39,283 bases of DNA. It comes from Bacteroidales bacterium (GTDB lineage Bacteria; Bacteroidota; Bacteroidia; Bacteroidales; UBA932). The translations under genes were made by a program, and so were the position numbers. Of this stretch, positions 1 to 39,283 are shown in pieces (within the stretch, counting starts at the first letter, position 1; every line of letters starts with the position of its first letter). The stretch is from contig JAFROJ010000043.1 of assembly GCA_017429765.1 (NCBI GenBank), forward strand, positions 1 to 39,283. The letters are read 5' to 3'. The notes under the pieces were generated by a model, which did no database searches, had not been told where the DNA came from, and saw only the letters and a program-made list of their open reading frames with translations.

Positions 1-203
1 CGATGTGCCCCACCGGCGCCATCCACGGGGTCAATTTCCCGAAGCCGCTCGACAAGGAGGGGATAAAGGCCCGCGTCCAGGAGCGCCAGCGCAAGGCCCG
101 CGAGGCCGCCGCCGCTGCCGCCGCCACGGTCCCTGAGCATGTCGAAGGGCCGGTTGTTCAACAATCTCACCAACAGGATAAAAAGGAGGTGAACAATGGC
201 TAG
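1..203 (+). CDS. rnfB: RnfB, 3' end only (ion-translocating ferredoxin:NAD+ oxidoreductase subunit B)
   Basis: The gene is cut by the left edge, so only about the last 67 codons are present. The first residues read MCPTGAIHG, the tail of a CxxxCP-type [4Fe-4S] ferredoxin motif as in RnfB, the subunit that passes electrons from reduced ferredoxin into the Rnf complex at the inner membrane. The ATG at base 3 is internal, not a start. After the cluster comes a charged, Ala-rich segment, then a C-terminal extension (VPEHVEGPVV...) encoded by a dispersed repeat (see the repeat entry). The stop overlaps the start of rnfC by 8 bp. The assignment rests on the ferredoxin tail plus the position directly before rnfC. 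Confidence 0.85.
   Translation, partial: MCPTGAIHGVNFPKPLDKEGIKARVQERQRKAREAAAAAAATVPEHVEGPVVQQSHQQDKKEVNNG
129..175 (+). repeat. Dispersed palindromic repeat, copy A (decayed), inside the rnfB 3' end
   Basis: The stretch beginning ACGGTCCCTGAGCATGTCGAA and running to CTCACCAAC matches, with one 9-bp deletion, the reverse complement of a stretch in murE near base 23370. The arms GAGCATGTCGAA (135-146) and TTCAACAATCTC (157-168) form an imperfect inverted repeat. It is translated in the same frame as the murE copy (VPE-VEG-GPVV-Q--HQ). It lies 15 bp before the rnfC Shine-Dalgarno sequence, so its hairpin could influence rnfC translation; that part is inference. Confidence 0.8.
183..190 (+). 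promoter_or_regulatory. Strong Shine-Dalgarno sequence for rnfC
   Basis: AAGGAGGT ends 5 bp before the rnfC ATG and lies inside the last codons of rnfB. It is a near-perfect anti-16S match. This is notable because Bacteroidota genes mostly lack such sites. It fixes the rnfC start at base 196. Confidence 0.75.
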
Positions 204-1590
204 AAGAACATTCTCGATCGGAGGAGTTCACCCCGCCGATTCCAAGATCTCCCGCGATTGCAAGCTGGAGTATCTGCCCCTTCCGCCGACAGTGTACATA
301 GCCCTGTCGCAGCATATAGGCGCCCCGGCCAAGCCAGTGGTCGCCGTCGGCGACAAGGTGAAGGCCGGCCAGGTCATAGCCGAGCCGGGCGCTTTCATGT
401 CCGCCTATATTCACTCCTCAGTCTCCGGGACCGTCAAGTCGATCGGCCCGAGAAAAGACCTCTCCGGCAATAACCAGATGGTTGTCGAGATAGCGGTCGA
501 GGGAGACGAGTGGGTGGAGGAGGTCGACCGTGACGACAACCTCGTCACCGAGATCCCCCAGGATCCCAAGGCTATCATCGAGAAGATCAAGCTCGGCGGC
601 GTCGTGGGTCTGGGAGGAGCCACTTTCCCGACCCATGTGAAGCTCAGCCCGCCTCCTGGAAAGAAGTGCGAGATGCTGATAATCAACGGCTGCGAGTGTG
701 AGCCCTACCTCACGTCCGACTTCCGCACCCTTCTTGAGAAAGGTGAACAGGTGGTCGTCGGTACCGCCCTCATCAAAAAGGCGCTCGGTGTGGACAAGGC
801 CACCATCGCCATCGAGGACAACAAGCCTGAGGCCATCGAGAACATCACGAGGGTGGTCGCGGCGCTGAGGTCCAAGTCTCCTGAATATTCCGGGATCGAG
901 GTCATGTCCCTCATGAAGAAATATCCGGAGGGAGGCGAGAAGCAGCTGATTGACGCCGTCATGCACCGCCAGGTGAAGTCCGGAGGCCTCCCCATCGACG
1001 TGGGAGCCGTGGTGGACAATGTCTGCACCGCGCTCGCTGTCTATGAGGCGGTCCAGAAGAACAAGCCGCTGGTCGACAACTCTGTCACCGTCACGGGCGA
1101 GTGCTTCCCCAAGCAGGCCAACCTGATCGTGAGGGTCGGGACGCCCTTGAGGTTCATCATCGACTATCTCGGAGGTGTCCCCGAGGACGCCGCCAAGATC
1201 GTCAGCGGAGGACCCATGATGGGTAAGGCGATAGCCAACCTCGACGCCGCCTCGATGAAGGGGACCGGCGGACTGTTGTTCCTGACCAGGGAGCAGACCA
1301 AGAGGATGCCCGAGAGCGGCTGCATCCGCTGCGGCAAGTGCGCCGATGCCTGCCCTATGGGGCTTGAGCCCTTCCTTCTCAACCGCCTGGCCAAGGCCGG
1401 CGACACAGACGCCCTCGAGGCCAACGCCGTCCAGGATTGCATCATGTGCGGCTGCTGCCTGTACTCATGTCCGGCCGGAATCCCGCTGCTGGACGTGATC
1501 AGCCAGGCGAGAGGACAGGTCATGGGTATCATGAGGGCCCGCGCGGCAGCCGCTAAAGCCGCCGCGGAGGCCAAACCAAAAACCGAATAG
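196..1590 (+). CDS. rnfC: RnfC, NADH-side subunit of the Rnf complex
   Basis: RnfC is the peripheral cytoplasmic subunit that binds NAD(H) and FMN and exchanges electrons with ferredoxin carriers in the Rnf ion pump. The 464-residue protein is of usual length for the short (non-proteobacterial) form. Visible features are a Gly-rich nucleotide-binding stretch (GGVVGLGGATFPTHVK, about residue 135), the SLBB-like middle region, and two C-terminal [4Fe-4S] motifs, CIRCGKCADACP (about residue 376) and CIMCGCCLYSCP (about residue 415). The tail is Ala/Lys-rich. The start is set by the strong Shine-Dalgarno sequence. It is in one operon with rnfD, which begins one codon after its TAG stop. Confidence 0.96.
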   Translation: MARRTFSIGGVHPADSKISRDCKLEYLPLPPTVYIALSQHIGAPAKPVVAVGDKVKAGQVIAEPGAFMSAYIHSSVSGTVKSIGPRKDLSGNNQMVVEIAVEGDEWVEEVDRDDNLVTEIPQDPKAIIEKIKLGGVVGLGGATFPTHVKLSPPPGKKCEMLIINGCECEPYLTSDFRTLLEKGEQVVVGTALIKKALGVDKATIAIEDNKPEAIENITRVVAALRSKSPEYSGIEVMSLMKKYPEGGEKQLIDAVMHRQVKSGGLPIDVGAVVDNVCTALAVYEAVQKNKPLVDNSVTVTGECFPKQANLIVRVGTPLRFIIDYLGGVPEDAAKIVSGGPMMGKAIANLDAASMKGTGGLLFLTREQTKRMPESGCIRCGKCADACPMGLEPFLLNRLAKAGDTDALEANAVQDCIMCGCCLYSCPAGIPLLDVISQARGQVMGIMRARAAAAKAAAEAKPKTE

Positions 1591-1593
1591 CGT

Positions 1594-2580
1594 ATGGACA
1601 AGATATTAGTTTCTCCGAATCCGCACCTCCACTCGAAGACCACGACGAAGGTCTTGATGAGAGACGTCGTGATCGCCATGCTTCCCGCTGTCGCGGTCTC
1701 GGTCGTGTTCTACGGCTGGAAAGAGCTTCTGGTGTTGGCTGTGAGCGTTCTCTCTTGCGTTCTCATCGAGTACCTCATCACGAGGTTCTGCCTCAGGAAG
1801 GCCTCCACGACAGGGGACTGGTCCGCGGTCGTGACAGGTGTCCTTCTCGCCCTTAACCTGCCTCCGACCACTCCATGGTGGGTCGTGTTCATCGGCGCGC
1901 TGGTGGCTATCGGGGTCGCCAAGATGACCTTCGGGGGCCTGGGCCAGAATGTGTTCAACCCGGCGCTTGTCGGGCGTGTGTTCCTGCTGATCTCCTTCCC
2001 CACCTACATGACTCATTGGGAGATTCCCCAGGGTCTTTTCGGTGTGGACGCTATCTCGGGGGCGACTCCTCTGGGAGCCATCAAGGAAGGCCTGATGCAG
2101 CCCGGGGCCACCGTTCAGGGCATCATGGCCGACCACGGGTATTCCTATTCCCAGATGTTGTTCGCCAACATCGGCGGCTCGGCCGGTGAGGCCTGCGCCG
2201 TGGCGATCCTCCTCGGTTTCATCTACCTTCTTGTCCGGAAGGTTATCAAGCCCTGGACGACTCTCTCCATCCTCGGCACCGTGGCCCTGGTCTCATGCGT
2301 GTTCTGGCTCGCTGACCCGTCCAGGTTCACAGATCCTCTCTTCAACCTGCTGACCGGTGGTCTCCTGCTGGGAGCATGCTTCATGGCGACAGACTACGTG
2401 ACCTCTCCCATGACCGTCAAGGGAGGAGTCATCTACGGTGTAGGAATAGGTTTCATCACGTTGATGATCAGGTACTTCGGCTCCTATCCCGAAGGAGTCA
2501 GCTTCGCTATCCTGATCATGAACTCGACCGTTCCTCTTCTCAACAACTGGTTCCATCAGAAAAAATACGGGAGGGCTTAG
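1594..2580 (+). CDS. rnfD: RnfD, membrane flavoprotein subunit of the Rnf complex
   Basis: RnfD is an integral inner-membrane subunit, related to NqrB, that carries a covalently attached FMN and is part of the ion-translocating path. The 328-residue product shows many hydrophobic segments and the flavinylation motif SGATPLG (about residue 155), whose Thr is the expected FMN attachment site. An N-terminal cytoplasmic stretch (VSPNPHLHSK) typical of the family precedes the first membrane helix. The start codon follows the rnfC stop after three bases, in the same frame. Confidence 0.96.
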   Translation: MDKILVSPNPHLHSKTTTKVLMRDVVIAMLPAVAVSVVFYGWKELLVLAVSVLSCVLIEYLITRFCLRKASTTGDWSAVVTGVLLALNLPPTTPWWVVFIGALVAIGVAKMTFGGLGQNVFNPALVGRVFLLISFPTYMTHWEIPQGLFGVDAISGATPLGAIKEGLMQPGATVQGIMADHGYSYSQMLFANIGGSAGEACAVAILLGFIYLLVRKVIKPWTTLSILGTVALVSCVFWLADPSRFTDPLFNLLTGGLLLGACFMATDYVTSPMTVKGGVIYGVGIGFITLMIRYFGSYPEGVSFAILIMNSTVPLLNNWFHQKKYGRA

Positions 2581-2583
2581 ATC

Positions 2584-3147
2584 ATGGCGGCCAAATCTAA
2601 TCTTATCAATATGGCGGTGTGCCTGACAGCGGTCTGTCTGGTCTGCTCCGCCCTTCTCGGCGGGATGTATGCGCTAACCGCCGAGCCTATCGCCAAGGCT
2701 AACGCCGAGATCCTCAAGGCGTCGATCGGATCCGTTCTGCCCGAAGGGGGAGAGCTCTCCGACGCGATGCCGATCGAGGTCGGCGGACAGCCTTCGGAAT
2801 ATTACGTCAGCAAAGCCGGCGACGAGGTCAAGGCCTACGCCGTGAAGTCCACCACAGTGGGCTTCGGAGGCCCCCTGACCCTGATGGTCGGCGTCACACC
2901 TGACGGGACAGTGTACAACACCTCCGTCCTCTCCCACACCGAGACCCCCGGCCTCGGCGCGAAATGCTCGACCGACGAGAGGTTCTTCTCCCAGTTCAAG
3001 GGGTTCGACCCTGCCGGGAAGATTCTCTCTGTCAAGAAGGACGGCGGGGATGTGGACGCCATAACCGCCTCCACGATCACTTCCAGGGCTTACACCCTAG
3101 CTGTCAAGAACGCCGTGGAGGCTGTCAAGAACATTAAAGGAGAATAG
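2584..3147 (+). CDS. rnfG: RnfG, periplasmic flavoprotein subunit of the Rnf complex
   Basis: RnfG has one N-terminal membrane helix (about residues 7-29) and a periplasmic FMN-binding domain that receives a covalent FMN through ApbE. The flavinylation motif is visible as the TASTIT stretch at about residue 161, with the conserved GFGGPL and ETPGLGAK segments before it. Its length (187 residues) is normal. No apbE gene lies in the window, so flavin transfer must be encoded elsewhere. It begins three bases after rnfD in the same frame. Confidence 0.95.
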   Translation: MAAKSNLINMAVCLTAVCLVCSALLGGMYALTAEPIAKANAEILKASIGSVLPEGGELSDAMPIEVGGQPSEYYVSKAGDEVKAYAVKSTTVGFGGPLTLMVGVTPDGTVYNTSVLSHTETPGLGAKCSTDERFFSQFKGFDPAGKILSVKKDGGDVDAITASTITSRAYTLAVKNAVEAVKNIKGE

Positions 3148-3150
3148 GCA

Positions 3151-3741
3151 ATGAGTAACAGAAAGTTTGATATTTTCGCCAAGGGATTCTTCAAGGAGAA
3201 CCCGACTTTCGTCCTTCTCCTTGGAATGTGCCCCACACTGGCCACCACCACCTCCGCGATCAATGGCCTCAGCATGGGCCTGGCCACCCTGTTCGTCCTT
3301 GTGCTGTCGAACATAGTGATCTCCGCCATCGCCCCCCTGGTTCCGGACAAGGTGCATATTCCTGTCTACATCGTGGTGATCGCGACCTTCGTGACCATCC
3401 TCCAGTTCGCCATGCAGGCCTACACCCCTGACATGTACAAGACGCTCGGCCTTTTCATCCCGCTGATCGTGGTGAACTGCATCGTCCTCGGCCGCGCCGA
3501 GGCTTTCGCCAGCAAGAACGGGATAGTTGACTCTGCGCTGGACGGCCTGGGGATCGGTTTCGGATTCACGATGAGCCTCACGATCCTCGGTATGGTCCGC
3601 GAGATACTCGGAAGCGGCTCCATCTTCGGCTGGAAATTCATATCCGGAGACGGTCTTCTCGTCTTCGTCATGGCTCCGGGCGCCTTCCTCGCCATGGGCT
3701 ATCTTATGGTACTCTTCAACAGAATCGCTAAAAAGAACTAG
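3151..3741 (+). CDS. rnfE: RnfE, membrane subunit of the Rnf complex
   Basis: RnfE is a six-helix membrane protein homologous to NqrD, forming with RnfA the symmetric half of the ion channel. The 196-residue sequence shows the family's NPTFVLLLGMCPTLA opening (a Cys in the first half-helix binds the intramembrane iron-sulfur cluster shared with RnfA) and the VVNCIVLGRAEAFA segment with the second conserved Cys. AAAGGAG upstream in the rnfG tail gives a plausible ribosome site. The start lies three bases after the rnfG stop, in the same frame. Confidence 0.95.
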   Translation: MSNRKFDIFAKGFFKENPTFVLLLGMCPTLATTTSAINGLSMGLATLFVLVLSNIVISAIAPLVPDKVHIPVYIVVIATFVTILQFAMQAYTPDMYKTLGLFIPLIVVNCIVLGRAEAFASKNGIVDSALDGLGIGFGFTMSLTILGMVREILGSGSIFGWKFISGDGLLVFVMAPGAFLAMGYLMVLFNRIAKKN

Positions 3742-3744
3742 GCC

Positions 3745-4347
3745 ATGGAGTTTTTCCTCATAATCATCTCGGCGATATTCGTCAATAACATAATGCTGGC
3801 CCAGTTCCTGGGCACCTGTCCCTTCCTGGGAGTCTCCAACAAGGTCTCGACGGCGACCGGAATGTCCGGCGCCGTGGTGTTCGTCATCACTCTCGCCACT
3901 CTTGTCACCTACTTGATCAACAAGTACTTGCTGGTCGTGTTCGGCCTGGAGTTCCTCCAGACCATCGCCTTTATCCTTGTGATAGCCGCCCTGGTGCAGA
4001 TGGTCGAGATCGTGCTGAAGAAGATCAGTCCCTCGCTGTACCAGGCTCTCGGAATATTCCTGCCCCTGATCACCACCAACTGCGCCGTCCTCGGAGTCGC
4101 GCTCAACGTGGTGACAAAGGAGTTCACTTTCGGCGGCGGCGCGGCCCACATGCTGAACCTCGGGGAGTCCGTGGTCTACGCCTTCGCCACTGCCCTCGGC
4201 TACGGAATGGCTCTTATCCTTTTCGCCGGCCTCAGGGAGCATCTGGAGCTTAACGACGTTCCCGAGACCTTCAAGGGAGTCCCGATCGCCCTCGTGACCT
4301 GCGGAATACTGGCCATGGCGTTCATGGGCTTTTCTGGAATGGTGTAG
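3745..4347 (+). CDS. rnfA: RnfA, membrane subunit of the Rnf complex
   Basis: RnfA is homologous to NqrE and pairs with RnfE in inverted topology. The NNIMLAQFLGTCPFLG and TTNCAVLG segments carry the two conserved cysteines that would complete the intramembrane iron-sulfur centre. Six hydrophobic segments fit its 200 residues. It is the last rnf gene. No convincing terminator hairpin is visible in the 42 bases between its stop and the next gene. Confidence 0.95.
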   Translation: MEFFLIIISAIFVNNIMLAQFLGTCPFLGVSNKVSTATGMSGAVVFVITLATLVTYLINKYLLVVFGLEFLQTIAFILVIAALVQMVEIVLKKISPSLYQALGIFLPLITTNCAVLGVALNVVTKEFTFGGGAAHMLNLGESVVYAFATALGYGMALILFAGLREHLELNDVPETFKGVPIALVTCGILAMAFMGFSGMV

Positions 4348-4389
4348 TTTTTGCCGCGGGTTCCGTTGTTTGTTTAAATTAGAGACACT

Positions 4390-4863
4390 ATGAAAAAGTT
4401 TGTTTTGTTTATCGCCGCCATGGCGGCTTTCGCGACCGTGGCCTCCGCCCAGCCTAAGGCTCTGGGTGCCCGCATTGGGAACTACGGTGTCGATGTCAGT
4501 TACGAGAACTACGCCGGGGACAATGATTTCCTCGAGTTCGAGCTTGGCCTGGACGACATGTTCAGCACCAGCGCTTTCCATTTCGACGGGGTCTACAACT
4601 TCATGATAGCCCATCCCGACTGGACGGCTTCCGGCCAGTGGGGATTCTACGCCGGGCCCGGAGCGAGTGTGGCTGTCTGGGACAACGGCAAAGACGAGAA
4701 TGTGGTCTTCGCCGGGATTCTCGGCAACGTGGGGCTTGAATATATTTTCGATATCCCGCTCCAACTCTCTGTCAGCCTCAGGCCCCGCCTCATGTTCGGG
4801 GACGGGAAGGTCAGGGAGAATGGATTGCTGACACTCGGCATCGGGGCGAGGTACATGTTCTGA
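4390..4863 (+). CDS. Small secreted outer-membrane beta-barrel-like protein, function unknown
   Basis: The protein has 157 residues with a clean signal peptide (MKKFVLFIAAMAAFATVASA, cleavage before QPK). The rest alternates polar and hydrophobic residues with many Gly and aromatic residues and ends in RYMF; a terminal Phe is the signature of outer-membrane barrels. The size would suit an eight-stranded barrel. I do not recognise the family. It is separated from rnfA by 42 bp and is followed after one base by the upstream ATG option of the SGNH esterase gene, so the two may be co-transcribed. A function in Rnf is not implied. Confidence 0.75.
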   Translation: MKKFVLFIAAMAAFATVASAQPKALGARIGNYGVDVSYENYAGDNDFLEFELGLDDMFSTSAFHFDGVYNFMIAHPDWTASGQWGFYAGPGASVAVWDNGKDENVVFAGILGNVGLEYIFDIPLQLSVSLRPRLMFGDGKVRENGLLTLGIGARYMF

Positions 4864-4879
4864 AATGTGTAGGAAAGAT

Positions 4880-5986
4880 ATGCGTAAACCATTCTTATTC
4901 ATAGGCTTCCTTGTGGCGGCCCTCTTGATGCCCCTGGCCTCTGGAGCCCAGGAAGCGAAGTATGTGTATTTCGACGCGGCGTCCTTCCCGATCTACGGGA
5001 AGGCCATCGAGAACACCTCCGCCACCTATGAGAGGCTTCCCGCCTCCCTGGAGGGGGTGATCAGGCAGCCTGTCTGGGATCTCGCCCATCACTCGGCGGG
5101 GATCTCGGTCAGGTTCCGCTCAGATTCGCCTTCCATCCGGCTGCGCTGGGTCTCCTTCGGCCTCCACACCATGAACCATATGACCGACACCGGCACGCGC
5201 GGGCTCGATCTTTACACCAAGGATCCCGTCACCGGGAAGTGGAGGTTCGCCAGGAGCGCCCGTCCAGTCAAGGACACTCTCAATGACCAGAAGGTGATAG
5301 GGAACATGGAGCCCGTGATGAGGGAATATAACGTCTATCTTTCCTTGTACGAGGGAGTCAAGCGTCTTGAGATCGGGGTCGAGGAAGGCTCGACTATCGA
5401 GGGCCCCGCGGTCGACAGCCCGAGGAAGGGCTCTCCGGTCGTGATGTACGGGACGAGCATCCTTCAGGGAGGATGCGCCAACCGTCCCGGAATGGCTTTC
5501 ACGAATATCATCTCCCGCGAGTTGGACCGTGAGGTGGTCAACCTCGGTTTCAGCGGCAACGCCAGGCTGGACTATGAGATCGCCGAGCTTATGGCCTCGG
5601 TCAAGGATCCCGCCCTCTTTGTACTGGACAATGTGCCTAACTGCGAGGCCTCGCTGATTGACGAGAGGCAGGAGCGGTTCTTCAGGATAATCAGGGACGC
5701 CCATCCGGACGTGCCGGTTGTTTTCATCGAGAACCCCAACTACCCGCACACTGTCTTCGACCAGGTCGCCGCGGCTGATGTGGCCTCCAGAAACGCCTCA
5801 ATGAAAGCCGTTTACGAGAAGCTTAAGAAGGCGGGCGAGAAGAAGATCTATTACATCAAGGCGGACAAGATGCTCGGCTCTGACGGCGAGGCCACTGTTG
5901 ACGGTGTCCATTTCACCGACCTCGGCATGGTCCGCTACACCGAGTATGTCCTTCCGACCCTTAAGAAAGCGCTGAAGAAGAGATAG
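4880..5986 (+). CDS. Secreted SGNH/GDSL esterase with N-terminal GxDLY domain
   Basis: The start at 4880 (MRKPFLFIGF) gives a signal peptide ending ...LASGA; an ATG five codons upstream adds only MCRKD and is less likely. The mature N-terminal part is a beta-rich accessory domain containing GLDLY, the motif that names the GxDLY family. The C-terminal half is an SGNH hydrolase: block I is VVMYGTSILQGG (nucleophile Ser in GTS, where the classical motif is GDS), block II is NLGFSGNARLD, and block V is DGVHFTDLG with the catalytic Asp-His. Family members act on acylated sugars in the periplasm or outside the cell; the substrate here cannot be told. Lipase_GDSL_3 is the closest family I recognise. 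Confidence 0.85.
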   Translation: MRKPFLFIGFLVAALLMPLASGAQEAKYVYFDAASFPIYGKAIENTSATYERLPASLEGVIRQPVWDLAHHSAGISVRFRSDSPSIRLRWVSFGLHTMNHMTDTGTRGLDLYTKDPVTGKWRFARSARPVKDTLNDQKVIGNMEPVMREYNVYLSLYEGVKRLEIGVEEGSTIEGPAVDSPRKGSPVVMYGTSILQGGCANRPGMAFTNIISRELDREVVNLGFSGNARLDYEIAELMASVKDPALFVLDNVPNCEASLIDERQERFFRIIRDAHPDVPVVFIENPNYPHTVFDQVAAADVASRNASMKAVYEKLKKAGEKKIYYIKADKMLGSDGEATVDGVHFTDLGMVRYTEYVLPTLKKALKKR

Positions 5987-6002
5987 TTATATTATTATTG
6001 CC

Positions 6003-6995
6003 ATGTCACGCCCCAGAATTGGAATATTCATAGCCATCGTCTCGCTTTTGACGGCCGCGTTCTCTTGCGACAAGGAGATCGAGGTGCTGGCCGTGCGCCT
6101 GAGCGAGAGTTCCGTCACCCTTAACGTGGGGGAGACCGCGACCTTGCTCGCTATCGTGGAGCCCCCGGTGGCTGATTATGACAGGGTCAGTTGGTCAAGC
6201 AGCGACCCTTCTGTCGCGACCGTAGAGAACGGTGTGGTCCGAGTCCTGAAGGCGGGTACCGCCACCATCACCGCCTCGGCTGGCGGTGTTGTCAGCCGAG
6301 CCTGCCTTGTCACGGCGGATGAGCCTCTTGCCGAGGTGACTGAGCCGACCGGGCCGTCGGAGACCGCCGTGTCGGTCGACCCGGCCGGGACCGTGGATCC
6401 CTCGGAGAATGTGGAGGCGACTGTCTCTGTCGAGCCTGAGGTGACTGAGCCTGAGGAGTCGTCACCGGCCGAGCCTGAGGCTCCGGTTGAGCCCACTGAG
6501 GTCGCCGGGACGGACGAGACCTTGGCGGAAGGGGCTTTCGCCGAGGAGGAGGCCGGAAAAGTAGCCTCTTTCGTCTACGATGTGGATTTCGGAGAGGAAG
6601 GCTCTTTCATCGACATCGACAGCCTTGTCACCGTGACTGATTGGAGGGGCAGGAATTTCGATGAGAATCCTGGTTACTGGAACTATTACGGTCCCTTCGA
6701 GTTCACTGTTGACATCAAGAACGCCGAGTGTGACATGAATGGTGAGAGGCAGGTCCTTCCCCAGAGTGTCACCCTGGTCCAGACCCCGGCCGGGGCCACG
6801 AGTTTCACGGATCCCGCCACGGGCTCCGTCATCACCCTCCCGGCGAACAGGCACGGCTTCCTCATGTGCAGGTTCAACACGGTGGGGCTCACCCGGTCTT
6901 TCAATATCTATGTCAAGATCCGGGTCAAGTACGGCTTCGGGACCATCCAGACCGACTGGAAAACCATCCCCGTCGTCATGGCTGTTCCTTCTTGA
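6003..6995 (+). CDS. Lipoprotein with one BIG2 Ig-like domain and acidic Pro/Glu/Val linker
   Basis: The 330-residue protein has a type II signal peptide with lipobox TAAFSC, so it should be lipid-anchored. A bacterial Ig-like group 2 domain follows (about residues 27-100: LSESSVTLNVGET, WSSSDPSVATVENGVV, AGTATITAS). Then comes a low-complexity acidic linker rich in Pro, Glu, Val and Thr (about residues 101-180). The C-terminal domain (about 185-330) is unrecognised and rich in Tyr/Trp/Asn. It is likely displayed on the cell surface or in the periplasm. Its last 20 bases overlap the 3' end of the convergent gene on the other strand. Confidence 0.8.
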   Translation: MSRPRIGIFIAIVSLLTAAFSCDKEIEVLAVRLSESSVTLNVGETATLLAIVEPPVADYDRVSWSSSDPSVATVENGVVRVLKAGTATITASAGGVVSRACLVTADEPLAEVTEPTGPSETAVSVDPAGTVDPSENVEATVSVEPEVTEPEESSPAEPEAPVEPTEVAGTDETLAEGAFAEEEAGKVASFVYDVDFGEEGSFIDIDSLVTVTDWRGRNFDENPGYWNYYGPFEFTVDIKNAECDMNGERQVLPQSVTLVQTPAGATSFTDPATGSVITLPANRHGFLMCRFNTVGLTRSFNIYVKIRVKYGFGTIQTDWKTIPVVMAVPS

Positions 6996-7449
6996 GCCTT
7001 TTGACCGCGGAGACGGAATAATCACCGGCGAACCAACCGTTTGGCTCCTTCGTCTGGACGGGCTTCACGAGAATGCTGTCCTTGGCGAAGGAACCGCCGT
7101 TCTGGTCACCGTCAATGTCTTCGAACAGTATCCTGACGTTATTCGAGACCCAGGAGTAATTATAGACTTTGTTCGCCTTCCCGGAGTAGTCCGAGCTGAT
7201 CGGGTCCAGCACGCTTCGGCGAATATCATATCTGGGCTCATGAATAACGATTGGCGTCACTTTTATGCCCTTGATCGGTTTGTTCGCCTCGTCAGTGACT
7301 TTGATGTCCACTCTGAACAGCCCGTAAGGGGAACCGTACGCCGTGTACGGCACATGCGCTTCCTCCAACACGGCATTCTCACCGCAGGAGGCGAAACCGA
7401 ACCAACTCAGGATAGTGAGTTTGATAAGACGCTTCAGCTTTTTGATCAT
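6976..7449 (-). CDS. Putative lipoprotein of the rSAM/lipoprotein type (radical-SAM-associated)
   Basis: The 157-residue protein has a basic N-terminus, a hydrophobic stretch and a lipobox (FGFASC), then the segment YGSPYGLFRVDIKV and DEANKPIKGIKV. A Y-G-(T/S)-P-Y segment followed by a transthyretin-like turn (D-xx-xKPIKGI) is what I recall from the Bacteroidota family called radical SAM-associated putative lipoprotein (rSAM/lipoprotein system). In that system a radical SAM/SPASM enzyme is normally encoded next door; none is present here. The gene is convergent with the BIG2 lipoprotein gene and divergent from the ECF sigma gene. The base composition is visibly less GC-rich than the surroundings. 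The family call is from memory of the motif pattern. Confidence 0.65.
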   Translation of the reverse strand: MIKKLKRLIKLTILSWFGFASCGENAVLEEAHVPYTAYGSPYGLFRVDIKVTDEANKPIKGIKVTPIVIHEPRYDIRRSVLDPISSDYSGKANKVYNYSWVSNNVRILFEDIDGDQNGGSFAKDSILVKPVQTKEPNGWFAGDYSVSAVKRLKKEQP

Positions 7450-7492
7450 ATTATTTCCTCTTTACATGCATATAAACGGACGTGGACTCCAG

Positions 7493-7535
7493 GTACGTCA
7501 AAGATTTTCACTTTTTTTCGCTTTTTTTGACGTAC
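7493..7535. promoter_or_regulatory. Inverted repeat in the divergent intergenic region (possible operator or hairpin)
   Basis: Between the divergently transcribed lipoprotein gene and the ECF sigma gene, GTACGTCAAA (7493-7502) and TTTGACGTAC (7526-7535) form a perfect 10-bp inverted repeat. The 23-bp centre holds two T-runs around TCGC. The whole 142-bp intergenic region is AT-rich, unlike the coding DNA. Its position fits an operator shared by both genes or an autoregulated ECF promoter region. The sequence alone does not say which. I see no clean TAnnTTTG box for the sigma gene. Confidence 0.5.
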
Positions 7536-7591
7536 TTCATGCCGTCATTCGTTATTAATGACAGAAGAGAGAATTGGAAACTAGCCCGAAT

Positions 7592-8137
7592 ATGAGCGAG
7601 AGGGAACTGGCGACGTTGTGTTCAAGGTCGGACCGTTCCGCTTGCAGGGAGCTGTATATGAGATATGCGGCCAGGGTATTCGCACTCTGCCTGCGCTACA
7701 CCAACGACCGGGCCGAGGCCGAGGATCTGATGCACGACACGATGATCAAGGTGTACGGCGCCATCGGAAGGTTCAGTTACAAGGGGGAGGGTTCGCTCTA
7801 TTCATGGATCAGGAGCATAGCCGTCCATTTGGCGATTGATTTGATCAGGAAGAATAACGCCCAAATAATCGGTTCTTTGGACGAGAACGAGATTCAGATC
7901 GCCGATGAGGCGTCGGATTCCCAGAGGGAGATTCCGTTCCGGATCCTGTCTGAGATGATCACGACTCTGCCGCAGACGCAGAGGTTGATTTTCAACTTGT
8001 ACTGCATCGAGGGCTTCTCCCACAAGGAAATCGCTGATCTTCTTGGGATTAAGATGAAGACATCGTCGTCGCTGCTGGCTAAAGCCAAGAAACGCCTGAA
8101 TGTCATGGTTGAACAATATTTGAAAGCGAAAGGATAA
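7592..8137 (+). CDS. ECF-family RNA polymerase sigma factor
   Basis: The 181-residue protein carries region sigma-2 (YMRYAARVFALCLRYTND--EAEDLMHDTMIKVY, about residues 20-60) and region sigma-4 (LPQTQRLIFNLYCIEGFSHKEIADLLGI, about residues 130-160) with the helix-turn-helix, and no sigma-1 or sigma-3, the ECF layout. The ATG at 7592 (MSERELATL) is preferred over a TTG six codons upstream. The stop overlaps the next ATG by one base (TAATG), implying translational coupling to the anti-sigma-like partner. It should direct RNA polymerase to a small stress or envelope regulon when released. Its targets cannot be read from the window. Confidence 0.93.
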   Translation: MSERELATLCSRSDRSACRELYMRYAARVFALCLRYTNDRAEAEDLMHDTMIKVYGAIGRFSYKGEGSLYSWIRSIAVHLAIDLIRKNNAQIIGSLDENEIQIADEASDSQREIPFRILSEMITTLPQTQRLIFNLYCIEGFSHKEIADLLGIKMKTSSSLLAKAKKRLNVMVEQYLKAKG

Positions 8138-9339
8138 TGGAAGGCTGGGAAGAAATACTCAAGACCAAGTTCGCCGACGAACAGGTTCCTCTTCCGGAGG
8201 GGGACTGGGAGTGGTTCGAGGCGAATATGCTTATCCCACGGCTCAGGCGACGTCGTTTAGGCAGGATGGTTGTCTGTGCCGGAGCGTTGATGGCCGCCGC
8301 CTCGATCGCCCTCTTTGTCACACCTCTATTCCGGGAACCCTCCACGGATGTTGAAGGAGGGGCGGAAGTGGCTGTGGTGGAGGAGAATCTTTTAGCCGAT
8401 AACACTGTTCCCCCGGTCCCGACATCCTCTGTCTTTGTGGCATCCTCCGTTCCGGTGGTCAATCTTCTTTCAGTAGTCTCCGGAGAAGGAGAATTTCCCG
8501 CTGAAGTCCCAAGTGCCACTGAAGCCCCAGGCGCCGCGGATCCCACCGAGGCCCCAGATCCTCCGGAGGATTCAAAAACCGTTGAGATCCAAGAGGTTCC
8601 TGAGGGCCAAGAGATTATCGATGAAAGGGCTGAGCCGTGGCCGGAAACCGCTTTTACGGATAAAAAACAGGCGGGGAAACGCCGTGTCAGCATATCCCCC
8701 CGGATAGGAGGAATTGGATCGAGACATCTGGAACATCCGGGTACTCTTGTAGCACTCGGCAATGGGCTGATCGTTCCTGGCGGAGGGATCTCCATGGGTA
8801 CGGATCATATCCCTTCGACTGGCATGGGGTTGCCCTCCCAGAGAACAAGCACACACTATATTCCTGTCACTTTCAGTTTGGATGTGAGTGTCCCGCTGTC
8901 GCCAAGGATAGCGCTGACCTCCGGGGCTGAGCTTTCATATTATCATTCACGCTCTTCGGGCAATATCGCGGCGATCCAAAACGCGTTTTTCCTCGGGGTT
9001 CCGCTCCGCTTGGATTGGACAATCACCAGAAGCGGTTCCATGTCTGTCTATGCCGGAGCGGGATTCAAGATCGACAGGCTGATCCATGGGCAGAGGATCG
9101 AGGATTATGATGTGTCGCCAGAACCCGCCCAATGTCACATCAAGATCAAAGATAACAGGTTGAACTGGTCGGCGATAAGTGACATTGGCCTGCAATACAA
9201 TCTGTCCGAGCGGGTGGGGCTTTATGTCTCTCCGGAGGTCTCCTATTATTTCAGGCCGGACGCCCCCGTTTTCACCACCTACAGGAATGAGAATCCTTTT
9301 ATGCTGAGTGTCTCGTTAGGCATGAAGTTTGACTTATGA
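8137..9339 (+). CDS. Putative dual-membrane-spanning anti-sigma factor (Dma-like): cytoplasmic domain, one TM helix, long linker, C-terminal beta-barrel
   Basis: The 400-residue protein has four visible parts. Residues 1-44 are a charged cytoplasmic segment (EEILKTKFADEQVPLPEGDWEWFE then RRRRLGR), as in Bacteroidota anti-sigma-like partners. Residues 45-65 are a single membrane helix with no cleavage site. Residues 66-180 are a Pro/Glu/Val/Thr-rich linker. Residues 182-400 are a Gly/aromatic beta-strand domain ending in MKFDL, like an outer-membrane barrel. This layout is that of the dual membrane-spanning anti-sigma factors (Dma) reported in Bacteroides thetaiotaomicron, where the barrel sits in the outer membrane and the N-terminus holds an ECF sigma factor. 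Coupling by a 1-bp overlap to the sigma gene supports that role. No experiment on this copy is known to me. Confidence 0.75.
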   Translation: MEGWEEILKTKFADEQVPLPEGDWEWFEANMLIPRLRRRRLGRMVVCAGALMAAASIALFVTPLFREPSTDVEGGAEVAVVEENLLADNTVPPVPTSSVFVASSVPVVNLLSVVSGEGEFPAEVPSATEAPGAADPTEAPDPPEDSKTVEIQEVPEGQEIIDERAEPWPETAFTDKKQAGKRRVSISPRIGGIGSRHLEHPGTLVALGNGLIVPGGGISMGTDHIPSTGMGLPSQRTSTHYIPVTFSLDVSVPLSPRIALTSGAELSYYHSRSSGNIAAIQNAFFLGVPLRLDWTITRSGSMSVYAGAGFKIDRLIHGQRIEDYDVSPEPAQCHIKIKDNRLNWSAISDIGLQYNLSERVGLYVSPEVSYYFRPDAPVFTTYRNENPFMLSVSLGMKFDL

Positions 9340-9368
9340 TAACTCGAATTAATAGTAGTAGTGACATC

Positions 9369-10127
9369 ATGAATTATTCAACCAGACTATTCCTTCTGGT
9401 GGCGACTCTCGTGGCCGTCATTTCTTGTGACCAGAAGGGTAAATCCACGTCCAGTTACAACATCTGCACCACTTTCGATCTGACCGATTCGGAGATAAGC
9501 CAGTATTGTGCCGATGGCCTGCTTGTCTCGCCCTCTTTCAGTTGGGACGACGTGTGCTATTACATGAGCCTGGCGGACGCGATGAACTCGGGCTATCACG
9601 GCGGGTTTCTCCTCTCCACCCGGGTGGCAACCAACGACGCCACCGATGAGATGGCCAAGTTCACGTCTTGCACGACCACAGGTGGAGTTCTCGGAAGTTC
9701 CGGTTACATGGTTTACAACCAGACCACAGCCTCCCCGTCCAGGGACATCGAGTATAAGTTGACAGGCTATTCCTCGGCCACCACCGGCGTCGTGTGCGCC
9801 GCGGTCACCAACACTCTGTACAACAAGCGCCTGAAAGACAACAACTTGATCGCCAAGGGCGACTACCTCAAGGTGATCGCCGAATTCTACAACGGTAACA
9901 CTCTCGTGGAAAAACTGGAGAAGTACCTTATAGACTACTCGACTGTCACGGAGTTGAAGATGTCGGAAGACTGGGACATCTGGAATATGGAAGAGGACGC
10001 CGGGAACCAGAACAAGTCGATCACCGGTTTCGACGGTGTCAAGTTCACGATAGAATGCTCAGGCGAGCATATTGTCCCCGCCTTCTGCATTGATAACTAC
10101 ACCGTGTTCTTGAAAGTGGAGTATTAG
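9369..10127 (+). CDS. Lipoprotein of unknown function, possibly DUF4465-like
   Basis: The ATG at 9369 gives a compact type II signal peptide (MNYSTRLFLLVATLVAVISC). An ATG at 9336 overlaps the previous stop as ATGA but would put 11 extra polar residues before it. The 252-residue product contains SFSWDDVCYYMSLADAMNSG, repeated Tyr/Asn-rich strands and a closing PAFCIDNYTVFLKV, which loosely recalls DUF4465 secreted proteins (a FAIDN-like end); this is a weak resemblance. As the third gene of the sigma/anti-sigma operon it may be a ligand, target or accessory of the barrel sensor. A terminator-like hairpin follows. Confidence 0.7.
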   Translation: MNYSTRLFLLVATLVAVISCDQKGKSTSSYNICTTFDLTDSEISQYCADGLLVSPSFSWDDVCYYMSLADAMNSGYHGGFLLSTRVATNDATDEMAKFTSCTTTGGVLGSSGYMVYNQTTASPSRDIEYKLTGYSSATTGVVCAAVTNTLYNKRLKDNNLIAKGDYLKVIAEFYNGNTLVEKLEKYLIDYSTVTELKMSEDWDIWNMEEDAGNQNKSITGFDGVKFTIECSGEHIVPAFCIDNYTVFLKVEY

Positions 10128-10135
10128 TCTCAGGA

Positions 10136-11767
10136 TCAGAGTCTTTCCTTAGCCGAGGCCACACGTTTGACGGTCTCGGCTTTTCCGATCCTGAACACTA
10201 TGTCGGCGATGCCCAGGCCGCTGGAACTCCCCGCGAGGGAGAGGCGCAGCGCGTTCATGACTTTGCCCATCGGCCACTCGTTCCCTTTGATGAATTCCTC
10301 GATCGCCGTCCCGACAGCCACGGGAGTCCAAGCCCCGTCATATTCCTTGATGAAGTCACTGACTTTCAGCACCATCTCAACATTCTCCGGTTTCCAGAAC
10401 TTGTCCGCGTCTTTCTGGATGTACTCCTCGGGAGCGATGAAGAGATAGTGGGCGATGTCCCAGAAATCCTTGGCAAAGGTCGCGCGCTCCTTGGTGAAAG
10501 AGACCACGCTCCGGACATAATCCTTTGTGAATATATGATTCTGCAGGTCTCCGCCGGCTGAATTGAAAACCGCTCCGGCGGTGAGGGCGCATTTGGGACA
10601 CTCAACCACGTTGACACCATGCTCCTCGAGAATCGGGATGAGAAGCCCGGCCAGTTCCTCGTCGGACTTGAGCCTGAGGTATTCCCTGTTGTACCACTTG
10701 GCCTTGTCGGGGTTGAATTTCGCCCCGGCCTTCTGCACCTTGTCGAGGGAAAACGCCTCGACAAGCTCGTCGATCGTGAACATCTCCCTGTCGTCCCCCG
10801 GGTTCCAGCCGAGCATGGCGAGCATATTCACGAAAGCCTCGGGGAAATAGCCGTCCTCGCGGTAGCCCCTGGAGGTCTCTCCCTCGGAGTTCACCCATTT
10901 CAGGGGGAACACGGGGAAGCCCATCTTGTCGCCGTCCCTTTTGCTGAGTTTCCCGTTGCCGACCGGCTTGAGAAGGAGTGACAGGTGGGCGAAACGGGGC
11001 ATCGTGTCCTCCCATCCGAAGGCTTTGTACAACATGAAATGGAGGGGCAGGGAAGGGAGCCACTCCTCGCCGCGGATGACTTCGGAGATCTCCATCAGGT
11101 GGTCGTCCACGATGTTGGCGAGATGATAGGTGGGGAGCTCGTCCGCCCTTTTCCATAGCACCTTGTCGTCGAGGGTGCCGGTGTTGACCTCGATATGGCC
11201 GCGGATCAGGTCGTCCATTTTCACGACCGTGTCCTCGGGCATCTTGAAGCGTATGGTCCAGCCGGTGGTCTCCTCCAGGAGCCTTCCCACCTCATCTGCG
11301 GGGAGAGTCAGGGAGTTGCGCATGCGGTTCCTGGTGACCTGGTTGTAGATGAAGGTCTCCTTGGCGGCCTCGGCCTCCGAGCGGGCGGCCTCAAGCTCCT
11401 CTGGCGTGTCGAAGGCGTAGTAGGCGTAGCCGTTCTCGACCAGTCTCTCGGCGTACTCACGGTAGATCGGCTTCCTTTGGCTCTGGCGGTAGGGGGCGTG
11501 GGGATGCCTGGCCGAGGGAGTCTCGACGACCTTCCCGTCAGCGTCCACTCCCTCGTCAGGGAATATCCCGCACCACCTCAGGGCCTCGATGATGTACTCC
11601 TCGGCCCCGGGGACGAACCTGTGAGAGTCCGTGTCCTCGATCCTGAGGATGAAATCCCCGCCGTTCCTCTTGGCGTACAGATAGTTATAAAGCGCTGTCC
11701 TGACTCCGCCCATGTGCAGCGGCCCGGTCGGACTGGGCGCGAAGCGAACTCTTGTCCTTCTTTCCAT
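10136..11767 (-). CDS. gltX: Glutamyl-tRNA synthetase
   Basis: This class I enzyme charges tRNA-Glu with glutamate in the cytoplasm. The N-terminus has RFAPSPTGPLHMGG (HIGH-type signature, here HMGG) and the KMSKS-type loop is KLSKRDG at about residue 255. The C-terminal anticodon-binding part follows. At 543 residues it is somewhat longer than the roughly 470-510 common in the family. The ATG at 11767 is preferred over a TTG one codon upstream. It lies 10 bp after ftsZ on the same strand, so it probably shares the dcw transcript. Confidence 0.96.
   Translation of the reverse strand: MERRTRVRFAPSPTGPLHMGGVRTALYNYLYAKRNGGDFILRIEDTDSHRFVPGAEEYIIEALRWCGIFPDEGVDADGKVVETPSARHPHAPYRQSQRKPIYREYAERLVENGYAYYAFDTPEELEAARSEAEAAKETFIYNQVTRNRMRNSLTLPADEVGRLLEETTGWTIRFKMPEDTVVKMDDLIRGHIEVNTGTLDDKVLWKRADELPTYHLANIVDDHLMEISEVIRGEEWLPSLPLHFMLYKAFGWEDTMPRFAHLSLLLKPVGNGKLSKRDGDKMGFPVFPLKWVNSEGETSRGYREDGYFPEAFVNMLAMLGWNPGDDREMFTIDELVEAFSLDKVQKAGAKFNPDKAKWYNREYLRLKSDEELAGLLIPILEEHGVNVVECPKCALTAGAVFNSAGGDLQNHIFTKDYVRSVVSFTKERATFAKDFWDIAHYLFIAPEEYIQKDADKFWKPENVEMVLKVSDFIKEYDGAWTPVAVGTAIEEFIKGNEWPMGKVMNALRLSLAGSSSGLGIADIVFRIGKAETVKRVASAKERL
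10151..10184 (+). terminator. Terminator-like hairpin for the sigma/anti-sigma/lipoprotein operon, inside the gltX 3' end
   Basis: AGCCGAGGCC (10151-10160) pairs with GGTCTCGGCT (10172-10181) through ten base pairs including one G-T wobble, with an 11-base loop, and is followed by a short T-run (10181-10184). It starts 24 bp after the lipoprotein stop. Because gltX converges with only 8 bp between the stops, the hairpin lies inside gltX coding sequence. The T-run is short, so termination may be partial. Confidence 0.5.
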
Positions 11768-11777
11768 CAATCCCGTT

Positions 11778-13052
11778 TTAATTGTTCTCTTTCTCTTGCC
11801 TGATGGTCCTCTTTATGGCCGGGACACTCTCCAACTCCCCGAGGCTCTGCCCGAACTCGACCGCGAGAACCGGCTTGCTGTCAGGGTCGAAATGGTACCT
11901 TTTCACATTGTCAGCGGCGTTGTAGCCGATGATGTTCACACCGCTCGGCAGGTCGGGCATGCTGCTTTCCTCAGCGCCCACAAGGTTCCTTGTCTCGAAC
12001 TTAAAGTCCTTCCCGATGGGGATCATGTTGCCGAGATCGGTTTTGGTTATTTTGGATAAGTCATTGACTTTGAATCCTGTGGCGATCGCCGTGATCTTAA
12101 CCTGGTCACCTATGGAAGGATCCATGTCCCAGACCAGGCCGGTCTTGAACTTGCTGACGTTGCCGGTGTAATCGGCGATGCGGGCGTTGATCTCCTTGAG
12201 GTCGTCCATCTTAAGTCCCTGGTCGTTCTTCCCGCAGGTGATGTTGATCAGGAGGTTCTTGGCGGTGGTGAGGTCGAAGTCGTTGAGAAGAGGTGAGCAG
12301 AGAGCCCCCTGAACCGCCTCCTCAAGCCTGTTCTCACCGCTACCGATCCCGCAACCCATCAACGCCATGCCGCTGTTCCTCATCATCGTCTTGATGTCCT
12401 CGAAATCGACGTTGATGTAACCGGGTTTCGAGATTATCTCGGTGATGCCCCTCACGGCTGTGGCGAGAACCTCGTCCGCCTTGGGGAAAGCGTCGTGCAC
12501 CAGATGGTCACCGAAGAAATTGTACAACTTCTCGTTATTGATTATCAGGAGGCTGTCCACGTTCTTGACAAGCTCGTGGATGCCGTCGATCGCCCTCGAC
12601 AAGGCCATGTTACCCTCGTTCTCGAAGGGGATGGTGACCACGGCCACGGTGAGAATGCCCTGGTCCTTGGCCATCTTCGCGATCTGGGGCGCCGCTCCGG
12701 TGCCTGTGCCGCCTCCCATGCCCGCTGTGATGAAGAGCATCTGGGTGCCCTCGTTCAAGACCACTTTCTTGATCTGCTCCTCTGCCTCAAGAGCGGCGTT
12801 GCGCCCCTTGGTGGGGTCTGTTCCGGCCCCGAGGGCGTTGCGCCCGATGTGCAGTTTGACCGGGACGGGACTCTCCTCCAGAGCCTGCCTGTCTGTGTTG
12901 CAGACGATGAAACTGCAACCCTCCACCTTCTCCCGGTACATGTAGTTCACGGCGTTACATCCGCCTCCGCCGACGCCTATCACCTTGATCATGGACTGGA
13001 TAGGGGTCCAGTCGCTGACGTTGGCTATATCGAAATTATCAATCTCTCCCAT
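11778..13052 (-). CDS. ftsZ: Cell division protein FtsZ
   Basis: FtsZ is the tubulin-like GTPase that forms the Z-ring at midcell. The nucleotide-binding loop VGGGGCNAVNYM (residues 27-38) and the tubulin signature GGGTGTG (113-119) are intact, and NVDFEDIKTMM gives the T7 loop that completes the active site of the neighbouring subunit. The C-terminal conserved peptide (ESVPAIKRTIRQ) for binding FtsA is near the end, after a linker. Length is 424 residues. It is 6 bp after ftsA and followed by gltX. Confidence 0.97.
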   Translation of the reverse strand: MGEIDNFDIANVSDWTPIQSMIKVIGVGGGGCNAVNYMYREKVEGCSFIVCNTDRQALEESPVPVKLHIGRNALGAGTDPTKGRNAALEAEEQIKKVVLNEGTQMLFITAGMGGGTGTGAAPQIAKMAKDQGILTVAVVTIPFENEGNMALSRAIDGIHELVKNVDSLLIINNEKLYNFFGDHLVHDAFPKADEVLATAVRGITEIISKPGYINVDFEDIKTMMRNSGMALMGCGIGSGENRLEEAVQGALCSPLLNDFDLTTAKNLLINITCGKNDQGLKMDDLKEINARIADYTGNVSKFKTGLVWDMDPSIGDQVKITAIATGFKVNDLSKITKTDLGNMIPIGKDFKFETRNLVGAEESSMPDLPSGVNIIGYNAADNVKRYHFDPDSKPVLAVEFGQSLGELESVPAIKRTIRQEKENN

Positions 13053-13058
13053 ATTGTT

Positions 13059-14663
13059 TTAGACTTCCTCGTTTTCCATGTCATCAAAAATGTCTCCGGT
13101 CACCTTGGTGATGGTGCTCTGGATGTGCTTCAGCCAAGTGAACTGGGGCTTCGAACGGGGTTCTCTCGGCCCCGTCGGCTTCTTTCTCTTTCTGATCTTG
13201 GCGGCCTTTATCTCTTCCTCTGTGGGCTGGTCGAACACGTTGGTGCTCTCGTCCACCTGGGCGGAGATGACGCTTTCCTCGATGGCGGGCTCGGGCCCTT
13301 CGGCCCTTTCGACCCCTTCGACAGGCTCAGGGACCGGGTGGTTCTTCGCTTCGCTCAGAATGACATCGGTGCCAGGGACCGGGAGATTCTTCGCTTCGCT
13401 CAGAATGACATCGGAGTCGGGGACCGGGGCGGCGGGCTTCGGGGCGGTCCAGTAGCGGCGTGCCGGAGCCTCGTTGACGCAATTAAGGGTTATGTCGTTC
13501 TTGGCGGCCATGATCATCCCCATGGATGTCGCGGCAGAGGCCTCACCGGCCTCAGGGCAGCCCTCGTTCGAGAAGAATCTCCTGGGCAAGCCGATCTTCA
13601 CCGAATATCCCGACAGTTCCTTGATGTAGTTGGCGCAGTTGACAAGGTCGGAGCCTCCTCCCGTCACCACGACTCCCGCCCTGAGGACATCCTCGCTGGA
13701 GTATCCGCTTTGCTGGATGTAGTAGAGCAGGGCCTCGATGATCTCCTTCATCCTCGCCGAGATGATCTCGGAGATGTATTTCACGCCCACATGGGCGGTT
13801 GGAGTCTCGTTCTCGTCAACGATCTGGAGGGTCTTCTCGCCGAGAGCCGACAGTTTCCCGGGCATGCAGGCCCCGTAGGCCTTCTTTATGTTCTCCGCCA
13901 GGCGGAACGAGAAATTGCACTCCGTCTTGATGTCCTCCGTGACACTGTTGCCGCCGAACGGGATGGCGGCATAGAAGCGCATGATCTTCCCCTTGAATAT
14001 GGTGACGGAACTGACCCCGGCGCCTATGTCGATCAGCGCGACCCCGTTCTCCATCTGCTCCTCTTTCAGGACGGCCCTCGCCGTGATGCCTGGAGTGAAG
14101 TACTTTTTAGCGATGGCGATCCCCATGCTGTTGAACACGGAATCGATGTTGGCGGAATGCTTTCTCTTGCCGACGAACACTTTGAAGTTTCCCTCCAGCT
14201 TCTCGGCTGTCATTCCAACAATGTCGGCCTCAAGCTCCCCGATGGAGTCCTCCGTCGAGAAAGACTGGGCCACGGCCCCGTAGATCACATCGTTCTTCGG
14301 GTCCCCGAGGGGATATTCCTCAAGAGCCATGGACTTGAGTGTCCTGATCTCCTCCTCGGAGATCTGGCTGTCCGGCTCGGTCCTGCTCATACTGGCCGAA
14401 GCGGTCTCCTGACGAACATAGTACCTCGGCAGGCCCACGATCACCTGCTGGATCTTGATCTTGAGTTCCTGCTGAGCCTGGGTCAGGGCGTCCCTCAGCA
14501 CGTTCTCAACCTTCCAAGGGTTGATCACGTAGCTGTACCGGACGCCTTGCGAGGGTGACTCCTTGTAGTAGATCACCTGGACATCCTGGCCCGAGATCCT
14601 GGCGATGCAGACCGCCAGCTTTGAGGTGCCCAGATCGACTGACGCTATATACCTTTCTTCCAT
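13059..14663 (-). CDS. ftsA: Cell division protein FtsA with repeat-bearing C-terminal linker
   Basis: FtsA is the actin-like membrane tether of FtsZ. The N-terminus shows the ATPase phosphate-1 motif (VDLGTSKLAVCIA), a 1C domain, phosphate-2 (IDIGAGVSSVTIF) and an adenosine motif (VVTGGGSDLVN). The actin fold ends near residue 400. After it, residues of about 415-458 come from short dispersed DNA repeats (two 15-residue units with VILSEAKN, then PVPEPVEGVERAEG). Next is a basic KIRKRKK stretch and a final amphipathic helix (FTWLKHIQSTITKVTG) likely to bind the membrane. The total of 534 residues is longer than the typical 400-450. The division role should be unaffected because the insert sits in a linker. 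Confidence 0.95.
   Translation of the reverse strand: MEERYIASVDLGTSKLAVCIARISGQDVQVIYYKESPSQGVRYSYVINPWKVENVLRDALTQAQQELKIKIQQVIVGLPRYYVRQETASASMSRTEPDSQISEEEIRTLKSMALEEYPLGDPKNDVIYGAVAQSFSTEDSIGELEADIVGMTAEKLEGNFKVFVGKRKHSANIDSVFNSMGIAIAKKYFTPGITARAVLKEEQMENGVALIDIGAGVSSVTIFKGKIMRFYAAIPFGGNSVTEDIKTECNFSFRLAENIKKAYGACMPGKLSALGEKTLQIVDENETPTAHVGVKYISEIISARMKEIIEALLYYIQQSGYSSEDVLRAGVVVTGGGSDLVNCANYIKELSGYSVKIGLPRRFFSNEGCPEAGEASAATSMGMIMAAKNDITLNCVNEAPARRYWTAPKPAAPVPDSDVILSEAKNLPVPGTDVILSEAKNHPVPEPVEGVERAEGPEPAIEESVISAQVDESTNVFDQPTEEEIKAAKIRKRKKPTGPREPRSKPQFTWLKHIQSTITKVTGDIFDDMENEEV
13313..13420 (-). repeat. Composite repeat in ftsA: half palindrome plus two 40-bp direct repeats (45-bp period)
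   Basis: TTCGACAGGCTCA at 13317-13329 is identical to one arm of the murE palindrome. Next to it, two 40-bp units (13330-13369 and 13375-13414) differ at only three positions and share TTCTTCGCTTCGCTCAGAAT; their 45-bp period equals 15 codons. On the coding strand they translate to DVILSEAKN-L/H-PVP. The opposite palindrome arm is absent here. Both parts match kinds of short repeat I know to be scattered through many bacterial genomes, often within genes; no database check was possible. Confidence 0.85.
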
Positions 14664-14672
14664 ACTCGTGTA

Positions 14673-15449
14673 TTATTTCCTGCAGACTATCTGTCCGTTG
14701 TATTTCACATTCACCGTGGAATAGTACCCTTCCCCTTTCTCGGGGAGGATCGAGGTGTAGTACTTCTCCATCCTGGAGAACTTGTCCACGAAGTTGTCCG
14801 GCCCGCCGAAGATGAAGAGTTCCTTCCCTTGCCTCGGCACCATCACGAGATCCCCTCCCGGCCTGACAGTGATCTGGCTGATGTTCTCCGCCCAGACCTT
14901 GGTCTTCTTCATGTGGCTCAAAAGCCGGATGACGCTCCCGAGCCACAACTTCTCCTCCTCTGTGACCGGCTCTCCCTTGTATCCGCTCTCGAAAGTCAGA
15001 GGCACATTCCCGTCTATGATCGGCACCCGCGATGTGTAGTTGCTCTGCAACGGGAAGAGGAAACCCCTCTCGTCGGCGTAAAACCCGTTGTCCCCTTTCT
15101 GGAATCTCACCACCGGCTCCCTCTGGAACACTTTGATGTTAAGATTGCCGTCCGGGGTGGTGTAGGCCTCGGTCTTGAGGATCGCGCTCTTGTTGTCCAG
15201 GATACTCTCGACCTTCGCGAGATCCACACTGTCAAGCCTCTGCCCGATGTACGCCCCGTACTCTTTGCCCAGATAGCCCTCGATGTCCTCGACAGTCACG
15301 AAATTGTACCCGTCGGCGAACTCGACATTGATCCCTCCGCAGGTCAGCTGCCTTTTCCGGCTCCCGTTCATCCCGATGATGGCGATGACGGCGAGGGCTA
15401 GAAGGGCGGCGGCCCCGGCGATTATGGCTATCCTCAGACCTTTTCTCAT
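14673..15449 (-). CDS. ftsQ: Cell division protein FtsQ
   Basis: FtsQ is a bitopic inner-membrane protein linking early and late division proteins. The 258-residue product has a short cytoplasmic start (MRKGLR), one membrane helix (about residues 7-28), a POTRA-like segment (about 45-110: VTVEDIEGYL, LAKVESILDNKSAI) and a beta-domain with FQREPVVRF. The low similarity to proteobacterial FtsQ is usual for Bacteroidota; its position between murC and ftsA makes the call firm. Its ATG overlaps the murC TGA (ATGA), indicating coupling. Confidence 0.9.
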   Translation of the reverse strand: MRKGLRIAIIAGAAALLALAVIAIIGMNGSRKRQLTCGGINVEFADGYNFVTVEDIEGYLGKEYGAYIGQRLDSVDLAKVESILDNKSAILKTEAYTTPDGNLNIKVFQREPVVRFQKGDNGFYADERGFLFPLQSNYTSRVPIIDGNVPLTFESGYKGEPVTEEEKLWLGSVIRLLSHMKKTKVWAENISQITVRPGGDLVMVPRQGKELFIFGGPDNFVDKFSRMEKYYTSILPEKGEGYYSTVNVKYNGQIVCRK

Positions 15450-16810
15450 TTCCTTATCCTTTCCTCAAGACTCTCCGCCAGCGGCGCGACAAACCTGTCG
15501 ATGTTGCCGGCCCCGAAGGTGGCGAGTACATCAAGTGGTTCTTTATTAATGTATTCCATCAGCTCCTCTTTCTTCAGCATGACCTTCTCGGGAGCCGTGA
15601 CTTTGTCGAATATGATTTTTGAGGTGACCCCGGGGATGGGCTCTTCCCTGGCCGGGTAGATGTCCAACAGGATGAGCTTGTCCACGGCGCTCAGCGACTT
15701 CGCGAAGTCCTCGGCGAAGTCCCTTGTCCTGGTGTACAGGTGCGGCTGGAACACGGCTGTCAGTTTCCTTCCCGGGTACATCGCCTTGATCGAGGAGATG
15801 GCGCTGGAGAGTTCCCTGGGATGGTGGGCGTAGTCGTCGATGTAGGTCAGCTCCGGGCTGGCCACATGGACATCCAGCCTGCGCTTGACACCCAGGTAAG
15901 TCCCGATCGCAGCCTTGACAGCCTCCGGGTTGACCCCCTGAGAGAGGCAGACGGCCGCGGCCGCCACGCTGTTCTCCACATTGACCCAGCCGGGAATCCC
16001 GCAACGGACGTCTTTCACGACACCTCCAGGATAGACAAGATCGAAGATGTAGTGTCCCAACTTGTCCGGCCTGGCCCCGGCGGCGTGGTAGTCGGCGGAA
16101 GGGTCGTCGTAACTGTAGGTGAGGATCCTGGCCTTGGTGTCCTCGGGAGTGATGTCCAGGCCTTTTTTGACTATAACCTCACGGGTCACCTGCGAGGCGA
16201 AGGTCTTGAAGGCCTTTTGATACTCCTCGAGGGTGCCGTAGATGTCGAGATGGTCCGCGTCCATCGCCGTGATGACGGCGACCGTCGGGTGAAGTTGCAG
16301 GAAGGACCTGTCGAACTCGTCGGCCTCGGCGACGAAAATCCTGTTCTGGCTCACCAGGAGGTTGGTCCCGTAGTTTTTGGATATTCCTCCAAGGAAAGCG
16401 GAGCAACCCGGCCCGGCCTCAGTCATGATGTGGGCCACAAGGGTGCTGGTCGTGGTTTTCCCATGGGTTCCGGCCACGGCCAGGCAAGTCTGACCGTAAG
16501 AGAGCTCGCCGAGCATCCTTGACCTCTTGACCATGGTGTAGCCATGCTCCCTGACATAGACAAACTCTCCCAGATCATCAGGGATGGCGGGAGTGTAGAC
16601 CACGAGGGTCGAGGTCACGTCTTTCGGGATGTAGTCGTAGTCGTCGGTGTAGTGGACGCTTATCCCTTCCTCCTCAAGCTCCTTGGTGAGGTCTGACGGC
16701 GTCCTGTCGTAACCGGCGACAGGATAGCCTTTCCGCTTGTAATATCTGGCGATGGCGCTCATCCCTATGCCGCCGATCCCCAGGAAATATATTTTCGAAA
16801 AATCAGACAT
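15446..16810 (-). CDS. murC: UDP-N-acetylmuramate--L-alanine ligase
   Basis: MurC adds L-Ala to UDP-MurNAc with ATP, the first peptide step of peptidoglycan synthesis in the cytoplasm. The Rossmann start FLGIGGIGMSAIARY binds the UDP-sugar. GTHGKTTTS (about residue 114) is the ATP P-loop. The DDYAHHPRE segment of the Mur ligase C-terminal region is intact. Length (454 residues) is normal. It lies 3 bp after murG and overlaps ftsQ by 4 bp. Confidence 0.97.
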   Translation of the reverse strand: MSDFSKIYFLGIGGIGMSAIARYYKRKGYPVAGYDRTPSDLTKELEEEGISVHYTDDYDYIPKDVTSTLVVYTPAIPDDLGEFVYVREHGYTMVKRSRMLGELSYGQTCLAVAGTHGKTTTSTLVAHIMTEAGPGCSAFLGGISKNYGTNLLVSQNRIFVAEADEFDRSFLQLHPTVAVITAMDADHLDIYGTLEEYQKAFKTFASQVTREVIVKKGLDITPEDTKARILTYSYDDPSADYHAAGARPDKLGHYIFDLVYPGGVVKDVRCGIPGWVNVENSVAAAAVCLSQGVNPEAVKAAIGTYLGVKRRLDVHVASPELTYIDDYAHHPRELSSAISSIKAMYPGRKLTAVFQPHLYTRTRDFAEDFAKSLSAVDKLILLDIYPAREEPIPGVTSKIIFDKVTAPEKVMLKKEELMEYINKEPLDVLATFGAGNIDRFVAPLAESLEERIRK

Positions 16811-16813
16811 GTC

Positions 16814-17956
16814 TTAAGCAAGCTTGTAAATCTCGTCGGCTATTATCCCAGCGGCGTCCGGGAGGGCCATCTTCCCGGCGTTCTCCTCCAGGGTCTTGAT
16901 CCTGTCAGGGTCCCCGAGCAGCTCCAGCGCCGTCGGTATCATCTTCTCCACAGCCTCGGCGTCCTTGACAATCATCGCGGCGTCCTTGCGGACAAGGGCC
17001 ATCGCGTTGTGGGTCTGGTGATCCTCCGCCACATTGGGGGAGGGCACGAATATCACCGCCTTCTGGGCGGCGCAGAGTTCCGAGACGCTGCTGGCCCCCG
17101 ACCTTGAGACCACCACGTCCGCGGCCGCGTAGGCAAGCTCCATCCTTCCTATGAAGTCGGAATATCTCACGATCTCCCCAAGCGCGGGATTCTTCACGGC
17201 CTCCTCCCTCATGAACTCGTCCACGCCGGATTTATAGTATTTCCCGCATTGCCATAGCACATCGACACCCTCGCTCCCGGGGCAGCCGTCGCTTATCCAC
17301 TTCCTCATCGCTGCGTTGAGCCTGGCGCTCCCGAGGCTTCCTCCGACAATGAATATATGCTTCTTGGCGGGATCCAGTCCATATTCCTTGACACCCTCCT
17401 CCCTCATCCGGGGGGTGCAGGGGACGAAGACGCTCCTGATAGGGTTGCCGCTCATCACGAGCTTCTCTTTCGGGAAGAATCTTTCCATTCCCTCGTAGGC
17501 CACGCAGATGCTTTGGACCTTGTCCCCGAGCTTCTTGTTGGTCAGGCCGGCGAAGCCGTTCTGCTCCTGGATCAGGGAAGGGATCCCCATCCTCGTGGCG
17601 GCCATCAGCAGGGGAGCGCTGGCGTAGCCTCCCACTCCCACGGCGACTTGAGGTTTGAATTCCTTGATCACCTTCCTTGCCTTCCGGACGCTGTAGAGCA
17701 CCCTGAAAGGGACGCTGATGTCGTTGATGATGTTCTTGAGTGTCAGCTGACGCTGGAGGCCGGTGATGGGCAGGCCGATTATCTTGTAGCCTGCGGCGGG
17801 AACCTTCTCCATCTCCATCTTGCCGTCCGCCCCGACGAACAGGATCTCGGTCCCGGGATTGAGCTCCTTAAGCTTGTTAGCGATCGAGACGGCGGGGAAT
17901 ATGTGTCCTCCGGTGCCGCCTCCGCTGATTATGACCCTTAAAGCTTTGTACTCCAT
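16814..17956 (-). CDS. murG: UDP-GlcNAc:undecaprenyl-PP-MurNAc-pentapeptide GlcNAc transferase
   Basis: MurG adds GlcNAc to lipid I to give lipid II at the inner face of the membrane. The family's first glycine-rich loop (ISGGGTGGHIFPA, residues 9-21) and second G-loop (GGSLGSARLN, about residue 196) are present, with SRSGASSVSEL (about residue 275) as the donor-binding segment. The 380-residue length fits. It begins 3 bp after ftsW. Confidence 0.97.
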   Translation of the reverse strand: MEYKALRVIISGGGTGGHIFPAVSIANKLKELNPGTEILFVGADGKMEMEKVPAAGYKIIGLPITGLQRQLTLKNIINDISVPFRVLYSVRKARKVIKEFKPQVAVGVGGYASAPLLMAATRMGIPSLIQEQNGFAGLTNKKLGDKVQSICVAYEGMERFFPKEKLVMSGNPIRSVFVPCTPRMREEGVKEYGLDPAKKHIFIVGGSLGSARLNAAMRKWISDGCPGSEGVDVLWQCGKYYKSGVDEFMREEAVKNPALGEIVRYSDFIGRMELAYAAADVVVSRSGASSVSELCAAQKAVIFVPSPNVAEDHQTHNAMALVRKDAAMIVKDAEAVEKMIPTALELLGDPDRIKTLEENAGKMALPDAAGIIADEIYKLA

Positions 17957-17959
17957 GGC

Positions 17960-19399
17960 TTACTCGTTGTTATGGTCGTCTAACCCGTAATCCGGGATGT
18001 CGTTCTCGTGGATCGGAATGTCCGACTCAAGCATGTCCAGGTCGTCAAGCCGGCTCTCCACCTCGTCTTTCTCCTCATGCTCCACCAGAGGCGCCGCCTG
18101 GGCCGCCTCCCGGGCTATTTTCCTCTTTGCCATCTTACTGATGGACAGGATGATGCCGAAAGCTATGCTGAACATCAGGAAGGATGAGTTGCCGTGACTC
18201 ACCAGAGGCAATGTCTGTCCTGTCAAGGGGCCGAGGTCACAGCTGATCATTATGTGCATCATGGCTTGCGCCGTGATGAGGATCACAAGCCCGGCCACAG
18301 CCGTCTTGGCGAAATGGTTGTCGCAATTCCGGGCGATCAGCGAGCCCCTGGCGAGCAGGCTGATGTACAGGATAATCACGAACAGCCCTCCCAGCAGTCC
18401 GTATTCCTCCACTATGAAACTGAACATGTAGTCCTCGAACATGATGGGGACGACATATCTCTGGGTGCTCCTTCCCGGGCCCTTGCCGATGAGGCCGCCC
18501 TCGTGGATGGCGATCTTCGCGCTCACTGGCTGCAACAGGTTGTCGAGGGCGTTCTGGAACTCCTCGCTGTCGCGGGGCTTCGTCTTGAGGATGTCCAGCT
18601 GGTTGTCTTTCTGGTCGTTGGTGATCCTGTTTATGGCGGACTCCAGATGGGGGAAGGGTTTCTCTTCGCTCGGGCGGTCAGAGGCCGCGTTGATCCCGAC
18701 GCAGGCCGCAAGAAGGCCGACCGCCACCAGTCCCGGGATCACGAGCTCCTTGACGCTGATCCCTCCGATCAGGATGGTGATGAACATGATGCCTCCGATG
18801 AATATCGTGCTGGAGAGGCTTCCGACCATGATCCCGAGGCACACAGTGAATATGGGGAAGTAGATGTACACGATTTTCTTGAGAAGCGGTTTCTTCCAGA
18901 TGGGATATTTATTCGCCAGGAGGTTGGCGACCGCGAACTTGTCGTTGCGGAAGGCGTTGATTGCCCAGGCGAGGTACATCACCATCGCCACCTTGACCAC
19001 CTCGAACACATGGACCTGGATCCCGCCGATCTGGACTATTCGCCAGGCTTTGTTGATGAAGACCGGCTTGATCGGCCCCACCGCCTTGTGGGTGGCGAGG
19101 ATCAGGAGCAGGAATATCGACAGGGCGTAGCCGAACTGCGAGAACATCCTGAAAAAGCCTATGCTGCGGATGTTGTAGCAGATGATGATGAATACCAGGC
19201 CGATGAGGGATATCTTGATCTGCTCGGTCGCTATCGCCATCCTTGACGTCTTCTGGGATATGGCCAGCTGGGAGGTTGAGGAGAAAATGGCCACGATGGA
19301 GATCAGCATCAGTGTCAACGCGATCATCCACACGACCTTGTCTCCCTCGAGATTGTCGAAGAAGGTCCAGAATGTGCTCTTTTTCCCGTCTTTGCTCAT
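17960..19399 (-). CDS. ftsW: Septal peptidoglycan polymerase FtsW (SEDS family)
   Basis: FtsW polymerises lipid II into glycan strands at the septum with FtsI as partner. The 479-residue protein has about ten hydrophobic segments. The SEDS signatures can be followed: GGLIGKGPGRSTQRYVVP, then MFEDYMFSFIVEEYGLLGG, in which the Asp aligns with the catalytic Asp of the family, and LPLVSHGNSSFL, where most relatives have SRGGTS or similar. The cytoplasmic C-terminal tail (about 60 residues) is acidic. It is between murD and murG, with 11 and 3 bp gaps. Confidence 0.94.
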   Translation of the reverse strand: MSKDGKKSTFWTFFDNLEGDKVVWMIALTLMLISIVAIFSSTSQLAISQKTSRMAIATEQIKISLIGLVFIIICYNIRSIGFFRMFSQFGYALSIFLLLILATHKAVGPIKPVFINKAWRIVQIGGIQVHVFEVVKVAMVMYLAWAINAFRNDKFAVANLLANKYPIWKKPLLKKIVYIYFPIFTVCLGIMVGSLSSTIFIGGIMFITILIGGISVKELVIPGLVAVGLLAACVGINAASDRPSEEKPFPHLESAINRITNDQKDNQLDILKTKPRDSEEFQNALDNLLQPVSAKIAIHEGGLIGKGPGRSTQRYVVPIMFEDYMFSFIVEEYGLLGGLFVIILYISLLARGSLIARNCDNHFAKTAVAGLVILITAQAMMHIMISCDLGPLTGQTLPLVSHGNSSFLMFSIAFGIILSISKMAKRKIAREAAQAAPLVEHEEKDEVESRLDDLDMLESDIPIHENDIPDYGLDDHNNE

Positions 19400-19410
19400 C
19401 CTTCCGGCTG

Positions 19411-20751
19411 TTAAAGCATTCTCACGGCCTCTTTGAACTTGCGTCCCCTGTCCTCGTAACTCGTGAACAGGTCGAAACTGGCGCAGCAGGGGCTCAGCAG
19501 GACCACGTCCCCGGCCTCGGCGAACTTCCCTGCGGCCTTGACGGCGTCCTCGGCGGAGCGGGTCTCGACGAGCCTGTCTCCTCCGACAATGCCCTCGAAG
19601 GCCTCGCGGATCTTGCTGTTATCCACTCCCAGACAGACTATAGCCTTGACCTTGTCCCTCACGAGGGGCTTGAGGACCTCGTAGTCATTACCCTTGTCCT
19701 TTCCCCCCACGATCCAGACCACAGGCTTGCTCTGGCACTCCAGCGCGTACCACGCGGCGTCGACGTTGGTGGCCTTCGAGTCGTTGATGTACAGGACGTC
19801 CTTGATGCTGAGCACAGGCTCCAACCTGTGCTCGACAGGCTGGAAAGTCGCCAGCGACTCCCTGATCACCTTGTTGTCGATCCCGGAGGCCTTGGCCGCG
19901 AGAGCGGCCGCCATCGAGTTGTAGATGTTGTGCTTCCCTCCGAGCGCGAGCTCCTTGAGGAATATGTCGCACTCCTCGTCCTCGTACTTCACCACGATCG
20001 TGTCGTCCCTCAGGAAGGCTCCCTGCTCCACCTCGGTCCTCTGGGTGAAAGGCAGGCGCTTCGCGCTCAGGATGATCTTGTTGAGGTGGTCGATCGTGAT
20101 CTCGTCGTCGGAGTCGAATATGAAGCAGTCCTCCGGGCTGAGGTTCCTGGTGATGCGGAACTTCGCCTTCACGTAGTTCTCGAGCTGGTAGCCGTAACGG
20201 TCGAGATGGTCGGGGGTGATGTTCGTGATGATGGCTATGTCGGGGTGGAACTCATAGCAGTTGTCAAGCTGGAAGCTACTGATTTCCAAGACATAATAGT
20301 CGTAGTGTTCGGTCGCCACCTGATAGGCGTAGCTCTTGCCGATGTTCCCGCCCAGGCCGACGTTCAGGCCGGCGTTCTGGAGAAGGTAATAGATCAGCGA
20401 CGTGGTTGTGGTCTTCCCGTTGCTTCCGGTCACGCAAATCTTCTTGGCGGTGTCGTAACGACCCGCGAACTCAATCTCCGAGACTATCCTCGTGCCCTGG
20501 GCCTCGAGTTTGCGCACGACGGGCACGGTGCTCGGGATCCCCGGGCTCTTTATGACCTCGTCGGCGGAGAGGATGATATCCTCCGTGTGCCCTCCCTGCT
20601 CGAAGGGTATGTCCCATTTGCGGAGGTCATCGATGTAGTGTCCGGCGATCTCCCCGTTGTCGGAGAGGAACACGTCGAACCCTTTGACTTTGGCCAGCAC
20701 AGCGGCCCCGACACCGCTCTCGCCACCTCCCAAAACTACAATCCTGCTCAT
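19411..20751 (-). CDS. murD: UDP-N-acetylmuramoyl-L-alanine--D-glutamate ligase
   Basis: MurD adds D-Glu to UDP-MurNAc-L-Ala in the cytoplasm. The N-terminal nucleotide-type fold starts VLGGGESGVGAAVLA, the P-loop is VTGSNGKTTTTSL (about residue 113), and the central ITPDHLDRYG and late VEHRLEPV/INDSKATN segments are typical of MurD. At 446 residues it has normal length. The gene lies 21 bp after mraY. Confidence 0.97.
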   Translation of the reverse strand: MSRIVVLGGGESGVGAAVLAKVKGFDVFLSDNGEIAGHYIDDLRKWDIPFEQGGHTEDIILSADEVIKSPGIPSTVPVVRKLEAQGTRIVSEIEFAGRYDTAKKICVTGSNGKTTTTSLIYYLLQNAGLNVGLGGNIGKSYAYQVATEHYDYYVLEISSFQLDNCYEFHPDIAIITNITPDHLDRYGYQLENYVKAKFRITRNLSPEDCFIFDSDDEITIDHLNKIILSAKRLPFTQRTEVEQGAFLRDDTIVVKYEDEECDIFLKELALGGKHNIYNSMAAALAAKASGIDNKVIRESLATFQPVEHRLEPVLSIKDVLYINDSKATNVDAAWYALECQSKPVVWIVGGKDKGNDYEVLKPLVRDKVKAIVCLGVDNSKIREAFEGIVGGDRLVETRSAEDAVKAAGKFAEAGDVVLLSPCCASFDLFTSYEDRGRKFKEAVRML

Positions 20752-20772
20752 ATTATTCTTCTCTTCTTTATA

Positions 20773-22083
20773 TTATCTGATCTTCAACAACGCGAGGGTG
20801 GACACGGCCAGGATGATGCCGATGAGCCAGAACCTCGCCACTATCTTCGCCTCCGGTATCGCGTGGACCGGCTTCTTGATAAGGGCTGGGATGCCCTCTT
20901 TCTGGTAGTGGTGGTGCAGGGGGCTCATCTTGAATATCCTCCGCCCCTCGCCGTACCTCTTCTTGGTGTATTTGAAATAACCCCTCTGCATGATGACCGA
21001 GAGCGACTCCACGAGGAATATCCCGCATAGGATCGGGAGCAGGAGCTCCTTACGCATCAGCACGGCCCCGACTCCGATTATGCCTCCGATGGTGAGACTG
21101 CCCGTGTCGCCCATGAACACCTGCGCCGGGTAGGAGTTGTACCACAGGAAGCCCATCAAGGCTCCCACGAAGGCGGACATGAACACGGCGATCTCGCCGC
21201 TCCCCGGGATGTACATGATGTTGAGGTAGTCGGAACTCACAAGGTTGCCTCCGACCCACGCCAGCACACCCAGCACGACTCCGACAATGGCGCTCGTGCC
21301 GGCCGCCAGCCCGTCCATCCCGTCAGTCAGGTTGGTGCCGTTGGAGCAGGCGGTTATGACAATGACAATCATGAGGACATAGATCGCCCATTTGCAGTAC
21401 CATCCCCATCTTCCCTTGAAGGGCGATAGGCTCTTGTAGTCGAACTCGTGGCTCTTGACGAAGGGGATGGTGGTCTTGGTGCTCTTGATGACATTCTCCA
21501 TCTTCCAGCCCGTGTCCTCGGCCACAAGGGTCTCGGAGTCCACGTTGAGGGAGCCTCGGTTGCCTTTCTCCACAATGTTGGCCATGCCGGGACTCACGGG
21601 GACTTTCTCCCTGACCACTATGTCGTCGCTGAGCCACACCGTCATACCGACCACCAGCCCGAGAAATATCTGGGCCAGAAGTTTAGCCTTCGCGTTCAGG
21701 CCTTCCTTGTCATGCTTGAACACCTTGATGTAGTCGTCGGTGAAGCCGAGCGCCCCGCACCACAGGGTGGTGAATATCAAAAGCTGGGCGTACACGTTAG
21801 TCAGGTCACAGAAAAGCAGGACCGGAATGACTATGGAGATGATGATGATGATGCCACCCATGGTCGGTGTCCCTTTCTTCTGCATCTGTCCCTCAAGCCC
21901 GAGATCCCGGATCGTCTCGCCGATCTGCTTCCTTTGCAGCCAGGAGATGATCTTCCGGCCGATGAAGAACGAGATCAACATGGCCGTGACGCTGGTGAGC
22001 ATGGCCCTGAACGACAGGTAGGTGAACAGGCCCTGCCCCGGGATGTCGAACTTCTGAAGGTATTGGAAGAGATGGTATATCAT
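20773..22083 (-). CDS. mraY: Phospho-MurNAc-pentapeptide transferase
   Basis: MraY moves phospho-MurNAc-pentapeptide onto undecaprenyl phosphate to make lipid I. It has about ten membrane helices. The Mg-binding motif (GFTDDYIKV, about residue 117), the NGTNLTDGMDGLA segment (about residue 250) and SPLHHHYQK (about residue 393) are conserved. The length (436 residues, against 360 in E. coli) reflects an inserted loop of about 60 residues near residues 145-215, usual for Bacteroidota MraY. Confidence 0.97.
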   Translation of the reverse strand: MIYHLFQYLQKFDIPGQGLFTYLSFRAMLTSVTAMLISFFIGRKIISWLQRKQIGETIRDLGLEGQMQKKGTPTMGGIIIIISIVIPVLLFCDLTNVYAQLLIFTTLWCGALGFTDDYIKVFKHDKEGLNAKAKLLAQIFLGLVVGMTVWLSDDIVVREKVPVSPGMANIVEKGNRGSLNVDSETLVAEDTGWKMENVIKSTKTTIPFVKSHEFDYKSLSPFKGRWGWYCKWAIYVLMIVIVITACSNGTNLTDGMDGLAAGTSAIVGVVLGVLAWVGGNLVSSDYLNIMYIPGSGEIAVFMSAFVGALMGFLWYNSYPAQVFMGDTGSLTIGGIIGVGAVLMRKELLLPILCGIFLVESLSVIMQRGYFKYTKKRYGEGRRIFKMSPLHHHYQKEGIPALIKKPVHAIPEAKIVARFWLIGIILAVSTLALLKIR

Positions 22084-22092
22084 GGTATATTC

Positions 22093-23616
22093 CTATTTGT
22101 CAATTGTTTCCACGGTTTTGAAAAGCTCGTCGAGGATCTCTCTCTCATCGAAGTGCCGCTTCTCCTGTCCGATGATCTGGTAGGTCTCGTGTCCTTTACC
22201 GGCGAGAAGGATCACGGCTCCGGGGGAGGAGAACAGGAGCGCGGCCCTCATGGCCTCCTTCCTGTCCGGGATGAACACGGCCCTCGACAGCCCCTTCTGG
22301 CTGAAGCCGGCCTTGATATCGCTGAGGATGTCCTCTGTCCTCTCTGAGCGGGAGTTGTCCGAGGTGACGATGATCCTGTCCGAATATTCCTCGGCGACCT
22401 TGGCCATCTCGGGCCTCTTGGTCTTGTCCCGGTCGCCCCCGCATCCGAACAGGCAGACCAGCTCTTTGCCGCGGTCCACCTCCCGAAGGGTTCTCAGCGC
22501 GTTGTCCAGCGCGTCCGGGGTGTGGGCGTAGTCAATCACGAAGGAGAGATCCCTCGGGCCCCGGATGATCTCCAGCCTTCCGGGGGCCGGCTCCAGCTTG
22601 CTGATAGCCACCAGAGTCTCCTCAGGGTCGGCTCCCAGGGCCATGGCGGCGCTGTAGATCGCGAGGATGTTGCTGGCGTTGTGCTTCCCGACCAGCCTGG
22701 TCCAGGCCTCGCGCCCGTCGATCCTGAGAAGCATTCCCTCGAAACTCTCCTCAAGAACCCGGCAAGTGTGGTCTGCCATGCCCCTGCAGGAGAATGTCAC
22801 GACTCTCGCCTTGGTGTTCTGGGTCATGACCTCGCCGTGGCGGTCGTCGATGTTGATGACGGCCGTGGCCTTCGGGCCGAGGTTGTCGAAGAACAGTTTC
22901 TTGCAGCGGAGATATTCGGCGAAAGTGCCGTGGTAGTCGAGGTGGTCGTGGGTCAGGTTCGAGAATATCCCCACCTTGAAATCAAGTCCGGCGACCCTTT
23001 CCTGCTCCACCCCGATCGAGCTCACTTCCATGAAGCAGTACTCGCAGCCGGCGTCCACCATCTCCGCCAGCAGGGAATTGATCACCAGGGGGCTGGCCGT
23101 GGTGTTGGCAGTCTCAGAGCGGCGCCTCCCCACATAGTTCGCTATGGTCGAGAGCAGGCCGCAGTTGTATCCCTGTGCCATGAACATGTTGTACAGGAGG
23201 GTCACTGTGGTGGTCTTCCCGTTGGTCCCGGTGATGCCCACAAGCGATAGCTTCCTGGACGGGTTGTCGTGGAAGTTCGCGGCGATGATCGCCAGGGCGT
23301 GACGTGACGAGGAGACCTTGACGAAGGTTATCTCTGGTTGGTGAGCCTGTCGAACCACCGGCCCTTCGACCCCTTCGACAGGCTCAGGGACCGTAGGGAC
23401 CGTGGGGGCCGTGTCTTCATACACGACCGCGGCGGCGCCGGCCTCTATGGCCTTGCCGATAAAAGAGTGCCCGTCGACCCCTAGTCCCTTGACGGCGACG
23501 AAAAGGGCGCCCGGCGTAACCTTTCTCGAGTCGTCGACAACGGCGCTGACGCCGATGTCAAGGCTTCCCTTGACCTCGACGACCCCGCAATCCTTTATGA
23601 TGTCTCCCAGTCTCAT
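22093..23616 (-). CDS. murE: UDP-MurNAc-L-Ala-D-Glu--diamino acid ligase MurE, with repeat insertion
   Basis: MurE adds the third residue (meso-diaminopimelate or lysine) to the stem peptide. The start MRLGDIIKD at 23616 overlaps the ftsI stop as ATGA; the open frame continues upstream but only through ftsI. The P-loop is ITGTNGKTTT (about residue 115). The substrate-choice motif reads DNSR (residues 420-423): the Arg argues for meso-diaminopimelate, but the usual Pro is Ser. Residues of about 70-96 in the N-terminal domain, between VVYEDTA and EITFVKV, are an insert encoded by the dispersed palindromic repeat. The rest, 507 residues in all, is intact. Confidence 0.96.
   Translation of the reverse strand: MRLGDIIKDCGVVEVKGSLDIGVSAVVDDSRKVTPGALFVAVKGLGVDGHSFIGKAIEAGAAAVVYEDTAPTVPTVPEPVEGVEGPVVRQAHQPEITFVKVSSSRHALAIIAANFHDNPSRKLSLVGITGTNGKTTTVTLLYNMFMAQGYNCGLLSTIANYVGRRRSETANTTASPLVINSLLAEMVDAGCEYCFMEVSSIGVEQERVAGLDFKVGIFSNLTHDHLDYHGTFAEYLRCKKLFFDNLGPKATAVINIDDRHGEVMTQNTKARVVTFSCRGMADHTCRVLEESFEGMLLRIDGREAWTRLVGKHNASNILAIYSAAMALGADPEETLVAISKLEPAPGRLEIIRGPRDLSFVIDYAHTPDALDNALRTLREVDRGKELVCLFGCGGDRDKTKRPEMAKVAEEYSDRIIVTSDNSRSERTEDILSDIKAGFSQKGLSRAVFIPDRKEAMRAALLFSSPGAVILLAGKGHETYQIIGQEKRHFDEREILDELFKTVETIDK
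23336..23402 (-). repeat. Dispersed palindromic repeat, copy C (intact), inside murE
   Basis: TGAGCCTGTCGAA (23342-23354) and TTCGACAGGCTCA (23374-23386) are a perfect 13-bp inverted repeat around a 19-base centre that itself contains CCCTTCGACC. The coding strand also has a 9-bp tandem ACGGTCCCT beside one arm. The element is translated as VPEPVEGVEGPVVRQAHQP, keeping murE open. The same DNA in the same frame and orientation, minus 9 bp and with point changes, ends rnfB, and one arm appears in ftsA. Confidence 0.85.
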
Positions 23617-25724
23617 TTCAAACCTATTGTCACTGTTGTTCCCGGCGCGGCCTTCTGCCCTGCCTTCGGGACCTGGGAGGTCACATGACCTGTCCCGGTG
23701 TACACACATTCAAGCCCGCTGTTCTCTATCATGAACATGGCGTCCTTCAACCCCAGTCCCTTCACGTCAGGCACCACAGGCTCCTTGGGGTCGACGAAGG
23801 AGGGCGCCTCTCTCTCTTGTGTCATCATGGGGACGGGAGCCTTGGGCTCCAGCTCTTTCCCGTAGGCGGGGTCAAGGGCGTAAAGGGCGTCCACGATCTC
23901 CCTCATAGCCGCAGCGGGAAGCACACCTCCATAGACGCTGCCCCTGATCAGGTACGATTTGAGGCAGATTATGGCGCTGTACCTTGGCTCGTCAGCCGGG
24001 AAGAAGCCCACGAAGGTCGCGAGGTTGTGGTAGCTCCCGTCCTTGGTCACGTAAGGCGAGCTCATCCCATATTTCTTTATCTCCTCTCCTGAGAGGACCT
24101 GCCTTGAGGTGCCGGTCTTTCCGGCGACCCTCATCTTCGCCCCTTTCAGCCTGAGCGCGGCGGTTCCCCCGTCGGAAGTCACGGCCTTCATGGCCCTGAG
24201 AAGGGTGTCGGCTGTGGCTTTCGAGCAAATCGACGCGTTCAGCACGGACGGCCCTTTCCTGTCTTTCACGACCCCGTCTTTCTCCACGCTTTCCACGAGG
24301 TAGGGTTTCATCATCTTGCCTTTGTTCGCCACGGCGTTGTAGAAGGTCAGGATGTGAAGAGGAGTCTCCTTGATGGCGTAGCCCATGGCCACGGAACCGA
24401 GGTCGGTGGCGCTCCATCTGGGTGAGGCGGGATTCGGAAGCTCGGGTTCCCTCAGACCGTCAAGGTCGAAATCGAAAGCCTGCCCCAGCTTGTACATGTA
24501 AAGCTTGTCAAGGAACCGTTTCGGGTCGTCGGAATAGTTCTTGACGGCAAGGTAGCGGAACACGTAGTTGGAGGATATCTCGAACCCGTGTAGGATCGAG
24601 ATGTCTTTCATCCCGAGAACATGGTCGTCCTGGGGATAGCCGGGGATGATCCCGTTGTTGGTCGGGATCCTGTCGTCCAGCGACTTGATGACCCCGTCCT
24701 CGAGGGCTGTCATCAAGGTGGTGGCCTTGAACACCGAACCCGGCTCGGAGTTGAGGCCGATGGCCATGTTGAAGGTCTCGTTGAGGCTCCAGTCGGTGGA
24801 GTCCCTCATCAGGTTGACCATGGAGCGGATGGCCCCGGTCTTCACGTCTATTATCACCGCGCAGCCCATCTCGATAGACTTGTCGTTCTCAATCTGGCGC
24901 CTCAGGGCCTTGTCCACGATGTCCTGCATCGTGATGTCCAGGGTGGTCCTGACATCCAGGCCGTCCTGCGGCTTGACATAGACGCTGTCATAGTTCTGGA
25001 TCCATTCCTTGTCGTCTGTCTGGCGGCTCCACATTTCCCCCTCCTTGCCGTGGAGGACGTAGTCGTACTTGCCCTCGATGCCGATGTGGTTGTTGCCGTT
25101 GGAGTTGCTGTTGTCCTTGACGTAGCCGATTGTCCTCATGGCCAGATTCCCGTAGGGATACCTCCTGGAGTCTTTCTTCTTGACGATGATCCCGCCCCTG
25201 TACCGCTCCTCGTTCATCAGCGGGAGCTTCTTCAGGCGGAGAAGGGTCTCCCTGTCGACAGGATGGCCAAGCCTCATGTAACGGTTACCCTCCTCCCGGC
25301 CTTTCCGGATCATCTTCCAGTAGTTCTCTCCCTCGCCCCCCATCTCTTCCGACAGGCCCTTGGCTAAGATCTTAGCCTTCTCCTGCCACTCGGCCTCCAG
25401 CTTCTTCCCCTCCTTACCCTTGCTCTCGAAATAAGCCTTGCGCACCGTGCAATCCATGAATATCTCGTACATCGGGGTGGACATCGCGAGGAGTTTCCCG
25501 TCGACTCCGAGGATGGAGCCTCGCTCCGGGTCTATGACGGTCTGGACGCTCTGGGGCTTGAAGTATCTCTCGATAGTCTTGTCCGGCTTCCAGAACCATT
25601 GGATGTAGGCCATCCTGGCGACCAGGACGAGCGACAGGCCGAGGAAGGCGACATAGAGGTAGTACAGGATCATTCCGATCCTGTCCCTCTCCCTCTTAGT
25701 CGAATTCTGTGACTGTGTGGCCAT
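23613..25724 (-). CDS. ftsI: Septal transpeptidase FtsI (PBP3-like) with C-terminal PASTA domain
   Basis: FtsI cross-links septal peptidoglycan in the periplasm. The 703-residue protein has a short cytoplasmic start, one membrane helix (about residues 18-37), a PBP dimerisation domain (DPERGSILGVDG, about residue 65) and a transpeptidase domain with SVFK (nucleophile Ser330), SSN (384-386) and KTGTS (536-540). One PASTA domain closes the protein (about 645-703: VVPDVKGLGLKDA...). All active-site motifs are intact. It is 7 bp after ftsL. Confidence 0.96.
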   Translation of the reverse strand: MATQSQNSTKRERDRIGMILYYLYVAFLGLSLVLVARMAYIQWFWKPDKTIERYFKPQSVQTVIDPERGSILGVDGKLLAMSTPMYEIFMDCTVRKAYFESKGKEGKKLEAEWQEKAKILAKGLSEEMGGEGENYWKMIRKGREEGNRYMRLGHPVDRETLLRLKKLPLMNEERYRGGIIVKKKDSRRYPYGNLAMRTIGYVKDNSNSNGNNHIGIEGKYDYVLHGKEGEMWSRQTDDKEWIQNYDSVYVKPQDGLDVRTTLDITMQDIVDKALRRQIENDKSIEMGCAVIIDVKTGAIRSMVNLMRDSTDWSLNETFNMAIGLNSEPGSVFKATTLMTALEDGVIKSLDDRIPTNNGIIPGYPQDDHVLGMKDISILHGFEISSNYVFRYLAVKNYSDDPKRFLDKLYMYKLGQAFDFDLDGLREPELPNPASPRWSATDLGSVAMGYAIKETPLHILTFYNAVANKGKMMKPYLVESVEKDGVVKDRKGPSVLNASICSKATADTLLRAMKAVTSDGGTAALRLKGAKMRVAGKTGTSRQVLSGEEIKKYGMSSPYVTKDGSYHNLATFVGFFPADEPRYSAIICLKSYLIRGSVYGGVLPAAAMREIVDALYALDPAYGKELEPKAPVPMMTQEREAPSFVDPKEPVVPDVKGLGLKDAMFMIENSGLECVYTGTGHVTSQVPKAGQKAAPGTTVTIGLK

Positions 25725-25731
25725 GCCGGTT

Positions 25732-26097
25732 CTATTTTATCTTGTCAGCGGGTTTCTGGGGCAGAGCCAAGGTCGACCCGTTCTCCCGCAACATCTCCTC
25801 AATCTTGCTCATCCTGCCCATCCCGGCGAGCTCAACCGTCTTCTGGGCGTGGTATATCTCGACATCCTGGAGGACCTGACGCCTGTCCTCCACCCTTGTG
25901 AGGGTCTTCTCGATCTTCAGGCTCAGCCATATGCTGACCCAGAAGAGGAAGAAGGTGTAGATGATGTGGATGAAGTACTTGTTGACCCGGAGCCTCAGGA
26001 GGAACTCTCCCTTGATCGCCGCCAGGAAAGCGTTCCTCATCCACTGGCCGACATCGGCCAGTTTCCATCTCCTCTCTTTCTTTTCCCCGAGCGCCAT
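25732..26097 (-). CDS. ftsL: FtsL-like cell division protein
   Basis: The 121-residue bitopic protein has a basic cytoplasmic region (about residues 1-43), one membrane helix (about 44-61: FIHIIYTFFLFWVSIWL) and a periplasmic coiled-coil-like segment (KIEKTLTRVEDRRQVLQDVEI). Such proteins sit between rsmH and ftsI throughout Bacteroidota and are annotated as FtsL-like. FtsL scaffolds FtsQ and FtsB and activates FtsWI. Sequence conservation is low, so position is the main evidence. Confidence 0.85.
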   Translation of the reverse strand: MALGEKKERRWKLADVGQWMRNAFLAAIKGEFLLRLRVNKYFIHIIYTFFLFWVSIWLSLKIEKTLTRVEDRRQVLQDVEIYHAQKTVELAGMGRMSKIEEMLRENGSTLALPQKPADKIK

Positions 26098-26098
26098 A

Positions 26099-27049
26099 CT
26101 ACACTCCTTTTTTCACCGTCACTTTCCGGGCGACACGCAGCTTCGCGCTCCTCGCCCTTGTGTTGGACGCTATCTCACTCTCCGCCGGGGTTACCGGCTT
26201 CCTGTTAACCGCCTCGAGAGGAGCGTCTATCCTCCCGAACATGTCCTTCTCCTCCCTTCCCTCGACATTGCCGAAGCGGATGAAATTCTTCACCATCCTG
26301 TCCTCCAGGGAGTGATAGGTGATCACCGCCAGCAAGCCTCCCTCCTTGAGGGACTCCGCGGCGCCCTGGAGGAACTTCTCCAGGGAACGAGTCTCGTGGT
26401 TCACCTCGATGCGGAGCGCCTGGTACACCTTGGCCAGGAACTTATGCTCCGCGAATCCCGGGATCACGGGAGCGATCGCCCTGTCGAGGTCACCTGTGGT
26501 GACTATCGGGGCCTTGTCCCTGGCTGAGGCGATCAGGGAGGCGATTCTGCCCGCCCCGTCGACTTCGCCGTAAAGCCTGAATATCCTCTCGAGCTCCTCG
26601 CGCGGATACCCATTCACCACATCGGCAGCTGTCTGCCCGCCCTCAGTGTTCATCCTCATGTCCAGAGGGGCCTCGTACCTGAACGAGAAACCCCTTCCGG
26701 CGGTGTCGAACTGGTGGGAGGACACCCCCAGGTCGGCAAGAATCCCGTCAAGCCCTCCATCGAGCCTCCCGCGGAGGTCATCCCTGTCATGGGCGAGCTT
26801 CAGAAGGAAATTGCGGATGAAGCGGAAGTCTCCGCGGATCAATGTGAGACGGCTGTCCTCTATGGTGTTGTCCAACGCCTCGGCGTCACGATCGAAGGCG
26901 ATGACGCGACCGTCTTCGTTTAAGCGTGAAAGGATCCCGGCGGTGTGACCACCGCCTCCGAATGTGACGTCAGCGTAGATTCCTGATGGATTAACGACGA
27001 GAGACGAGATACTCTCGTCCAAAAGCACTGGGGTATGGTAAACAGACAT
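26099..27049 (-). CDS. rsmH: 16S rRNA m4C1402 methyltransferase
   Basis: RsmH (formerly MraW) methylates N4 of C1402 in 16S rRNA using S-adenosylmethionine. The N-terminal YHTPVLLDE and the SAM loop DVTFGGGGHTAGIL (about residue 27) are diagnostic, as are ILADLGVSSHQFD (about residue 105) and the later ITYHSLEDRMVKNF. Length (316 residues) is normal. It is the second gene of the dcw cluster, 11 bp after mraZ and 1 bp before ftsL. Confidence 0.97.
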   Translation of the reverse strand: MSVYHTPVLLDESISSLVVNPSGIYADVTFGGGGHTAGILSRLNEDGRVIAFDRDAEALDNTIEDSRLTLIRGDFRFIRNFLLKLAHDRDDLRGRLDGGLDGILADLGVSSHQFDTAGRGFSFRYEAPLDMRMNTEGGQTAADVVNGYPREELERIFRLYGEVDGAGRIASLIASARDKAPIVTTGDLDRAIAPVIPGFAEHKFLAKVYQALRIEVNHETRSLEKFLQGAAESLKEGGLLAVITYHSLEDRMVKNFIRFGNVEGREEKDMFGRIDAPLEAVNRKPVTPAESEIASNTRARSAKLRVARKVTVKKGV

Positions 27050-27060
27050 TCCTGACCCTC

Positions 27061-27513
27061 CTACCTCTCCTGAGACAGCTGGCCGGCGATATTCAAGAAT
27101 TCCTCGTTCGAGATCGCGCTGGCCTCGTATTTCTCCTTGGCCCAGATCTCTATCTTGTAATCGTTGCCCGAGAAAACCACCTCTTTCGTTACACCAATGG
27201 ACTCCAGTAGCTTCTTGGGGATAGAGACGCGTCCGAGCTTGGGGTCAGGCTCCACGACAGCCCGGTCACGCATGTACTCTCTCCAGAAAGCGGCGTGAGC
27301 GCGATTAAAGATATTCAACTTCGACTTGACCTTCTCCGATTGGCGCTCCCACTCCTCGAAGGTGTACATCTCGAGACAGGGGGCGAAGATGTCTTTCTTC
27401 ACCACGAGCCTCATGTCACCCTCGGGATCCATCAAAGATTTGAACGGCGAGGGGAAGACCATTCTCCCCTTGTCGTCAATCTTCGAAGTGTATTCGCCGA
27501 TGAATGTGATCAT
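27061..27513 (-). CDS. mraZ: MraZ, transcriptional regulator of the dcw cluster
   Basis: MraZ is an AbrB/SpoVT-like DNA-binding protein that in other bacteria binds repeated sites in front of its own operon. The 150-residue protein has two SpoVT-like halves: the first begins GEYTSKIDDKGRMVFPSPFK and the second contains DPKLGRVSIPKKLLE. As first gene of the minus-strand cluster it probably autoregulates: three TGGAA motifs with 10-bp phasing lie immediately upstream, next to its promoter. Confidence 0.95.
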   Translation of the reverse strand: MITFIGEYTSKIDDKGRMVFPSPFKSLMDPEGDMRLVVKKDIFAPCLEMYTFEEWERQSEKVKSKLNIFNRAHAAFWREYMRDRAVVEPDPKLGRVSIPKKLLESIGVTKEVVFSGNDYKIEIWAKEKYEASAISNEEFLNIAGQLSQER

Positions 27514-27541
27514 GTCCTTTTTCGCCTTTCACGCTTGGACA

Positions 27542-27593
27542 CAAAGATAGGAATATTTTTCCACTTTCTTCCATCGAATTACATTTTTTTCCA
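27542..27593 (-). promoter_or_regulatory. mraZ/dcw promoter with 10-bp-phased TGGAA boxes (candidate MraZ operator)
   Basis: On the minus strand, TATCTTTG (27549 down to 27542) is a perfect TAnnTTTG box, 28 bp before the mraZ ATG. Upstream of it TGGAA occurs at 27593, 27573 and 27563 (first base each), i.e. 20 and 10 bp apart, each followed by A/G-rich bases. MraZ sites in other bacteria are short G-rich repeats at 10-bp spacing, so these are likely its boxes. They cover the -33 region, where no TTTG is visible; this suits repression. Confidence 0.65.
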
Positions 27594-27611
27594 CATAATT
27601 TTCAACCGCAT

Positions 27612-27638
27612 AAAAAAACCGCCGTTGGCGCGGCGGTT
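27612..27638 (-). terminator. Rho-independent terminator of the sialidase gene
   Basis: On the minus strand, AACCGCCG (27638-27631) and CGGCGGTT (27624-27617) form an 8-bp GC-rich stem with a 6-base loop, followed by a T-run (to 27612). It starts 22 bp after the sialidase stop and lies upstream of the mraZ promoter, insulating the dcw cluster. Confidence 0.85.
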
Positions 27639-27659
27639 CGGTGTTTTAAGGGCGGTTGT

Positions 27660-29237
27660 TTACCTGCCGAGAATGTCGGAAATCTTAACTGCCTGGAAGA
27701 CAAGATGAGAGACGCTGCCCTCGTACAAAATCCCCACGGTCTCGTCGTCGATCATGGTCATGCAGGAATATCCCCAGCCTCCCTCCTCGTCGAGGAGAAG
27801 GGCGTGTGGCCAGGTGTGTCCGAGATCCTCGCTGGCCTTGATAGTGAACATGTTCCTCGTGACCCTGGAGTCCGGATTGGCGAACAGGAGAGTGTTCCCG
27901 GCCATGAGGACACTGGCCTGGCAGACAGGCTCCTGGAGGACGTCGTTGGAGGCGTGGGCTGTCCATGTCTTCCCGAGGTCCGAGGTGATGTAGACCTTCC
28001 GGGTCCTGTTGTCGGTGCCGTGGTTACGCATATTCAGCATCAGGACACCGGGGCTGATCTCGACCACCTGATCCTCGCAGACATGATTCACGGCCATGTT
28101 GGAGACTGTCCATGTCGCGCCATGGTCCTTGCTGTAGATTATCCCGGCGGAGGGGACCTTATCCTTGTCCCACTCCTGGATGGGGACGACCAAGGTGCCG
28201 TCAGCCATGGTGATCCCTCGTCCCGGGCCCTGGAAGAGAGTGGAGCTGGCCGGATCCTTGACCAGCGGGGTCAAGCTGACCGGCTTGGACCAGGTCTTGC
28301 CCTCGTCCTCGCTCTTGACCATGGCCAGCTGGGCCACGTCGATGGGGTCGAAACCGTCCTTGGAGGCGAAGATGGAGGCTTTACCCTCCAGCCCGTGGGC
28401 CCAGATGGCGAATATGTAAATGTCCCCGGTCACGTCGTCCACCAGCACACAGGGGTCGCCGCAGCCGTTCTGGTCCTTGGGGAGACCCCCATATTCGCCC
28501 AGATCCATGGCCACTCCCATCTTGCTCCATGTCCTTCCGCCGTCCGAGCTCTTCTGGAAGCCGATGTCTATGTCGGCCTGAAGGTCGTAATAAGTGTTCC
28601 AACGAATATCATAGACGGCGATCAGGTCGCCCTTCCTGGTCGTTGCGAGCCCGGGGATCCGGTAGGTGTCCACTCCGTCGTCCCCGTGATTCCTCAACGC
28701 TATCCCGAAGCGCCTGTTGTCCCAGGGGCCTGTCTGCTCCAGCGGGACCTCCCCGCCGCCGATGGACAGTGACTCGACCTTGCAGGAGAAAGTGCCAGAG
28801 AGATCCACCTTCGAGGAGGCGACGCTGACGCTGACATAGAAGTGGTTGTCACCTTTGACAAGGGGCCTCTCGAAGGGCAGGATGACGGTCTCCGATCTCG
28901 GCTTGACCTTGCTCTCGACCGAGACGGACCGGGGGGCGTACCAGTCCTCCTGGCCCGCTCCCCAGTAGTTGTAGTGGGACCTCATCACATTGGACTTTGT
29001 CCTTGACATGATGGGGGAGATCGTGCCGATGTAGACCAGCTTGACATCCTTGACAGCCTTCAGGGGGATTCCGCTCAGGGAGACCTCTACCTCGCCGGAG
29101 ACCACCTGGGCGCTCCCGCTGGGAATAACAATCTCCGAGATCACATTGTAGTCCCTGTCTACTATCACCGGGATCCTTGGATTGTACACGCTGGCGGTGA
29201 CCGCCGCCATAAGTGTGGAGAGAATTGAGATTAACAT
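27660..29237 (-). CDS. Secreted exo-alpha-sialidase (GH33)
   Basis: Sialidases release terminal sialic acid from glycans. The 525-residue protein has a short signal-like N-terminus (MLISILSTLMAAVTA), an N-terminal beta domain (about residues 20-170) and a six-bladed propeller. The YRIP motif (192-195) supplies one of the substrate-binding Arg residues. Asp-box repeats of S-x-D/E-x-G-x-T-W type end at Trp 237, 316, 376, 425 and 476. LYEGS (504-508) carries the expected nucleophilic Tyr505. In gut Bacteroidota such enzymes cleave mucin sugars. No sialic-acid transport or breakdown genes are next to it. It is divergent from the glutamine synthetase gene and has its own terminator. Confidence 0.92.
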   Translation of the reverse strand: MLISILSTLMAAVTASVYNPRIPVIVDRDYNVISEIVIPSGSAQVVSGEVEVSLSGIPLKAVKDVKLVYIGTISPIMSRTKSNVMRSHYNYWGAGQEDWYAPRSVSVESKVKPRSETVILPFERPLVKGDNHFYVSVSVASSKVDLSGTFSCKVESLSIGGGEVPLEQTGPWDNRRFGIALRNHGDDGVDTYRIPGLATTRKGDLIAVYDIRWNTYYDLQADIDIGFQKSSDGGRTWSKMGVAMDLGEYGGLPKDQNGCGDPCVLVDDVTGDIYIFAIWAHGLEGKASIFASKDGFDPIDVAQLAMVKSEDEGKTWSKPVSLTPLVKDPASSTLFQGPGRGITMADGTLVVPIQEWDKDKVPSAGIIYSKDHGATWTVSNMAVNHVCEDQVVEISPGVLMLNMRNHGTDNRTRKVYITSDLGKTWTAHASNDVLQEPVCQASVLMAGNTLLFANPDSRVTRNMFTIKASEDLGHTWPHALLLDEEGGWGYSCMTMIDDETVGILYEGSVSHLVFQAVKISDILGR

Positions 29238-29262
29238 AGTCGAAAGATAGTGAAAATATAGT

Positions 29263-29270
29263 TAACTTTG
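29263..29270 (+). promoter_or_regulatory. -7 promoter box for the type III glutamine synthetase gene
   Basis: TAACTTTG matches the Bacteroidota TAnnTTTG box, 37 bp before the start codon in the 70-bp divergent intergenic region. No good TTTG lies about 20 bp upstream, which may mean an activator is used. On the opposite strand only the imperfect TATCTTTC is seen near the sialidase start. Confidence 0.5.
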
Positions 29271-29307
29271 TATGATTCGACTTAGAATATAAAACGAGCC
29301 TGAAAGT

Positions 29308-31488
29308 ATGAGTATCGACAGATTTGATCTTGTGAAGGAGTCCTTCGAGAAAAAAGCGGTCCCCGCCGAGTGTCCTGAGGAAAGGCCGTCGGAGTATTTC
29401 GGCGAGTTGGTCTTCGACCGCCGGAAGATGGCGAGATACCTCGACAAGCACACCCTCTCAGCCTTGCTGGACTGTGTCGACAACGGCAAAACCCTTGACC
29501 GCGAGACAGCCGACAAGGTCGCCGAGGGCATGAAAGAATGGGCCTTGGAGCACCATGTGACCCATGTGACGCACTGGTTCCAGCCACTGACCGAGGGCAC
29601 GGCCGAGAAGCACGACTCCCTCATCGAGTACGACGGGAAGGGCGGTGTGATCGAGAAGTTCGACGGGAGGTCGCTCGCCCAGCAGGAACCTGACGCCTCG
29701 TCGTTCCCGAACGGGGGTATCAGGGCCACCTTCGAGGCCAGGGGCTACACTGCCTGGGACCCGACCTCGCCTGTGTTCATAATGGGTGACACCCTCTGCA
29801 TCCCGACCGTGTTCATCTCCTACACCGGAGAGGCCCTGGACTACAAGACTCCTCTGAAGAGGGCGATCAAGGCTGTCTGCGAGGCGGCTCTGCCGATCTG
29901 CAAGCTGTTCGACCCGAAGGTCAATAAAGTGTTCTCCTACCTCGGGTGGGAGCAGGAATATTTCCTCGTGGACGAGTCCCTCTACGCGGCCAGGCCGGAT
30001 CTTATGATCACCGGCCGGACCTTGATGGGACACGCGTCGTCGAAGAGCCAGCAGCTGGACGACCATTATTTCGGGGCCATCCCCTCCCGTGTGGCGGAGT
30101 TCATGAGAGATCTTGAGATAGCCGGTCACAGGCTTGGTATTCCGATAAAGACTCGTCACAACGAGGTGGCTCCCAATCAGTTCGAGCTGGCCCCCATATT
30201 CGGGGAGGCGAATCTGGCCAATGACCAGAACCAGCTCCTGATGAACCTGATGAACAGTCTCGCGAGGAAACACGGCTTCGTGGTCTTGCTCCATGAGAAG
30301 CCCTTCGAGGGGGTGAACGGCTCCGGGAAACACAACAACTGGTCGCTCGGGACCGACACCGGGACAATGCTCCTGGCCCCCGGCAAGGACGCCATGGGCA
30401 ATCTCCAGTTCGTGACCTTCTTCGTCAATGTCCTGTCCGCCGTCCAGAAGCACAACGCCTTGATCAAGGCCTCGATAGCCTCGGCCACCAACGCCCACCG
30501 CCTTGGCGGGAACGAGGCCCCTCCGGCCATAGTGTCGGCCTTCCTCGGGAGAACCATGACAGGGGTTTTGCGCAAGCTCCTCGAGGTGCCCTCGGACACC
30601 TCGATCGAGATAGCGGGCAAGAAGGGACAGAGCCTGGGCCTCGTGGAGATCCCGGAGATATTCGTGGACAACACAGACCGCAACAGGACCTCCCCGTTCG
30701 CTTTCACAGGCAACCGCTTCGAGTTCCGCGCCGTGGGCTCGTCGGCCAACTGCGCCGGGGCCATGACCACCCTGAACGCCGCCGTGGCCGATGAGCTGAT
30801 GAGGTTCAAAGCCTCGCTGGACGTCGAGCTCGCTTCCGGGAAGCCGTTGAATGTCGCGGTGATGGACACATTGAAGCCGATCATCGCGTCGATCATAGAC
30901 GTGGTCTGCTTCGACGGTAACGGCTACGCCCCGGAATGGGTCGAGGAGGCCAGGATGAGGGGACTTGACACCGAGACCAGCGTGCCGGAGATGATCAAAG
31001 TGTTCACCCGTCCCGAGTCCGTGGAGATGTTCCGCGAGACCGGAGTCTACTCTGAGAAGGAACTCCAGGCCCGCAACGAGGTCAAATGGGAGATGTACAT
31101 CAAGAAAGTCCAGATCGAGTCCCGCGTCATGGTGAGGATGGCCATCAACCACATCATCCCCGCGGCTCTTGACTACAAGCGTAAGCTCTTGAAAGAAGTG
31201 GCTTTGAGCATGGAGGTGTTCGGAGACACGTCAGGCTGTCCGGTGGAGCTCGGGCTGATCAACCAGATCAACAGCTACATCGAGGAGATCAGCGTCAAGG
31301 CGGACGCCATGAAGAAGGCCAGGAAGATGGCCAACTCGATCGATGACCTGTACGAGCGGGCTGTCGCCTACCACGAGATCGCCGAGGCTCTGAACGATCT
31401 CCGCCGCCCCATAGACAAACTTGAGGAGAGGGTGGACAATCGGTCCTGGCCTCTCCCCAAGTACAGGGAACTGCTGTTTATCAGCTAA
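29308..31488 (+). CDS. glnN: Glutamine synthetase type III
   Basis: This enzyme makes glutamine from glutamate, ammonia and ATP. At 726 residues it has the length of GSIII (GSI and GSII are much shorter). Typical segments are YTAWDPTSPVFIM (about residue 150), YLGWEQEYFLVDE (about 211) with the metal-ligand Glu, RHNEVAPNQFELAPI (about 280) and NGSGKHNNWSLGTDTG (about 336). Its stop TAA is directly followed by the reversed stop codon of glpF, with no bases between. GSIII is a main ammonia-assimilating enzyme in Bacteroidales. Confidence 0.96.
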   Translation: MSIDRFDLVKESFEKKAVPAECPEERPSEYFGELVFDRRKMARYLDKHTLSALLDCVDNGKTLDRETADKVAEGMKEWALEHHVTHVTHWFQPLTEGTAEKHDSLIEYDGKGGVIEKFDGRSLAQQEPDASSFPNGGIRATFEARGYTAWDPTSPVFIMGDTLCIPTVFISYTGEALDYKTPLKRAIKAVCEAALPICKLFDPKVNKVFSYLGWEQEYFLVDESLYAARPDLMITGRTLMGHASSKSQQLDDHYFGAIPSRVAEFMRDLEIAGHRLGIPIKTRHNEVAPNQFELAPIFGEANLANDQNQLLMNLMNSLARKHGFVVLLHEKPFEGVNGSGKHNNWSLGTDTGTMLLAPGKDAMGNLQFVTFFVNVLSAVQKHNALIKASIASATNAHRLGGNEAPPAIVSAFLGRTMTGVLRKLLEVPSDTSIEIAGKKGQSLGLVEIPEIFVDNTDRNRTSPFAFTGNRFEFRAVGSSANCAGAMTTLNAAVADELMRFKASLDVELASGKPLNVAVMDTLKPIIASIIDVVCFDGNGYAPEWVEEARMRGLDTETSVPEMIKVFTRPESVEMFRETGVYSEKELQARNEVKWEMYIKKVQIESRVMVRMAINHIIPAALDYKRKLLKEVALSMEVFGDTSGCPVELGLINQINSYIEEISVKADAMKKARKMANSIDDLYERAVAYHEIAEALNDLRRPIDKLEERVDNRSWPLPKYRELLFIS

Positions 31489-32226
31489 TTAAAACACGAG
31501 CAGGAATAAGCCCGCGGCGAGGCAGCAGCCCACCATCGGTCCGACTACCGGAATCCAGCTGTAGCCCCAGCCGCTGTCGCGTTTCCCCTCGAGAGGGATC
31601 ATGGCGTGGATGCAGCGGGGACCGAGATCCCTGGCGGGATTCATCGCGTAACCGGTGGTTCCTCCCAGGGACATGCCTATCGACATTATTATCGCGGACA
31701 CAGGGAAGGCGCCGATGCTTCCGAGACCGACCTCGGGGGTGTTCCCCTTGGTGGCGAGGGCCAGGATCAGGAAGACCAGCAGACAGGTGGCGATAACCTC
31801 ACTGAAGAGATTCGAGAGCTTGTGATCGATGGCCGGCATTGTGCAGAACGTGCCGAGGATGCCGTCCGGGTTGGCCGTGGAGGCCTTGTAGTGGTCTCTG
31901 TAATAGAGATAGACGAGACCCGCCCCGAAGAATCCTCCGGTCATCTGGGCGACACAGAAGGGCAGGACCTCTTTCCAGGGGAAGCTGCCGGCGAGGGCGA
32001 GACCGAGGGTGACGGCGGGGTTCAGATGGGCTCCCGAATATGGCCCGGCGATGAACACGCCGCACATGACGGCGAAGCCCCAGGCCAGTGTCACGACTAT
32101 CCATCCGCCGCCCTTGGCTTTGGATCTCTCAAGGGTCGTGGCGGCGCACACACCGTCTCCCATCAACACAAGCACAAGCGTTCCGACGAACTCGAAAACG
32201 CATTTTGTCCATAATGATACTTCCAT
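31489..32226 (-). CDS. glpF: Glycerol uptake facilitator (MIP/aquaporin family)
   Basis: The 245-residue inner-membrane channel has six hydrophobic segments plus two half-helices carrying the NPA motifs: SGAHLNPAVTLG and GYAMNPARDLGPR. The Asp after the second NPAR is characteristic of glycerol facilitators rather than water-only aquaporins. It is 4 bp downstream of glpK on the same strand, so glycerol entry and phosphorylation are encoded together. No glycerol-3-phosphate dehydrogenase gene is in the window. Confidence 0.93.
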   Translation of the reverse strand: MEVSLWTKCVFEFVGTLVLVLMGDGVCAATTLERSKAKGGGWIVVTLAWGFAVMCGVFIAGPYSGAHLNPAVTLGLALAGSFPWKEVLPFCVAQMTGGFFGAGLVYLYYRDHYKASTANPDGILGTFCTMPAIDHKLSNLFSEVIATCLLVFLILALATKGNTPEVGLGSIGAFPVSAIIMSIGMSLGGTTGYAMNPARDLGPRCIHAMIPLEGKRDSGWGYSWIPVVGPMVGCCLAAGLFLLVF

Positions 32227-32230
32227 ATTC

Positions 32231-33718
32231 CTAAAGATTGTTGATTGTTCTTCTGATGGCGTCGGCCCAGCCTTCCTTCAAGGCTTTGACCTTGTCCGCC
32301 GGGGCCTCGGGCTTGAAAGTCCTCTCAGCCTGCCACTGGCTCTTTATCTCCTCGACGCTGTCCCAGTACCCGACGGCGAGGCCGGCGAGGTAGCAGGCTC
32401 CCTTCGCCGTGGTCTCCGTGACCATCGGACGGATCACGTCCGCCCCGAGGACATCGGCCTGGAACCGCATCAGGAGATTGTCCCTGGATGCCCCTCCGTC
32501 GACTTTAAGCTCGGTGAGTTTGACTCCGGCGTCCTTCTCCATGGCGTTCACGATGTCCATGGTCTGGAAAGCTATCCCTTCCAGGGCCGCCCTGGCGATA
32601 TGGCCCGCGGTCGTGCCTCTCGTGATACCGTGTATGCAACCTTTGGCGTACTGGTCCCACCAAGGCGCGCCCATCCCGGTGAGGGCGGGGACGAAATAGA
32701 CCCCTCCGTTGTCCGGAACCGTCTCAGCCAGAGCCTCCACCTCCGAGGAGCTCTTGATGATCCCGAGACCGTCCCTGAGCCACTGGATGACAGAGCCTCC
32801 GACGAATATGCTGCCCTCAAGGGCGTAATTCACAGTGTCGCCGATCTTCCAGGCTATTGTCGTGAGCAGGTTGTTCTTGGACATGATGGGTTTCTCGCCC
32901 GTGTTCATCAGCAGGAAGCAGCCGGTCCCGTAGGTGTTCTTGACCGATCCGGGCTCTGTGCACATCTGGCCGAAGAGGGCCGCCTGCTGGTCCCCTGCTA
33001 TTCCGGCCACCGGCACTCCGGCGGCGAAGACGGAGCAAGACGTGGCCCCGTAGACCTCGCTTGAGGAACAGACCTCGGGCATCATGGAGGCCGGAACACC
33101 CAACAGGTCGAGGAGTTCCTCGTCCCACTTGAGGGTGTTGATGTTGAACAGCATAGTCCTGGACGCGTTGCTGACGTCGGTGACATGCCTGACTCCGCCC
33201 GTGAGGTTCCAGACCAGCCAGGAGTCGACAGTGCCGAAGCGAAGTTTCCCGGCCTCGGCCTTCTCCCTCGCTCCGGGGACGTTCTCGAGGATCCAGCGGA
33301 TCTTCGTGCCGCTGAAATAGGCGTCGATGATCAGACCTGTCTTCTCCCGGATCTTCTCAGTCAAACCCTTCTCTTTCAACGAGTCGCAATATTCAGAAGT
33401 CCTGCGGTCCTGCCAGACTATAGCCTTGTGGACGGGCTCTCCGGTCTCGGCGTCCCAGACGATCGTTGTCTCTCTCTGGTTGGTGATCCCGATGGCGGCG
33501 ATGTCGTTGCCGTTCAGACCCACGGCCGAGAGAGCCTCCGCCGCCACTCCGGCCTGGGTGGCCCAGATCTCCATGGGGTCGTGCTCGACCCATCCCGGTT
33601 TCGGGAAATACTGTGTGAATTCCTTCTGGGCTGTCGAGACAGCGTTTCCGGCCCGGTCGAAGACTATCGCCCGGGAGCTGCTTGTGCCCTGGTCAAGGGC
33701 GAGTATGTATCGGTTCAT
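32231..33718 (-). CDS. glpK: Glycerol kinase
   Basis: GlpK phosphorylates glycerol with ATP to sn-glycerol 3-phosphate, trapping it in the cell. The FGGY-family start [16 protein letters not shown], the substrate segment [13 protein letters not shown] (about residue 78), and [18 protein letters not shown] (about residue 410) are all present. At 495 residues the length is normal. It lies 21 bp after the miaB stop on the same strand and before glpF. Confidence 0.97.
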
Positions 33719-33739
33719 AGCGGTTATTATGTTTCCGTG

Positions 33740-35065
33740 TCATTCCGCGATCCTGCCGAGCAGGGTGGCGGATGTGCAGGATGTTATCTCAACGTTGACA
33801 TATTCCCCGGCCTTGTGGCCCTCACCGGGGAAAACGCACATCTTGTCGCTTCCGGCGCGTCCCCTGAGCTCCTCCGGATTCTTCCTCGAAGGCCCCTCCA
33901 CGAGCACCTCGAAGACCTTACCGATGTCCCTCCGGTTGCTTTCCAGGCTCAACTGGTTCTGGAGGTCGATGATCTCGTTCAGCCTCCTTGTCTTTACCTC
34001 GGGAGGAACGTCGTCGGGGTACTTCCTTGAAGCCAGGGTGCCAGGCCTCTCTGAATAGCAGAACATGTAGGCGTAGTCGAAAGCGGCCTCCCTGAACAGG
34101 GAAAGCGTCGCCTGGTGGTCCTCCTCGGTCTCGGAGCAGAAGCCAGCGATCACGTCTGTCGTGATCCCGCAGCCGGGGAGGATCTCCCGGATCTTCCGGA
34201 CCCTCTCCATGTACCATTCACGGGAGTAGCGCCTTCGCATTTTCTCGAGAAGCCGGTCGCTTCCGGACTGGACGGGGAGATGAATATGCTTGCAGATGTT
34301 GTCGTGGGCGGCCATCGTCTCCAGGAGGGAGTCGCTGATGTCCTTGGGGTGGTTGGTGGCGAAGCGCACCCTGAGGGAAGGGTCTATCCCGGCCACGGCG
34401 GCCAGGAGACCGGGAAAGTCCATCTTCTCCCCGTCGCCCTCGTCCCAGAGGTAGGAGTCCACATTCTGCCCCAGGAGAGTCACTTCCTTGTAGCCCTTCG
34501 AGAACACGTCCCTCGCCTCGGCGAGAATGGAGTGAGGGTCGCGGCTGCGCTCTGCGCCCCTGGTGTAGGGGACCACGCAGTAGGAGCAGACGTTATTACA
34601 TCCTCTCATGATGGATATGAAGGCGGAGACCCCGTTCTTGTCGGTGCGGACTGGAATGATGTCGGCGTAGGTCTCCTCCCTCGAGAGCAGGACATTGATC
34701 CCCGGCTTGTCGGGGGTTATCTCCTTAACCATCTCAGGGAGAGTCCTGTAGGTGTCCGGCCCTGCGACAAGGTCCACCTTGCCGGTCAGGATCAGCTTGT
34801 CCTTCAGCCTCTCGGCCATACAGCCCACGATCCCGACAATCACCTCCGGATTCCTCTCTTTACATTTCCTGAACTCCTCGACGCGGCCCCAGATCCTTTG
34901 CTCGGCGTTGTCCCGCACAGAGCAGGTGTTCGCGAGTATGATGTCGGCCTCGTCCATGGCCCCGACACGCTCGTAGCCCTCCTTCGCCATGATGGAGAAT
35001 ATGATTTCCGAGTCGACCACATTCATCTGGCAGCCGTAAGTCTCTATGTAGATTCTCTTGTTCAT
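33740..35065 (-). CDS. miaB: tRNA-2-methylthio-N6-isopentenyladenosine-37 synthase MiaB
   Basis: MiaB is a radical SAM enzyme that adds the methylthio group to i6A37 of tRNAs. The ATG at 35065 (MNKRIYIETYGCQMN) is preferred over a GTG two codons earlier. The auxiliary cluster ligands are Cys12, Cys48 and Cys82. The radical SAM CxxxCxxC is Cys156, Cys160 and Cys163 (CNNVCSYC). A TRAM RNA-binding domain ends the 441-residue protein. The MTTase family also includes RimO and MtaB; ETYGCQMN and VVPYTRGAERSRDP favour MiaB. Confidence 0.95.
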   Translation of the reverse strand: MNKRIYIETYGCQMNVVDSEIIFSIMAKEGYERVGAMDEADIILANTCSVRDNAEQRIWGRVEEFRKCKERNPEVIVGIVGCMAERLKDKLILTGKVDLVAGPDTYRTLPEMVKEITPDKPGINVLLSREETYADIIPVRTDKNGVSAFISIMRGCNNVCSYCVVPYTRGAERSRDPHSILAEARDVFSKGYKEVTLLGQNVDSYLWDEGDGEKMDFPGLLAAVAGIDPSLRVRFATNHPKDISDSLLETMAAHDNICKHIHLPVQSGSDRLLEKMRRRYSREWYMERVRKIREILPGCGITTDVIAGFCSETEEDHQATLSLFREAAFDYAYMFCYSERPGTLASRKYPDDVPPEVKTRRLNEIIDLQNQLSLESNRRDIGKVFEVLVEGPSRKNPEELRGRAGSDKMCVFPGEGHKAGEYVNVEITSCTSATLLGRIAE

Positions 35066-35081
35066 CCTCACGCTATATGTA

Positions 35082-35089
35082 CAAAGATA
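35082..35089 (-). promoter_or_regulatory. -7 promoter box for miaB (glpK-glpF may follow)
   Basis: On the minus strand this reads TATCTTTG, a perfect TAnnTTTG box, 16 bp before the chosen miaB ATG. A -33 TTTG is not evident. It lies back to back with the plus-strand box at 35120. Confidence 0.5.
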
Positions 35090-35119
35090 TGGATTTTTCA
35101 GCTAATAAGTATTTTTTCC

Positions 35120-35127
35120 TATATTTG
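35120..35127 (+). promoter_or_regulatory. -7 promoter box for the LEA-like lipoprotein / SPOR / rpoN operon
   Basis: TATATTTG matches TAnnTTTG, 24 bp before the lipoprotein ATG. About 20 bp upstream the sequence is TTTC, one change from the TTTG -33 element. Spacing and position fit a Bacteroidota promoter. Confidence 0.6.
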
Positions 35128-35151
35128 TGGAACCTGAAAAGCGTTTCAGAG

Positions 35152-35628
35152 ATGAGAAAACACTTGTCCAGACTGTTCCTGGCCGCCCTGGCGGCCCTTT
35201 CCATAGCGCTGACCGGCTGTGGCGGCGTGAAGAAAGTGAAGGACATAAAGATCACCTCCGTGGGGGTGGAGTCGTACTCGTTCAGCGGCTTGAGATCGAT
35301 CAACGCCGTCCTGGCCCTGGGTATCGACAATCCCACCTTCGCTTTCACGGTGACTGACCTGAACGGGGTGCTGAAGTACAAGGGCGAGGACTTCGCCAGT
35401 TATTCAGCCGACACCATCCGGGTCGACAAGAAATGTGTCAAGGTCTATGACCTTCCCTGCTCGGCCACCTTGAGCGAGAGCGTGGGCCTCATGCAGGCTC
35501 TACAGATAGCGAAGAACAGTACCCTCGAAGGTTTCACGACCGATGTCGAGGCGAAGGTAAAGCTCCGTAACGGGGCTGGTACAACATTGAGATTCAAGGA
35601 TTTGGATCTCCAGAAAATGAGTGAGTAA
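35152..35628 (+). CDS. Lipoprotein with LEA14-like (WHy) domain
   Basis: The ATG at 35152 (MRKHLSRLF) begins a type II signal peptide with lipobox ALTGC. Longer upstream extensions of the frame run through the promoter and are rejected. The mature domain of about 130 residues has the alternating beta pattern of LEA14/WHy proteins: an internal hydrophobic strand pair with NPTFAFTVTDLNGVLKYKG. The role is unknown; such proteins are probably periplasmic or outer-membrane-associated. The gene leads the operon with the SPOR protein (1 bp gap) and rpoN. Confidence 0.75.
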   Translation: MRKHLSRLFLAALAALSIALTGCGGVKKVKDIKITSVGVESYSFSGLRSINAVLALGIDNPTFAFTVTDLNGVLKYKGEDFASYSADTIRVDKKCVKVYDLPCSATLSESVGLMQALQIAKNSTLEGFTTDVEAKVKLRNGAGTTLRFKDLDLQKMSE

Positions 35629-35629
35629 G

Positions 35630-36118
35630 ATGAGACGCGCGATAGTCATGTCAATTGCCGCGATCCTGTTTCTGGGCTTCTCCCTGAGGGGCTCGGCCCA
35701 GGATCTGAGGGACACCACCATGGCAGCGGCCCTGGACTCCACACTTGTCGGGAAGAGCATTTTCAATCTTCTCCCCAACGTCACCGTGCACCAGTCACAG
35801 GGCATCCTCAGCTCGATGAACAAGCAGATAGCCTCGAACTCCTCGAGGAAGATGACTGGTTACCGGGTGAGGATATTCAATGACAACAAGCAGAACTCCC
35901 GCGGGGCCTCCGAGGCGGCGATGGCCCGTTTCAAGGGGATGTATCCGGGTGTGGCCGCCTACAGGACATATTCGAATCCCTTCTTCAAGGTCACCGTCGG
36001 GGATTTCAGGACGAAATCCGAGGCGATGAGGCTCCTGCAGCAGGTGAAGGGCTCTTTCCCCTCGTCTTTCATCGTGAAGGAGACTATCAATTATCCCCCT
36101 GTGAACTCAAATTTCTAA
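35630..36118 (+). CDS. Secreted SPOR-domain protein
   Basis: The start at 35630 (MRRAIVMSIAAI) follows the previous stop by one base; a GTG three codons earlier is less likely. A signal peptide ends near GSAQ. The C-terminal part (about residues 78-155: GYRVRIFNDNKQNS, FFKVTVGDFRTKSEAMRLLQQVK) is a SPOR domain, which binds peptidoglycan lacking stem peptides, as found at division sites. The 162-residue protein probably acts in the periplasm at the septum or in envelope maintenance. It is followed by rpoN after 3 bp. Confidence 0.85.
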   Translation: MRRAIVMSIAAILFLGFSLRGSAQDLRDTTMAAALDSTLVGKSIFNLLPNVTVHQSQGILSSMNKQIASNSSRKMTGYRVRIFNDNKQNSRGASEAAMARFKGMYPGVAAYRTYSNPFFKVTVGDFRTKSEAMRLLQQVKGSFPSSFIVKETINYPPVNSNF

Positions 36119-36121
36119 GTG

Positions 36122-37534
36122 ATGCTCAAGCAAGGACTCGAACTCAAGCAGACACAGAAAATGTCGCCGCTCCAGATCCAGACGATCAAGCTGATCGAGC
36201 TGCCGATCCAGGAGCTGGAGCAGCGTGTCAAGGCCGAGCTCGAGGAGAATCCTGTCCTTGACGATTCCCCGGCGCCCGAGAAAGAGGACGGGGACGACGA
36301 GCCCAGGGATGTTTCCATCGACGAGATGGACGCGGACGATCCCATCCCCTCATACAAGCTGAGAGTCAATAACTACGGCAAGGACGAGCGTCCCCAGTAC
36401 AACACTTTCTCGGTCAAGGAGAGTTTCACCCAGAGCCTGATGGAGCAACTCGGCTACCGCAACCTCTCCAAGCATGACCACGATGTCGCCGCCTTCATCA
36501 TCGGCAGCCTCGACGAGGACGGCTATCTCCGCAGGGATCTCGAGAGTGTTGTGGACGACCTCGCGTTCAGGGCCAACATCGAGTCCGACTCGGAGGAGGT
36601 GGCCCGCCTTCTCTCCCTGATCCAGGAGTTCGAGCCGGCGGGAGTCGGCGCCAGGGACCTTCGCGAGTGCCTGCTTCTCCAGTTGCGGGTCCAGAACCAG
36701 ACCAGGGAGGTGCAGCTGGCCCAGACGATCATCAAAGACTATTTCCAGGAGTTCTCCAACAAACACTTCCAGAAGATCATCGCGAGGCTTGGCCTGACAG
36801 AGGAGGAGATGAAGGGTGTCATCTCGAGAATAGTCAAGCTGAACCCCTCGCCGGGCGGGCAGATCGACGATTCATACAACGACCAGGCCCAGCAGATAGT
36901 GCCCGATTTCGTCCTTGACATAGAGGACGGGGACATGAGGCTCTCCATGCCCAGGTTCTCTATCCCCGAGATCCGGGTCAACAAGAAATACGCCGACCTT
37001 CTGGTCGAGGCCCAGGGCTCGACCGACCGGCAAAGGAAGGAGGCGGCGACTTTCGTCAAGCAGAAGCTCGACTCCGCCAAGTGGTTCGTGGAGGCTCTCA
37101 AGCAGCGTCACAACACACTCAAGAGCACGATGGAGGCGATTCTCGAGTACCAGCGGGATTATTTCATGGACGGTGACGAGTCCCACCTCAAGCCGATGGT
37201 CCTGAAGGACATCGCCGAGAAGACCGGCTTCGACATCTCCACCATCTCAAGAGTCGTCAACAGCAAGTACATCGAGACCCATTTCGGGATATTCCCTCTT
37301 AAGTATTTCTTCTCGGAAGGTCTTGAGAACCAGGAGGGTGAGGAGGTCTCTACCCGCGAGTTGAAGAAGGCTCTGAAAGACTGCGTGGACGCCGAGGACA
37401 AGCGCAAGCCCCTGACCGACGACCAGCTTGTCGCCGAGATGGGAAAGAAGGGCTATAAGGTCGCCAGGCGCACCATCGCTAAGTACCGCGACCAGTTGGA
37501 CATCCCCAAGGCCAGACTCCGTAAAGAATTATAG
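36122..37534 (+). CDS. rpoN: RNA polymerase sigma-54 factor
   Basis: RpoN directs RNA polymerase to -24/-12 promoters and requires AAA+ activators. The ATG at 36122 is preferred to a GTG one codon upstream. The N-terminal region I (LKQGLELKQTQKMSP...IQTIKLIELP) is Gln/Leu-rich, followed by an acidic region II (about residues 46-70), the core-binding domain, a helix-turn-helix and the RpoN box ARRTIAKYR (about residue 447). At 470 residues the length is usual. It ends 6 bp inside the convergent upp gene. Confidence 0.96.
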   Translation: MLKQGLELKQTQKMSPLQIQTIKLIELPIQELEQRVKAELEENPVLDDSPAPEKEDGDDEPRDVSIDEMDADDPIPSYKLRVNNYGKDERPQYNTFSVKESFTQSLMEQLGYRNLSKHDHDVAAFIIGSLDEDGYLRRDLESVVDDLAFRANIESDSEEVARLLSLIQEFEPAGVGARDLRECLLLQLRVQNQTREVQLAQTIIKDYFQEFSNKHFQKIIARLGLTEEEMKGVISRIVKLNPSPGGQIDDSYNDQAQQIVPDFVLDIEDGDMRLSMPRFSIPEIRVNKKYADLLVEAQGSTDRQRKEAATFVKQKLDSAKWFVEALKQRHNTLKSTMEAILEYQRDYFMDGDESHLKPMVLKDIAEKTGFDISTISRVVNSKYIETHFGIFPLKYFFSEGLENQEGEEVSTRELKKALKDCVDAEDKRKPLTDDQLVAEMGKKGYKVARRTIAKYRDQLDIPKARLRKEL

Positions 37535-38188
37535 ATTCACCTTCGTTCCGAAGGCCAGGTCGCCCGCGTCCCCGAGACCCGGGATGATGTACGATTGGCT
37601 AGTGAGCTCCTCGTCGATGGCGGCGGTCCACAGGGTAGCGGTCTCGCCGAATCTTTTCTGGAGATACTCAATGGCGTAGACGCTGGAGATAGGGCTGACG
37701 AAATGGGTCTTGGCGGGCTTGCCCCCCTCGTCCACCAGGCGGTTGTAGGCTATCTCCATCGAGGCTCCGGTCGCTATCATCGTGTCGGCCAGGATCATGG
37801 TCTTTCCCTTGAGGTTGGGGCAGGTGCAATATTCAATGGCGATGTGGAACTCGTCCACTTTGTCATATTTCCGGAAAGCGGCGATGAAGGCGCTCTCGGC
37901 GTTGTCGAATATGTCCATGATCCCTTTATGGATAGGGAGTCCGGCCCGCAGGATCGTGGCGGCCACGATCTTGGAGTCGGAAGTGCTGACCCTGGCTGTC
38001 GCCAGGGGAGTGGTCACATCCTTCGGCGAGTAGTCAAGCGTCTTGCTGATCTCGTAAGCGAATATCTGTCCGATCCGCTCGAGATTGAAGCGGAAACGGA
38101 GGCTGTCTTTCTGGATCTTGCGGTCGCGCACCTGGGCGATGATGTTGTTGAGCGCCGAGTCTTTCTCTCCGAGGTTGATGACTTTCAT
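37529..38188 (-). CDS. upp: Uracil phosphoribosyltransferase
   Basis: Upp salvages uracil with PRPP to UMP in the cytoplasm. The 219-residue protein ends with PGLGDAGDLAFGTKVNL, the uracil-binding signature, and has the PRPP motif MILADTMIATGAS (about residue 131; many relatives read DPMLATGGS). The gene is convergent with rpoN, the 3' ends overlapping by 6 bp. A very good promoter precedes it. Confidence 0.94.
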   Translation of the reverse strand: MKVINLGEKDSALNNIIAQVRDRKIQKDSLRFRFNLERIGQIFAYEISKTLDYSPKDVTTPLATARVSTSDSKIVAATILRAGLPIHKGIMDIFDNAESAFIAAFRKYDKVDEFHIAIEYCTCPNLKGKTMILADTMIATGASMEIAYNRLVDEGGKPAKTHFVSPISSVYAIEYLQKRFGETATLWTAAIDEELTSQSYIIPGLGDAGDLAFGTKVNL

Positions 38189-38215
38189 TGGTTATGATAG
38201 AATGGTTAGCTGAAC

Positions 38216-38247
38216 CAAATGTAAAGATTTATTTCAACTCCGGCAAA
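38216..38247 (-). promoter_or_regulatory. upp promoter: TTTG, 20-bp spacer, TACATTTG
   Basis: On the minus strand, TTTG (38247-38244) and TACATTTG (38223-38216) are separated by 20 bp, matching both elements of the Bacteroidota sigma-ABfr consensus. It lies 27 bp before the upp ATG, in an AT-rich gap. It is the best promoter in the window. Confidence 0.75.
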
Positions 38248-38269
38248 TTTTTCGATCCCCCTTGGGGGC

Positions 38270-38956
38270 TCAGGCGATGTAGAGCCTGTCGTCGGCGAAG
38301 CTGTAGAAGCTGTCGTCGCAGACGACTATGTGGTCGAGGATGGAGATGTCGAAGGTGTCGGCGGCCTTCTTAATGGCCGCGGTGCGCTCAAGGTCCTCTT
38401 TCCCCGGCGTCGGGTTCCCGGAAGGGTGGTTGTGGACAAGGATGATCCCGCAGGCCCTTTTCTCAAGGGCTTTCCTGACGACCAGCCTCGTGTCCACCAC
38501 CGTGGACGACAGTCCGCCAAGGCTGAACATCTCTTTGTGGATCAGGTAGTTCGCCCTTGTGAGGAAAAGCACCCAAAACTCCTCGTGATCCAGCCCCTTG
38601 AGACGGGGGAGCATCAGCCTGTAGACCATGGCCGGGTCGCTTAAAGGTGTTTTCACGAGTCCCCTGTCCTCCATGCAGCATCTCTTGCCCAACTCGAAAG
38701 CGGAGGCGATGGACGCGTACCGGCCAGGGCCGATACCATCCATCGCCATCACTTCCAGGGAGTCCATGCCTGCCAGTCGGGAGAGTCTTCCCCCGGCCGC
38801 CGAAAGAAGCCTGTTGGCCACCTCCAGCACGTTTCCGTTCCTAGTCCCGGAGCCTATCAGGATGGCCAGCAACTCGGCGTCGCTCATCGCCCCGGGGCCC
38901 TTGGACAACATTTTCTCCCGCGGACGCTCGTCCGCACACAATTCCTTGATTCTCAT
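38270..38956 (-). CDS. radC: RadC-like JAB/MPN metalloprotease-fold protein
   Basis: The 228-residue protein has an N-terminal helix-hairpin-helix-like region (about residues 1-100, AMSDAELLAILIGSG and GIGPGRYASI) and a C-terminal MPN domain with HNHPSGNPTPGKED, the JAMM zinc motif (two His and an Asp). Despite its old name, a direct role in DNA repair is doubtful; the biochemical function is unsettled. Complete and of normal length. Confidence 0.92.
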   Translation of the reverse strand: MRIKELCADERPREKMLSKGPGAMSDAELLAILIGSGTRNGNVLEVANRLLSAAGGRLSRLAGMDSLEVMAMDGIGPGRYASIASAFELGKRCCMEDRGLVKTPLSDPAMVYRLMLPRLKGLDHEEFWVLFLTRANYLIHKEMFSLGGLSSTVVDTRLVVRKALEKRACGIILVHNHPSGNPTPGKEDLERTAAIKKAADTFDISILDHIVVCDDSFYSFADDRLYIA

Positions 38957-39011
38957 AGTTTTATAGTTTAGTTTAATGAAGTTCGCCAGGATGATCCGGC
39001 TCAGGAGGGCA

Positions 39012-39283
39012 TCACTTGCGCTCGATGACCTTGCGGGCGGCGTCGGCTATCCCGTTGGCGTCGATCCCGTAGGCGGCGAGCAGCTCGGAAGGCGTGCCGC
39101 TCTGGCCGAAGGTGTCCTTGCCGTTGACATATTCCATGGGCTTGGGTGAGGTGGCGGCGAGAACGCCGGCGACAAGCTCTCCAAGACCTCCGGCCATGTT
39201 GTGCTCCTCGGCCACGACGACGGCTCCGGTCTTGATGGCGGAGGCGAGGATGGCGGCTGTGTCAAGAGGCTTGATCGTGGCCA
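39012..39283 (-). CDS. tkt: Transketolase, C-terminal part (5' end beyond window)
   Basis: The frame runs off the right edge. The visible 89 codons (TIKPLD, VVVAEEHN, GGLGELVAGVL, NGKDTFGQSGTPSELLAAYG) match the C-terminal domain of transketolase, which moves two-carbon units between sugar phosphates using thiamine diphosphate. Whether the gene is full length or the second half of a split transketolase, as some bacteria have, cannot be seen. The distance to radC is 55 bp on the same strand. Confidence 0.88.
   Translation of the reverse strand, partial: ATIKPLDTAAILASAIKTGAVVVAEEHNMAGGLGELVAGVLAATSPKPMEYVNGKDTFGQSGTPSELLAAYGIDANGIADAARKVIERK

Follow-up and report, generated by a model that had tools for sequence, protein, structure and literature searches.

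REP sequences and their paired BIME arrangements are grouped into GTAG and CGTC superfamilies, and according to the available portion of Di Nocera et al. 2013 (PMC3733652) some REPs are intragenic whilst most are intergenic. The same portion reports CGTC repeats in Bacteroidetes and describes them as having no dedicated transposase. Excerpts of a second paper (PMC8266576) describe how such palindromes can be recognised. The substrates of TnpA-REP (RAYT) enzymes are hairpins formed by a folded single strand, bearing mismatches or bulges, whose loops the enzymes contact; at the ends of IS608 and the IS200-IS605 group, an unpaired T and a specific loop base of a hairpin are read by the transposase.

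The window analysed here is a stretch of 39,283 nucleotides from a Bacteroidales bacterium (contig JAFROJ010000043.1). An earlier note on it had described perfect 13-bp arms around 19 bases inside murE, and the match is exact: reverse-complement arms lie at 23342-23354 (TGAGCCTGTCGAA) and 23374-23386, with 19 bases between them. The murE element consists of two ~28-nt hairpin units in convergent orientation. Probably it represents, in two-unit form, a short hairpin element of the REP/BIME type that is not autonomous, is moved in trans and is filtered by reading frame. The related copy reported for rnfB was found at 127-176, and the single arm reported for ftsA is present at 13317-13329; beyond that arm, ftsA also holds two units of a second palindromic family. 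What had been called a 9-bp deletion in rnfB is better read as one 9-mer GTCGAAGGG fewer, since this copy fits the 23-nt class of core spacings described below. The features are as follows.

22093..23616, minus strand: murE, start inferred at MRLGD
23334..23394, minus strand: complete two-unit (BIME-like) element in murE, translating as VPEPVEGVEGPVVRQAHQP; the syntenic murE of relative G017 is without it
23367..23394, minus strand: CCC-type hairpin unit in murE, core 23374-23386, frame S1 (VPEPVEG)
23334..23361, plus strand: TGG-type hairpin unit antisense to murE, core 23342-23354, frame A2 (VRQAHQ)
126..175, plus strand: two-unit element in decayed form at the rnfB 3' end, with core TGAGCATGTCGAA at 134-146, reading VPEHVEGPVVQQSHQ
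13059..14663, minus strand: ftsA, with three units past the FtsA domain, in the tail
13310..13337, minus strand: single CCC-type unit in the ftsA C-terminal tail, core 13317-13329, reading VPEPVEG
13339..13365, minus strand: sister-family unit TGTC-ATTCT-GAGCGAAGCGA-AGAA in ftsA (ILSEAKN), core 13345-13357
13384..13410, minus strand: second sister-family unit in ftsA, core 13390-13402, in a 45-bp tandem with the unit at 13339..13365

Across the organism's own genome (2,362,535 bases in 75 contigs) the core TGAGCCTGTCGAA occurs exactly in 38 copies against 0 for the pattern read backwards, and with at most one mismatch in 100 copies against 6 for the reversed control, which excludes chance. The palindrome family is thus dispersed, as had been claimed, and the possibility that the genome carries only the copies in the window does not hold. 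Sites were chosen by core, independently of the stem, yet the stem is present at 94 of the 100, giving a palindromic unit within the 20-40 nt and high copy number typical of REPs. The six sites without a stem were left out; five look like chance matches and one (C27 18558) resembles a unit with a broken stem.

Aligned copies define a unit of ~28 nt, CCGG-T-CCC-TGAGCCTGTCGAA-GGG-CCGG, or written by parts CCGG-T-CCC-TGAG-N5-CGAA-GGG-CCGG. A second stem type has TTGG...CCA where the main type has TCCC...GGG, and there are rarer, fully paired stems: CCG/CGG three times, and TGC/GCA, CGC/GCG, GCC/GGC, TCC/GGA, TCT/AGA and CGG/CCG once each. Throughout, the head GAG-N5-CGA is constant while the stem arms change together. 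Its middle five bases are CCTGT in 45 of the 94 units, CTTGT in 16, CCAGT in 16 and others in 17, and the unpaired base at the foot of the stem is T in 73 of 94. The full 3-bp inner stem was found in 78 of 98 distinct 33-mers against a shuffled mean of 35.5 (0 of 2000 shuffles as high), and once 33-mers with CCC or GGG arms are set aside it is full in 27 of 38 against 10.3 expected; these shuffles and p-values treat related copies, and units of the same insertion, as independent. Stem usage differs between genomes, with TTCC/GGA in five of the eight units examined in G120 and TTGG/CCA in most units of G052. Variation of the stem in complementary pairs around a fixed head indicates that a folded hairpin is maintained. 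The sequences 5'-TGAG/CGAA-3' are able to form tandem sheared G-A pairs in DNA. Folded as DNA, single units are mildly better than shuffles (z of -1.82 and -1.27; +0.25 for a sister unit).

The sister family seen in ftsA, TGTC-ATTCT-GAGCGAAGCGA-AGAAT, shares its head pattern with the main unit and includes GCGAAGC. In the available part of PMC10527192, CGCGAAGCG is described as an extraordinarily stable DNA hairpin. The ILSEAKN unit fits the CGTC superfamily, whose marks are a CGTC/TGTC tag and a stem beginning with AT, with TGTC in 14 of 14 and TGTC-AT in 13 of 14 of the non-genic matches listed, out of 17. The main unit carries neither published tag. GTAG lies within 16 nt upstream of the core in 0 of 94 units and downstream in two (CTAC in two and one), whilst CGTC is found upstream in 5 of 94 and TGTC in 11 of 94, the TGTC count coming partly from nested sister units. 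In about nine cases a main unit sits within a unit of the sister family, and eight of these composites, unlike the plain unit, lie outside scored ORFs; they were noted on contigs C18, C28, C34, C44, C45 and C55 (L107, L112, L115, L024, L123, L126).

If the unit were mobilised in the classical manner, by a Y1 transposase of the genome organised as a REPtron (the RAYT partner that the earlier note had raised), units would be expected around such genes. The genome does encode three Y1_Tnp proteins at E<=0.001 (six at E 0.1) with HxH and Y motifs identified by eye, which match NF047646 REP_Tyr_transpos weakly, at 27, 27 and 50 bits against a cut-off of 80, and within the genus 89 of 121 genomes carry Y1_Tnp. 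Five element-rich genomes have 32 Y1 loci between them, of which 30 were scanned. None of the 30 had units on both sides; near them we found one main-family unit (L159, at about 0.8 kb), one sister-type unit (L182) and one chance-like match (L158). By coordinates, a unit lies no more than 2 kb from at least 4 of these 32 Y1 genes (for G102, among the matches listed), but mean density alone predicts 2.4. Over the 121 genomes, the number of Y1 genes is uncorrelated with element copy number (rho 0.12, p 0.19; partial rho 0.05 when genome size and completeness are taken into account). It does track copies of the sister TGTC family, counted as TGAGCGAAGCGAA (rho 0.44; partial 0.42, p 2e-6), in a correlation that ignores phylogeny. 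With neither flanking nor copy-number tracking, and no GTAG tag at the units, RAYT mobilisation is not supported for the main family and we consider it unlikely.

Several other routes to a mover were followed. A single mover for both families was considered and set aside, as their copy numbers are only weakly correlated (rho 0.21, p 0.02; partial 0.14, p 0.12). Inspection by eye of ten patches revealed no recurrent gene bracketed by units. A Y1 motif scan of 80 cross-phylum loci, using a motif that recovers only 8 of 30 known Y1 loci, found none and for that reason carries no weight. The correlation between the sister family and the number of Y1 genes, which are distantly RAYT-like, is an observation in its own right, and may be a lead to the missing mover of CGTC-type repeats.

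An account that needs no transposase invokes slippage in replication, template switching or gene conversion at hairpins. It draws on the arrangement of neighbouring units. Genome-wide there are 21 neighbour pairs at most 70 nt apart, of which 7 are convergent, as BIME units are, and each of these joins a CCC-type to a TGG-type unit. Their core spacings are set at 23 (four pairs), 32 (two) and 41 (one), that is, in steps of the 9-mer GTCGAAGGG, and the murE copy belongs to the 32 class; the remaining 14 pairs have other orientations or spacings. Ahead of several full units stand half-units made up of CCGGTCCCTGAG and filler, at spacings of 18, 21, 30 or 45 nt. The 9-nt steps, the half-units and the tandem and nested copies all point to local copying. 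Slippage would, on the other hand, hardly account for units scattered over 48 ORFs from unrelated families, a constant head with exchanged stems, or an identical 19-mer in many phyla, and as the source of the family it too seems unlikely.

Half-units of CCGGTCCCTGAG and 9 variable bases can run in 21-nt steps before full units, encoding PVPExxx repeats (e.g. L028, L022, L032). At L101 2275-4500, a TonB-dependent receptor has an N-terminal run of RLAQND repeats beside VPEPVEG, both families having expanded in one frame. A glycine dehydrogenase (L030 68-1828) contains two VPEP-ILSEAKN-VPEPVEG mosaics about 120 residues apart.

Most copies lie in genes. Of the 94 units, 70 (74%) fall inside 48 ORFs that score as coding, and 24 outside. 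The claim that no copies lie between genes accordingly stands within the window and fails genome-wide, although one of the 24 is the rnfB copy, which is genic and cut by the window edge. Gene calls came from our own codon model, trained on 12,501 codons of the window, with whole-ORF scoring. A first call by codon score of the flanks (46 in genes, 34 not, 14 unclear) proved overly strict in clusters of units and gave way to this one; the frame bias described below is alike in both. Four of the 70 ORF cases look chance-like by eye (C54 6832, C56 6800, C67 16669, C74 20219) and were kept. Since genes cover 97.6% of the window by our own selection of ORFs, units are depleted from genes even though most units are in them.

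Pfam matches were obtained for 33 of 36 scanned unit-bearing ORFs. The families include MurE, FtsA, a second Mur ligase, YgbB (IspF), DNA polymerase I, UvrB, RelA/SpoT, BacA, DnaX, PGI, lipoate ligase, a 2-oxoacid dehydrogenase E2, glycine dehydrogenase, SufBD and a RadA-like ATPase (named RadA by eye). Many units sit between domains or in tails. In E2, for example, the unit is at residue 216, between domains at 144-177 and 231-457; another ORF has one at residue 283, separating an endonuclease/phosphatase domain ending at 271 from a GDPD domain starting at 307. The DnaX unit is at 447, past domain III, and the FtsA unit, also at 447, is past the FtsA domain. Those of YgbB, PGI, the RelA HD domain and BacA are inside the domain match, where they presumably occupy loops.

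This distribution bears on whether units are kept as RNA hairpins (for stability or termination) or as DNA sites of a host protein. The paired murE copy folds well as DNA (z -2.43) and better as RNA (z -3.38), so its role need not be confined to DNA, and the available portion of PMC3733652 indicates that REPs are thought to act in these ways. An RNA element placed after genes would look different, however: 70 of 94 units are in scored ORFs and their orientation there is even (34 sense, 36 antisense). We therefore judge retention for such a role improbable.

Comparison with relatives indicates that the murE copy is an insertion. It falls in a part of the N-terminal Mur ligase domain that differs in length from one relative to another; alignment to a solved structure (8f5d) opens 18 gap positions there, and the syntenic G017 gene is 54 nt shorter at this site. 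MurE is free of the peptide in all 18 congeners and all 9 order-level relatives compared, so that the element is not a conserved part of MurE orthologues (0 of 27); this supports its having been inserted after the genus diversified. IspF has a 10-residue insert that all 17 relatives compared lack (18 other genomes matched, with the fragmentary G015 left out), and the peptide is absent from six more, but the nearest three (G017, G045, G102) have unrelated loops that are only 3-4 residues shorter, which counts against a clean reading of the site. A SufBD-type protein has, by eye, an N-terminal insert relative to G045. For rnfB the comparison with relatives covered G017, whose gene is without the unit. 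The ftsA tail differs: G017 (L213 16234-16270) has a similar CGGTCAATGAGCCTGCCGAG at the aligned position, without a paired stem and without the sister-family units, so the ftsA copy of the window may be older than the split and CGGTCAATGAGCCTGCCGAG in G017 possibly a decayed unit of common origin. Between own and relative sequences we saw neither a target-site duplication nor a base-exact empty site, and the flanking loops differ. The idea that these are ancestral or positively selected protein segments, palindromic by coincidence, has in its favour the strong bias to linker-like frames and the possible ftsA relic in G017, but is largely contradicted by absence from MurE in 27 of 27 and IspF in 17 of 17 relatives and by copies in several frames, on both strands and between genes, and is very improbable.

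The same MurE loop carries other palindromes in three congeners. G003 (L047) has CGTC-ATTCCCGG-CTTGA-CCGGGAAT, which fits the published CGTC tag and its stem and loop lengths, with the tail CTC, not CCA; G014 (L049) has a decayed form of this palindrome, and G005 (L054) a TGTC-type sequence. It thus seems that a single permissive loop in an essential enzyme was entered by different palindrome families, independently of one another. The long MurE loop of G004 (L046), with inverted arms ACTGCGCCC...GGGCGCAGT, may represent a further family.

Residence in genes is accompanied by a choice of reading frame. Five of the unit's six frames are free of stops, and the 70 in-gene units are distributed as S1 (VPEPVEG) 29, A2 (LRQAQG/VRQAHQ) 16, A1 (PSTGSGT) 15, S2 (SLSLSKG) 5 and A0 (FDRLRD) 5, three of the A0 cases being among those that look like chance sites. 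S1, A2 and A1 together account for 60 of 70 (p 2.7e-6 against 3/5 expected) and, in a stricter set with one unit per ORF, for 31 of 35 (p 2e-4). The same three frames hold all 5 in-gene cases in congeners (29 units of four element-rich genomes, scored with the codon model of the own genome) and all 11 across phyla (84 units scored). This bias suggests that proteins act as a filter, letting linker-like peptides through. Together with the positions in loops, linkers and tails, it bears out the suggestion that copies survive as a stop-free frame in such places.

Expansion within the genus is patchy. Amongst 121 genomes (own included, drawn from a larger group), copies of TGAGCNTGTCGAA number 58, 58, 48, 37 and 20 in five expanded genomes, 13 in one other and 0-8 in the rest, with a median of 1. 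The element reaches well beyond the genus: the 19-mer CCCTGAGCCTGTCGAAGGG is present in at least 117 stretches of the GTDB genome collection, where base counting predicts about 2, and the titles of 80 loci among the matches listed are assigned to about 14 phyla. Many of these genomes are MAGs in which contamination is possible; named isolates alone place the 19-mer in Actinomycetota, Pseudomonadota, Spirochaetota and Bacteroidota. Of 104 other TGAG-N5-CGAA sites in the 80 loci, 54 have a full 3-bp stem; its letters are of many different kinds, and an outer CCGTTC/GAACGG often accompanies it. In contrast to the own genome, the 84 cross-phylum units scored comprise 54 non-coding, 19 unclear and 11 in genes, by rough codon models self-trained on single loci and after dropping 8 of 92 query units at locus edges. 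In IMG/VR at least 120 stretches match the 19-mer and 0 match its reverse; the matching contigs may hold host DNA. A check of viral carriage with a 15-mer (at least 120 against 106 for the reversed control) was uninformative.

We propose that the unit folds as single-stranded DNA into a hairpin with an exchangeable paired stem, one unpaired base (mostly T) and the fixed head GAG-N5-CGA. A trans-acting enzyme, probably of the HUH/Y1 kind, would read the folded single strand and copy the hairpin to new sites during replication. Two points keep such a reader the likeliest mover: the contrast between a fixed head and a stem that needs only to pair, and the example of the IS608 and TnpA-REP enzymes, which recognise unpaired bases and bases of the loop (excerpts of PMC8266576). 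Genic insertions would persist where the frame stays open, the peptide is linker-like (VPEPVEG, PSTGSGT, LRQAQG) and the insertion falls in a loop, a tail or a linker between domains, and would then decay; the repeat need not serve the host. The parts of this model differ in strength. That there is an element family subject to a frame filter is very likely. Recognition of the single-strand hairpin in trans is somewhat favoured, whilst an enzyme resembling Y1 or RAYT proteins in particular is a possibility we hold with some doubt.

In the text of open-access papers no description of the core, its common variants or the encoded peptides was found; the few papers that matched look unrelated, judged by title and opening of the abstract. 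With neither a GTAG nor a CGTC tag, this class of hairpin element is apparently undescribed; in-frame palindromes as such are known. A tentative extension would make it a third, tag-less REP-like superfamily, spanning at least a dozen phyla in nearly identical letters, served by one conserved single-strand hairpin activity and seeding proteins with flexible linkers. In-frame palindromes are familiar from Rickettsia and some REP-rich genomes; here a REP-like element lies mostly in genes, essential ones included, and its choice of reading frame can be measured. The hairpin substrate is defined by letter, as to which bases are fixed and which need only pair. As CGTC repeats are likewise said to lack a dedicated transposase, what copies these hairpins becomes a direct question. 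The element is also a source of new enzyme loops and could mislead the annotation of genes and domains.

The element resembles REP/BIME sequences (available portion of PMC3733652) in its palindromic units of 20-40 nt, high copy number, opposite-orientation pairs and presence of some copies in ORFs. It differs from them in having no GTAG or CGTC tag, in its fixed head GAG-N5-CGA with an exchangeable stem, in lying to 74% within scored ORFs rather than predominantly between genes, and in the occurrence of the same 19-mer in genomes of about 14 phyla. With the ends of IS608 and the IS200-IS605 group the units share a hairpin with an unpaired T, but no IS tied to them was found and no element boundaries were seen. 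With TnpA-REP REPtrons they share the hairpin substrate, but not, at the 30 Y1 loci scanned, the REPtron arrangement. Rickettsia palindromic elements are alike in their in-frame insertion into unrelated genes (here 48 ORFs), and are set apart by described length, ~150 bp in the available part of PMC10969869 against 28-60 bp for the element described here.
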